From contig NZ_JAPZVR010000013.1 of the NCBI RefSeq assembly GCF_027622855.1, positions 32,241 to 74,097 of the forward strand: a DNA stretch of 41,857 nt, read 5' to 3'. Both the position numbers and the translations under genes were made by a program. Positions 1 to 41,857 of the stretch are shown here, one piece after another. The first letter of the stretch is position 1; each line of letters opens with the position of its first letter. The notes below the pieces were generated by a model. The model saw nothing but the letters and a program-made list of their open reading frames with translations. It did no database searches and was not told the DNA's origin. This DNA is from Glycomyces algeriensis. Its GTDB lineage: Bacteria; Actinomycetota; Actinomycetes; Mycobacteriales; Micromonosporaceae.

Positions 1-50
1 CGCCCCCGCCCCCGCGCGGCCGCCCCCCCCCCCCCCCCCCCCCCCACCCC
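1..50. other. C-rich homopolymer at window edge
   Basis: Almost uninterrupted C, with a few G and one A. It is unlike the mixed high-GC sequence that follows and has no codon structure. It looks like a low-quality contig end or poly-G read artefact rather than biology. Confidence 0.75.
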
Positions 51-64
51 GCTGTCCGTTCGCG

Positions 65-529
65 TCAGATCGTGCCGGGCGGGTCGATGTCGCCGCGCCA
101 GCCGCCGGTCTCGGCGCCGCGGGATTCGATGTACTCCTTGAAGCGGCGCATGTCGCCCTTGACCTTGCGGTCGATGATGCCGAGCTTGTCGGCCGTCTCC
201 TCGGCGAAGCCCTCGGGATCGATGTCCATCTGGGCCGTGACGCGCGTGGTGGCGTCGTCGAGGCGGTGGAAGGTCACCACGCCGGCGTGCGTGGGGCCGT
301 TGATGGACCGCCAGGCCACGCGTTCGTCCGGGTGCTGCTCGGTGATGGTCGCGTCGAACTCGCGGGTGGCGCCGCCGACCTTCGTCACCCAGTGCGTGTG
401 GGTGTCGTCGAGCTGGCGGACGTTCTCGACCCCGTCCATGAAGGCGGGGAAGGACTCGAACTGCGTCCACTGGTTGTAGGCCCGCGAGACGGGGACGTGC
501 ACGTCGACTGATTCGGTGATGGTGCTCAA
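65..529 (-). CDS. SRPBCC family protein (polyketide cyclase/dehydrase-like)
   Basis: A 154-residue helix-grip (START/Bet v1-like) protein of the SRPBCC superfamily, whose members bind small hydrophobic ligands. The family signature is visible: an N-terminal beta strand ending in PVSRAYNQWTQFESFPAFM, then the WVTKVGG and VAWRSINGP strands, and a C-terminal amphipathic helix around FKEYIESRG. The start is TTG, read as MSTITES, preceded seven bases upstream by a good AAGGAG ribosome site; no ATG fits as well. It has no signal peptide or membrane segment, so it is probably cytoplasmic. It stands alone upstream of the GH5 gene on the same strand. The ligand cannot be inferred. Proteins of this size and type are often annotated as cyclase or coenzyme Q-binding, but nothing here supports an enzymatic role. 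Confidence 0.85.
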   Translation of the reverse strand: MSTITESVDVHVPVSRAYNQWTQFESFPAFMDGVENVRQLDDTHTHWVTKVGGATREFDATITEQHPDERVAWRSINGPTHAGVVTFHRLDDATTRVTAQMDIDPEGFAEETADKLGIIDRKVKGDMRRFKEYIESRGAETGGWRGDIDPPGTI

Positions 530-627
530 GGCGATTCTCCTTCGTCGGTCGCGGCGAGCGTCTTCGCTGCACCTGTCCTCAGGCGGTTACCCGTGAGGAC
601 CGGAGCCGACACATGGCGCGCACGGGA

Positions 628-655
628 GCGGCCCGGACCACCTGGTCCGGGCCGC
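628..655 (-). terminator. Intrinsic terminator-like hairpin after the GH5 gene
   Basis: Perfect 12-bp inverted repeat, GCGGCCCGGACC and GGTCCGGGCCGC, around a four-base ACCT loop. It lies 11 bases past the GH5 stop codon. There is no long U-tract, which is common in high-GC actinobacteria. Nearly the same stem recurs at 16776-16806. Confidence 0.8.
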
Positions 656-666
656 GTTCCGTTGCG

Positions 667-2055
667 CTAGTTGATGTTCTCGATCACGAAGGGCGCGTGG
701 CCGCGGACGTAGTTGTCCCAGCCACCCGTGACCGGCGCTCCCGGGGAGAGCAGGTTGGTGGAGTCGGTGCCGACGTCGAGCTTCCAGGCGGTCCAGGAGA
801 TCCCGTTGGCCGCCATCCAGTCGATCCAGCGCTGCGCCTCGTCGAGGCAGACCCGGCCGTCGAGGCCGCCGTCGGCGGCGCTGGCGCCCCATTCGGTGAC
901 GAAGAGGGCGATGCCGGCATCGATGGCCCGGTCGGCGGTGTCGCGCAGCCAGCTGGTGTGGGTGCACGAGTAGAAGTGCAGCGTGTACATGAGGTTGGTG
1001 CCCGCCACGGGGTCGGCCGCGGCGACGTCGACCTCCTGGGACCAGCTGGGGGTGCCGAGGACGACGATGTTGTCGGGGTCGTGCTCGCGGATAGCGGCGA
1101 CGACGGCCTGGTGGTAGGGCTTGATGGTGCCGCTCCAGGAGACCTGCAGGGGCTCGTTGTACGGCTCCCAGATGATGTTCGGGAGGTGCCCGTACCGCTC
1201 GGCGAGGTCGCTGAAGAACGCGACGGCCTCGGCCTGGTGCAGGTGCGCCTCATGCGCGTGGAAGTCGACGATCACGTAGACGCCGGCCGTGGCCGCGTTG
1301 TTGATCACCTTCTCCACTTCGGACTTCCAGCCGTTCGGGTCGTCGAGGTAGGCGCCTTCGGGCTCGACGCCCATGGCGACGCGGAAGACCTCGAGGTTCC
1401 AGTTGTCGCGCATCCATTCGAGCCCTTGCAGGTTCTGCGCGTACGGCTGGGTCTGCCAGTGCAGCCACATGCTCGAGACGCCTTGGAGCTGCACGGGCGC
1501 GTTCTGCGCGTCGCACATCTGGGTGCCGCAGACGTGGAGCTTGCCGTGCTCCTCGACCGGGGTGCCGTCGGGGGCGGGCTCGGTCGGCTCCTCGGTGGGC
1601 TCGGTGGGTTCGGGCTCGGTGGTCTGCTCGCCGCCGCCTTCGCCGCAGAGGACGCCGTTGACTTCGGCGGCCTCGATGTCGCCGGGCGAGCCGGACGCGG
1701 TGAAGCCGAAGACCTCGCGGGTCTGGCCGGCGGCGATGCTGCCGTTCCAGCCCGCGTCGGACGCGGTGAAGTGGGAGCCGCTCAGGCTCTGGCCGGTGAC
1801 GTTCCAGGCGCTGATGCCGGAGACAGCGCTGGTGAAGTCCCATTCGACGGTCCAGTCGCTGAGCGGCTCGTCGGTGGTGATGCTGATGTTCGCCTGGAAG
1901 CCGGAGCCCCAGCTGCTGACGATGTCGTAGTCGACGTCGCATCCCGCGGCGGCGTTCGCGCCCTGGGACGCGACGATGGTGATCGCGCCGGCGCTGAGCG
2001 CCGCCGCGGCCGCGCCGATGAGCGCGACGAGCTTTCGTCTTCGATGTGGTTGCAT
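667..2055 (-). CDS. Secreted CBM2-GH5 endoglucanase (cellulase)
   Basis: A 462-residue secreted glycoside hydrolase acting on cellulose or a related beta-glucan. Residues 1-37 form a signal peptide (basic MQPHRRRK, then a hydrophobic stretch, cleavage near ANAAAG). Residues 38-137 are a CBM2 cellulose-binding module bounded by Cys39 and Cys137, with exposed Trp residues. A Thr/Glu/Pro linker covers about 144-165. Residues 170-462 are the GH5 catalytic domain, with acid/base Glu301 in YNEP and nucleophile Glu388 in VTEWG. The ATG at 2055 is preceded by GAGGAG and by a CebR-like operator, so longer in-frame extensions upstream are not the real start. The N-terminal CBM2 order is typical of Streptomyces-type GH5 enzymes. 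Exact substrate (cellulose or mannan) is not resolved. Confidence 0.93.
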   Translation of the reverse strand: MQPHRRRKLVALIGAAAAALSAGAITIVASQGANAAAGCDVDYDIVSSWGSGFQANISITTDEPLSDWTVEWDFTSAVSGISAWNVTGQSLSGSHFTASDAGWNGSIAAGQTREVFGFTASGSPGDIEAAEVNGVLCGEGGGEQTTEPEPTEPTEEPTEPAPDGTPVEEHGKLHVCGTQMCDAQNAPVQLQGVSSMWLHWQTQPYAQNLQGLEWMRDNWNLEVFRVAMGVEPEGAYLDDPNGWKSEVEKVINNAATAGVYVIVDFHAHEAHLHQAEAVAFFSDLAERYGHLPNIIWEPYNEPLQVSWSGTIKPYHQAVVAAIREHDPDNIVVLGTPSWSQEVDVAAADPVAGTNLMYTLHFYSCTHTSWLRDTADRAIDAGIALFVTEWGASAADGGLDGRVCLDEAQRWIDWMAANGISWTAWKLDVGTDSTNLLSPGAPVTGGWDNYVRGHAPFVIENIN

Positions 2056-2068
2056 GGCTGCCTCTCCT

Positions 2069-2082
2069 CGGGACCGCTCCCA
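2069..2082. promoter_or_regulatory. CebR-like operator
   Basis: CGGGACCGCTCCCA matches the actinobacterial CebR palindrome TGGGAGCGCTCCCA at 12 of 14 positions. It sits 14 to 27 bases upstream of the GH5 start codon, next to the GAGGAG ribosome site. In Streptomyces, CebR represses cellulase genes and is released by cellobiose. No cebR gene is in the window. Confidence 0.6.
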
Positions 2083-2105
2083 TAACTCATATCGGAGTCT
2101 GTCAA
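2079..2105 (-). promoter_or_regulatory. Probable promoter of the GH5 gene
   Basis: On the minus strand a perfect TTGACA (2105-2100) is followed after 15 bases by TATGGG (2084-2079). The -35 box is convincing. The -10 box and the short spacing are weak. The -10 region overlaps the CebR-like operator, as expected for repression. Confidence 0.4.
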
Positions 2106-2176
2106 TGTCTGCGCGTGGAGTCAAGGGGGACTCGTGCCCCGGTTTGACCGGGACTCGCAAAGGGAACCACTGGGGG

Positions 2177-2575
2177 ATGTTTCGGAAGACGCTGGCCACC
2201 GCATGTGGCCTGGCATTGCTCTCGGGAGCCGCGGCCTGCAGCGCTGACCAGCGCGAGTCCGCGGCTTCGGCCGCGGCCTCGGCGTTCTCCGATGCGATCG
2301 CGAGCGGGGACGCGGCCGCGGCCTGCGCCGCGCTCGCCCCGGAGACCGTGGAGGCCGTGGCCGCCTCCGAAGGCGAGTCCTGCGAAGCGTCGCTGGGCGC
2401 GCAGGAGCTGCCGAGCGGCGCGGTCGGCGAGGTGCAGGTGTGGGGCGACCGCGCCCAGGTCCGCACCGACGAGGACGTGCTGTTCCTCGTCGAACTCGAG
2501 GACGGCTGGAAGGTGGTCGCCGCCGGCTGCGAGCCTCAGGGCGACCGCCCGTACCTGTGCGAGGTGGGGGGCTGA
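2177..2575 (+). CDS. Small secreted lipoprotein, unknown function
   Basis: A 132-residue predicted lipoprotein. Residues 1-22 are a signal sequence (MFRKTLATACGLALLSG) leading to a lipobox-like AAAC, which lacks the usual Leu at -3, so lipidation is probable rather than certain. The mature part is Ala/Glu-rich and helical at first (about 23-70), then beta-rich (VGEVQVWGDRAQVRTDEDVLFLVELEDGWKVVAAGCEP). That pattern of 'helix, WGDRAxVxxxxDxxFL, DGWKVxAAGC' recurs in small actinobacterial lipoproteins of unknown role. The start is the ATG after ACTGGGGG; upstream in-frame starts overlap the GH5 signal peptide. The next gene starts inside its stop codon, so these are translationally coupled. Confidence 0.75.
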   Translation: MFRKTLATACGLALLSGAAACSADQRESAASAAASAFSDAIASGDAAAACAALAPETVEAVAASEGESCEASLGAQELPSGAVGEVQVWGDRAQVRTDEDVLFLVELEDGWKVVAAGCEPQGDRPYLCEVGG

Positions 2576-2664
2576 TGGACCGGCGGTGCCTGTTCTGGAC
2601 GTATCTGGTCGTGATCTTCGGCGGGCTGGCGTACTTCATCGTCGTCGGCCTGCTGCGCCTGTGA
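2575..2664 (+). CDS. 29-residue membrane peptide
   Basis: ATG at 2575 shares one base with the preceding TGA stop. The product is MDRRCLF followed by one hydrophobic helix (YLVVIFGGLAYFIVVGLL) and a short basic tail. It sits between a lipoprotein and a DUF6766 membrane protein on the same strand. Coupling and a clean helix with an N-terminal arginine pair support a real gene. The function is not known. Confidence 0.6.
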   Translation: MDRRCLFWTYLVVIFGGLAYFIVVGLLRL

Positions 2665-2674
2665 GGAGGGTGGG

Positions 2675-3349
2675 ATGAAGCGCTTCCTGCGGGACAACGG
2701 CCTGAGCCTGGGCTTCGGCCTCATGTTCCTCGCCGCGCTGGTCGGCCAGGCGTTCGCCGGGCAGTCCGACTTCAACCACCGGCAGCTCGCGCAGGGCGGC
2801 CGGGAGCTCTCGCTGCTCCAGTACGTGACCTCGAGCGACTTCGCCGTGAACGTCGCGGAGAACTGGCAGTCGGAGTACCTGCAGTTCTTCCTGTACGTGT
2901 TCGCGACCGTCTGGCTCGTGCAGCGCGGCTCGCCCGAGTCCAAGCCGGTTGACGAGGTCGGCCTCGAATCGGACGAGGAGCAGCGGGTCGGGCGCCACAC
3001 GACCGAGGAATCGCCGGAGTGGGCCAAGGCGGGCGGATGGCGCACCGGCGTGTTCTCACGCTCGCTCGGGATCGTGATGGCCGTGATCTTCCTGCTCTCG
3101 TGGTTCGCGCAGTCCGTGAGCGGCCTCAGCGTGTACAACGCCGAGCAGATCGCCGAACTGCAGGACCCCGTGACCTGGGGCGGCTACGTCGTCTCCGGCG
3201 AGTTCTGGAACCGGACGCTGCAGAACTGGCAGTCCGAGCTCCTCGCGGTGGGCTCGCTGGCCGTGCTCAGCGTGTACCTGCGCCAGCGCGGCTCACCCGA
3301 GTCCAAGCCCGTGGGCACCTCGCACGAAACGACCGAGACCTCGGGTTAG
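2675..3349 (+). CDS. DUF6766 family membrane protein
   Basis: A 224-residue integral membrane protein that I recognise as DUF6766. There are four hydrophobic segments, at about 9-29, 67-82, 131-148 and 191-204. The protein is an internal duplication: the first half ends NWQSEYLQ...LVQRGSPESKPV and the second NWQSELLA...LRQRGSPESKPV, each preceded by a helix and a periplasmic loop. The ATG follows a strong GAGGAGGG ribosome site eight bases upstream. It is the last gene of a short run with the lipoprotein and the 29-aa peptide and converges on the DUF4395 gene with a 4-bp overlap at the stops. The function is unknown; the repeated NWQSE(Y/L)L and RGSPESKPV motifs are the conserved parts. Confidence 0.85.
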   Translation: MKRFLRDNGLSLGFGLMFLAALVGQAFAGQSDFNHRQLAQGGRELSLLQYVTSSDFAVNVAENWQSEYLQFFLYVFATVWLVQRGSPESKPVDEVGLESDEEQRVGRHTTEESPEWAKAGGWRTGVFSRSLGIVMAVIFLLSWFAQSVSGLSVYNAEQIAELQDPVTWGGYVVSGEFWNRTLQNWQSELLAVGSLAVLSVYLRQRGSPESKPVGTSHETTETSG

Positions 3350-3849
3350 ACGCGCTGGAGGGCGGCGTCGGTGCGGGCGCTGATGTCGTTGCAGGCTTCG
3401 CAGACCGAGTCGGGGATGAGGCCCGCGCGGGTGAGCAGGGCGAAGATCTTGCAGCCCAGGCAGAACGCGAGGAACGCCTCGAGTGCGGCGGCCACGGTGA
3501 GGGCGCCGAGGACGATCCAGCCGGCCGTGTCGAGGTCGAAGACGAGGAGCAGGAGCGCCGAGGCCACGGAGAAGACCACGCCGATGCCCTGCGCGAAGCG
3601 CTTGGGCGGTCCGGGGACCAGCTTCGGGGCCGCGGGCAGCAGCGGCGTGACGACGCGGGTCACGAACTGACCGAGGACACTCAAGGTCGGGCCGGTCGCG
3701 ACGCGGGCGATGAATCCGAGCGCGATGACCGCGACCAGCCATTCGAGCTGGAAGGCGAGCGCGGCGGCGCTCATGGCGACCACGCCGCCGGCGACGAGGC
3801 GGGCCGAGACCTCGTTCACGGGGTTCGGGAAGCTGAACAGGCTGCGCAT
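3346..3849 (-). CDS. DUF4395 domain membrane protein
   Basis: A 167-residue membrane protein of the DUF4395 family. It begins with the characteristic FSFPNPVNEVSARLVAG motif and has four hydrophobic segments (about 18-33, 37-52, 90-105 and 108-130). Two cysteine pairs, CLGC at 130-133 and CEAC at 150-153, suggest thiol redox or metal binding near the membrane. Family members are often found near thioredoxin-like or sulfurtransferase genes, but none is present here. The ATG has a GAAGGAA ribosome site. Its stop overlaps the stop of the convergent DUF6766 gene. Confidence 0.85.
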   Translation of the reverse strand: MRSLFSFPNPVNEVSARLVAGGVVAMSAAALAFQLEWLVAVIALGFIARVATGPTLSVLGQFVTRVVTPLLPAAPKLVPGPPKRFAQGIGVVFSVASALLLLVFDLDTAGWIVLGALTVAAALEAFLAFCLGCKIFALLTRAGLIPDSVCEACNDISARTDAALQRV

Positions 3850-3989
3850 GCGGTGGGTTCCTTCGGGCGGGTCGAAATCGGGGCAAGGCGGCCAATGCTA
3901 GCGCCGTTCCATCAGTGAGGCCATTTTGACGGAGGCGCCGCCCGGGGCGGCGCGATACCATCAGTGCCCGATCGACTACGGGGGCGTGT

Positions 3990-4538
3990 GTGGGGGAATC
4001 GACGGAGATGGTCGTGCTGCTCGGCGACGACGGCACACCGACGGGGACCGAACGCAAGGACCGGGTGCACGGCGCCGAGACGCCGCTGCACCTCGCGTTC
4101 TCCTGCTACGGGTTCGACGACGCGGGGCGGCTGCTGGCGACCCGCCGCGCCGACGGCAAGCGGGCGTTCCCCGGGGTGTGGACGAACACGTGCTGTGGGC
4201 ACCCGGGGCCCGGCGAGTTCATGGAGGCCGCCGTCGACCGGCGCATGCGCTCCGAACTCGGCGTCCCCGTCCGGGACCTGGTGTGCGCGCTGCCCACCTT
4301 CCGGTACCGGGCCGAGTCCAACGGGGTCGTCGAGAACGAGATCTGCCCGGTCTACCTCGGCCGGATCGACGCCGACCCGGAGCCCGACGCCGCGGAGGTC
4401 TCGGACTTCGAGTGGATCGACTGGCCCGAGTACGTCGCCCGGGCGCAGCGGCCGGGCTCCGACCTCTCGCCCTGGTCGCGGCTGCAGGTCGCGCAGCTCG
4501 TGCGGTGGGGCTCGGTGGAGCGGATGCTCAACGGCTGA
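3990..4538 (+). CDS. idi: Isopentenyl-diphosphate delta-isomerase, type 1
   Basis: A 182-residue Nudix-fold enzyme that interconverts IPP and DMAPP for isoprenoid synthesis in the cytosol. Diagnostic motifs are HLAFSCYGF (35-42), the catalytic Cys in NTCCGHP (66-72) and the metal/acid glutamates in NGVVENEICPVY (111-122), with W-I-D near the C-terminus. The length matches the family. The start is GTG at 3990 after CTACGGGGG; a downstream ATG at 4008 would remove the conserved first strand. It is monocistronic and ends at a strong hairpin. No other isoprenoid genes are nearby. Confidence 0.95.
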   Translation: MGESTEMVVLLGDDGTPTGTERKDRVHGAETPLHLAFSCYGFDDAGRLLATRRADGKRAFPGVWTNTCCGHPGPGEFMEAAVDRRMRSELGVPVRDLVCALPTFRYRAESNGVVENEICPVYLGRIDADPEPDAAEVSDFEWIDWPEYVARAQRPGSDLSPWSRLQVAQLVRWGSVERMLNG

Positions 4539-4559
4539 GGGGCACCGCAGTGCCCCTCA
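4536..4559. terminator. Bidirectional terminator between idi and the enoyl-CoA hydratase gene
   Basis: Perfect 10-bp inverted repeat TGAGGGGCAC / GTGCCCCTCA around a CGCA loop. It begins at the idi stop codon and ends five bases before the stop of the convergent gene, so it can serve both. Confidence 0.8.
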
Positions 4560-4563
4560 CCCG

Positions 4564-5328
4564 TCACTTCCCCGTGAAGACCGCTTTGCGCTTCTCCTTG
4601 AACGCGAGCATGCCTTCCTTCTGGTCCTCGGTCGCGAACAGCGCGTGGAAGACCCGCCGCTCGTAGCGGATGCCGTCGCTGAGGCCGGTCTCGAGGGCGC
4701 GGTCGACGCAGTCGCGGGCGGCCGTCACCGCCAGCTTGCCGAACCCGGCGATCTGCTCGGCGACCTCGCCCGCCTCGGCGGCCAGCCGGTCGGCCGGGAC
4801 CACGCGGGAGACGAGGCCGATCCGCTCGGCCTCGAACGCGTCGATGAGCCGGCCCGTCAGGATCATGTCCATCGCCTTGGCCTTCCCGACGAGCCGCGTG
4901 AGCCGCTGCGTCCCGCCGATGCCGGGGATGACGCCGAGCGTGATCTCCGGCTGCCCGAACCGGGCGTTGTCGGCCGCGATGATCATGTCGCACATCATCG
5001 CGAGCTCGCACCCGCCGCCGAGCGCGTACCCCGCGACCGCCGCCAGCTTCGGCGTCCGCAGGGCCGCGAACGCCTCCCAGCCCGCGAAGTAGTCCTCCGC
5101 CAGCATGTCCGCCGCCGACTTCCCCGACATCTCGGTGATGTCCGCGCCCGCCGCGAAGGCCCGCTCGGAGCCGGTGACCACGAAGCAGCCGACGCCCGGA
5201 TCGGCGTCGAGCGGGGTCAGCGCCTCCACCAGCTCGGTCATCAGCTCGGCGTCGAGGGCGTTCAGGACCTCCGGCCGGTGCAGGCGCACCCGCACCACCC
5301 TGCCGATCCGTTCGATCTTCAATCGCAT
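4564..5328 (-). CDS. Enoyl-CoA hydratase/isomerase family protein
   Basis: A 254-residue crotonase-fold enzyme, full length for an enoyl-CoA hydratase. Family motifs: NALDAEL near 23, the oxyanion-hole segment [11 protein letters not shown] (about 57-67), the second oxyanion segment [15 protein letters not shown] (about 95-109) and the catalytic glutamates in [20 protein letters not shown] (about 119-138). Both glutamates of the hydratase type are in place, so hydration of a trans-2-enoyl-CoA is likely. The ATG follows AAGGGA. It lies 14 bases downstream of the membrane reductase gene and is the last gene of a three-gene operon with the adenylation enzyme. An acyl-CoA product may therefore belong to that pathway, or the gene may serve general fatty-acid breakdown. 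Confidence 0.93.
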
Positions 5329-5342
5329 GTCGTCTTCCCTTC

Positions 5343-6632
5343 TCAGGAGTCCCAGATGGCGCCGTACGCCGGGATGCCCCGGCGTTCGAGGCCGTGGACG
5401 ACCTGCCAGGTGAGCTTCTTGTTGGAGATGCAGATGACCGCCTCGGCGCCGAAGTCGCGGTAGGCGGCGACCGCGAGGCGGACCATGTCCGGCTTGCCGT
5501 GCTGCGCGGTGTCCCAGATCCGCGCGTCCGGCTGGACGGCGAGGATCTCGTCGACCAGCTCGTCCCCGAACGTGTCCCGCGGCGCGCGCGTCGACCACAC
5601 CAGCAGCGCCGGCACCTCCTGCGCCAGCAGGTGGGGCAGGCACGGGCCGATGCCGCTCCCGGTGGCCACGTACACGACCTTCCGGAACAGCACCTCGATG
5701 TTCGCGACGCCCGCGACCGTGATGCCCTTGACCCACACGTGGCTGGGCTGCTCGTCGATGAACCGCCCCGTCCAGTCCCCCGCGCGCGAGATCGTCAACC
5801 GGAACCCGTGCTCGTCCGGCGAGGGGATGTTCGCGAACGAATGCCACTCCAGCAGCGGCGAACGGCTGATCGCCGTCGACGAGCCCGCGAACGGCTTGCG
5901 GCCGTGCGTGAACCGCGCGATCGCCACATGCGACGACGGCCGCTTCACGTCCACCGGGACCCGGCGCAGACGCGTCCACGGCGCGACGATCGCAATAGTG
6001 ACCACCACCAGCACCCGGAACTCCAGCACTGCGAACACCGGCTCGCCGCCGTGACCGATCTGGAGCATGGTCATCCACCACAGCAGGACCAGCGACAGCC
6101 AGCCGCCGAAGCGGTGCACGAGCTCGAACCGGTCGTGGTGCTTCGCCCGCAGCTTCGGAACCGTCGTCACCAGCATCGCCGCGAACAGCGCGACGAGCGC
6201 GTACGCGACCGCGAGCACGTCCGCAGGCGCCAGCTCCACTGTGGCCAGCACGACGAACGCGCCGAACCACAGCGAGCCCGCGAGCGCGCCCCCCACGTGC
6301 AGGCCGCCGAAGTGGTACACCTTCGCCAGCGTCCACCGCACCCGCAGCGGCCACGTGACCGGCGCGGCCGTCGCCAATTTGAAGAGCAGGTTGATGAGGC
6401 GCTGGCGGCGGATGAGCACCGCCAGGGCGAAGTTGCACAGCGCCGCGCGGGACGCGAACTCGGCTGAGATATCGGGCATCGCCGCGATGAGGACCGCGAG
6501 GTTCACGGCGATCACGCCCGCGGCGAGCCGGTTGAAGTGCATGAGCGCCGGGTGCTTGAAGGCGCGGCGCGCGAGCGGGAGGAGCGGCGGGAGGTCGACG
6601 TCGTCGCTGACGCCCTGCTTGAGCTGCGTCAT
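5343..6632 (-). CDS. Membrane flavoreductase with FNR-type NAD-binding domain
   Basis: A 429-residue protein. The N-terminal 230 residues hold about six membrane helices (for example [66 protein letters not shown] and [13 protein letters not shown]) with histidines in YHFGGLH and VHRFGG. The C-terminal 200 residues resemble a ferredoxin-reductase module: a barrel-like segment (HSFANIPSP...[13 protein letters not shown]) and the nucleotide motif [17 protein letters not shown] with LLVWSTR. It resembles membrane flavoproteins of the fungal TmpA type, a comparison made from memory. The canonical bis-histidine spacing of ferric reductases is not obvious, so heme binding is uncertain. Its ATG overlaps the stop of the adenylation gene (ATGA), so the two are co-translated. 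The electron acceptor is unknown. Confidence 0.75.
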
Positions 6633-8206
6633 GCGGTCGCCTCCCGTCCGAGGCGGGCGAGCCGCAGGAGGCGCGCCTTGTCGATCTTGCCCCGGTCGGT
6701 GAGAGGGAGCGCTTCCATCAAGTGGATGGATTCGGGGACGCAGTAGTACGGCAGCGCCTCCGCCACGGCCTTGCGCGCGAGTTCCGGATCGACGCCGCTG
6801 GGCTGGACGAACGCGGCCAGCGTGCGGTCGTCGAGCTTGACGGTGGCCGCCCGGACGCAGCCCGGAACGCTCTCCAGCACCGCGGAGACGGCGTCGAGTT
6901 CGACGCGGAAGCCGCGGACCTTGACCTGGTCGTCGGTCCGCCCGAGGTGTTCGAGCTCGCCGTCGAGGGTCCATCGCCCCAGGTCGCGGGTGCGGAACAT
7001 CGTGCGCCCGCCGCCGAGGAACGGGTCGGGCGCGTACCGCTCGGCGTTCAGCCCGGGGTTGGCGAGGTAGCCCGCGGAGACGCCGTCGCCGCCCGCCCAC
7101 ATCTCCCCCACTGCGCCTATCGGGCAGGGGTTGCGGTGCTCGTCGAGGAGGTAGACGGTGTTGTTGGGCGTGGGCTTGCCGATGGTGAGCCGCACGCCGG
7201 GATGGTGGCGCTGCATCGTGTTCACGATGGTGGTTTCGGTTGGGCCGCAGCCGTTGTAGAACGCGGCCCGCTCCGCCCACCGGTCGGCGAGGGCGCTCGG
7301 GCACGGCTCGCCGGCGACGGCCACCGTGCGGATTCCTTCGCACGCTTCGGGATCGATGCGGGAGAGGATCGTGGGGGTCGCGATCAGCACGTTCACCCGG
7401 CGGGCGGTCGCGGCGATGTCGTGGCCGCGGATGAGCAGCGTGCCGCCGTGCGAGAGGCAGCCGAGGATCTCCCAGGCGGCCATGTCGAAGGCGATGTTGA
7501 GGATCTGCCCCACGGTCGTCCCGGGCCGGATTCCGAGGTCGCCGGGCTCGGTGAGCAGCAGGTTCGCGAGGTTCGCGTGCGTCACCGCGACCCCGTTCGG
7601 GGTGCCGGTGGTGCCCGAGGTGAACAGGACGTAGCAGGCACGCGCCGGGTCGTGGGCGATGCGCGGTACCGGGACATCGGCCGCTTCGCCGTCCCGGTCG
7701 ATGTCGATGCCGATGACGCCGGGCGGGAGCTCCACGGGCGCATCGGATTGCGTGAGCACGATCGTGCAGTTCGCGGTGGCGAGGATGTGCCGGAGTGCCG
7801 GGTTCCGGACCATCTTCGCGTCTTGCGGCACGTAGGCCGCGCCGGTCTTCAGGATCGCGAGGATGCCGACGAGCATCGGTATCCCGCGGCGGACGACGAG
7901 CGCGACGCGGTCGCCGGGGCTCACGCCGCCCTGTATGAGCCGGGCCGCGAGCCGGTCGGCCCGCCGTTCCAGCTCGCCGTAGGAGATGCGCTCGCCGCCG
8001 TGCTGGGCGGCCGTCACGGAAGGCCGCACGGCCGCATGCCGCTCGATCATCTCGTGGATCCCCACCCGGGGAACGGTTCGAGCGGGTCCCCACCCGAACC
8101 GGCGGAACAGGCGCGAGTCCCGATCGTCCAATCCAGACGGTGTGGCGAGATCACTCGCTCGTCTCACGTAGTCGATTCGCTGCGTGGTGTAGTCGATTGT
8201 AGACAT
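6629..8206 (-). CDS. Stand-alone NRPS-type adenylation enzyme (amino-acid-CoA/AMP ligase)
   Basis: A 525-residue ANL-superfamily adenylating enzyme closest to nonribosomal peptide synthetase A domains. Motifs: P-loop [13 protein letters not shown] (194-206), FDMAAWE with Asp241 where A domains hold the alpha-amino group, NGCGPTET (318-325), TRDLGRW (406-412), [14 protein letters not shown] (423-436) and the C-terminal catalytic lysine in DRGKIDK (about 504-510). It ends right after the A10 motif, so no carrier or condensation domain is attached. It probably makes an aminoacyl-adenylate. The recipient is unknown. It is the first gene of an operon with a membrane flavoreductase and an enoyl-CoA hydratase, downstream of a near-consensus promoter with an about 85-base leader. 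Substrate cannot be assigned. Confidence 0.88.
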
Positions 8207-8271
8207 AGGTCACCCATCGGTTCGGTGCGTTCTGCTTGAATCCCAACCCTTTCGGCTCGCGTGCGCGCGCA

Positions 8272-8289
8272 GTGTGGTAGCGCTCACAC
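8272..8289. promoter_or_regulatory. Possible operator at the adenylation-operon start site
   Basis: Five-base arms GTGTG and CACAC flank an AGCGCT core, centred just downstream of the -10 box at 8297-8302. Position fits a repressor site. The arms are short, so this is tentative. Confidence 0.3.
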
Positions 8290-8296
8290 GAGAGAT

Positions 8297-8325
8297 AGTA
8301 TAGATTTCAATCAATATCAAGTCAA
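8297..8325 (-). promoter_or_regulatory. Near-consensus sigma-70 promoter of the adenylation operon
   Basis: On the minus strand TTGACT (8325-8320), exactly 17 bases, then TATACT (8302-8297). The spacer and -35 form an AT-rich island with TTGA repeated at close intervals, striking in this GC-rich window. Transcription would start about 85 bases before the adenylation-enzyme ATG. Confidence 0.75.
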
Positions 8326-8366
8326 TGCTTCCCAAGCCGGGCAAGCCGATACCGCCACCGACCTCG

Positions 8367-9767
8367 CTACTGCACGGCGAGGTCACCGTAGTGCGCAAGG
8401 GCCGCAGGGAGATCGGTGGATTTCCCCCGGAGGACGGCGTCGAGGAATGCCATAGTGGCGTCGGCGGTGGCGTGGAGGCCTTCGGTGCGGCCGATGGTGC
8501 CCACAGCCGATGGGACGGGTGGGAAGTAGAGGGCCGCGTCGGTGAAGGAAAAGTGGCCGGACTCGGGCAGCTCGAGGCGGTAGGTCTCGTCGGGACCCAA
8601 GGCGAGGGCGGCGTCGAGCGTCGAGAGGTAGTCGGGGTTGCGATCCGCCGAGATCGGGCTCGTGATCGACAGGGCCGGTTGGGAGAAGAGCCCGGGCAGG
8701 AGGGTCGGCTCGAGGCCGCCGTCGAGGTGGACGGCGGCGTCGAACCGGGGGTCGGCTGCCAGTGCGGCGAGGGCCGCGGTGGCACCGCGGGAGTGGCCGG
8801 CGACGGCGGCGCGGCCGGTGTCGATGCGCGCGGCGAGGTCGCCCGGGAGGGTGTCGAGCCGGGTGAGGACGAAGCTGAGGTCGGCGCTCCGGGTCTCGAT
8901 GTTGGCGCGGTTGATCGCGGCGATCTCGGCTTCATCGGCGGTGGTGAGGGCATTGCGGGAGTAGATCGGTTCATCGTCTACATAGGTCAATGCCGCGTCG
9001 TAGGGATGGTCGACGGTGGCGACGATGTAGCCGCGGCTCGCCCATTCCTCGGCGAGCACGGTGTTGGCGGTGCGGGTCGCGCTCAGGCCCGGGGAGAACA
9101 CGATGACCGGGTACCGCTCCGACCCGGCGGCGACCGGCGCGTCGAAGACGGCGTGCGAGGGGGCCGCGGTGGCGTCGGCGAGGAGGAACCCGGGGATGCC
9201 GAAGAACTCGGCCGAGGCCTGCGTGATCGCTTGGGACGCTTCGAGAGTGGGCCTGCCACCGATGGCGCGCTCGGCGTCCGGGGCGGGGTCGGCTGGGTAC
9301 CAGAGCTGGACGACGACCGTGCGGTGGTCGTCCGGGTCCGTGGTGAACGGCTCGTCGCGGGTCTCGTCAGTCCACTCGAAGACCGTCGCGCCGACCTCGT
9401 GCTCGCCCGAGGGTTCGGGGTAGACGGGGACCGGCAGCGCCCAGGTCGCGACAGGCGTGGCGGCGAGGGCGAGCAGGCACGCGATCGTGGCCGGTATCGC
9501 GATCCAGCGGCGCATCCGGCCGCGGCGCCGCCGTGCGGCCGCGACGGCCAGGACCAGCGCGGTGATCGCGAGGACCGAGATCAGCTGCCAGCGCAGGCCC
9601 GACACTGCGCAGCCGACGCCCGCGACGGCGACCGCTGCCGCGCCCGCGTACAGGACCGGCCTGCGGGCGCGCGGCGGGAACCAGCGGGCGAGTACGACCG
9701 CGATCGCGCCGAGCACGGCGAGGATCTCCAAGGGGGACATGCTCAGTCCCGGGACCGGTTCGGTCAT
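8367..9767 (-). CDS. Membrane-anchored alpha/beta hydrolase (PAF acetylhydrolase-like)
   Basis: A 466-residue protein. The first 130 residues contain about four hydrophobic helices (LEILAVLGAIAVVLARW, VLYAGAAAVAVAGVG, LISVLAITALVLAVAAA and IPATIACLLALAATPVATWAL). The rest is an alpha/beta hydrolase of the platelet-activating-factor acetylhydrolase II type: VVVQLWYPA, PVIVFSPGLSATRTANTVLAEEWASRGYIVATVDHPYD, nucleophile Ser in GHSRGATAA, an aspartate region near HLDGGLEP and a C-terminal His in ESGHFSFTD. The catalytic domain is probably extracellular. It is likely a lipase or esterase. The start is uncertain: ATG 9767 (MTEPVPG) is given; ATG 9806 (MPESPGE) and 9740 (MSPLEIL) are also in frame and none has a strong ribosome site. 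It appears monocistronic. Confidence 0.85.
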   Translation of the reverse strand: MTEPVPGLSMSPLEILAVLGAIAVVLARWFPPRARRPVLYAGAAAVAVAGVGCAVSGLRWQLISVLAITALVLAVAAARRRRGRMRRWIAIPATIACLLALAATPVATWALPVPVYPEPSGEHEVGATVFEWTDETRDEPFTTDPDDHRTVVVQLWYPADPAPDAERAIGGRPTLEASQAITQASAEFFGIPGFLLADATAAPSHAVFDAPVAAGSERYPVIVFSPGLSATRTANTVLAEEWASRGYIVATVDHPYDAALTYVDDEPIYSRNALTTADEAEIAAINRANIETRSADLSFVLTRLDTLPGDLAARIDTGRAAVAGHSRGATAALAALAADPRFDAAVHLDGGLEPTLLPGLFSQPALSITSPISADRNPDYLSTLDAALALGPDETYRLELPESGHFSFTDAALYFPPVPSAVGTIGRTEGLHATADATMAFLDAVLRGKSTDLPAALAHYGDLAVQ

Positions 9768-9879
9768 CGGCTCGCCGCTGTGCAGTTCACCAGGGGATTC
9801 TGGCATCCCGTGCGTCCCTGGGGCTTCGGTCGTTCGGACGGTTTCGGGCCCGATGCCTCGGTCCTTCGGCCGATCCGGC

Positions 9880-9987
9880 TCACGCGGCGGCCGGGTCCTG
9901 GGACAGGTCGAGCCGTTCGCGCGCTTCGAATACGGCGGCGACGCGGGCACTGAGGGCCTCGACGGCCGCAGCAATCGGGGAGGTCAA
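9880..9987 (-). CDS. Possible 35-residue peptide or gene remnant
   Basis: An uncertain reading frame, from a TTG at 9987 to TGA at 9880, giving MTSPIAAAVEAL followed by a helical, Arg/Glu-rich stretch and SQDPAAA. Codon third positions are mostly G/C. There is no clear ribosome site and the frame lacks an ATG, so it may be the 3' end of a decayed gene. It overlaps one arm of the inverted repeat at 9966-10029. Confidence 0.25.
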   Translation of the reverse strand: MTSPIAAAVEALSARVAAVFEARERLDLSQDPAAA

Positions 9988-10029
9988 CCTTCGGCGCTGC
10001 GGCGCAGGATGAACCCCCGATTGCGGCGG
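9966..10029. repeat. Imperfect inverted repeat with 15-bp arms
   Basis: CCGCAGCAATCGGGG at 9966-9980 pairs with CCCCGATTGCGGCGG at 10015-10029, one mismatch, separated by 34 bases. It lies in the gap between the hydrolase and the SpoIIE gene. No transposase is nearby. It could be an RNA stem-loop or a remnant of a small mobile repeat. Confidence 0.5.
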
Positions 10030-10152
10030 CCGGGCAGGGCGTCAACCTCGCGATCAACACGCGCATCAATGTCAACTGGTGACCCGGCCGTGGCGAAAGC
10101 CGCGGCGGCGACTCTCGACGCGGGCATGCGCGACGAGGATCGGCCGTCCGGC

Positions 10153-11391
10153 TCAGAGCCGGACGATGAGCAGGGCGATGTCATCCCGGGCGCCGCCCGC
10201 CACGCCGAGGTCGGACAGCACGTCGTCGGCGAGGAGCTCCGGGCTCTCGGTGCCGTGTCGGCTGAGGGCGTCGACGAGGCGGGTCAGGCCCGCGTCGATG
10301 TCCTCGCCGCGGCGTTCGAAGAGCCCGTCGGTGTAGAGCACGAGCGTGTCGCCGGGGCGGTACGAGAGCGCGGCCTGCGGGTGCGGCGCGTGGTGGGGGC
10401 GGGAGCCCAGCGGCGGGTCGGCGGCCTCGTCGAGCATCTGGCAGGTGCCGTCCGGGTGGACCAGGACCGGCGGCGGATGCCCGGCGTTGCTGTAGACGAT
10501 GAGGCTGCTGCGGGGGTCGACCATGGCCCAGACGACCGTGGTGTTCTGGGCGCCTTCGATCGAGCGGGCGTACAGGTTCAGGACGTCGAGCGCCTGCGCG
10601 GGCCGCTCGAGGGCGCGGATGGTGGCGCTCAGCGCGCTGCGCAGCATGCCCATGACCGCGGCGGCCTCCAGGCCGTGGCCGACCACGTCGCCGACTGCGA
10701 CGCCGAAGCGGCCGTCGGGCAGGTCGACCATGTCGAACCAGTCGCCGCACACGGTCAGGGACCCGGTCGCGGGCAGGTACCGCAGGGCGACGTTGTCGTG
10801 GCGGGCGAGGTCGGGCGATTGCAGCATCGCCTCCTGCAAGGTGGTGGCCACCTGGCGTTCGCGGGTGTGGGCGAGGCGCAGCTCCTCGTTGACGTGCTGG
10901 AGCTCGCGGGCCCGCGCGTACAACTCGGTCACCAGGACCTCGCGGTCGATCGACCGCCCGGTCAGCGGCCAGCCGCCCGAGGCGATGGCCTTGAGGAACG
11001 GGGTCACGTCCTCGACCCGGTGGATGATCCACTCCACCGCGCCGTCCGGGCCCAGGACGGGCGTGTTGATGGGCGACCACCAGCGCTCCTCGAAGGCGCC
11101 CGGCGGGTGCGCGACGGGGATGTCGTACTTCTGGAGGGCCATCGTGTCCTGCTTGCCCAGGCTGAGGACGCGCTGCAGCGAGGCGTTGAGGTTGCGGACG
11201 CCGTCGGCGTGGGCGTCGGCGGGGTTGTCGGGGAACGCGGTGAAGATCTGCTTCCCGAGCAGGTCGTCGCGGGTGCGGCCGGTGGCCGCCAGGTAGGCCT
11301 CGTTGACCTCGACGATCACCAGGTCCGGGTTGATGATGAGGTAGGGGCTCGGGGCGGCCGCGAACAGCGCCGCGTAATCCAGTTCCGCCAT
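10153..11391 (-). CDS. PAS-domain SpoIIE-type protein phosphatase (PP2C)
   Basis: A 412-residue regulator. An N-terminal PAS domain (about 1-130: LDYAALFAAAPSPYLIINPDLVIVEVNEAYLAATGRTRDDLLGK) is joined by a coiled-coil-like helix (LYARARELQHVNEELRLAHTRERQVATTLQEAMLQ) to a SpoIIE/PP2C domain with the metal-binding motifs GDWFDMVDL, VAVGDVVGHG, YSNAGHPPPVL, LYTDGLFE and GARDDIALLIVRL. Such proteins dephosphorylate anti-anti-sigma factors in partner-switching stress responses. No kinase domain and no STAS protein are present in the window. The ATG at 11391, after AGGGACG, matches where PAS-SpoIIE proteins usually begin. An in-frame ATG at 11463 adds 24 residues but has no ribosome site. Confidence 0.9.
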   Translation of the reverse strand: MAELDYAALFAAAPSPYLIINPDLVIVEVNEAYLAATGRTRDDLLGKQIFTAFPDNPADAHADGVRNLNASLQRVLSLGKQDTMALQKYDIPVAHPPGAFEERWWSPINTPVLGPDGAVEWIIHRVEDVTPFLKAIASGGWPLTGRSIDREVLVTELYARARELQHVNEELRLAHTRERQVATTLQEAMLQSPDLARHDNVALRYLPATGSLTVCGDWFDMVDLPDGRFGVAVGDVVGHGLEAAAVMGMLRSALSATIRALERPAQALDVLNLYARSIEGAQNTTVVWAMVDPRSSLIVYSNAGHPPPVLVHPDGTCQMLDEAADPPLGSRPHHAPHPQAALSYRPGDTLVLYTDGLFERRGEDIDAGLTRLVDALSRHGTESPELLADDVLSDLGVAGGARDDIALLIVRL

Positions 11392-11491
11392 CGCCGACCG
11401 TCCCTGCGCCTCCGGGTCGAGGAACTCGCACCCCTTCAGCACCGACACTACCTCCCGTTTCATGTATTCACGGGCGCATTCGCGGCGGCGG

Positions 11492-12163
11492 TCAGCGGGC
11501 GAAGGGGCCTTCCAGGGCCGCCCATTGGAGCAGCATGACGGTCTTCGCGTCGGCGATCCCGCCGGTGCGGATCATGGCGAGGGCCTCGGCGAACGGCAGT
11601 TCGACGGCGGTGATGTCCTCGCCTTCGGCGGCGACGCCGTGCGTCCCTGCGCGCGGCGGGGACTCGTAGGGGGCGGCGAAGAAGTGGAGGCGCTCGGTGA
11701 CCGAGCCGGGGCTCATGTAGACGGCGAAGACGTGCCGGACCTCGCCGATCTCGTGGCCGGTCTCCTCGGCGGCCTCGCGGCGGATCGCCGTCTCGGGGTC
11801 GTCGTCGTCGAGGAGCCCGGCGGCGGTCTCCAGGAGCATGCCGTCGGGGTGGCCGTTGACGTACGCGGGGAGCCGGAACTGCCTGGTCAGCAGCACGGTC
11901 CGGCGCCGCTCGTCGTAGAGCAGGACGGTCGCGCCGTCGCCGCGGTCGTAGGTCTCGCGCTGCTCGCGGCTCCAGTGTCCGTCGCTGTGCCGGTAGTCGA
12001 AGGTGGTCTTGCGCAGCACGAACCAGTCGCTGGAGAGCACTTCGACGTCGCGGATGCGCACGCGCGGATTGCCGTCGAGGTCGCGGCCGTGCCGGTCGAG
12101 GCCGGTGCGGCCGCGGCGGTCGGGAGTGTCGATGCCGGCGGTCGGGCGTGGCGCATCGGCCAT
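11492..12163 (-). CDS. nudK: NudK-like Nudix hydrolase (GDP-mannose pyrophosphatase type)
   Basis: A 223-residue Nudix protein. The Nudix box is ETAAGLLDDDDPETAIRREAAEETG (about 131-155), with all essential Glu residues. The flanking features LLTRQFRLPAYVNG and VFAVYMSPGSVTERLHFFAA are characteristic of the NudK subgroup, which hydrolyses GDP-mannose or related sugar nucleotides to sugar phosphate and GMP. The N-terminal 30 residues are charged and probably disordered. The ATG has an ideal AAAGGAG ribosome site. It begins 26 bases after the DeoR regulator on the same strand and is likely co-transcribed with it. This suggests the enzyme is induced by a sugar phosphate. ADP-ribose or another nucleotide sugar as substrate is not excluded. 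Confidence 0.88.
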   Translation of the reverse strand: MADAPRPTAGIDTPDRRGRTGLDRHGRDLDGNPRVRIRDVEVLSSDWFVLRKTTFDYRHSDGHWSREQRETYDRGDGATVLLYDERRRTVLLTRQFRLPAYVNGHPDGMLLETAAGLLDDDDPETAIRREAAEETGHEIGEVRHVFAVYMSPGSVTERLHFFAAPYESPPRAGTHGVAAEGEDITAVELPFAEALAMIRTGGIADAKTVMLLQWAALEGPFAR

Positions 12164-12189
12164 GGTGGCTCCTTTGTTGTTGCGGCCGT

Positions 12190-12975
12190 TCAGACCAGAT
12201 GGGTTTCGACGCCCGCTTCGCGGAGCGCGCGCAGGGCGGGCGGGCCGCCGGGATGGGTCGCGTCGTCGGAGGCGGACCGGTCGGTGACGAACCGGCCGAC
12301 CGCTTCGAGCGGCGCGACGCTGCTGAAGGCGCGCACGCCGAGTTTGGTGGCGTCGGCGACGGCGACGGTGCTCGCGGCCTGTTCGAGGCCGATCTGCTTC
12401 ACGGCGGCGTCGTCGAGGGAGAACTCGGACCAGCCGTGGTCGGGGTGGACGCCGCCGATGGACATGATGAAGACGTCGAACGTGAGGGATGCGAGGGTGC
12501 GCAGCGCCAGCGGCCCGACGAGGGACCGTTCGCCGGGGCGGGAGCGGCCGCCGATGACGATCAGCTCGATGCCGGGCCGGTCGGCGAGGACCGCGGCGGC
12601 CTGCAGGCTGAGGACCGCGACGGTGAGCGGCCCGCGCGCGGCCAGGTGCTCGGCGACGTGCACGATGGTCGTGCCCGCGTCGAGCAGCACCCGCGAGCCG
12701 GGCTCGACCAGCTCGGCCACGGCGGCGCCGAGGCGGTCCTTCGTGGCGGCCTGCCAGCCCTCGCGCACCGCGTACCCGTCGTCCTCTTCCACGGTGCGCG
12801 TGGCGACGGCGCCGCCGCGCACGCGGCGCACCAGGCCGCGCCGCTCGAGTTCATCGAGGTCGCGGCGCACGGTCATCTCCGAGACGCTGAGGCGCCCGGC
12901 GAGCTCGGCCACGGACACGCGGCCTGAGCCCTGGACGAGGCGCAGCGTGAGGTCGAGGCGGTCGGCGATACCCAT
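12190..12975 (-). CDS. DeoR/GlpR-family transcriptional repressor
   Basis: A 261-residue regulator. The N-terminal winged helix-turn-helix (about 1-60) carries the family signature VAELAGRLSVSEMTVRRDLDELERRGLVRRVRGGAV. The C-terminal sensor domain (about 75-250) is a ribose-5-phosphate-isomerase-like fold with LLDAGTTIVHVAEHL, IVIGGRSRPGERSLVGPLA and VADATKLG, which usually binds a phosphorylated sugar. It is the first gene of a two-gene operon with NudK. A perfect palindrome overlapping its own promoter indicates autorepression and predicts control of the Nudix gene. Confidence 0.93.
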   Translation of the reverse strand: MGIADRLDLTLRLVQGSGRVSVAELAGRLSVSEMTVRRDLDELERRGLVRRVRGGAVATRTVEEDDGYAVREGWQAATKDRLGAAVAELVEPGSRVLLDAGTTIVHVAEHLAARGPLTVAVLSLQAAAVLADRPGIELIVIGGRSRPGERSLVGPLALRTLASLTFDVFIMSIGGVHPDHGWSEFSLDDAAVKQIGLEQAASTVAVADATKLGVRAFSSVAPLEAVGRFVTDRSASDDATHPGGPPALRALREAGVETHLV

Positions 12976-12983
12976 GCCTCGAA

Positions 12984-13012
12984 TCTAACAGAGCATTGTT
13001 CGAACGAACAAT
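12984..13012 (-). promoter_or_regulatory. Promoter of the deoR-nudK operon
   Basis: On the minus strand TTGTTC, 17 bases, then TTAGAT, with the -35 and most of the spacer lying inside the palindrome at 12994-13013. The distance to the ATG at 12975 leaves almost no leader, so the transcript may be nearly leaderless. Confidence 0.5.
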
Positions 13013-13013
13013 G
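12994..13013. promoter_or_regulatory. Palindromic operator of the DeoR-family repressor
   Basis: Perfect 9-bp arms CATTGTTCG and CGAACAATG around AA. The site covers the -35 region of the promoter, 19 to 38 bases upstream of the repressor's own ATG. Position and symmetry strongly suggest autoregulation. Confidence 0.75.
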
Positions 13014-13024
13014 TGATGTTCGAT

Positions 13025-13702
13025 CTAGGGCAGCGGGTCCCCCGGCCGGACCAGTCCGGCCTGGTACGCGATGACCACGAGCTGGGCGCGGTCGCGGACC
13101 CCGAGCTTGGTCATGGCCCGGTTGACGTGGGTCTTCGCGGTGAGCGGCGAGAGGTAGAGCTTCGCGGCGATGTCGTCGTTCGAGAGGCCGTGCGCGGCGA
13201 GGGCGAGGACTTCACGCTCGCGTTCCGTAAGGGCTGCAAGCGGTTCGGGGCTCGGCAGCGGGCCCGGCTCGTTCTGGGAGAGGAAGCGGCCGATCATGCC
13301 GCGGGTCGCCTTGGGCGACAGGAGCGCCTCGCCGCCCGCGACGACCCGGATGGCGCGCACGAGGTCGGCCGGTTCGACGCCTTTGCCGAGGAACCCGCTC
13401 GCGCCCGCACGCAGGGCGAGTACCACGTTGTCGTCGTTCTCGAAGGTGGTGAGCACGAGGATGCGCACGCCCGCGAGGTCGTCGTCGGCGGCGATCCGCT
13501 TGGTGGCCTCGATGCCGTCGACCTCGGGCATGCGGATGTCCATGAGCACGACGTCGGCGCGTTCGGAGCGGGCCAGTTCGACCGCCTCGCGGCCGTTGTG
13601 GGCCTCCCCCACGACCTCCAGATCCGGTTCGGAGCCGATGATGAGGGCGAAGCCCGCGCGGATGAGCGCCTGGTCGTCGGCCAGCAGGACTCGGATGGTC
13701 AC
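13025..13702 (-). CDS. NarL/LuxR-family response regulator
   Basis: A 225-residue response regulator. The receiver domain (1-120) has acidic residues Asp9/Asp10, phosphoacceptor Asp55 in VLMDIRMPE, Thr in VLTTF and the conserved Lys in GFLGKG. A LuxR-type helix-turn-helix follows (about 155-215: LTEREREVLALAAHGLSNDDIAAKLYLSPLTAKTHVNRAMTKL). Its ATG overlaps the kinase stop codon, giving a kinase-regulator pair. The likely target is the divergent ABC exporter. Confidence 0.95.
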   Translation of the reverse strand: MTIRVLLADDQALIRAGFALIIGSEPDLEVVGEAHNGREAVELARSERADVVLMDIRMPEVDGIEATKRIAADDDLAGVRILVLTTFENDDNVVLALRAGASGFLGKGVEPADLVRAIRVVAGGEALLSPKATRGMIGRFLSQNEPGPLPSPEPLAALTEREREVLALAAHGLSNDDIAAKLYLSPLTAKTHVNRAMTKLGVRDRAQLVVIAYQAGLVRPGDPLP

Positions 13703-14895
13703 GGCGTCTCCTTCGCGGTGGCGGGCAGTTCGGCGCGGACGGCGAAGCGGTCGCCTTCGGCGCCGGCGGTGACCGTGCCGCCCGTGGCGGCGGCCCGTTC
13801 GCGCATCCCGACGAGACCGTACCCGGAGCCGTTGGGCTCGGCGTCCTTGGCGATCGGGTTCTCCACCTCGATCCGGACGGCGTCCGGCGCGTACGTGATC
13901 GCCAGGCGCGCCCGGCCGGTGCCGTACTTGTGGGCGTTCGTGAGCGACTCCTGCACGATCCGGTACGCGGCCAGGTCGACCACCGCGGGCAGGTCGCGCG
14001 CCGTGCCGCTCTGGCGGTGCTCGACCCGCAGGCCCGCGGCGGCGAAGGAGTCGAGCAGTTCGGCGAGGCGGGCGAGGCCGCGGGTCGGCTCGGTGGACTC
14101 GTCGAGCCCGCCGCCGTCGTCGGCGCGGAGCACGCCGACGACCGAGCCGAGCTCCTGCATCACGGTGTCGGCCGCTCGCCGGATGTGCGCCAGCGCGGGC
14201 CCGACCGCCTCGGGGCGGGTCTGCAGGACGTGCGCGGCGGCGCCGGCCTGCACGTTGATGACCGCGATGTGGTGGGCCACAACGTCATGGAGTTCCCGGG
14301 CGATGCGCAGCCGCTCCTCGGCGACGCGGCGGCGGGCCTCCTCCTCGCGGGTGTCTTCGGCGCGGCGGGCGCGCTCCTCGACCTCGTCGATGTAGGCGCG
14401 GCGGCTGCGGGTGGCGTCGCCGATCGCCACGAACGCGATCGACCAGGCCGCGAGGCCGAAGGTCTCCGGGGAGATCCAGCCGCTGCCGCCGAACAGGCCG
14501 GCGGCGACGAACATCGCCGCGATGCAGGCGCCCGCGACCAGCCACACCCGGCGACGCCCGGTGGTCCGGGCGAACGTGTAGGCGACGATCATCCAGGTCA
14601 CGATGAGGAGCGGGTGGCGGTAGCCGGTGGCGACCATGATGGCGACAGAGACGATCGTGTCGAGGATGAGCAGCCGCTCGGGCCAGTACCGCCGCAGCGA
14701 CAGGGAGGCCAGCGCCGTGGCGGCTGCGGCGACGTGCACCGCCGCCGCGAAATCGACACGTTCGATGGGCGGGCCGTGCTTCTCGTCGCCGCGGAAGTAT
14801 CCGAGGAAGAACAGTCCGACGAATGCGACCGCGACGACCACGTCGATGATCGCCGCGTGCTTGCGCGTCCACGCCCGGACCTTCCCCCATGTCAT
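13699..14895 (-). CDS. Sensor histidine kinase (HisKA_3/NarX-type)
   Basis: A 398-residue membrane kinase. About five or six hydrophobic helices fill residues 15-160 with short loops and no large extracellular sensor, so the signal is probably sensed in or at the membrane. A coiled coil (about 165-200) leads to the HisKA_3 dimerisation domain with phospho-accepting His203 in ELHDVVAHHIAV, then the HATPase domain with N-box SLTNAHKYG and G-box GSGYGLVGMRER. The ATG at 14895 (MTWGKVRAW) is given. ATG 14931 (MTWELVRAYDFG) is also possible, and neither has a strong ribosome site. It is co-translated with the response regulator and divergent from the ABC exporter, the common layout for drug-sensing modules. 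Confidence 0.93.
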   Translation of the reverse strand: MTWGKVRAWTRKHAAIIDVVVAVAFVGLFFLGYFRGDEKHGPPIERVDFAAAVHVAAAATALASLSLRRYWPERLLILDTIVSVAIMVATGYRHPLLIVTWMIVAYTFARTTGRRRVWLVAGACIAAMFVAAGLFGGSGWISPETFGLAAWSIAFVAIGDATRSRRAYIDEVEERARRAEDTREEEARRRVAEERLRIARELHDVVAHHIAVINVQAGAAAHVLQTRPEAVGPALAHIRRAADTVMQELGSVVGVLRADDGGGLDESTEPTRGLARLAELLDSFAAAGLRVEHRQSGTARDLPAVVDLAAYRIVQESLTNAHKYGTGRARLAITYAPDAVRIEVENPIAKDAEPNGSGYGLVGMRERAAATGGTVTAGAEGDRFAVRAELPATAKETP

Positions 14896-15038
14896 GCCGA
14901 AATCGTACGCGCGAACGAGTTCCCAGGTCATCGTCCATGCGCAGTACCGGTCGGCGCCGCGGCTACCGCGTTCGCAGTAGTGCACTCGCCCGCGGTTGGA
15001 CGACGACGACTACGGGCGCCTGATCCGAGACTTGAGCC

Positions 15039-15959
15039 ATGATCGAAGTACACGACCTCACCAAGCGCTACGGCGACAAGACCGCGGTCGACGGGCTCAC
15101 CTTCACGGTGAAGCCGGGCATCGTGACCGGCTTCCTCGGCCCGAACGGCTCCGGCAAATCCACGACCATGCGCATGATCCTCGGCCTCGACCGGCCGACC
15201 TCCGGCACGGCCACGGTGAACGGCCGCCCGTACGCCGAGCACGCCGACCCGATGTTCCAGGCCGGAGCGCTGCTCGACGCGAAGGCGGTCCACACCGGCC
15301 GCACCGCCTACCACCACCTGCTCGCCCTCGCCGCCACCACGGGCATCGCGAAGTCCCGTGTGGACGAGGTGATCGACATCGTCGGCCTGCACGAGGTGGC
15401 CCGCAAGCGGGTCGGCGGGTTCTCCCTCGGCATGGGCCAGCGCCTGGGCATCGCTTCGGCGCTGCTCGGCGACCCCGAGGTCGTCATCCTCGACGAGCCG
15501 ACGAACGGTCTCGACCCCGAAGGCGTGCTGTGGATCCGCAACCTGATGCGCGGCCTCGCGGAGCAGGGCCGGACGGTGTTCGTCTCCTCGCACCTGATGA
15601 GCGAGATGGCGCTGACCGCCGAGCACCTCATCGTGATCGGCAAGGGCCGCTTGATCGCCGACGTGTCGGTGAGCGGGTTCATCGAGAGCGCGTCGAACGA
15701 GAGCGTCCGGGTGCGCTCGCCGCATGCGAACGCGCTGCACGACCTCATCGCCGGGCCGGGGACGACGGTGCTGAGCCTCGACCGGGGCCTGTTCGAGGTC
15801 TCGGGCCTGTCGGCCGAGGAGATCGGCGACCGGGCCGCGGCCGCTGGCATCCCGGTGCACGAGCTCACCGTCATCCGTCCGTCCCTTGAGGAGGCGTTCA
15901 TGGAACTCACCAAGGACGCCGTCGAATACCAGTCCGCCATGATCGGAGCATCCCGATGA
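15039..15959 (+). CDS. ABC exporter ATP-binding subunit
   Basis: A 306-residue ATPase of the DrrA/BcrA class. Walker A is GPNGSGKST (34-42), the signature is FSLGMGQR (128-135) and Walker B is VVILDEPTNGLDPEG (148-162), with the switch His in VFVSSHLMSEM. A C-terminal 80-residue extension (ESVRVRSPHANALHDLI...IRPSLEEAFMELT) is typical of antibiotic and lantibiotic exporters. The permease ATG overlaps its stop. The two-component system lies divergently 143 bases away and probably controls it. The substrate is unknown. Confidence 0.95.
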   Translation: MIEVHDLTKRYGDKTAVDGLTFTVKPGIVTGFLGPNGSGKSTTMRMILGLDRPTSGTATVNGRPYAEHADPMFQAGALLDAKAVHTGRTAYHHLLALAATTGIAKSRVDEVIDIVGLHEVARKRVGGFSLGMGQRLGIASALLGDPEVVILDEPTNGLDPEGVLWIRNLMRGLAEQGRTVFVSSHLMSEMALTAEHLIVIGKGRLIADVSVSGFIESASNESVRVRSPHANALHDLIAGPGTTVLSLDRGLFEVSGLSAEEIGDRAAAAGIPVHELTVIRPSLEEAFMELTKDAVEYQSAMIGASR

Positions 15960-16756
15960 CCACTGCAATCGCCGCGCTCCCCCGCAAGCGCGTCAGCCTC
16001 CCGCGGGTCGTGAAGAGCGAGTGGATCAAGTTCTGGTCGCTGCGCTCGACCTTCATCACCTTGGGCATCGCGGTCCTGCTGCTCATCGGCTTCGGGCTGC
16101 TCGCCTCGTCCCTGTTCGGCGACGGCAGCGACCCGGGCGGTCCGCCCGGGAACGAGCCGACCGATCCGATCAGCGCGAGCTTCACCGGCACGAACTTCGC
16201 CCTGCTGGCGTTCGGGGCGCTGGGCGTTCTGTTCACGGCCGGCGAGTACAGCACCGGGATGATCCGCTCTTCGATGGCTGCTGTGCCGAAGCGCCTGCCG
16301 GTGCTGTGGGCCAAGGTCGCCGTGTTCGCGGCCGTGGTGTTCCTCGTGGCGCTCGCCGCCTCGGCCGTCGTCTTCACCGCGGGCCAGGCCCTCATCGACG
16401 GCGGCGCGTCGTGGTCCGACCCGGGCGTGGCCCGCGCGGTCTTCGGTACCGCAGGGCTGCTCACCGGTTCGGGGCTCCTCGGAGTCGGGCTCGGCGCGCT
16501 GCTGCGCTCCACGCCCGGTGCGATCACGACCCTGTTCGGGGTGATGTTCCTGCTGGCCATGGTGGCCGCGTTGCTGATCCCGGAGAGCTGGAGCGACGTC
16601 GTGCAGTACCTGCCCTCCGAGGCGGGCAACGCGTTCACCGCGGTGACGCAGCAGGACGACGCGCTCTCGCCGATGGCCGGACTGGCCGTGTTCGGCGGCT
16701 ACATCGCCGCCACACTCGGCGCCGCCGCCTGGCGCATCAAGCGCGCCGACGTCTGA
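15956..16756 (+). CDS. ABC-2 type exporter permease
   Basis: A 266-residue membrane subunit with six hydrophobic segments: ITLGIAVLLLIGFGLLASSLF, FALLAFGALGVLF, VAVFAAVVFLVALAASAVVF, FGTAGLLTGSGLLGVGLGALL, ITTLFGVMFLLAMVAALLI and MAGLAVFGGYIAATLGAA. The first is followed by a long extracytoplasmic loop (GDGSDPGGPPGNEPTDPIS). The motif EYSTGMIRSSMAAVPKR on the cytoplasmic side after helix 2 is the usual coupling region of ABC-2 permeases. It starts within the stop codon of the ATPase gene, so the two subunits are co-translated. A strong hairpin follows 20 bases after its stop. Confidence 0.92.
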   Translation: MTTAIAALPRKRVSLPRVVKSEWIKFWSLRSTFITLGIAVLLLIGFGLLASSLFGDGSDPGGPPGNEPTDPISASFTGTNFALLAFGALGVLFTAGEYSTGMIRSSMAAVPKRLPVLWAKVAVFAAVVFLVALAASAVVFTAGQALIDGGASWSDPGVARAVFGTAGLLTGSGLLGVGLGALLRSTPGAITTLFGVMFLLAMVAALLIPESWSDVVQYLPSEAGNAFTAVTQQDDALSPMAGLAVFGGYIAATLGAAAWRIKRADV

Positions 16757-16775
16757 CCGACTCCACCAGGAAACC

Positions 16776-16806
16776 GACGGCCCGGACCGCAATGGTCCGG
16801 GCCGTC
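16776..16806 (+). terminator. Terminator hairpin after the ABC exporter operon
   Basis: Perfect 13-bp inverted repeat GACGGCCCGGACC / GGTCCGGGCCGTC with a GCAAT loop. The core stem CGGCCCGGACC is the same as in the hairpin at 628-655. Confidence 0.85.
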
Positions 16807-17383
16807 GCCCGTGAACTCCCCAACCGCCACAACGAAACATGAAGACTTTCGCACCCGTAGGGCGATGCGGCGCCTCCCCGATACCCGGACAATTGAAAGT
16901 ACGCACAAGGATGCGAAATACGAGCAGGCGAACGCAGAGTCCGGTGATAAGCAGACTAAGACAGCCTCTGGCCGGATACTCCGTACGCCCCGTAGAAGTC
17001 GAGACGACCGCCCCTGATCGGCGGCCCCGATCGCTTCCCCTCCCGGTGCCATTGCCCCAGTCGAGGTCCCGAAGGCGGATGAGCCGACTGCGGCGAGACG
17101 GAGCGTCGATCCGAACCTCCGCCGCCTTGCAACCCAACGAAGGAGGTCCAGTACCACCGCTGCGCCAAAGCGACTCCCACGGATCCAGCGGGGCCCGAAC
17201 GGATCCCGCTCGCGCTCCGGCCGCGCCGACCCGTCTCGAGCCCGCTTCATGCGGTTCGAATTCGACTAAGCCAAGCCGCAACACGGGTTGAACGCCGCCC
17301 CGGGATGCCGGGTACGGACGATCGGCCCGCACCACGCCACGGTCCACCTGGACCGCGGATCGGCGGCAGGGCCGTAGACATGG
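16807..17383. other. 577-base stretch with no recognisable gene
   Basis: No frame on either strand shows a convincing start, ribosome site and high-GC third position over more than a few dozen codons. A GAAGGAGGT sequence near 17138 resembles a ribosome site but no start codon follows at useful spacing. Base composition is slightly lower in GC in the first 200 bases. I see no tRNA, repeat or operator. It may be degenerate sequence. Confidence 0.5.
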
Positions 17384-18274
17384 TCAGTTCGCTGAGGAGA
17401 GCCCAGCTTTGACTACGGCCGCGATGCTCTCGCCGACCGGTGAGGGCTCGGTCTCCAGCAGGCTCGTGAGGTCGGAGCGGTTCGCTTCGGTCCAGCCGGC
17501 CTTGATGTTCGAGAGAATCGAAAGGGTGTGAGTGACCTGGTACGGCAGGAACCCGCTTCCTTCCAAGCCCGCCCTGGCGTCCGCAAGCGACACCGGGTGG
17601 TAGCCGACAGGCCTGCCGAGCGCTTCGGCCAGGGCGTCGGCGAGCTCCGCACCGCCGACCGGGGTGAGGCCTTCGAGTTCGTAGGTCCTGTCCGCGTGGC
17701 GGCTCCGCTCGCCCGCGGCCAGATCCCGATCCGTCTCGGCCGCAACGCGAACCGCGACCGCCGCGAGGTCCTCCTTCGCGACGACCGACACCCGTCCGTC
17801 CCCGAACGGTGCGGCGAACACGCCGGTCTCAGCCGCCATGGCCGCACCGGCGACCGCCAGCCCGGCCGGGATCTCGGTGTAGAGGGCGTTGCGAAGGACC
17901 GTGACGTCGAACGGCGCCTCCGCCAGACGCGCCTCGGTCCAGCGGTGCGGCAGCGCGATCGTCATGCGCTCGCCCGAAGACGCGAGGCTCGTGTAGATCA
18001 CGTGCTTCACGCCCGCGGCGGTCGCGGCGTCCACGACCGCGCCGTGGCGGGCCAGGACCACGTCGTCTTCGGCGTACCCGGCTGAGACGAACACCAGGAC
18101 GTCGACGTCCTTGAAGCCCTCCGAGAGGGAGGCGGGGTCGTCGAAGTCGATGCGGCGCGCGGTGGCGCCGTCGCCTCCGCGGGTCCCACCCGTCACGTCG
18201 CCGTCGTCGATTGCTTTGAGCCCGTTCAGAATGAGGCCGCCAAGGCCGCCGCTCACGCCGGTCACGAGAATCAT
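17384..18274 (-). CDS. NmrA-family NAD(P)-dependent oxidoreductase (QorB-like)
   Basis: A 296-residue atypical short-chain dehydrogenase. It opens with the nucleotide motif VTGVSGGLGG (4-13), then DVDVLVFVSAG, a segment HVIYTSLASS where active-site residues of this class occur, VTVLRNALYTEIP and the C-terminal substrate lobe (YELEGLTPVGGAELADALAEALGRPVGYHPVSL). This matches NmrA-like proteins and NAD(P)H:quinone oxidoreductase type 2 (E. coli QorB/YtfG). The ATG follows AAGGAG. It is divergent from an HxlR regulator, the same arrangement as E. coli ytfG and ytfH, so quinone or electrophile stress is a plausible inducer. The substrate is not proven. Confidence 0.9.
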   Translation of the reverse strand: MILVTGVSGGLGGLILNGLKAIDDGDVTGGTRGGDGATARRIDFDDPASLSEGFKDVDVLVFVSAGYAEDDVVLARHGAVVDAATAAGVKHVIYTSLASSGERMTIALPHRWTEARLAEAPFDVTVLRNALYTEIPAGLAVAGAAMAAETGVFAAPFGDGRVSVVAKEDLAAVAVRVAAETDRDLAAGERSRHADRTYELEGLTPVGGAELADALAEALGRPVGYHPVSLADARAGLEGSGFLPYQVTHTLSILSNIKAGWTEANRSDLTSLLETEPSPVGESIAAVVKAGLSSAN

Positions 18275-18354
18275 CGGGGTGCTCCTTGCGTTGTAAGGTT
18301 CGAATGCAGCCCGAGATTCGCACGCGGCTGCGGACTCCGAAAGGAGGCACTTCT

Positions 18355-18771
18355 GTGTCACCCACGAACACGGCGGTAAGTCCCCCGGTCGCAGCCCCTA
18401 TTCCCGAAGGCCCGTGTGGCGATGACGACTGCGGGATCCGGGACGTGCTCGACCGGCTCGGCGACAAGTGGACCGTGCTGGTCGTCGTCGAGCTCGCCAA
18501 AGGCGTGCGCCGGTTCCGCGAACTCGAACGCGCGATCCCCGGGATCTCGCAGCGCATGCTGACGCTGACGACGAAGCGCCTGTGGCGCGACGGCCTGGTG
18601 GAGCGCACGGTGTATCCGACGATCCCGCCGCAGGTCGAGTACCGGCTCACCCCGGTCGGCCGGAGTCTCTCCGACGTGGTCAACGGTCTCGCGGACTGGT
18701 CGCGCGAGCACAAGGACGCCATCGCCACCGCCCGATCCGACTGGGACGCGGCTCAGGAACCGCGGCGATAG
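18355..18771 (+). CDS. HxlR-family transcriptional regulator
   Basis: A 138-residue winged-helix regulator. The family pattern is clear: CGIRDVLDRLGDKWTVLVVVELAKGVRRFRELERAIPGISQRMLTLTTKRLWRDGLVERTVYPTIPPQVEYRLTPVGRSL. The conserved N-terminal Cys is in DDDCGIRDVL, and many HxlR proteins sense oxidants or electrophiles through such a cysteine. The start is GTG at 18355, seven bases after an ideal AAAGGAGG; upstream in-frame ATGs would place that ribosome site inside the gene. It is divergent from the NmrA-type oxidoreductase across 80 bases and probably represses it. Confidence 0.9.
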   Translation: MSPTNTAVSPPVAAPIPEGPCGDDDCGIRDVLDRLGDKWTVLVVVELAKGVRRFRELERAIPGISQRMLTLTTKRLWRDGLVERTVYPTIPPQVEYRLTPVGRSLSDVVNGLADWSREHKDAIATARSDWDAAQEPRR

Positions 18772-19025
18772 CCATGATGTGTCGGCATGACCGCCCGATG
18801 CAGACCGATCGCCGCAACCGACCATCGCAGGCCGGTCGCTCTCGGCGAAGTTCCGGCCGCGCTGGCGGCGACGCCGGTGCCGATCGCCTGGCGAACGGTC
18901 AACCCGCGTGTTCCGCCGCGGCCCGTCGCGCCCGGGAGAGCACCGCAGTCGACATCGAATGGGCCCACCGACGACCTTCGAGCCGCCGGTTCGCTCCTGC
19001 GTACTCGCTCTACGAACACGAAGCA

Positions 19026-19056
19026 GCCCTTGACCGCAGGGTGGTCGGTCAAGGGC
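19026..19056 (-). terminator. Terminator hairpin after the GH127 operon
   Basis: Perfect 11-bp arms GCCCTTGACCG / CGGTCAAGGGC with a nine-base loop, eight bases beyond the GH127 stop codon. Confidence 0.75.
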
Positions 19057-19063
19057 CGCGGTG

Positions 19064-20962
19064 TCAAACGGTCGGGAGGAAGACCCGCATCGCGGTGCTG
19101 CCCCGCTGAGCCCAGCGGTGGTACGGGATGAGGCCGAGTTCCAGCGTCGCCGCGGCGTCGAACCGCCTCGGGTTCGGCCCGTAGGGAAGCGCGCCCGGTG
19201 TGCTCGTCGCGGCGGCCATGGTGGCCTGCACGATCGCGCCTTCGCGCTCGGCGCGCGGGGGGATCGACGGGTCCACGCGGAAGGTCTCGATGGCCTCCTC
19301 ATTCGGTAGGTCCGTCGATTCGGCGCACAGGACCAGCGGGCCGCGTTCGACGGCGACGCATCCCCGCACCGCGTCGATGCGCTCGTCCGGCCAGGTGAAA
19401 CGGGGTTCCACCGGCAGTCGCAGCACGATGACCGCGCCCGGTCGCAGCGGGCCCTGCGGGCTCGCCCAACCCGGATCCACGGCCTGCGCTCCCGTGTCAG
19501 TCGCCAGCCTCGCGCCGTCCGCCCAGTGCGGGACCCGAAGCCGCAGCGATATCGGGCGATCCGGGACCTCCAGCGCTTCGATGCGGACCGTGCCCTCCTG
19601 CGGGTACGCGGTCGTGATCCGCAGGACCAGCTCCTCCCCCTCGCCCATCGCGATGCGCATGTCGCCTGCCGCGTATTGGAGCAGCGAGACCTGTTCGCCC
19701 TCAACGGAAGCCGCATAGGCCTGCCAGCTCGCAAGCGTCCGGGCGAGGTTGGTCGGGCAGCACGAGACGTCGAACCAGGGGGCGCGGACGCCGCCTTCGG
19801 CGCGCGGGTTGACCTCGTCGGGGCGCACATCCGCTGCAGCGCTGCGCTGATGGAGCGGGTTGGCGTAGAAGAAGGACCTCCCGTCCTCGGCCGGGGAGGC
19901 GGCGATGACGTTGTAGAAGGTGCGTTCCATCAGGTCCGCGTACTTCACGTCGCCCGTGGCCAGGTAGAGCCGCCACGACACCATGTTCGAGGCGATCCCG
20001 GCGCACGTCTCGCAGTAGGCGCGGTCCGGCGGGAGCTCCCAGTCCTCGCCGAAGCCCTCGTCCTGATGGCGCGAACCCATCCCACCGGTGAGGTAGGTGC
20101 GGCGCGAGACGCTCCGATCCCACTGGCGCTCAACGGCATTGAGCAATTCAGCATCACCGGTGTCAACCGCGACGTCAACCGCTCCGGCTGCCAGGTACAG
20201 AGCCCGCACCGCGTGGCCGCGCCACGCGTCGGCCTCCCGGACGGGGAGGTCGTCCTGGAAGTAGGCGGCGTCGAGCAGGGTGACGGGCTTGAGGGTCCCG
20301 CGGCCGCGCCGTTCGATGAAGAGCCGGGCCTGCTCGGTGTAGCGCGGCTCCTGCAGCGCCCGGCCCAGTTCCGCAAGGCCCACTTCGATCTCGGGGTGCC
20401 CGCAGATGCCGTCCCGCCCGTCGGCGCCGAACGTGCGGCACACTTCGTCGGCGGCCTGCCGGGCGACCTCGACGAGCTTGTCCTCGCCGACAGTGCGCAG
20501 GCGCGCGACCGCGGCCTGCAGCAAATGCCCCGTGCAGTACAGCTCGTGGCCGGAGGAGAGGTCCGAGTACCGGTCCGCTTGCCCCGCATGGCCGTAGCAG
20601 GTGTTGAGGTAGCCGTCCTCGTCCTGCGCGGCGGCCACGCGCTCGGTCAGCGTCGCCAGCGTCTCCTCGGCCCAGGTCGAGCCGGTGCGGCCGTACTCCC
20701 AGGCCAGGGCCTCCATGAGCTTGTAGATCTCGGAGTCGGAGAACTGCCAGCCGGGGCGCTCCCCGCCCGTGTCCCCGCGGGCGACGCGGTCGAAGTTCGC
20801 GATCCAGCCGAGGCGCTCCATCCACTCCAGGCAGTGCCGGAGGGTGGCGGCGGTGTTGGCGGCCTGGAGGCCGCCCCAGAATCCTCCGGCGAGGTGGAAC
20901 TCGCCGACGCCGAGGCCGCGCGAGCGGCCCGGGGCGTCGACCGGCACGGTGTGGTCTCGCAC
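19064..20962 (-). CDS. GH127 beta-L-arabinofuranosidase
   Basis: A 632-residue cytoplasmic glycosidase (no signal peptide) of family GH127. It has an alpha/alpha toroid with the motifs EFHLAGGFWGGLQ, DGYLNTCYG, GHELYCTGHLLQAAVA, YLTGGMGSRHQDEGFGEDWELP, YCETCAGIASNMVSWRLY and FDVSCCPTNLARTLASW, followed by a beta-sandwich. By comparison with Bifidobacterium HypBA1 (from memory), Glu318, Cys320, Cys401 and Cys402 are the zinc site, one of the cysteines is the nucleophile and Glu302 is the acid/base. It releases L-arabinofuranose from beta-linked oligosaccharides such as those on hydroxyproline-rich plant glycoproteins. It begins four bases after the last permease gene and ends the LacI-controlled operon. 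A related beta-arabinosidic substrate is possible. Confidence 0.92.
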   Translation of the reverse strand: MRDHTVPVDAPGRSRGLGVGEFHLAGGFWGGLQAANTAATLRHCLEWMERLGWIANFDRVARGDTGGERPGWQFSDSEIYKLMEALAWEYGRTGSTWAEETLATLTERVAAAQDEDGYLNTCYGHAGQADRYSDLSSGHELYCTGHLLQAAVARLRTVGEDKLVEVARQAADEVCRTFGADGRDGICGHPEIEVGLAELGRALQEPRYTEQARLFIERRGRGTLKPVTLLDAAYFQDDLPVREADAWRGHAVRALYLAAGAVDVAVDTGDAELLNAVERQWDRSVSRRTYLTGGMGSRHQDEGFGEDWELPPDRAYCETCAGIASNMVSWRLYLATGDVKYADLMERTFYNVIAASPAEDGRSFFYANPLHQRSAAADVRPDEVNPRAEGGVRAPWFDVSCCPTNLARTLASWQAYAASVEGEQVSLLQYAAGDMRIAMGEGEELVLRITTAYPQEGTVRIEALEVPDRPISLRLRVPHWADGARLATDTGAQAVDPGWASPQGPLRPGAVIVLRLPVEPRFTWPDERIDAVRGCVAVERGPLVLCAESTDLPNEEAIETFRVDPSIPPRAEREGAIVQATMAAATSTPGALPYGPNPRRFDAAATLELGLIPYHRWAQRGSTAMRVFLPTV

Positions 20963-20966
20963 TGGC

Positions 20967-21779
20967 TCAGTCCTTCACGGCACCGGCGGTCACGCCGGCG
21001 GCCACATATCGTTGGGCGACGACCAGGAGGATCGCCGCGGGGAGCGACGCGACGACGGCGGTGGCCATGATCGCGTTCCACTGCGTGGTGTTGTTGCCGA
21101 TGTACTGGTAGATCCCAAGGGTGATCGGCACATATTCGCTGGCGCGGTTGAGGGTCGAGGCGAAGATGAAGTCCGACCAGGCCCACAGGAACGCGAAGAG
21201 CGACACGGTGAGCGTGGAGTTGCGGCTCACCGGCAGCACGATCTTGGTGAACGTGCCCCAAGCCCCGGCCCCGTCCACGCGCGCGGCCTGGATGAGCTCC
21301 TTGGGGATGCCCGCCATGAACGTCGTGTAGAGCAGCACGCCGAACGGGACGGCGATCGTGGAGTCCGCGATGATGAGGCCCCACACCGTGTTCAGCATGC
21401 CGAGGCGCACGTAGATCGCGTAGAACCCCATGGCCATGACGACCGCGGGGACCATCTGTGCCACCAGGAGCAGGAAGTTGAGCGCGCGCCCGCCGCGCAG
21501 GTTGAGGATCGCGAGGGCGTACCCCGCGGGCGCGGCGATGACCACGGTGAGCAGGACGCAGCCGGCGCCGATGGCGAGGCTGGTGCCGAGCGCCGGGAGC
21601 TGCTGGCCCAGTGCGGACTCGAACCCTTCGAAGGTCGGGTGCACGGGGAACCAGTTGGTCTGGCGCAGTTCATTTGTGGGAGTCAGCGAGACGTTCACCA
21701 TCCAGTAGACGGGGAACAGCATGACGGCGGTGAAGACGAGCCCGAGGCCGGTCTTCCACCAGGTTCGGGTGGCGGTCAT
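20967..21779 (-). CDS. Carbohydrate ABC transporter permease (MalG type)
   Basis: A 270-residue inner-membrane subunit of a CUT1 sugar importer. There are six membrane helices, beginning LGLVFTAVMLFPVYWMVNVSL, and the ATPase-docking EAA loop is visible as KELIQAARVDGAGAWGTFTKIVLP (about 180-203). The short C-terminal tail and the start position match MalG proteins. Its ATG overlaps the stop of the MalF-type gene (ATGA) and the GH127 gene starts four bases downstream. No MsiK-like ATPase is encoded nearby. A shared genomic ATPase probably serves it, as is usual in actinobacteria. Confidence 0.94.
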   Translation of the reverse strand: MTATRTWWKTGLGLVFTAVMLFPVYWMVNVSLTPTNELRQTNWFPVHPTFEGFESALGQQLPALGTSLAIGAGCVLLTVVIAAPAGYALAILNLRGGRALNFLLLVAQMVPAVVMAMGFYAIYVRLGMLNTVWGLIIADSTIAVPFGVLLYTTFMAGIPKELIQAARVDGAGAWGTFTKIVLPVSRNSTLTVSLFAFLWAWSDFIFASTLNRASEYVPITLGIYQYIGNNTTQWNAIMATAVVASLPAAILLVVAQRYVAAGVTAGAVKD

Positions 21780-22681
21780 CGCTGGGCTCCGTTCCGCTGG
21801 ATGCGCAGGTGGACGAAGCCGAAGACCAGCGCGATGACGATGAGCAGGTTGCCGATCGCGGCGGCGGGCGAGAAGTCGGGCTGCCCGGTGCCGAAGGCTT
21901 CGCGGTAGGACCAGACCGCGAGGGTGAGCGAGGAGTCGCCGGGCCCGCCGGTGGTCATGATCCAGATGACGTCGACGACCTTGAGCGTGTAGATGAACCC
22001 GAGGAGCAGCGTGATCGCGGAGACGGGGCGCAGGAGCGGCAGCGTGATGTGCCAGAACTGCTCGCGGGCGTTCGCGCCGTCCAGGGATGCGGCCTCGTAG
22101 GTCTCCGGCGGGATCTGCTGGAGTCCTGAGTAGAGGATCACCAGGTTGAACGGGATGCCCAGCCAGATGTTGGCGATGATGACGGCGGTGAGCGCGGTGT
22201 CGGGCGAGGTGAGCCAGTTGACCTGCTCGCCGCCGAACGCCTCGATCACGGAGTTCACGATGCCGTTCTCGCTGTTGAGCATCCACGCCCACGTGGAGGA
22301 CGAGACGATGAGCGGCAGCAGCCACGGCACGAGGAACAGCGCCCGCAGCACGCCCGAGAGCCGGAAGTTGTTGCGGAAGAACACCGCCAGCGCGAGCCCG
22401 ATCGCGTACTGGAACGCGATGGAGACGACGGTGAACAGCGCGGTGTTCAGCACGGCGGTGCCGAACGAGCCCGAGCCGAAGACCTCCGCGTACTTCTCGA
22501 AGCCCACGAACTCGGGGTTGCCCTGCACGAAGGCGCGCACGGTGTAGTCGTGGACGCTGAGCTCCACGTTGCGCCACAGCGGGTACGCGTAGAAGACGAG
22601 CAGGTAGGCGAGGAGCGGGGCGGCGAAGCCGAGGGCGGTCCAGCGGGAGGCGCCGCCGAGGTGCTTGCGGCGGGCGCCCGG
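21776..22681 (-). CDS. Carbohydrate ABC transporter permease (MalF type), 5' end lost
   Basis: A CUT1 permease. From a GTG at 22567 the frame gives 263 residues, but the frame stays open upstream and encodes the missing first membrane helix (GFAAPLLAYLLVFYAYPLWRN), so the true start lies further up, inside or beyond the poly-G stretch beginning about 22683. Five more helices follow and the EAA loop reads PPETYEAASLDGANAREQFWHITLP. Coordinates given cover only the readable part, and about 10 to 25 N-terminal residues are probably missing. The gene lies between the sugar-binding protein and the MalG-type permease and overlaps the latter. Confidence 0.88.
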   Translation of the reverse strand, partial: PGARRKHLGGASRWTALGFAAPLLAYLLVFYAYPLWRNVELSVHDYTVRAFVQGNPEFVGFEKYAEVFGSGSFGTAVLNTALFTVVSIAFQYAIGLALAVFFRNNFRLSGVLRALFLVPWLLPLIVSSSTWAWMLNSENGIVNSVIEAFGGEQVNWLTSPDTALTAVIIANIWLGIPFNLVILYSGLQQIPPETYEAASLDGANAREQFWHITLPLLRPVSAITLLLGFIYTLKVVDVIWIMTTGGPGDSSLTLAVWSYREAFGTGQPDFSPAAAIGNLLIVIALVFGFVHLRIQRNGAQR

Positions 22682-22682
22682 G

Positions 22683-22770
22683 CCGGGGGGGGGGGGGGGG
22701 GGGGGGGCGGCGCCCGGGGGGGGGGGGCGGGGCGGGGGGGGGGGGGGGGGGGGGGGGGGGGCAACTCCGT
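22683..22770. other. Internal G homopolymer, probable sequencing artefact
   Basis: Nearly pure G for almost 90 bases, interrupted by a few C and one A. Genuine gene fragments resume on both sides (permease codons to the left, the end of the sugar-binding-protein gene to the right). This suggests miscalled or filled-in sequence, not a real repeat. Confidence 0.8.
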
Positions 22771-22771
22771 C

Positions 22772-24019
22772 TTACTCGGTGGCGGCAGCCGCGTCGGCCT
22801 GCGCCTGGGCGAGGGCGTCGGCCGGTGAGGCCGAGCCGGAGAGGGCGTTCTGGACGGCGGTCCAGAGCGCTTCGGAGATCTTCGGGTAGTCGGTGCCGAG
22901 GTTGTCGCTGGTGCGGCCCTTGGCGCCGCGGACGGCGTCGACCCACGGCTGGAGCTCGGGCTGGGCCTCCAGGAGCGCGGTCTGGCCGTCACTGGTGGGC
23001 GGGATGTAGTACGCGAAGGTCGTGGCGGTCTCGACGAACCCTTCGGGGGTGGTCATGCACTCGATGATCTGGCGGGTGACGTCGTACCGCTCGGTGTCGG
23101 ACTGGACGGGCGCGAGGGCGAACTCGCCGCCGGTGGGCGCCGGTGCGGTGCCGCCGTTCTGGCCGGGCAGCGGGATGACGCCGGTGGCGAAGCCGGCTTC
23201 GGCGGCGCTGTTGACCTGCCAGGTGCCGTTGACGGCGAAGCCGTATTCGCCGGTCAGGAACTCCTCCCAGGTGGTGTTCTGGGAGTTGGTGATGACGGAG
23301 TCGGGCGCGTAGCCCGCGTCGAGCCAGCCGGTCCACAGTTCGAGGGCGGCGACGGCTTCGGGCGAGTCGAGCTGGCGGAGGTCGGCTCCGGCGCCCCAGA
23401 ACCAGGGCAGGAACTGGAAGGAGCCCTCTTCGGTGCCGATGCCGGCGAAGGTGATCCCCTTGCCGCCGTTACCGGTAACCTTCGCAAGCGCGTCGGTGAG
23501 GGAGGCCCAGTCGGTGACGGTGGCCGGGTCCACCCCGGCGGCGGTGAGCACGTCGGCGTTGTAGTAGAGCGCGAGCGTGTTGGCGCCCACGGGGATGCCG
23601 TAGGTCGCGTCGTCGACCACGCCGGCGGCGAGGAGGTTCTCGTCGACGCCGGAGACGTCGAGGCCGAGTTCGTCCACTGTGGTGAGCATGCCGGTGTCGG
23701 CGAGGGTGGAGACGGCCGGGTTGTCGAGCAGGATGACGTCCGGGCTGGTGCCTTCCTGGGCGGCGAGCAGCGCCTGGTTGGTGAGCGCGGTGGTGTCGAA
23801 CGGCGTGCGCTCGATGGTGACCCCGGCGGCGTCGCCGCAGGCGGCGACGCGCTTGGCCCAGTCGGAGCCCTCGGCGTGCTGGGGGTACGGGTCCCACCAG
23901 GTGTACGTGTCGGCGTCCTGGTCGGTGGTGCCGCCTGACGAGCAGGCGGTGGCGAAGGCCAGTGCGGCGCATGCCGTTGCGGCGGCCGCGGCCTTGAAGA
24001 GGGGTCTTCCGGATCGCAT
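22772..24019 (-). CDS. Sugar-binding lipoprotein of the ABC importer
   Basis: A 415-residue solute-binding protein of the CUT1 (MalE-like) class. The signal sequence (1-26) ends in a lipobox-like ATAC, with the lipidated Cys at 26 followed by SSGG. The two-lobed fold is recognisable from DVILLDNPAVSTLADTGML, YGIPVGANTLALYYNADVL, GITFAGIGTEEGSFQFLPWFWGAG, WEEFLTGEYGFAVNGTW and the C-terminal helix ISEALWTAVQNALSG. It captures an oligosaccharide outside the membrane and passes it to the two permeases downstream. The ATG follows AAGGAGGAA. The short 41-base gap after the lacI gene suggests one transcript. The ligand is inferred from GH127 to be an arabinose-containing oligosaccharide. Confidence 0.93.
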   Translation of the reverse strand: MRSGRPLFKAAAAATACAALAFATACSSGGTTDQDADTYTWWDPYPQHAEGSDWAKRVAACGDAAGVTIERTPFDTTALTNQALLAAQEGTSPDVILLDNPAVSTLADTGMLTTVDELGLDVSGVDENLLAAGVVDDATYGIPVGANTLALYYNADVLTAAGVDPATVTDWASLTDALAKVTGNGGKGITFAGIGTEEGSFQFLPWFWGAGADLRQLDSPEAVAALELWTGWLDAGYAPDSVITNSQNTTWEEFLTGEYGFAVNGTWQVNSAAEAGFATGVIPLPGQNGGTAPAPTGGEFALAPVQSDTERYDVTRQIIECMTTPEGFVETATTFAYYIPPTSDGQTALLEAQPELQPWVDAVRGAKGRTSDNLGTDYPKISEALWTAVQNALSGSASPADALAQAQADAAAATE

Positions 24020-24060
24020 TTCGTGTTCCTCCTTGAACGGTTACTGCATTGAGGGATGGG

Positions 24061-25092
24061 TTACTGCCGGGACGCCGAGGTCGGGGCGGCGGTGCTGCCC
24101 CGGTCGACGAGTTCTGGGTGGACGAACCGCACGACGTACGGGTCGCCGTCGGGGACCTGGTTCTCGATGCGGCGCACGAGCTGGCGTACGGCCATGCGGC
24201 CCAACCGGTCCGGGGCGCTCTCGATCGAGGAGTAGGGCAGGGAGAAGGTGCGCGCGAACTCGTCCGAGTAGCGGCCGATGACGGAGAGGTCGGCGGGGCT
24301 CTCGATGTCGCGCGAGCGCAGCACGGTGGGGAGCGCGGCGGCGGCGGCCTCGTTGTTGAGGAGTAGGCCGGTGGCGCCGGGGTGGGCGTCGAGGAGGGCG
24401 TGCAGGTCGCGTCCGATGTCGGGCTGGGTGGCGGCGCCGAACACGGTGTGGAGGACGACGCCCTTGGCGGCGGCGGCCTGGACGGCGGCGTTCTGGAGGC
24501 GCCAGACGTAGGCGCCGCCGCGTTCGACGACGTGCTCGGGCTGGGAGACGAGGATGAGTTCGCGGTGGCCGAGGCGGGCGAGGTGCTCGACCATGGCGCG
24601 CCCGGCCTCTTCGAAGTCGAGGTCGAAGACGTCGACGCCGGTGCAGTCGCGCGGGAGGCCGACGAGCGCGCCGGGCTGGGCGGCGGCGCGGAGCACGGGC
24701 AGGCGGTCGTCGTCTTCGGCGACGTTGAGGAGTACGACGCCGTCGACCATGCGGGAGTCGGTGATGCGCTTGAGCGCGCCGGGCCCGTCGGAGTCGGAGC
24801 TGAGCAGGATGTCGTAGCCGAGGTCGCGGGCGGTGTCGGTGACGCCTTGGAGGTACTGGAGCATCGCGGGCGCGAACTCGTCGGGGAGGAACTGGGCGAG
24901 GAGCCCGATGACGTTGGAGCGGGAGGTGGCGAGGGCCCGCGCGCCGGCGTTGGGGGTGTAGCCGAGTTCCAGGGCGGCCTGGCGGACGCGCGCCCGGACC
25001 TCGTCGGAGACGGCGCGCTTGCCGGTGAGCGCGTACGACGCGGTCGAGCGGGCCACGCCTGCGGCGCGGGCGACGTCGCCGATGTTGACCAT
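24061..25092 (-). CDS. LacI-family transcriptional repressor
   Basis: A 343-residue repressor. The N-terminal helix-turn-helix and hinge read NIGDVARAAGVARSTASYALTGKRAVSDEVRARVRQAALELGYTPNAGARALATSRS (3-59). The remainder is the periplasmic-binding-like effector domain (NVIGLLAQFLPDEFAPAMLQ, GVVLLN, GATGLLLNNEAAA, LSVIGRYSDEFARTFSLPYSSIE). The ATG follows GGAGGAGG. It heads the leftward transport-GH127 operon and faces the secreted glycosidase. Three inverted repeats with TCGAAC/GTTCGA half-sites in the gap are its probable operators, so it would control both directions and itself, released by an imported sugar. Confidence 0.94.
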   Translation of the reverse strand: MVNIGDVARAAGVARSTASYALTGKRAVSDEVRARVRQAALELGYTPNAGARALATSRSNVIGLLAQFLPDEFAPAMLQYLQGVTDTARDLGYDILLSSDSDGPGALKRITDSRMVDGVVLLNVAEDDDRLPVLRAAAQPGALVGLPRDCTGVDVFDLDFEEAGRAMVEHLARLGHRELILVSQPEHVVERGGAYVWRLQNAAVQAAAAKGVVLHTVFGAATQPDIGRDLHALLDAHPGATGLLLNNEAAAAALPTVLRSRDIESPADLSVIGRYSDEFARTFSLPYSSIESAPDRLGRMAVRQLVRRIENQVPDGDPYVVRFVHPELVDRGSTAAPTSASRQ

Positions 25093-25123
25093 GCTGTGCC
25101 TCCTCCGAGCCGACGCGAATCGT

Positions 25124-25135
25124 CGAACCGGTTCG
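25124..25135. promoter_or_regulatory. LacI-type operator 1
   Basis: Perfect palindrome CGAACCGGTTCG, directly downstream of the -10 box of the leftward promoter, covering the expected transcription start of the lacI-transport operon. Confidence 0.8.
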
Positions 25136-25136
25136 G

Positions 25137-25165
25137 AGCTTAACCCCGTGATCCGTCTGACGCAA
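25137..25165 (-). promoter_or_regulatory. Promoter of the lacI-transport-GH127 operon
   Basis: Minus strand TTGCGT (25165-25160), 17 bases, TAAGCT (25142-25137). Operator 1 begins one base past the -10 box. Confidence 0.65.
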
Positions 25166-25216
25166 GTGCCGGGTGGGAACGTTTCCCGTGTATATGCCTT
25201 TGTTATATCGAAGATC

Positions 25217-25245
25217 TTGCATCGAACAGGGTTCGAAACTAGCGT
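25217..25245 (+). promoter_or_regulatory. Promoter of the secreted glycosidase gene
   Basis: TTGCAT (25217-25222), 17 bases, TAGCGT (25240-25245). The spacer contains an imperfect operator copy and the perfect operator 2 starts 19 bases downstream. Confidence 0.55.
25222..25236. promoter_or_regulatory. Variant LacI half-site pair
   Basis: TCGAAC and GTTCGA, the same half-sites as in the perfect operators but separated by AGG instead of CG. It lies within the promoter spacer of the secreted glycosidase gene. Confidence 0.45.
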
Positions 25246-25263
25246 CAGACCTCCATCGACGTG

Positions 25264-25277
25264 TCGAACCGGTTCGA
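25264..25277. promoter_or_regulatory. LacI-type operator 2
   Basis: Perfect 14-bp palindrome TCGAACCGGTTCGA, 21 to 34 bases upstream of the glycosidase ATG and downstream of its promoter. Confidence 0.8.
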
Positions 25278-25297
25278 CCTTTCGACTAGGAGCACTC

Positions 25298-27028
25298 ATG
25301 CGATCCACCCTCAGATTTCCCCGGTTCCGCCGGGCCGCGACACGGGCGGGCGTCATCGCCGCCGCCCTCGGCGCGGTCATAGCCGGGAGTTCCGTCCCGG
25401 CCGAGGCGGCGGGCCTCACGCTCACGGTGAACGTCGCCGACGTCGTGCGCCCGGCGACGCAGGTCGCCGCGGGCGGCCTCTACGGCGTCGGCTCGGACTC
25501 GCAGCCGACCACCGCGATGCTGCTGCCGCTCAACCCGACCAGCTTCACGCAGCCCGCGCCGGGCACCACGCACCTGGGCAACGGCGCGACCGAGCCGTGC
25601 TGCGACTCGCTCGACGTGGGCGACAACCTCATCCGGGCGGGCGCGCAGCAGTTCATCCGCATGCCCGACATCTACCCCTCCTTCCCGTACCAGTGGCAGG
25701 GCTGGGCGGACTGGGAGTCGAAGGTCCGCAAGCAGGTCCAGGACCGCCTCGCCGAGACGGACATGACGAACATCCACGGCTGGGAGCTGTGGAACGAGCC
25801 GGACTGGACCTGGAACACGAACTCGGCCGGCTCGTTCAACGAGGGCTGGGCGCGCACGTACAAGCTCGTGGACTCGCTCGACCCGGTGACGCCGATCGTC
25901 GGCCCGAGCGACTCCTACTACAGCCACGACCGGATGGTCTCGTTCCTGACGCACGCGAAGGCCACGAACACCGTGCCCGACGTGATCGTGTGGCACGAGC
26001 TCACCGACATGGACTGGAACAACTTCGACGACCACGTCAGGGACTACCGCGCGATCGAGGACTCCCTCGGCATCGCGGACCGGCCGATCGCGATCAACGA
26101 GTACAACAGCCTGGGCCAGATGGACATCCCGTCCGTCGCCCTGCACTGGATGGCGGTGCTGGAGCGGCATGGCGCGCGCGAGGCGCACCGGGCGTACTGG
26201 TTCGAGGCGGGCACGTTCGACGGCCTGTTCACGCTGCAGAACCAGCCCACGGCCTCGTACTGGCTGTACCGCTGGTACGGCGCGATGACCGGCAACATCG
26301 TGGAGACGACCCCGCACTCCTGGCTCGACGGCGTGGCCTCCTACGACGCCTCCCGCAAGATCGTGAACACGGTCTTCGGCGGCGACTACGGCAACAACAC
26401 GGTCCGGGTCGAGGGGCTCGGCGCGCTCGGGTCGCAGGTGCGGGTGCAGCTGCTCTCGACGCCGGGTTCGGGGCGGCACACCGCGGTCACCTCGCCCACC
26501 ACGATCTCGACCACGACGATGGCCGTGTCGAACGGCGCGATCTCGGTGCCTGTCAACAACATGGACGCCAACGCCGCGTACCAGCTGGTGGTGACCCCGG
26601 TGAACGGTCCGACCACCTCGTGGCAGCAGGTGTACGAGGCCGAGAACCAGACTGTGGTCAACGCCAACACCTTCGGGTCGGGCAATGCCTCGAACGGCTA
26701 CTACGTGGGGCAGATCGACAACAACACGGACATGCGCTCGGACTCGTTCGTGGACTTCACGGTGAACGTGCCGCAGGCCCGGAGCTACACGATGGCGATC
26801 CGGTACGCGAACGGGACGGGCGCGACCTCGACGCACGGCCTGGCCTACAACGGCGGAGCATTCTCCACAGTGTCCTATCCGCCGACGTCCGGGTGGGCGC
26901 AGTTCTCCACGGTGAACGTCACGGTGAACCTGAAGGCGGGCTACAACATGATCCGCCTGGCGAAGGGCTCGCCGAACTTCAACGGCGGCACCGGCTTCGC
27001 CGAGCTCGACAGCATCACGCTGACCTAG
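25298..27028 (+). CDS. Secreted clan-A glycoside hydrolase (GH39-like) with C-terminal CBM6/35
   Basis: A 576-residue secreted enzyme. Residues 1-38 are a signal peptide with many arginines (RFPRFRRAATRAG) and a PAEAAG cleavage region; there is no strict twin-arginine motif. Residues 40-335 form a TIM barrel with acid/base Glu167 in ELWNEPDW and nucleophile Glu268 in IAINEYN, followed by a beta-sandwich (about 336-420). Residues 425-576 are a CBM6/35-type module (YEAENQ...FVDFTVNVPQARSYTMAIRYANG...LDSITLT). GH39 is the best guess; another clan-A family is possible. The context with GH127 suggests an arabinose-rich plant polymer as target. The ATG follows TAGGAG, and two perfect operators and a variant lie upstream. 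Confidence 0.85.
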   Translation: MRSTLRFPRFRRAATRAGVIAAALGAVIAGSSVPAEAAGLTLTVNVADVVRPATQVAAGGLYGVGSDSQPTTAMLLPLNPTSFTQPAPGTTHLGNGATEPCCDSLDVGDNLIRAGAQQFIRMPDIYPSFPYQWQGWADWESKVRKQVQDRLAETDMTNIHGWELWNEPDWTWNTNSAGSFNEGWARTYKLVDSLDPVTPIVGPSDSYYSHDRMVSFLTHAKATNTVPDVIVWHELTDMDWNNFDDHVRDYRAIEDSLGIADRPIAINEYNSLGQMDIPSVALHWMAVLERHGAREAHRAYWFEAGTFDGLFTLQNQPTASYWLYRWYGAMTGNIVETTPHSWLDGVASYDASRKIVNTVFGGDYGNNTVRVEGLGALGSQVRVQLLSTPGSGRHTAVTSPTTISTTTMAVSNGAISVPVNNMDANAAYQLVVTPVNGPTTSWQQVYEAENQTVVNANTFGSGNASNGYYVGQIDNNTDMRSDSFVDFTVNVPQARSYTMAIRYANGTGATSTHGLAYNGGAFSTVSYPPTSGWAQFSTVNVTVNLKAGYNMIRLAKGSPNFNGGTGFAELDSITLT

Positions 27029-27041
27029 CGGCAGTGCGATG

Positions 27042-27069
27042 AAGGGGCCGGGCGCGAGCCCGGCCCCTT
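27042..27069. terminator. Bidirectional intrinsic terminator
   Basis: 12-bp stem AAGGGGCCGGGC / GCCCGGCCCCTT with a GCGA loop followed by two further T residues. It serves the glycosidase gene on the plus strand and the convergent Hsp70-fusion gene. Confidence 0.88.
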
Positions 27070-27072
27070 TTG

Positions 27073-29826
27073 TCACATGTCCGGGACGGTGAAGACCATC
27101 GCGTTGTTCCCGCCGGAGAGGATCGCGAGGAGGTCGCCCGAGAGGGAGGCGTGCTCGACGAGGTCCGCGCCGACGTCCGCCGTCGCCGTGGCCTTGCCGG
27201 TCGCCATGTCCAGCACGGAGACCTCCCAGCCGCCCATGTGGGAGCCGTCCATCACCGCCCGGCCGCCCTGGATCGCCAGGGCCGAGACGAACAGCTCGCC
27301 CTCCACGATCTCGCCGCCGTCGAAGTCCAGGACCCGTGCGGTGTCGACGGTGTCGAAGGTCTGGTCGCCGAGGACCAGTGCGTCCGGCGAGGTGTACCAG
27401 TGCCCTTCGGCGGACCAGTCGAGCACGGCCTCCCAGGCCTGCTCGCCCGTGGCGGTGTCGTAGGCGACGGTCTTGTCGGCGTCGGTGTGGTCGAGGGCGA
27501 CGCACACCAGGTGGGGCCCGCAGGCTTTGACCTGCTGGACGCTGAGGGTGACGTCGAGCGGGATGCTCCACGCCGTGGCGATCTCGGCGGTCCCGCCGCT
27601 CCCCGCCGCGATGAAGTCGTCGAGCGAGTAGGCGACCAGGGTGTCGCGGCCGGGAGAGGACTCCTCGTTGGCGCGGCCGATCACGTAGCCGTCGAACACG
27701 GTCCAGAAGTCGTCGTCGACCGGGAGCGGCCCTGCGGCGGTCTGGTCGCCGGTGGCGGCGTCGCGCACGATCGCCGTCCCCTCCTCGGGGTTCAGGTCCA
27801 CGACCTGGCCGGTGGCGATGAGGTTGTCGTAGAGCGAGTACGAGTCCGGAGGCACGGTCCCGACCGGGTCCTCCGCGCCCTCGTCCCAGACGGTCGCGGC
27901 GCGGATGCGGTAGTCGTCGATGGTGTACAGGCTCTCGGGGCCCTTCTCGTGCCACACCTCCTCGCCCGTGGTGAGGTCGATGCGGATGGCGGCGTTGTCG
28001 TCGAAGCCGTCGCGCTGCTCCACCAAGACCTCGGTGCCGTAGAACGCGACGTCGTTGCGGTACTCCCACGGCTGCTTCCACAGCAGCTCACCGGAGTCGA
28101 GCTGGACGACGGCGCGCATGGTCATGCCCTCGTCGGTGGCGGAGCGGACGGCGTCGATCACGATCAGGTCGCCCACGATCATCAGGTGCAGCTCTTCGGG
28201 TTCGAGCTCGTACTCGTTCGTCCACAGTGTGTCGCCGCTGGTGCTCACCGCGTTGACGACGGTGGACCCGACGATGACGCTGGCGATGACCGCGATGTTC
28301 TCACTGGCGGCCACGGTGGCGATGCCGCCGGCGGGGAGCTGCTCCTCGTACACGGACACGAGGTCGGGCCCGGTCTCGACGCCGAGGCCCTCCATGATGC
28401 CGCCGGGGTCGAAGTCGTCGCCGAAGACGTCGCCCCAGTTGACGATGCCGCTGAACGCCACCGTGACGAAGAGGACCGCGACCAGGGCGATCGCCGAGAA
28501 GACCGAGGCGAACGCCCGGGTCCGCTTTCCCGACCGCACCCCCGGCAGCGGTCCAGTGTGGACGACCGGTCGGAACGGCAGCTGCGCCTGGGGCTGCGGC
28601 GTGACGGGCGCGTGCGGCGGGAGGCTCACAGGACTGGGCTGGGAGTACGCGGGCTGCGGGAACGGCGAGTAGGCGACCGCGGGCGCGCCCTGCTGGGGCG
28701 TCGCGGGCGGGCTCTGGACCTCCCCCTGGTCGGTGACGCTGAACCGCAAGGCGCCGAACGCGACCGGCAGTTCGGGCTGCTCGGGGACGGCGGGCGCGAC
28801 GCCGAGGCGGGCGTGCAGGCGGGTGGCCACGAGGGGCATGCGGCTGGAACCGCCGACGAGCAGGAGCGCGGTGAGCTCGCCGGGGTTGACGCCCGCGCGT
28901 TCGACGGTGCGGCGGGTCTCGTCGACCGCTCGTGACACGAGCGGGTCCGCGAGGGACTGGAGTTCGTCGCGGGTGAGGTGCAGGCCCATCGGGTTGTGGC
29001 CGGTGAGGGCCACGGGCGCGGTGGAGGTGCGCGAGAGCATCTCCTTCGCCGCGCGCACCTCGCCCCAGAACGCGAGGCGGTCGCGCAGGTCCGCGGTGGT
29101 CTCCGGCTCCGAGAGCCGTTGCCACAGTTCGGGATCGCGCCCGGAGATGACGCGGCCGAGGTGGGCCGAGAGGGCCATGTCCACATCGAGACCGCCGAGG
29201 TCGTCCAGGCCGCCCACGGCGAGGGTGCGGAACCGCCCGGTGTCGTCGTTCTCGCGGCGGACCACGGCCACGTCGAACGTGCCGCCGCCGAAGTCGAAGA
29301 TGGCGACGGCCCCGCCGCGCGGGATGTCCTGGCCGAGGATCTCGGCGCAGTAGGTCGCGGCGGCGATCGGCTCGGCCAGGAGCCTCACCCGCCCGAACCC
29401 GGCGAGGACCGCGGCGCGTTCGAGGACGGCCCGGCGGACCGGGCCCCAGTCGGCGGGGTACGTCAGGACCGTCTCGGTCGGGCGCTGCCCCGCGGACGCC
29501 GCGGCTTCGGCGACGCGGCGCAGGCCGGTGGCCAGCAGCTCCTCGACCGGGACCTCGCGGTCGCCGAGGAGCACGGCGCCGTCGTCGATGCGGCGCTTGG
29601 GGTGCGGCTCGAACCGCGAGGGTTCGGACGCGGCGAGCCGCTGGGCGTCGCGGCCGGTGTGGAGCTCGCCGTCCGCGTCGAGGTACACGCCCGACGGGAG
29701 CAGCGGCGAGCCGTCGAAGAGCAGGGAGCGGGGTTCGGCGCCTTCGCGGCCGACCACGGCGACGGTGTGGGTGGTGCCGAGGTCGACGGCGAGCCATACG
29801 GGGGTCTGCAAGCTGGTCCTGTTCAT
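27073..29826 (-). CDS. Hsp70-type ATPase fused to a membrane helix and PQQ-like beta-propeller
   Basis: A 917-residue fusion. Residues 10-365 are a DnaK-like nucleotide-binding domain: phosphate-1 AVDLGTTHTVAVV (13-25), YPADWGPVRR (123-132), AEPIAAA (151-157), phosphate-2 FDFGGGTFDVAVV (177-189) and the adenosine motif LLVGGSSRMP (322-331). The usual substrate-binding domain is absent. In its place are a Pro/Gln-rich linker (about 370-430), one membrane helix (about 438-460) and a 450-residue extracytoplasmic domain with repeated 'TSGDTLW', 'DSGELLWKQPW', 'TTGEEVWHE' and 'ATGEQAWEA' motifs of PQQ/WD-type propellers. ATP state inside could thus be linked to sensing outside. ATG 29826 is chosen; ATG 29862 is in frame, and neither has a good ribosome site. 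It lies downstream of two other membrane genes. Confidence 0.88.
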   Translation of the reverse strand: MNRTSLQTPVWLAVDLGTTHTVAVVGREGAEPRSLLFDGSPLLPSGVYLDADGELHTGRDAQRLAASEPSRFEPHPKRRIDDGAVLLGDREVPVEELLATGLRRVAEAAASAGQRPTETVLTYPADWGPVRRAVLERAAVLAGFGRVRLLAEPIAAATYCAEILGQDIPRGGAVAIFDFGGGTFDVAVVRRENDDTGRFRTLAVGGLDDLGGLDVDMALSAHLGRVISGRDPELWQRLSEPETTADLRDRLAFWGEVRAAKEMLSRTSTAPVALTGHNPMGLHLTRDELQSLADPLVSRAVDETRRTVERAGVNPGELTALLLVGGSSRMPLVATRLHARLGVAPAVPEQPELPVAFGALRFSVTDQGEVQSPPATPQQGAPAVAYSPFPQPAYSQPSPVSLPPHAPVTPQPQAQLPFRPVVHTGPLPGVRSGKRTRAFASVFSAIALVAVLFVTVAFSGIVNWGDVFGDDFDPGGIMEGLGVETGPDLVSVYEEQLPAGGIATVAASENIAVIASVIVGSTVVNAVSTSGDTLWTNEYELEPEELHLMIVGDLIVIDAVRSATDEGMTMRAVVQLDSGELLWKQPWEYRNDVAFYGTEVLVEQRDGFDDNAAIRIDLTTGEEVWHEKGPESLYTIDDYRIRAATVWDEGAEDPVGTVPPDSYSLYDNLIATGQVVDLNPEEGTAIVRDAATGDQTAAGPLPVDDDFWTVFDGYVIGRANEESSPGRDTLVAYSLDDFIAAGSGGTAEIATAWSIPLDVTLSVQQVKACGPHLVCVALDHTDADKTVAYDTATGEQAWEAVLDWSAEGHWYTSPDALVLGDQTFDTVDTARVLDFDGGEIVEGELFVSALAIQGGRAVMDGSHMGGWEVSVLDMATGKATATADVGADLVEHASLSGDLLAILSGGNNAMVFTVPDM

Positions 29827-29938
29827 GGGCGGTGGCGAGGGGGCAGGGGACCGGCGATCCATCGCGAGGATATCCCGGCTCGATCTACTGTGGCACCGCC
29901 GTCCGACATCGCCGTGGGGCGGCGGCCTCCGGACCCGG

Positions 29939-29967
29939 CCCCGGTCCCGTCGGCGACGGGACCGGGG
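29939..29967 (-). terminator. Terminator-like hairpin
   Basis: 13-bp perfect arms CCCCGGTCCCGTC / GACGGGACCGGGG with a three-base loop, 17 bases past the stop of the two-helix membrane protein. It would reduce read-through to the Hsp70-fusion gene. Confidence 0.7.
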
Positions 29968-29983
29968 AGCCGCCCTGGCGGGC

Positions 29984-30772
29984 TCACGGGTTGAGGGCGG
30001 TGAGGACGACCAGCTCCGACTCGTCGTGCGGGAGGTACCGGACCCGCACGACCATGCCCGGCTGGAGCTGCGCGAGCGCACCGGAGTCGACCGGCTTGCG
30101 CTGCGAGAGGTCGAACGTGGTCTGGTCGGCGCGGGTGACCCGGAACTGGAGGTCCATGACGGCCCGGTCGCCCTGGATCTCCCCGGTCGGGCTGATCGCG
30201 AGCACGACCGCGCGGGCGTCGGTGCCCTGCTCGGAGATCTGCAGCTGGCGGGGCGTGACCAGGCCCTTGGCGACCCGCACGCGGTCGAGCACGGCCTGCA
30301 GCTCCTGCTGCGGGGCGTCCGCGGCGATCGCGATCTTCCCGTCGGTGCTGCCGGGGCGGTAGCGGACGGGCAGGACCGCGCCGGGGACGACCGCGGCGAG
30401 CTCGGTGATGTCGATGATGGCCTTGGCGACACCGCGGAACGACTGGCCGTCCATGGTGTCGACGTCGAAGAGGATCTCCAGCTGCGGCTGGTCGTTGATG
30501 CTCAGGCCGGTGCGGGACGCGGAGACGACGGTGCCCATGGCGATCGGGGCCCCTTCGAAGCCCTTCGCGCCGAGCCCGCGCATCTCGCGGATCGCGCCGT
30601 CGGCCATGCGGGACACGGAGAAGAACGGCAGGGTGGTGAGCAGGATGATCGGCCCGGCCAGCCACCCGTTCACCCACGCGACGGGGGCGTCGCTGCCGAG
30701 GCTGGTGAGGACGTAGACGACCGTGAGGGCGGCGCCGATGACGGTGCCGATGACGGCGATGGTCTTGAACAT
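29984..30772 (-). CDS. Two-helix membrane protein with paired beta-barrel-like domains
   Basis: A 262-residue protein I cannot name. Two membrane helices lie at the N-terminus (FKTIAVIGTVIGAALTVVYVLTSL and VNGWLAGPIILLTTLPFF). The rest is beta-rich and repeats a small domain twice: MGTVVSASRTGLSINDQPQLEILFDVDT...VVPGAVLPVRYRPG and RAVVLAISPTGEIQGDRAVMDLQFRVTR...LQPGMVVRVRYLP. This resembles DUF3592/OB-like folds on the cytoplasmic side. The ATG has AAAGGAA upstream and a promoter element shared with the next gene. It sits between two beta-propeller membrane proteins and may form a complex with them. Confidence 0.75.
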   Translation of the reverse strand: MFKTIAVIGTVIGAALTVVYVLTSLGSDAPVAWVNGWLAGPIILLTTLPFFSVSRMADGAIREMRGLGAKGFEGAPIAMGTVVSASRTGLSINDQPQLEILFDVDTMDGQSFRGVAKAIIDITELAAVVPGAVLPVRYRPGSTDGKIAIAADAPQQELQAVLDRVRVAKGLVTPRQLQISEQGTDARAVVLAISPTGEIQGDRAVMDLQFRVTRADQTTFDLSQRKPVDSGALAQLQPGMVVRVRYLPHDESELVVLTALNP

Positions 30773-30817
30773 GAGGTGTTCCTTTCGGGTTCGGGAGTTC
30801 AGTCTCTGGCGGGTCCT

Positions 30818-30840
30818 GCGCCTACCGGTCACAGGTTTCG
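30818..30840 (-). promoter_or_regulatory. Shared upstream element, copy 1
   Basis: The plus strand reads CCTACCGGTCACAGGTTTCG at 30821-30840. A close match lies at the same distance (49-50 bases) upstream of the neighbouring membrane gene's ATG. It is probably a promoter or regulator site that controls both. Confidence 0.5.
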
Positions 30841-30841
30841 T

Positions 30842-32101
30842 TCAGCCCCGCCCGATCTCGACCCGTTCGATCGAGCCTTCGGGGGCGACGATGACGAGGT
30901 CGGCGAGCCAGTAGGAGCCTTCGGGCGCGGCGATCACGACGGTGTGGCCGGCCGGGCCGGTGAGCGCGCGGCCGAGGCGGCTGCCGGTGTCGAGGGAGGC
31001 GGTGACCTGGCCGGTGGCGAGGTCGACGACGTGGAGCGCGTACGCCTCCACGGCCGGTTCGGGCTGGTGCTCGACGAGGACGTGCCCGGCGCCGGCCCCG
31101 GCCGCGGTGGTGCCCATGCCGGTCCACAGGTCCTGGCCCGCGCTGGCGGCGTCCTCCATGAACTCGGCGATGAGCGCGTCCACGTCGATCTCGGCCGTGA
31201 ACGAGGAGACGAGCGCGGTCTGGTCGAGGACGATCCCGGCCCCGTAGAACACGCGGGTGCCCAGGGCGCGTTCGCCTTCGGCGTCGCTGAGGACGAGGCC
31301 GCCGCCGAGCGCGTTGTCGGCGACCGGTTCGATCCGCACCGTGCTCTCGCCGTCGGCGAGCAGCGCTTCGGTGCTGGTCATGCCGCCGATGTCGGGCACG
31401 GGCCCTTCGGCGAAGAGCACGCCGGACCAGGTGGCGGTGGTGTCCGCGTCGGCCGGGGTCGCTTCGAGCTGGTCGAGGGCGATCGTGTGGACGCCGCCGT
31501 TCACATCGAGGGCCACGACCGCGCCGAGCGCGGGGTCGAAGCCGTAGGCCGCGCCCGAGACCGACTGGGAGCCTTCAAGTCCGGGGATCTCGCCCGCTGC
31601 GGTGACGGTGTCCCCGTCGGCGAGGTCGAGGATCATGAGGCCGTCGTCCGAGGCCAGGTACGCGTAGTGCTCGCCGGCCGCGACCACGGCCGTCCTCCAG
31701 GCCAGCTCCTCGGAGAGCCGCACGTCCCATGCGGTATCGCCCGTGGCCAGGTCGACCGCGGCGATCCGCACCTCGAACATCTCGTGCTCGAACGAGGAGA
31801 TCGGGTCCCCGGACCCGTTGCGGTCGTAGGGGACCAGCGCGAGGTCGGTGCCGTCGTAGTGCGCGAAGCCGACCCCGGACTGGATCGCGATGTCGGGCTC
31901 GGGCGCGGTCAGGTACTCGGCGCCGATCGCGATCCCGCCGATGCCGACGGACGGGATGACCACGAGCCCGAGCAGGCCGAAGCCGCGCGGGCGCCGGGTC
32001 TTCGGCGTCAGCGGGTGGCTCGGCGTGCCGTACGGGGACTGCACGGTCTGCCGGTGGGTGGGGAACGGCCGGGCCGACGAGTATCCGGGGACGTGGCTCA
32101 T
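30842..32101 (-). CDS. Membrane-anchored PQQ-like beta-propeller protein
   Basis: A 419-residue protein. It has a short cytoplasmic tail (MSHVPGYSSARPFPTHRQ...KTRRPRG), one membrane helix (about 41-60: FGLLGLVVIPSVGIGGIAIGA), then a beta-propeller-like extracytoplasmic domain with DLATGDTAWDVRLSEE, YAYLASDDGLMILDLADGDTV, GAVVALDVNGGVHTIALDQ and DLATGQVTASLDTGSR. It may belong to what is called the PA2928 family, recalled from memory. There is no recognisable catalytic motif. The ATG follows AAGGAG. It is the first gene of the leftward membrane set and divergent from the CHAT operon across 109 bases. Confidence 0.8.
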   Translation of the reverse strand: MSHVPGYSSARPFPTHRQTVQSPYGTPSHPLTPKTRRPRGFGLLGLVVIPSVGIGGIAIGAEYLTAPEPDIAIQSGVGFAHYDGTDLALVPYDRNGSGDPISSFEHEMFEVRIAAVDLATGDTAWDVRLSEELAWRTAVVAAGEHYAYLASDDGLMILDLADGDTVTAAGEIPGLEGSQSVSGAAYGFDPALGAVVALDVNGGVHTIALDQLEATPADADTTATWSGVLFAEGPVPDIGGMTSTEALLADGESTVRIEPVADNALGGGLVLSDAEGERALGTRVFYGAGIVLDQTALVSSFTAEIDVDALIAEFMEDAASAGQDLWTGMGTTAAGAGAGHVLVEHQPEPAVEAYALHVVDLATGQVTASLDTGSRLGRALTGPAGHTVVIAAPEGSYWLADLVIVAPEGSIERVEIGRG

Positions 32102-32150
32102 GACGGGTCTCCTTGAACGCTGTGGGCTCCAGCGTCGCCGCGGTTCGGCC

Positions 32151-32169
32151 CCTACCGATCACAACTTCG
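32151..32169 (-). promoter_or_regulatory. Shared upstream element, copy 2
   Basis: The plus strand reads CCTACCGATCACAACTTCG, matching the copy near 30821 at most positions and at the same distance from its gene's ATG. It also lies in the divergent gap upstream of the CHAT operon. Confidence 0.5.
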
Positions 32170-32210
32170 TCGACGCCCGCGGGCGGCCGGACCCGACTAC
32201 ACTTCGCGTC

Positions 32211-33488
32211 ATGGTGCAGAGCATCGCGGCCGGGGCGGCCGTGCCCCGGGGCATGCTCATCGCTGACGCCTGGGCCCAGCTCGGCGACGGCGTCGCGCCC
32301 CTGAGCAACCCGTCGGGCCGCCCGCTCGCGCGCACCGTGAAGCTCCTCCTCGACCCGCTCGTGCTGCGCCCCAACCTGAACCCCCGGTTCGCGGGCGGCA
32401 TGGTCGGCGTCGAGCACGTGGACGAGCTGCGCCGCGTCCTCCTCGACGCGGGCCCGGCGCTGGCCGCGACCGCGGCCTGGTTCCAGCTGCTGAAGAAGGC
32501 CCGGCGGCGCGCGGGTGTCACCGAGGGCAACCCGCAGGACCTCTACTTCCAGCGCTGCTACGAGCTCGCGCATGAGCACGGCGACCCGCGCGGCGTGCCG
32601 GATGCGGAGTCGATCGCGGCGGAGGCTGTCGCGGAGGTGCGGGCGGAGCGCGGCGAGGTCACCGTGGACCGCCTGCGCCGCTTCATGACCGACCCCGACC
32701 AGGTGGTGCGCCTCGCCGGACTCCTCCAGCACGCCTGGGAGGACAGGCCCGCGCCCGGCCCAGCGCCGCAGGACGGGCTCACCGCGTTCCTCGACACGTG
32801 TGCCACCAAGCCGGACGAGCGCGCATGGAAGGCCTTGGCGGCGAACGGAACCGGCACGGCCGAGGCCGCCGAGCTCGACCGACCTCGTGTCGCCCTGAAC
32901 TACGGCCTCACGGCCCGGGAACGCCCCGCGCCCCCGGCGCTGGGCGACCGGGCCTCGAAGCGGCAGCTCCCGCCCCCCTTCGACAGGTCCATCATGGAGC
33001 GACTGTTCGCCGCGTTCACCGCGGCGTTCCACCGCGAGTCCATGGCCGACATCCCCTCGATGGTCGTCGGCGAGATCCACCGCTCCGCCGCCGCCTGGCA
33101 GCTCGCCGAGGAACCCAGCCGCGTCGCCATGGCGCTCGGACGCGACGCCAGCAACGGAATCGACTACTGGGTCGACCCGCCCTCGACCTCGGACGCCAAC
33201 GCGCGCTTGCAGGCCCGCTACGCCCGCGAAGCGTACGTCCACGCCGTCCACCGGCAGCCCGACCCCGAATCGACGAACGTCCCCGACGACCTCAAACACG
33301 AGATCCTGTACGTCCAGGTCCCCTACCTGCGGCGCCTCTGGGCCCGCCTGCACGGCCGCGAACTGCGCGGCGAGACCACCGCCGCCGCCGACGTCTGGGA
33401 CCTCCTCGACGGGGTCTTCCGGTCGGTCCTCCTCGACCAGCGCGACCGGCTCAGGCGCCTCCTCGAACGGGACGGAGGCCGGTCATGA
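32211..33488 (+). CDS. Unrecognised protein, first gene of the CHAT operon
   Basis: A 425-residue soluble, mostly helical protein with no domain I recognise. Visible features are an N-terminal DAWAQLGDGVAPLS segment, a helical middle (FQLLKKARRRAG, VEHVDELRRVLLDAG), a stretch VTVDRLRRFMTDPDQVVRLAGLLQHAWED, a Pro-rich break near 187 (APGPAPQ) and a second helical domain (FAAFTAAFHRESMADIPSMVVGEIHRSAAAWQLAEEPSRVAMALG) followed by IDYWVDPPS and YVQVPYLRRLWARLHGREL. No signal peptide or membrane segment is seen. It is the promoter-proximal gene; its stop overlaps the start of the next gene. Possibly an adaptor or target of the TPR-CHAT pair. Confidence 0.75.
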   Translation: MVQSIAAGAAVPRGMLIADAWAQLGDGVAPLSNPSGRPLARTVKLLLDPLVLRPNLNPRFAGGMVGVEHVDELRRVLLDAGPALAATAAWFQLLKKARRRAGVTEGNPQDLYFQRCYELAHEHGDPRGVPDAESIAAEAVAEVRAERGEVTVDRLRRFMTDPDQVVRLAGLLQHAWEDRPAPGPAPQDGLTAFLDTCATKPDERAWKALAANGTGTAEAAELDRPRVALNYGLTARERPAPPALGDRASKRQLPPPFDRSIMERLFAAFTAAFHRESMADIPSMVVGEIHRSAAAWQLAEEPSRVAMALGRDASNGIDYWVDPPSTSDANARLQARYAREAYVHAVHRQPDPESTNVPDDLKHEILYVQVPYLRRLWARLHGRELRGETTAAADVWDLLDGVFRSVLLDQRDRLRRLLERDGGRS

Positions 33489-34561
33489 CCCAGTTCACGG
33501 TCAGACGGGTGCGCGGGAGAACGGCCGTGGAATCCCGTCAGCGACCGCGCCCCCGTATCGAACTCGACAACGCGTTGCCGCCTGACGCAATGAAACCTGA
33601 CCCCGAGTGCGCCGCGCTCGTCGAGGCCCGCGGGGCGCTCCTGTACTGGCACGTCCTGGACCGCCACGCACACCCCGACGCCGAGATCTACGACATCGAT
33701 CTGGCCGCCGACTGGCTCTGGGAGATCTACGGACCCGACGCCGCCAGCGCGATCCTGAACGGCGACAACACCATCGCCACCGAATGGGACTCATCGGTAC
33801 TCGACGCCGCCCGCCGCCTCGCACACCTGCGCTGGGCCGAAGCATGGTGGCCGTCCTCCCACGCCGCCGCCATACCCGCACTGAACACCGGCCTCCTACG
33901 GGCCGAAGCCGCCTGGCGCACCGCCGCCGTCGAACACCTCCTCGACGACGACGAAGCGGTCGAACGCGCCCTCGCCGACGCCGACCTGACCGCAGCGGAA
34001 GCCCTCGACCCCGACCTCGGCGCCGCAGCGCTCACGGCCGCAGTCGAAGCGATCGCCGAGGACTACGGCGTCGAACTGCGCCGCGAACCCGTCGAGCCCC
34101 GGCGCGAGGACTGGGCCCTCGCCGCAGGCGGCAGCCCCACCGTCGACTTCGCCCTCGCCAGCGGCGGCGGACCCGTTGCCTGGGAACGTGTCCCCCAAGG
34201 CCTGGTCGACGCCGCAGCCGGGGCCACCTGGACCCTGACGCAGCGCGAAGGCGGCCTCGTCGTCCACGTCACCGTCCCGGCCGCACCCGAGCCCCGCGAC
34301 CTTCGCCTGGCCGCCGCGATCGGCGGCGTCGAGATCCCGCTGCAGCTCGACCCCGCCACCGGGAACTTCACGGGCGAAGCCGAAGCGCCGCAAGCGTTCC
34401 TCATACTCCCCGCCTCCCAGCGCGAGCTGTGGGTCCACTCCCCCGACTTCGTACGCGAACCGGTCAACGCCGAGGAAGCACCGCACCGTGCCGCGATCAT
34501 CGAGTACGCCCGCGAACGCCTCACCGACCCCGACGCCAGCCTCGCCGAGCGCGCCGCATGA
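33485..34561 (+). CDS. Unrecognised protein, second gene of the CHAT operon
   Basis: A 358-residue protein without a known domain. The N-terminus is basic (MTQFTVRRVRGRTAVESRQRPRPR). An Ala-rich, acidic helical centre (AAARRLAHLRWAEAWWPSS, AAVEHLLDDDEAVERALADADLTAAEALD) leads to a beta-rich C-terminal domain (WTLTQREGGLVVHVTVPAAPEP...IPLQLDPATGNFTGEAEAPQAFLIL...LWVHSPDF) that may be an immunoglobulin- or DUF-type sandwich. Its ATG overlaps the upstream stop and its end (AERAA, then TGA) is copied at the ends of the two mini-genes that follow. It is co-translated with the TPR and CHAT genes, so it probably works with them. Confidence 0.75.
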   Translation: MTQFTVRRVRGRTAVESRQRPRPRIELDNALPPDAMKPDPECAALVEARGALLYWHVLDRHAHPDAEIYDIDLAADWLWEIYGPDAASAILNGDNTIATEWDSSVLDAARRLAHLRWAEAWWPSSHAAAIPALNTGLLRAEAAWRTAAVEHLLDDDEAVERALADADLTAAEALDPDLGAAALTAAVEAIAEDYGVELRREPVEPRREDWALAAGGSPTVDFALASGGGPVAWERVPQGLVDAAAGATWTLTQREGGLVVHVTVPAAPEPRDLRLAAAIGGVEIPLQLDPATGNFTGEAEAPQAFLILPASQRELWVHSPDFVREPVNAEEAPHRAAIIEYARERLTDPDASLAERAA

Positions 34562-34656
34562 CCGACAACCTGATCGGCTTGCACGGCAACGAGATCCCGG
34601 GCCCGCGATGGGCTGAGTTCCGAGAACGCAACAACCTCACGGAGCGGGCAGCATGA
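34558..34656 (+). CDS. Mini-gene 1, 32-residue copy of the TPR protein N-terminus
   Basis: ATG at 34558 overlaps the preceding stop (ATGA). The 32-residue product contains NLIGLHGNEIPGPRW and ends LTERAA, followed by TGA. In its first 26 residues 19 match the N-terminus of the TPR protein encoded downstream. A GAGCG sequence upstream may act as its ribosome site. The peptide holds the N-terminal cap and part of the first TPR helix only. It may be a substrate, inhibitor or decoy for the TPR-CHAT pair, or a duplication remnant that kept its frame. Confidence 0.65.
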   Translation: MTDNLIGLHGNEIPGPRWAEFRERNNLTERAA

Positions 34657-34763
34657 CGGACGACCTGATCGGCCTGCACGGCAAAGAGACCCTCGCCCCG
34701 CGCTGGGCCAAGTCCTGCAAACGCAACAACGCCGACGCCAGCCCCGCGGAGCAGGCCGCATGA
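34653..34763 (+). CDS. Mini-gene 2, 36-residue copy of the TPR protein N-terminus
   Basis: ATG at 34653 overlaps the stop of mini-gene 1, and its own TGA overlaps the ATG of the TPR gene. The product includes DLIGLHGKETLAPRWAK, with 18 of the first 20 residues identical to the TPR protein, then departs (SCKRNNADASPAEQAA). A GGAGC sequence precedes the next start. It is closer to the TPR gene than mini-gene 1 is. A cysteine at residue 22 is unique to this copy. Confidence 0.65.
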   Translation: MTDDLIGLHGKETLAPRWAKSCKRNNADASPAEQAA

Positions 34764-36379
34764 CCGACGACATCATCGGCCTACACGGCAAAGAGACCCT
34801 CGGCCCGCGCTGGGCCAAGTTCCGCGAGCTGAACAACGCCGGCGCCCGCCTCGCGAGCGAGGGCCGCACCACCGAGGCGACCGCGAAGTTCCAAGAGGCC
34901 TACCGGCTCACGCTCGTGCCTGACGTCGACGCCGCCGGATACGACGCCCGCGCCCGCGTCCTCGGCAACCTCGCCTCCCTCGCCGAGCAGCACGGCGACA
35001 CCGGCGAAGCCCTCCGCCTCGCCGAAGAGGCGATCCTCTCCTGCGAACGCGCCGAACGGGAAGCAGACGACCGGTACGGCACCGTCGCCGTCCGCACCTC
35101 CGTCCTCATCCACCGCGCCCAGACACTCCAGCTCCTCGGCCGCTACGACGACGCCCTCACCGACCTCGACGCCGCCCTGCTCCTCATCGACGCCGCCGAA
35201 GACGACCACAACACCCGGCTGCTCGCGTTCAGCGTCCACAACACCCGCACCGTGCAGCTCATCCACCTCGAACACCTCGAAGCGGCCGAAGCCGCCGCCC
35301 GCCACGCCCTCGACCTCGCGAACGCCCACGACCCGCGCCTCGCCGCCCACCCCTACTCGAACCTCGCCCTGATCGCCCAGGCCCACAACGACCACGACGC
35401 CGCCATGGCCTACCTGCGCACGGCCGAGCAGATCCACACCGCCGCAGGCGACCCCGCCGCCGCCGCGCTGGCCGTCGCCAACCAGGGCCGCGCCGCCTCC
35501 CGCCGCGGCGACAACGCCACCGCCGCGCGGCTCCTCGCCACCGCCGAGCAGGCGTTCCTCGACGGCGAGCAGCCGCTGCGCGCCGCGGAGATCCGCCTCA
35601 GCCGCGCGCACGCCGCGTTCCAGAACGACGAGGTCGAGCTCGCGCGATCCCTGCTCCCGCAAGCGATCACGACGCTGCGGGACGCGGGCCACGTGGCGAT
35701 GCTCGCCGAAGCCCTCGGCCTCCAAGGCGACATGCTCGCGGCCGATGACAACCTCTTCGAGGCCGAGAACGCCTACCTCGAAGCCCGGGCGATCTACGAC
35801 GCGACCGAGGCGCGCTACCAGCTCGCACGAACCGACATGCGGCGCGCCCTCGCCCTCTCGGCCGCGGCTGAACGCGCGACCGACCCGAACGAGCAGCTGC
35901 GACTGGTGCAGTTGGCGCTGCAGCTCTCGCTCCCTTCGGCACTCGCCACGGACGCGATCCGCCACACGTACGCGCCCGGCCGGGCCCGCGAGCAGTGGGC
36001 CGCGACAGTGGCGATCCCGGCCATGGCCCACGCGCTGCACTTGGCCGCGGCTCTGCAGGACGGGGCGCTGGTCGCCGAACTCCTCGAGCACATGAGCGGC
36101 ACGATGTCACTCCACGCCCCGAGCCCGGCCGCCGCATTCTCCACGGGCATCGATGAGTTGGAGGCCCCGCTGTTCCCCGCTGCGGCCGAACAGCTCTCGT
36201 TCGCCGCGTCAGCGTTCGTCACCGGCGTGTCGCCGGACTTCCCGGCCCCGGAGTTCTCGCTGCCGCCCCGAGTGCGCGTCAACCCGAACCGCCCGTCCGC
36301 ACTCGAACCGTGGATCGCCGAGACCGAGCAGCGCTACGGCTTCGCGATCCGCTCCGACCAGGTGGTCGACGCATGGTGA
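34760..36379 (+). CDS. TPR-repeat protein, partner of the CHAT protease
   Basis: A 539-residue all-helical protein made of tetratricopeptide repeats, for example RARVLGNLASLAEQHGDTGEALRLAEEAI, VLIHRAQTLQLLGRYDDALTDLDAALLL, PYSNLALIAQAHNDHDAAMAYLRTAEQI and ALAVANQGRAASRRGDNATAARLLATAEQAF. TPRs run from about 18 to 380; the last 150 residues are less regular and end VVDAW. The N-terminus (DIIGLHGKETLGPRW) is the segment duplicated in the two mini-genes upstream. Its stop overlaps the start of the CHAT gene by seven bases. TPR proteins act as scaffolds or sensors for CHAT proteases (as in the Csx29 system, where both are one polypeptide), so it probably regulates or recruits substrates for the next gene product. 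Confidence 0.88.
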   Translation: MTDDIIGLHGKETLGPRWAKFRELNNAGARLASEGRTTEATAKFQEAYRLTLVPDVDAAGYDARARVLGNLASLAEQHGDTGEALRLAEEAILSCERAEREADDRYGTVAVRTSVLIHRAQTLQLLGRYDDALTDLDAALLLIDAAEDDHNTRLLAFSVHNTRTVQLIHLEHLEAAEAAARHALDLANAHDPRLAAHPYSNLALIAQAHNDHDAAMAYLRTAEQIHTAAGDPAAAALAVANQGRAASRRGDNATAARLLATAEQAFLDGEQPLRAAEIRLSRAHAAFQNDEVELARSLLPQAITTLRDAGHVAMLAEALGLQGDMLAADDNLFEAENAYLEARAIYDATEARYQLARTDMRRALALSAAAERATDPNEQLRLVQLALQLSLPSALATDAIRHTYAPGRAREQWAATVAIPAMAHALHLAAALQDGALVAELLEHMSGTMSLHAPSPAAAFSTGIDELEAPLFPAAAEQLSFAASAFVTGVSPDFPAPEFSLPPRVRVNPNRPSALEPWIAETEQRYGFAIRSDQVVDAW

Positions 36380-37551
36380 CGCCCACGGTGCAGCTCAAGC
36401 TCGTCGACACCGACCACCTCTTCTACACATGGCGCTGGGAGCACGAGCTCGGCGCGGTCCAGAACATCATGGTCCCCGGCGAGACGGTCTGGCCGATCCT
36501 GGACGACCTCGCCGCCGCCCTCCCGACCCCCCTGCCGGGCGAGACCGTAGACCAGGCGCTCGAACGCTCCCTGAACGGCCCGCTCACCGACCGCGACCGC
36601 GAGTTCGCCCTGGCCACGGACCTCGCCCGCGCGTTGATCCCGCACCAGCTGGCGATGGAGATGAACGCCTACCTTGAGCAGGGCATCCGCCCGCATGTGA
36701 GAATCCAGCCCTCCCACGCGACCGCGCAAGTCCCTTGGGAGGCTTTGCGAGTCGACGCCGGCGAACGGTTCGTGACCAACGCCGACATGTCGGTCCTACC
36801 CCCGGCGACAGTCCGCAACGCCCCCGAACGCCGCATCACCCCATGGAATCTGGACGGCCGCGTGGCGGCCGTGCTCGACCCGAAAGTCCCGGGCACCACT
36901 GCAGCCCTCGGCTCAGTCTTGGGCCCAGAAGGCGGCGCACTAGCCGAAAGACTCGGCCTCGAGGTGACCGCCTTCCGCAGGTCCGACCAGACCCGCGACA
37001 CCCTCCAACGCGACCTCGCCGACGCCTCCCGCTTCCTCTACGTAGGACACGTCACCACCTCGACCAACGGCCTCGACGCCCGCCTCCACCTGAGCTGCGG
37101 CCCAAGCACAACCGGCCGAGCCGAGGTAGTCGCAGGCCACCGCCCCCTCACGGCGGCCGACATCGTGCTGGGACACCGTCCAGGCTCACCGGGCGGCTGG
37201 CGCATGCCCAACCGGGTAGCCCTCATCGCCTGCGAAAGCGGCGGCGAAGCCCGCTTCGCCGAACCGGTCGGCCTGGTCGCCGCCGCGATTCACGCGGGAG
37301 CCGAGTACGTGACCGCAACCCGCTGGACCTTGCCAACGGACGCCGGCCTCCGCCGCTACGCCCCCAGGGTCACCCCCGAGACAACGGCCATCCCCGAAGT
37401 AGTCCTCGCTGTCAATGAGGCCCACCAAGCCCCCGACCCGGTAGCAGCCGTGAGCGCCTGGCAGCGAACCCACGCAGCCCAATGGGAAGCCCACGGCCGT
37501 CTCGAAAACTCCCCAATAATCTGGGCAGCCTTCGGCACCACCCACGGCTGA
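36373..37551 (+). CDS. CHAT-domain caspase-like protease
   Basis: A 392-residue protein. The N-terminal 105 residues are an unassigned domain. From about 115 to 392 it is a CHAT (caspase HetF associated with TPRs) peptidase. The family start motif is TAQVPWEALRV (117-127), followed by catalytic His226 in LYVGHVTTS, the strand RVALIACESGG with catalytic Cys287, and the late segments GAEYVTATRWTLPTDAG and WAAFGTTHG. The Cys-His dyad is complete, so proteolysis is expected. The ATG at 36373 (MVTPTVQLKL) overlaps the TPR stop. It is the last gene of the operon and converges on the AraC gene 25 bases away. Substrates are unknown. Candidates in the operon are the two mini-gene peptides and the first two proteins. 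Confidence 0.9.
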   Translation: MVTPTVQLKLVDTDHLFYTWRWEHELGAVQNIMVPGETVWPILDDLAAALPTPLPGETVDQALERSLNGPLTDRDREFALATDLARALIPHQLAMEMNAYLEQGIRPHVRIQPSHATAQVPWEALRVDAGERFVTNADMSVLPPATVRNAPERRITPWNLDGRVAAVLDPKVPGTTAALGSVLGPEGGALAERLGLEVTAFRRSDQTRDTLQRDLADASRFLYVGHVTTSTNGLDARLHLSCGPSTTGRAEVVAGHRPLTAADIVLGHRPGSPGGWRMPNRVALIACESGGEARFAEPVGLVAAAIHAGAEYVTATRWTLPTDAGLRRYAPRVTPETTAIPEVVLAVNEAHQAPDPVAAVSAWQRTHAAQWEAHGRLENSPIIWAAFGTTHG

Positions 37552-37576
37552 CGCGGATCGCCCGGTCGGTATTGCT

Positions 37577-38503
37577 TCAGTCGGCCTGGCGCCGATAGCT
37601 GCCGGGCGGTGACCCGTACTGGCGCTTGAAGGCATGAGTGAAGGTGTACTGCGAGCTGTAGCCGACCTGCCGGGCGATCGTGTCGACAGGGGCGTCGGAG
37701 ATGCGCAGGAGCCGGGCGGCGGTGGTCATCCTCCACCAAGTCAGGTAGGTGAGCGGCGGCTGGCCGACCAGTCGGGTGAATCGCCGGGCGAAGGCGGCAC
37801 GGGACAAGCGCGCCTGCGCGCCCAGCTCCTCGACGGTCCACTGGCGACCAGGGTCGCCGTGGATGGCGCGCAGGGCGGGGGCGACGGCGGAGTCGCGCAG
37901 GGCCGCGGCCCAGCCGGTAGCGGCGTGGCCGGAAGCGTGCTGCGCTTCGAACCACGCGCGCAGGATGTAGAGCAGGAGCAGGTCGAGCAGCGTGAGCAGG
38001 ATGGTGTCCGAGCCCGGGCGGGCGTCGCCGTCCAGTTCCACCCCGAGGAGTTCGACTGCGGCGCGCAGTTCCCGCTGATGCCCCACCCGCGTCGGCAAGT
38101 GGATGACCTCGGGCAGGTCGTTCAGAAGCGGATGCGGCCCGGAACTGTCCAGGAGATAAGCGCCGCAGAGCATGACGACCGTCGGGGGCCGATCGGCCGG
38201 TGTCTCGTCATCGCGGCCGCCATGGACTCCGGTGAGAGTTGAGGGCGGCTCGCTCACCGGGGTGGCGGGGTCATCGGCCAGGCCGTGTGCGGATCCGCGC
38301 GGCAGGAACACAACATCGCCCGGACCGAGCGCGATCGGGTCGCCCTGCGAGGGAAGCAGCCAGCACGTTCCCTGGAGCACGATGTGGAACCCCGCGGACG
38401 GCACCGCCGGAAACCGGTGGGAGAAGGGAGCGGACCTGGTCACCCGGCCCGAGTGCGGTCGACCGGTACGCGCCACACTCACCACGTCAGACAAGACGTC
38501 CAC
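37577..38503 (-). CDS. AraC-family transcriptional regulator with cupin domain
   Basis: A 308-residue regulator. The N-terminal half is a cupin-type sensor (FHIVLQGTCWLLPSQGDPIALGPGDVVFLPRGSAHGLADD). The C-terminal 100 residues are two AraC helix-turn-helix units (WTVEELGAQARLSRAAFARRFTRLVGQPPLTYLTWWRM and DTIARQVGYSSQYTFTHAFKRQYGSPPGSYRR). It is divergent from the saccharopine-dehydrogenase-like gene across 140 bases and probably controls it. The stop faces the CHAT gene's stop 25 bases away with no obvious hairpin between them. The effector is unknown. Confidence 0.92.
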   Translation of the reverse strand: MDVLSDVVSVARTGRPHSGRVTRSAPFSHRFPAVPSAGFHIVLQGTCWLLPSQGDPIALGPGDVVFLPRGSAHGLADDPATPVSEPPSTLTGVHGGRDDETPADRPPTVVMLCGAYLLDSSGPHPLLNDLPEVIHLPTRVGHQRELRAAVELLGVELDGDARPGSDTILLTLLDLLLLYILRAWFEAQHASGHAATGWAAALRDSAVAPALRAIHGDPGRQWTVEELGAQARLSRAAFARRFTRLVGQPPLTYLTWWRMTTAARLLRISDAPVDTIARQVGYSSQYTFTHAFKRQYGSPPGSYRRQAD

Positions 38504-38643
38504 GCCGCCAGTGTAGCCAGCAACAGCCCGGCAAGACGATGGCGCAAGTGTAGGAGCGGTTCACGCATTCCATCGTCTTATGCGATCGACTTATGGTGCT
38601 CATGAGCTTGGCGACCGCACAGCTCCCGATGCGAGGAGACGAC

Positions 38644-39693
38644 ATGAAGATCGCCGTTTATGGTGCGAGTGGATACCAAGGAAAACTCGTGCTCACCGAA
38701 CTGGCACGGCGCGGTATCGAGTCGGTCCTGGCCGGACGCAGTCTCGCCCGTCTGGACAAGGCAGCCTCGACGGTCGGCCTCTCCGACGCGGAACGGCGGG
38801 TAGCCGACACCGATGACCATGAGGCGCTGGTGAATGCGTTCCTCGACTGCGACGGGGTCATCAACTGCGCCGGTCCGTTCACCTCGTCAGGTGAGGCCGT
38901 GGTCCGCGCAGCGATCGCCGCCGGCTCTCACTACGTCGACACCTCGGGCGAGCAGCTGTACGTCAAGAAGATCTTCGACACCTTCGGAACAGCGGCGGAG
39001 AGCGCCGGAGTCAGCGTCGTCCCCGCAACGAACGACGGCTGCCTCCCGGTGGACCTCATGGCCCAGATCCTGGCCGACCGCCTTGGACCGGTCGAGGAGA
39101 TCGTCACCACCCACATGGTCGTCGGGGGCGGTGCCATGTCACGCGGCTCGCTGCGCTCGCTGGTCGAGACGATCGATGCCATCAAAGCGGGGGGCTTCGC
39201 GTACTACGACGGCGACTGGCGGTCGGGGATGCCCGCCCGCCATACCGCGATCACACTGCCCGGACATTCGGAGGCGACCCCCGTGATGGCCTTCCCCGTG
39301 TCGGAGGTGGTCACCATTCCCCGGCACATACGCCTCCGGCACGTCGAGGGCCTGACGGAGGCGGCGTTGGGCGACCAGCTGAACGCCCCGCTCACGCCGG
39401 AGATCATTGAGAGCCTTCCGGAGGGACCCGATGAGGACAGTCGACGCGCCCAGCGTTTCACGTATGTGCTCGACGCCGTCAGCACCGACGGCCGGCGTGT
39501 CCGCGGCATCGTCCAGGGTCCCGATACCTACGGCACGACCGCGGTGATCGCCGTGGAAAGCGCCCGCCGGCTCATCGCCGATCCGGCCAAGCCCGGAGTG
39601 CTCGCCCCGGCGCAGGCCTTCCAGCCGATTGCGTTCCTCGACTTTCTGATCCCGCATGGAATCCAGTGGAACGTCGAGGGTCCCTCGGTTTGA
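38644..39693 (+). CDS. Saccharopine-dehydrogenase-like NAD(P) oxidoreductase
   Basis: A 349-residue protein of the saccharopine dehydrogenase NADP-binding / trans-acting enoyl reductase family. It starts MKIAVYGASGYQGKLVLTELARRG (Rossmann GxSGYxG), then VADTDDHEALVNAFLDCDGVINCAGPFTSSGEAVVRAAIAAGSHYVDTSGE and VSVVPATNDGCLPVDLMA. The ATG follows GAGGAG. An upstream ATG at 38593 would precede the ribosome site and lacks one of its own. It is divergent from an AraC regulator. Related proteins occur in polyketide and lipid pathways as stand-alone enoyl reductases, but no such cluster is here, so the substrate is open. Confidence 0.88.
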   Translation: MKIAVYGASGYQGKLVLTELARRGIESVLAGRSLARLDKAASTVGLSDAERRVADTDDHEALVNAFLDCDGVINCAGPFTSSGEAVVRAAIAAGSHYVDTSGEQLYVKKIFDTFGTAAESAGVSVVPATNDGCLPVDLMAQILADRLGPVEEIVTTHMVVGGGAMSRGSLRSLVETIDAIKAGGFAYYDGDWRSGMPARHTAITLPGHSEATPVMAFPVSEVVTIPRHIRLRHVEGLTEAALGDQLNAPLTPEIIESLPEGPDEDSRRAQRFTYVLDAVSTDGRRVRGIVQGPDTYGTTAVIAVESARRLIADPAKPGVLAPAQAFQPIAFLDFLIPHGIQWNVEGPSV

Positions 39694-39718
39694 GTTTCGG
39701 ATCCGTCGGAACGGGAAC

Positions 39719-39958
39719 TTAGGCGTTGAAGTCGAACTCGCCGTCTTTGGCCCCGGCGAGGAAGGCATCCCACTCGGCACGGGTGTAGACGATCACCGAG
39801 CCGTCGGGGTGATGAGAGTGCCGCACCGCGACCCGCCCTGAGCCATCAACCAGGGGACCGGCCTCCACGCACTGTCCATTGCCGCTCGTGCTGCGGGTGC
39901 TCTTGCGCCAGCGGATTCCAGCAAACTCGCCCACCGAGAGCTGCTGTTCGGTGCTCAT
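39719..39958 (-). CDS. DUF397 domain protein
   Basis: A 79-residue protein with the family pattern WRKSTRSTSGNGQCVEAGPL...VAVRHSHHPDGSVIVYTRAEWDAFLAGAKDGEFDF. DUF397 proteins are small actinobacterial partners of DUF5753 XRE regulators, usually encoded beside them as here. Its ATG overlaps the regulator's stop (ATGA). Confidence 0.95.
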   Translation of the reverse strand: MSTEQQLSVGEFAGIRWRKSTRSTSGNGQCVEAGPLVDGSGRVAVRHSHHPDGSVIVYTRAEWDAFLAGAKDGEFDFNA

Positions 39959-40818
39959 CGCATCTCCTTCAATCGATCGGCGAGCAAGTCGCGCGACCGT
40001 TCCACGGATACTGCTTCTCGATCAAGATCCTGCCACACATCCTCAAAAACGCTCGCTTTGGGCTCCTCGACATATAGCCCTCCAACTCGGGTTTCGATAT
40101 GAGCTACTGCCGGATATGGCTGCGGCAGATGGTAGAGGGTGAAGGTTCCTTCGGAGCCCTTGTGAGGGCGTGACTCCTCCGGTATGAAACGGATCGTGAT
40201 ATTGCCCTGCTCGGTGAGGTCCAACAGATGCCTGAGCTGCGCGCGTGTCACCTCCGGCGACCCCGTGATGCGCTTCAAGACGGAGACCTCGAAGATTGCT
40301 TCAATCTGCGGCGCAGCGTCTCCAACGAGAATCTTCTGGCGATCGATTCTGAGATCAGCCCACCGAGCGATCTGCTCAGCCGATTCGTGTCCGAACTTGA
40401 GTTCAGTGATCACGGCCGTGGCGTAGTCACGGGTCTGGAACAAGCCGTAGATGAGGAAGTGCTGGTAGGCCCGGATGCGACTGGCACGGCTCTCCAGCCA
40501 AGGCACATCGATGAAGTCCCTGCCGAAGTCGGCCTTGTGGCTGTCCCACCAGTCTCGCTGCCAGGCGTCCTCGCAGATCTGCTCCAAATCCGCGCGCTGC
40601 TGGGAGTCCGACACATCGTAGAGGGTCATGAGCGCTACCAGGTCGGCTCGCCGAAGCGGGTATTCGCCGTTCTCGTAGCGGCTCATGGTGCTCGCGTCTC
40701 GCTGGAGATACTCGCCTGCTACCCGCAGCGACATCTTCTTCGCCGTTCGCAGCTCTCGAAGTTTCTCGCCTAGCCACTGTGAGCGGAGGGAGGGTCCGGG
40801 TCCGGTAATGATCGCCAT
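39955..40818 (-). CDS. XRE-family regulator with DUF5753 domain
   Basis: A 287-residue regulator. The helix-turn-helix (about 15-70) reads LGEKLRELRTAKKMSLRVAGEYLQRDASTMSRYENGEYPLRRADLVALMTLYDV. The C-terminal DUF5753 domain contains YQHFLIYGLFQTRDYATAVI and RITGSPEVTRAQLRHLLDL. The start at ATG 40818 follows TTGGAG; a longer in-frame extension upstream includes the palindrome region and lacks a ribosome site. It is co-translated with the DUF397 gene. Such pairs regulate development or act as toxin-antitoxin-like modules (for example WhiJ/BldB-related systems in Streptomyces). Two inverted repeats lie upstream. Confidence 0.94.
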   Translation of the reverse strand: MAIITGPGPSLRSQWLGEKLRELRTAKKMSLRVAGEYLQRDASTMSRYENGEYPLRRADLVALMTLYDVSDSQQRADLEQICEDAWQRDWWDSHKADFGRDFIDVPWLESRASRIRAYQHFLIYGLFQTRDYATAVITELKFGHESAEQIARWADLRIDRQKILVGDAAPQIEAIFEVSVLKRITGSPEVTRAQLRHLLDLTEQGNITIRFIPEESRPHKGSEGTFTLYHLPQPYPAVAHIETRVGGLYVEEPKASVFEDVWQDLDREAVSVERSRDLLADRLKEMR

Positions 40819-40833
40819 CGCTACTCCAAGCCT

Positions 40834-40851
40834 CTGTCGGGGAACCGACAG
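40834..40851. repeat. 7-bp inverted repeat upstream of the XRE gene
   Basis: CTGTCGG GGAA CCGACAG, 16 to 33 bases upstream of the XRE start codon. It could be an operator or a leader hairpin. Confidence 0.5.
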
Positions 40852-40876
40852 AAAGTTCTGGACCGGATCGAGTGAG

Positions 40877-40886
40877 GCAATATTGC
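40877..40886. promoter_or_regulatory. Palindrome in the XRE promoter region
   Basis: Perfect 10-bp palindrome GCAATATTGC within an AT-rich patch, 59 to 68 bases upstream of the XRE start. It could overlap the promoter and serve as an operator for the divergent genes too. Confidence 0.45.
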
Positions 40887-40964
40887 TCGACTCGATGATG
40901 TGTGCCATGATACCAATCAGGCACGAGAAGCGCATCTTGGGATTCCAGGGATGGGGTTCGCGAG

Positions 40965-41060
40965 ATGGGACATTTCATAGCCTTCGCAGAAGCCGACCGG
41001 GGCGGGGCCAAAGTTTGGACGCCGAGGCCCGCCCCGGTCTCAACAGACATCGGAGGTTGA
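40965..41060 (+). CDS. 31-residue peptide gene upstream of two unknown genes
   Basis: ATG at 40965 gives MGHFIAFAEADRGGAKVW, then TPRPAPVSTDIGG and a stop that overlaps the GGAGG ribosome site of the next gene. AGGGATGGGG upstream could serve as ribosome site. Codon third positions are mixed. It may be a leader peptide or a small protein. Divergent from the XRE gene. Confidence 0.4.
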   Translation: MGHFIAFAEADRGGAKVWTPRPAPVSTDIGG

Positions 41061-41063
41061 TCC

Positions 41064-41417
41064 GTGTCCTTGACCATTGTCGCGCACGGCCCCGACAATC
41101 CCAACCGAGATCGCGGGCCGGGTGTCCAGCTGATCCGAGGCACCTTCACCGACAAGCAAACCCACTTCACCGTCTGGAGCTCGGCGGTCGAAGCACCCGA
41201 CTCCTTCCAGGTCGCGGTGACCAACAACCCAGCCGACCTCGTGCTCATCGTGTCCGGAGTCAACACCGGCATGCTCCACGCCACTTGGGGCGAGGATTGG
41301 CGCGCGTTCGTACCCGACTGGAAGGCCTGGTTCCAGGACACCGCCTTCAAGGTCTTCTACACCGGCCGCGCAGATGACCGTCCGACACCGGGGAAGGTGC
41401 GGCTCTGCGATGGCTGA
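41064..41417 (+). CDS. Small protein of unknown function
   Basis: A 117-residue soluble protein I do not recognise. It looks beta-rich (VQLIRGTFTDKQTHFTVWSS, SFQVAVTNNPADLVLIVSG) with aromatic residues in the C-terminal half (WGEDWRAFVPDWKAWFQDTAFKVFYTG). The GTG start follows GGAGG by six bases. Its last eight bases overlap the next gene, indicating co-translation. The position beside a DUF397/XRE pair suggests a shared regulatory module. Confidence 0.65.
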   Translation: MSLTIVAHGPDNPNRDRGPGVQLIRGTFTDKQTHFTVWSSAVEAPDSFQVAVTNNPADLVLIVSGVNTGMLHATWGEDWRAFVPDWKAWFQDTAFKVFYTGRADDRPTPGKVRLCDG

Positions 41418-41745
41418 CTCTCCGAACTCCCCAAGCGAACTCGAATCCGGGCCGGGCCGGGAACCCGACCCGGAGCAACACCTGGACACCTCCGGATGGC
41501 TCGGCACCTTCCATCGCGGCCCTGCCGTCTTCTCGGTCTTCCGCGAGGTCGCGACCGATCACCCGCTGACCGCCTCCGAACACCGCGTCGAGTGCAACGA
41601 CGGCGCCGGTCCGCGCGTCATCTGCCGGTTCTTCGATGAGCCCGAGCCGACAGTCGAATGGTTCGGCGCCTGGAAGAACGATCAGTGGTGCCCGTGGATC
41701 CTCAAGCGGGCGTTCCGACTCATCGCCGAACCCGAGAACACCTGA
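41410..41745 (+). CDS. Small protein of unknown function
   Basis: A 111-residue protein that starts at ATG 41410 inside the upstream gene. The N-terminus is disordered (MADSPNSPSELESGPGREPDPEQ). The rest contains GWLGTFHRGPAVFSVFREVATDHPLT, RVICRFFDEPEPTVEWFGAWKNDQWCPWILKRAF. No family is recognised. Two Cys residues and several Trp may form a small folded domain. It ends 26 bases before low-quality sequence. Confidence 0.6.
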   Translation: MADSPNSPSELESGPGREPDPEQHLDTSGWLGTFHRGPAVFSVFREVATDHPLTASEHRVECNDGAGPRVICRFFDEPEPTVEWFGAWKNDQWCPWILKRAFRLIAEPENT

Positions 41746-41770
41746 ATCCTGCTCAGGTGGGAAACCCCGT

Positions 41771-41857
41771 GGGGCGGGGGGGGGGGGGGGGGGGGGGCCC
41801 CCCCCCCCGGGGGCCGGGGGGGGGGGGGGGGGGGGGGCCCGGGGGGGAGGTGAAGGA
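41771..41857. other. G/C homopolymer at window end
   Basis: Long runs of G with short C runs, of the same character as 1-50 and 22683-22770. Sequence after 41770 should not be interpreted. Confidence 0.75.

What the first reader, a model, noticed from the sequence alone, without database searches (positions are those of the whole stretch)
34558..34840. Two tandem mini-genes that repeat the N-terminus of a TPR protein in a CHAT-protease operon
Three consecutive reading frames begin with variants of M-T-D-[DN]-[LI]-I-G-L-H-G-x-E and continue through P-R-W-A. The first two stop after 32 and 36 residues; the third continues as the 539-residue TPR protein, followed by a CHAT protease. Every junction is an ATGA overlap, and the upstream gene and both mini-genes end in (A/T)E(R/Q)AA before TGA, so the repeat unit carries its own GAGC-type ribosome site. 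Frames stay open although the copies differ at both synonymous and non-synonymous positions. Because CHAT proteases are usually paired with TPR proteins and small substrates, these peptides could be substrates, inhibitors that cap the TPR superhelix, or translation-coupling devices. Duplication debris is the main alternative.
Basis: partly seen in the sequence, partly recalled or inferred. Interest (0 to 1): 0.85.

Follow-up and report, generated by a model that had tools for sequence, protein, structure and literature searches.

The report
Mini-genes bridging a duplicated gene junction
Two tiny genes in a Glycomyces bacterium are tandem copies of the overlap between two neighbouring genes, and they likely matter as stepping stones that carry ribosomes from one gene to the next rather than as useful peptides.

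Summary
A ~100-bp unit spanning the ATGA overlap between gene 2 and a TPR gene is repeated in tandem, giving two mini-ORFs of 32 and 36 codons. Each is a chimera: residues 1-26 of the TPR protein followed by a tail copied from gene 2's last codons. A profile search of 5.8 billion proteins found no other such peptide. In 12 Glycomyces relatives with DNA at hand, gene 2 and the TPR gene overlap directly (ATGA) in 10. The other two, G. amatae and G. paridis, carry unrelated inserts (188 and 773 bp), each again spanned by one open frame that starts on gene 2's stop and ends on the TPR start. All four spacings (95, 107, 188, 773) are 2 mod 3, the phase that coupling needs. What persists across lineages is the stop/start chain; the encoded sequence differs each time. 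Substitutions between copies fit near-neutral drift. I therefore read the mini-genes as in-situ duplication products that likely stay open because they relay ribosomes to the TPR gene (termination-reinitiation), similar in effect to mycobacterial MIRUs but not members. A peptide function (decoy, CHAT substrate) is not excluded but has little support. Translation was not measured.

The parts
31890..33488 (+). gene 1 of the operon (532-codon frame, true start uncertain, unknown family)
   Evidence: tblastn matches in 12 of 12 fetched relatives; only sub-threshold Pfam/PADLOC hit pPIWI_RE_Y
33485..34561 (+). gene 2 (358 aa, unknown family); its last codons (DASLAERAA) supply the tails of the mini-genes
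   Evidence: orthologs in 12 of 12 fetched relatives; no Pfam, NCBIfam or PADLOC family
34540..34875 (+). tandem array: about three copies of the gene 2/TPR junction, spacings 95 and 107 nt
   Evidence: two overlapping TRF rows, scores 289 and 321; alignment; own-genome DNA search finds strong copies of the unit only here
34558..34656 (+). mini-ORF 1, 32 codons: TPR N-terminus echo plus gene 2-type tail LTERAA; ATGA at both ends
34653..34763 (+). mini-ORF 2, 36 codons: TPR N-terminus echo plus gene 2-type tail ADASPAEQAA; ATGA at both ends
   Evidence: tail matches gene 2's end in the own-genome DNA search
34641..34644 (+). GGAG in the tail of mini-ORF 1, 8 nt before the mini-ORF 2 start
   Evidence: sequence
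34748..34751 (+). GGAG in the tail of mini-ORF 2, 8 nt before the TPR start
   Evidence: sequence
34760..36379 (+). TPR protein, 539 aa; conserved N-terminal tail (about residues 1-15) before helix A of TPR 1 (16-33)
   Evidence: Pfam TPR hits; AlphaFold2 model mean pLDDT 85.1
36376..37551 (+). CHAT-domain protein, 391 aa, GTGA overlap with the TPR gene
   Evidence: PF12770, E 9.3e-12; present in 12 of 12 fetched relatives

Best explanation
The two mini-genes are tandem copies of the gene 2/TPR overlap junction, likely made in place, and they are predicted to act as relay cistrons: a ribosome finishing gene 2 would restart on mini-gene 1, then mini-gene 2, then the TPR gene. Shown: every unit joins the start of the TPR gene to a copy of the end of gene 2; every stop overlaps the next start (ATGA); the spacings keep the one reading phase that makes this possible; inserts at the same junction in two other species encode different sequences yet keep the same stop/start chain. 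Inferred: an imperfect match between the end of gene 2 and TPR codons 26-34 primed the first duplication; copies that broke the chain were lost because TPR (and the CHAT gene behind it) would be under-translated; the peptides themselves are by-products. The GGAG sites at the two new junctions may compensate for the extra restarts.
For: Chimeric make-up: mini 2's end matches gene 2's end at 28 of 33 nt, and the own-genome DNA search places that tail on gene 2's end (84%, E 0.023). Imperfect homology between gene 2's end and TPR codons 21-43: score 27, shuffle 95% 19, shuffle maximum 28. The gene 2/TPR ATGA overlap is direct in 10 of 12 Glycomyces relatives, and both more distant orthologs also have an NTGA start overlapping the stop of the upstream frame. 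In the other 2 of 12, G. amatae (63-codon ORF) and G. paridis (258-codon ORF), the insert is bridged by one open frame beginning on gene 2's stop (ATGA) and ending on the TPR start (GTGA, ATGA). Spacings 95, 107, 188, 773 are all 2 mod 3. The paridis frame stays open over 257 codons where a Markov model of the insert gives 0.10, while its other two frames have 5 and 1 stops. Its third-position G+C is 0.73, against 0.92 for the window's TPR gene, and the protein search found no relative but itself, so it does not look like an ordinary protein gene. The insertions look like separate events: in the TPR tree amatae pairs with harbinensis and paridis groups with NRRL B-16210, and neither partner has an insert. 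SD motif: luteolus, lechevalierae, niveus and the gene 2/mini 1 junction have only GAG; both new junctions have GGAG. In 4 of 5 E. coli overlapping pairs tested, removing the SD lowered reinitiation substantially (PMC6728339 section 9).
Against: No expression data; reinitiation was not measured. Duplicating an ATGA junction carries the terminal overlap with it, so part of the chain is inherited rather than selected, and only phase and openness are informative; the two window units are probably not independent events. Chained mini-ORFs are common by chance in this G+C-rich genome: 111 in 594,352 bases. The amatae frame is open by chance with probability 0.54. The SD gain is not secure: by duplex energy luteolus equals the mini 2/TPR junction (-5.8 kcal/mol each), harbinensis has GGAG and dulcitolivorans GAGG without any insert, and paridis shows no gain. 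Mini 1's changes lean to variable positions (P 0.046, one of several tests), which a peptide function would also give. The microhomology score falls just below the shuffle maximum, and the same comparison in G. luteolus shows none.
Confidence: 0.67

Rival explanations
1. Inert duplication debris: the copies drift neutrally and TPR translation does not depend on them because the TPR start recruits ribosomes by itself.
For: Copies differ at non-synonymous as well as synonymous sites (7 and 6 non-synonymous against 5 and 2 synonymous codons versus TPR); neutral runs keep the frames open in 62-77% of cases; mini 2 changes the near-invariant G15 and has the highest pN/pS against the 12 orthologs (0.84; TPR 0.55); GGAG sits before the TPR start.
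Against: Three lineages with inserts all keep phase and an open chain, including 258 codons in paridis; the direct overlap is present in the other 10 Glycomyces loci and both distant orthologs.
Confidence: 0.18
2. Functional peptides: the mini-proteins carry the conserved N-terminal motif of the TPR protein and compete with it for its partner (for example the CHAT protein), or serve as CHAT substrates or TPR caps.
For: Positions 7, 10, 16, 17, 18, 25 and 26, held by 36 or 37 of 37 TPR relatives, are kept in both mini-peptides; mini 1 versus TPR dN/dS is 0.15; the TPR model resembles peptide-binding TPR proteins such as LGN and Rap.
Against: No other similar short protein found in a database of 5.8 billion; 10 of 12 relatives have none and 2 have unrelated ORFs in the same place; the peptides hold only a tail outside helices and part (11 of 18 residues) of one helix; mini 2 shows no conservation signal (P 0.41) and alters G15, R22 and L24, each held by 33-36 of 37 relatives.
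Confidence: 0.12
3. Assembly or sequencing artefact.
For: Tandem repeats can be mis-assembled.
Against: The copies differ from one another at 11-16 of 78 nt, so they are not stuttered reads; the protein database lists P0001 and P0002 on a 5,559,825-base contig, which cannot belong to the 34-contig assembly used here, though it may be the same strain.
Confidence: 0.02

Closest known systems
MIRU (mycobacterial interspersed repetitive units)
   Same: Short repeats at gene starts whose internal ORF is coupled to the gene there with -4 nt spacing, thought to limit the impact on expression (review PMC12548453 section 11; the original 1997 paper was not seen).
   Different: MIRUs are described there as apparently mobile repeats found in many mycobacteria; here the unit is made of the flanking genes themselves and strong copies occur only at this junction in the genome.
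Short upstream ORFs that deliver a ribosome; engineered bicistronic design
   Same: A short cistron coupled to the next gene so that its main use is to bring a ribosome (PMC12548453 section 11; bicistronic-design papers seen only as search listings; that the leader holds the SD is recalled).
   Different: Here two in series lie between two full genes that in relatives are coupled directly.
Overlapping gene pairs with termination-reinitiation
   Same: ATGA overlap with an intragenic SD (PMC6728339, passages and section 9).
   Different: Interposed cistrons of 32-258 codons without conserved products.
mgtQ, small ORF between mgtC and mgtB of Salmonella
   Same: Intergenic small ORF acting on translation of the next gene (PMC8092293, outline with short abstract only).
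   Different: By its section titles mgtQ works through acidic residues and alternative stem-loops; neither was sought here.
Rap-Phr peptide/TPR pairs
   Same: TPR protein with a small gene beside it; Rap structures appear in the fold search.
   Different: The Phr comparison is recalled; here the peptides copy the TPR protein's own N-terminus.

Membership tests
MIRU | small ORF coupled to the neighbouring gene by a 4-nt overlap | tested here: met
   ATGA overlap at both ends of both mini-ORFs; the feature is taken from PMC12548453 section 11. Overlap was tested, coupling itself was not
MIRU | the repeat is interspersed at many loci of the genome | tested here: not met
   own-genome DNA search: strong copies only at this junction; the matches elsewhere are 16-32 nt long with E 0.006 to 0.97
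MIRU | sequence related to mycobacterial MIRU | not tested
   no MIRU sequence was fetched
Translationally coupled overlapping genes | stop and start codons overlap (ATGA/GTGA) | tested here: met
Translationally coupled overlapping genes | downstream translation depends on upstream translation | not testable with these tools
   needs reporter or ribosome profiling
Conserved small-protein family | homologous small proteins in other species | tested here: not met
   profile of 22 N-termini: of 835 candidates only P0001 and P0002 reach E 10; very short ORFs are often not called, so absence is not proof
CHAT protease (PF12770) for the downstream gene | profile match above the curated cut-off | tested here: met
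   45.4 bits against 24
TPR-CHAT of type III-E CRISPR (Craspase) | TPR and CHAT fused in one protein (as in the abstracts listed) | tested here: not met
   TPR and CHAT are separate genes here
TPR-CHAT of type III-E CRISPR (Craspase) | Cas7-11 partner gene nearby | tested here: inconclusive
   no Cas7-11-like family among the 15 window frames scanned with Pfam; the rest of the window was not scanned

The most novel reading that the evidence does not exclude
Overlap junctions are a birthplace of new genes: tandem duplication of an ATGA junction makes, in one step, an ORF that already has a start, a stop, a ribosome site and translation by coupling. At this one junction it happened in three Glycomyces lineages, giving orphan cistrons of 32, 36, 63 and 258 codons that tune how many ribosomes pass from gene 2 to the TPR/CHAT pair.
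Probability: 0.3. Interest if true: 0.7.

Novelty: new variant of a known kind. Interest (0 to 1): 0.47.

Why it matters
It would show that translational coupling constrains how operons may change: sequence can enter a coupled junction only in the right phase and open, whatever it encodes. The 3 of 13 Glycomyces loci with inserts (the window's and 2 of 12 relatives) are a natural series for measuring how much output a coupled junction loses per extra cistron. It also warns annotators against reading N-terminal echo mini-genes beside CHAT/TPR operons as peptide substrates.

Tried and rejected
Peptide-family idea: searched short proteins with a 22-row N-terminal profile; only the window's own two came back. 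dN/dS of the copies (0.44, 0.15, 0.54) and pN/pS against the 12 orthologs (mini 1 0.42, mini 2 0.84, TPR 0.55; 0.57 over 78 ortholog pairs; all) are too noisy on 22 codons to decide. RNA structure at the starts: predicted mean unpaired fraction is 0.24-0.29 at the three window junctions and 0.24-0.50 in the relatives, so no special structure is claimed. SD strengthening as the cause of the insertions: dropped as a general claim because paridis does not show it and some relatives without inserts have equally good sites. Fold of gene 2: low-confidence model (pTM 0.59), no PDB match at E 0.001 or below. CHAT protein against PDB sequences: no match at E 0.01. Conflict-system papers (listings; passages of PMC7159879) gave no match to this operon; the held text of PMC7159879 contains neither CHAT nor Glycomyces. 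My early count of relatives without mini-genes (note) missed the paridis insert; one search replaces it. My first SD table used inner GTG starts for three species; one search replaces it.

None of the listings of my eight paper searches showed a title or abstract start on a Glycomyces mini-gene of this kind; the library lacks most subscription journals.
Full report
What is there. The window lies on contig C5 of a 5.59-Mb genome. The genus is Glycomyces: contigs of its same-genus genomes have the lengths of named Glycomyces records (56,150 bases for G008:C22 and for the G. luteolus record, for example). Four genes follow one another on the + strand: gene 1, gene 2, a TPR protein and a CHAT-domain protein. 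All four have matches in the 12 relatives whose DNA was fetched. Between gene 2 and the TPR gene lie two mini-ORFs, 34558-34656 and 34653-34763. Each begins like the TPR protein and each stop codon overlaps the next start as ATGA.

How it arose. The stretch 34540-34875 is a tandem repeat (two overlapping TRF rows, scores 289 and 321). The unit crosses the gene 2/TPR junction, so each mini-ORF is a chimera: TPR-like residues 1-26 and then a gene 2-type tail of 6 (mini 1) or 10 (mini 2) residues. A search of the own genome with the 107-nt unit finds three strong copies here, with the tail also matching gene 2's end; elsewhere only matches of 16-32 nt with E from 0.006 to 0.97. Gene 2's last codons and TPR codons 26-34 share an imperfect stretch (score 27, shuffle 95% 19, maximum 28) that could have primed the duplication. 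That step is inference, and G. luteolus does not show the likeness.

Relatives. In the genus search 12 of 21 other genomes carry a full-length TPR ortholog (59-75% identity) and 9 do not. In the family search of 354 genomes two more full-length orthologs appear, both in one other genus. For the 12 Glycomyces loci I located gene 2's stop and the TPR start. In 10 of 12 they overlap directly as ATGA. In G. amatae the TPR start is displaced by 188 nt, in G. paridis by 773 nt. Both inserts begin at an ATGA on gene 2's stop, run as a single open frame of 63 and 258 codons, and end on the TPR start (GTGA, ATGA). The amatae insert begins like the old TPR start: its junction aligns to the harbinensis junction with score 57 (shuffle maximum 27), and its interior aligns to its own TPR start with score 36 (shuffle maximum 31) (repeats). 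The paridis insert shows weak repeats 150-159 nt apart (71-89% over 18-45 nt; short two-copy repeats can be chance), has third-position G+C 0.73 (the window's TPR gene has 0.92), has no Pfam match, and the protein search returned only itself. The TPR protein tree puts amatae with harbinensis, paridis with NPDC046736 and NRRL B-16210, and the window's protein with G. tritici and NPDC021274; harbinensis and NRRL B-16210 have no insert. So three separate insertions are the simplest reading. In the two distant orthologs the TPR start is also NTGA on the stop of the upstream frame; whether that frame is gene 2 was not tested.

What is conserved. The stop/start chain is kept in all 13 Glycomyces loci examined, with or without an insert. 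All spacings are 2 mod 3 (95, 107, 188, 773), the only phase in which a frame begun at one ATGA can end at the next. The two window units may stem from one event, so independent support is three events at 1 in 3 each, times openness (chance 0.54 in amatae and 0.10 in paridis). The encoded sequences differ between the three species.

Selection on the peptides. Versus TPR, mini 1 differs at 7 non-synonymous and 5 synonymous codons and mini 2 at 6 and 2, over 26 codons. Counting-method dN/dS over 22 codons is 0.15 (mini 1/TPR), 0.54 (mini 2/TPR) and 0.44 (mini 1/mini 2); against the 12 orthologs pN/pS is 0.42 for mini 1, 0.84 for mini 2 and 0.55 for TPR; for 78 ortholog pairs it is 0.57. In neutral simulation the frames stay open in 62-77% of runs; a synonymous share as high as mini 1's occurs with P 0.04-0.27 and mini 2's with P 0.38-0.74, depending on the mutation model. 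Mini 1's changes fall on variable positions more than random (P 0.046), mini 2's do not (P 0.41) (residues 5-26 only, and position 5 was left out because most relatives share the mini-gene state there). This is compatible with drift and does not exclude weak constraint on mini 1.

Structure. The TPR model (39 sequences, mean pLDDT 85.1) has residues 1-15 outside helices and helix A of the first repeat at 16-33. The mini-peptides therefore hold the tail and part of one helix, no folded domain.

Ribosome sites. The gene 2/mini 1 junction has GAG, as at the TPR start in luteolus, lechevalierae and niveus; the mini 1/mini 2 and mini 2/TPR junctions have GGAG, and the amatae TPR start has GGAGG. 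Against this: by duplex energy luteolus equals mini 2/TPR (-5.8 each); harbinensis (GGAG) and dulcitolivorans (GAGG) have such sites without an insert; in paridis the TPR start has AAGG and the gene 2/insert junction AAAGG (read). So the gain is not general. Removing the SD reduced reinitiation in 4 of 5 E. coli pairs tested (PMC6728339 section 9).

Reading. The overlap between gene 2 and TPR is the conserved property, and coupling is its likely meaning. A duplication that keeps phase leaves a relay; one that does not would be expected to cut TPR and CHAT output. The nearest known case is the MIRU: a short coupled ORF inserted at gene starts (PMC12548453 section 11; the original 1997 paper was not seen). 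Here the unit is home-made and not interspersed, so it works like a MIRU without being one. Not shown: translation of the mini-ORFs, dependence of TPR on them, and the timing relative to G. tritici, whose DNA did not come back in my searches.

Background. In 594,352 bases of this genome (10.6%) there are 202 NTGA junctions with 150 or more open codons on both sides and 111 chained mini-ORFs of 20-80 codons, many presumably chance; the two here have the highest likeness to the next N-terminus (scores 111 and 86; next 49).

Noticed in passing
34760-34840 and orthologs: The TPR family has a strongly conserved N-terminal tail (G-x-x-G-K-E-[ST]-x-G-P-R-W ... N-N; G7, G10, R17, W18 and N25 invariant in 37 sequences) ahead of and into the first TPR helix, with no known role; a docking site for the CHAT protein would be a guess.
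   Followed up: partly
L025:3219-3995: G. paridis carries a 258-codon orphan frame between gene 2 and TPR with weak repeats 150-159 nt apart and ATGA at both ends.
   Followed up: yes
L025, L026, L030 (gene 1): Gene 1 matches are split by extra stretches of about 300-600 nt in three relatives, so gene 1 also seems to take insertions.
   Followed up: no
30842-32101 (-) and 27073-30432 (-): Divergent neighbours: a conserved protein with no Pfam family (matches in 10 of the 12 fetched relatives) and a large Hsp70-like protein with a PQQ-type match.
   Followed up: no
window:31890-33485: Gene 1 has a sub-threshold match to pPIWI_RE_Y in Pfam and a weak one in PADLOC (E 0.021 and 0.011, residues 221-268), too weak to use.
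   Followed up: no
L029:3983: The G. amatae TPR protein is recorded as 493 aa starting inside the first repeat (P0036); the coupled GTG start at 3983 gives a full-length protein.
   Followed up: partly
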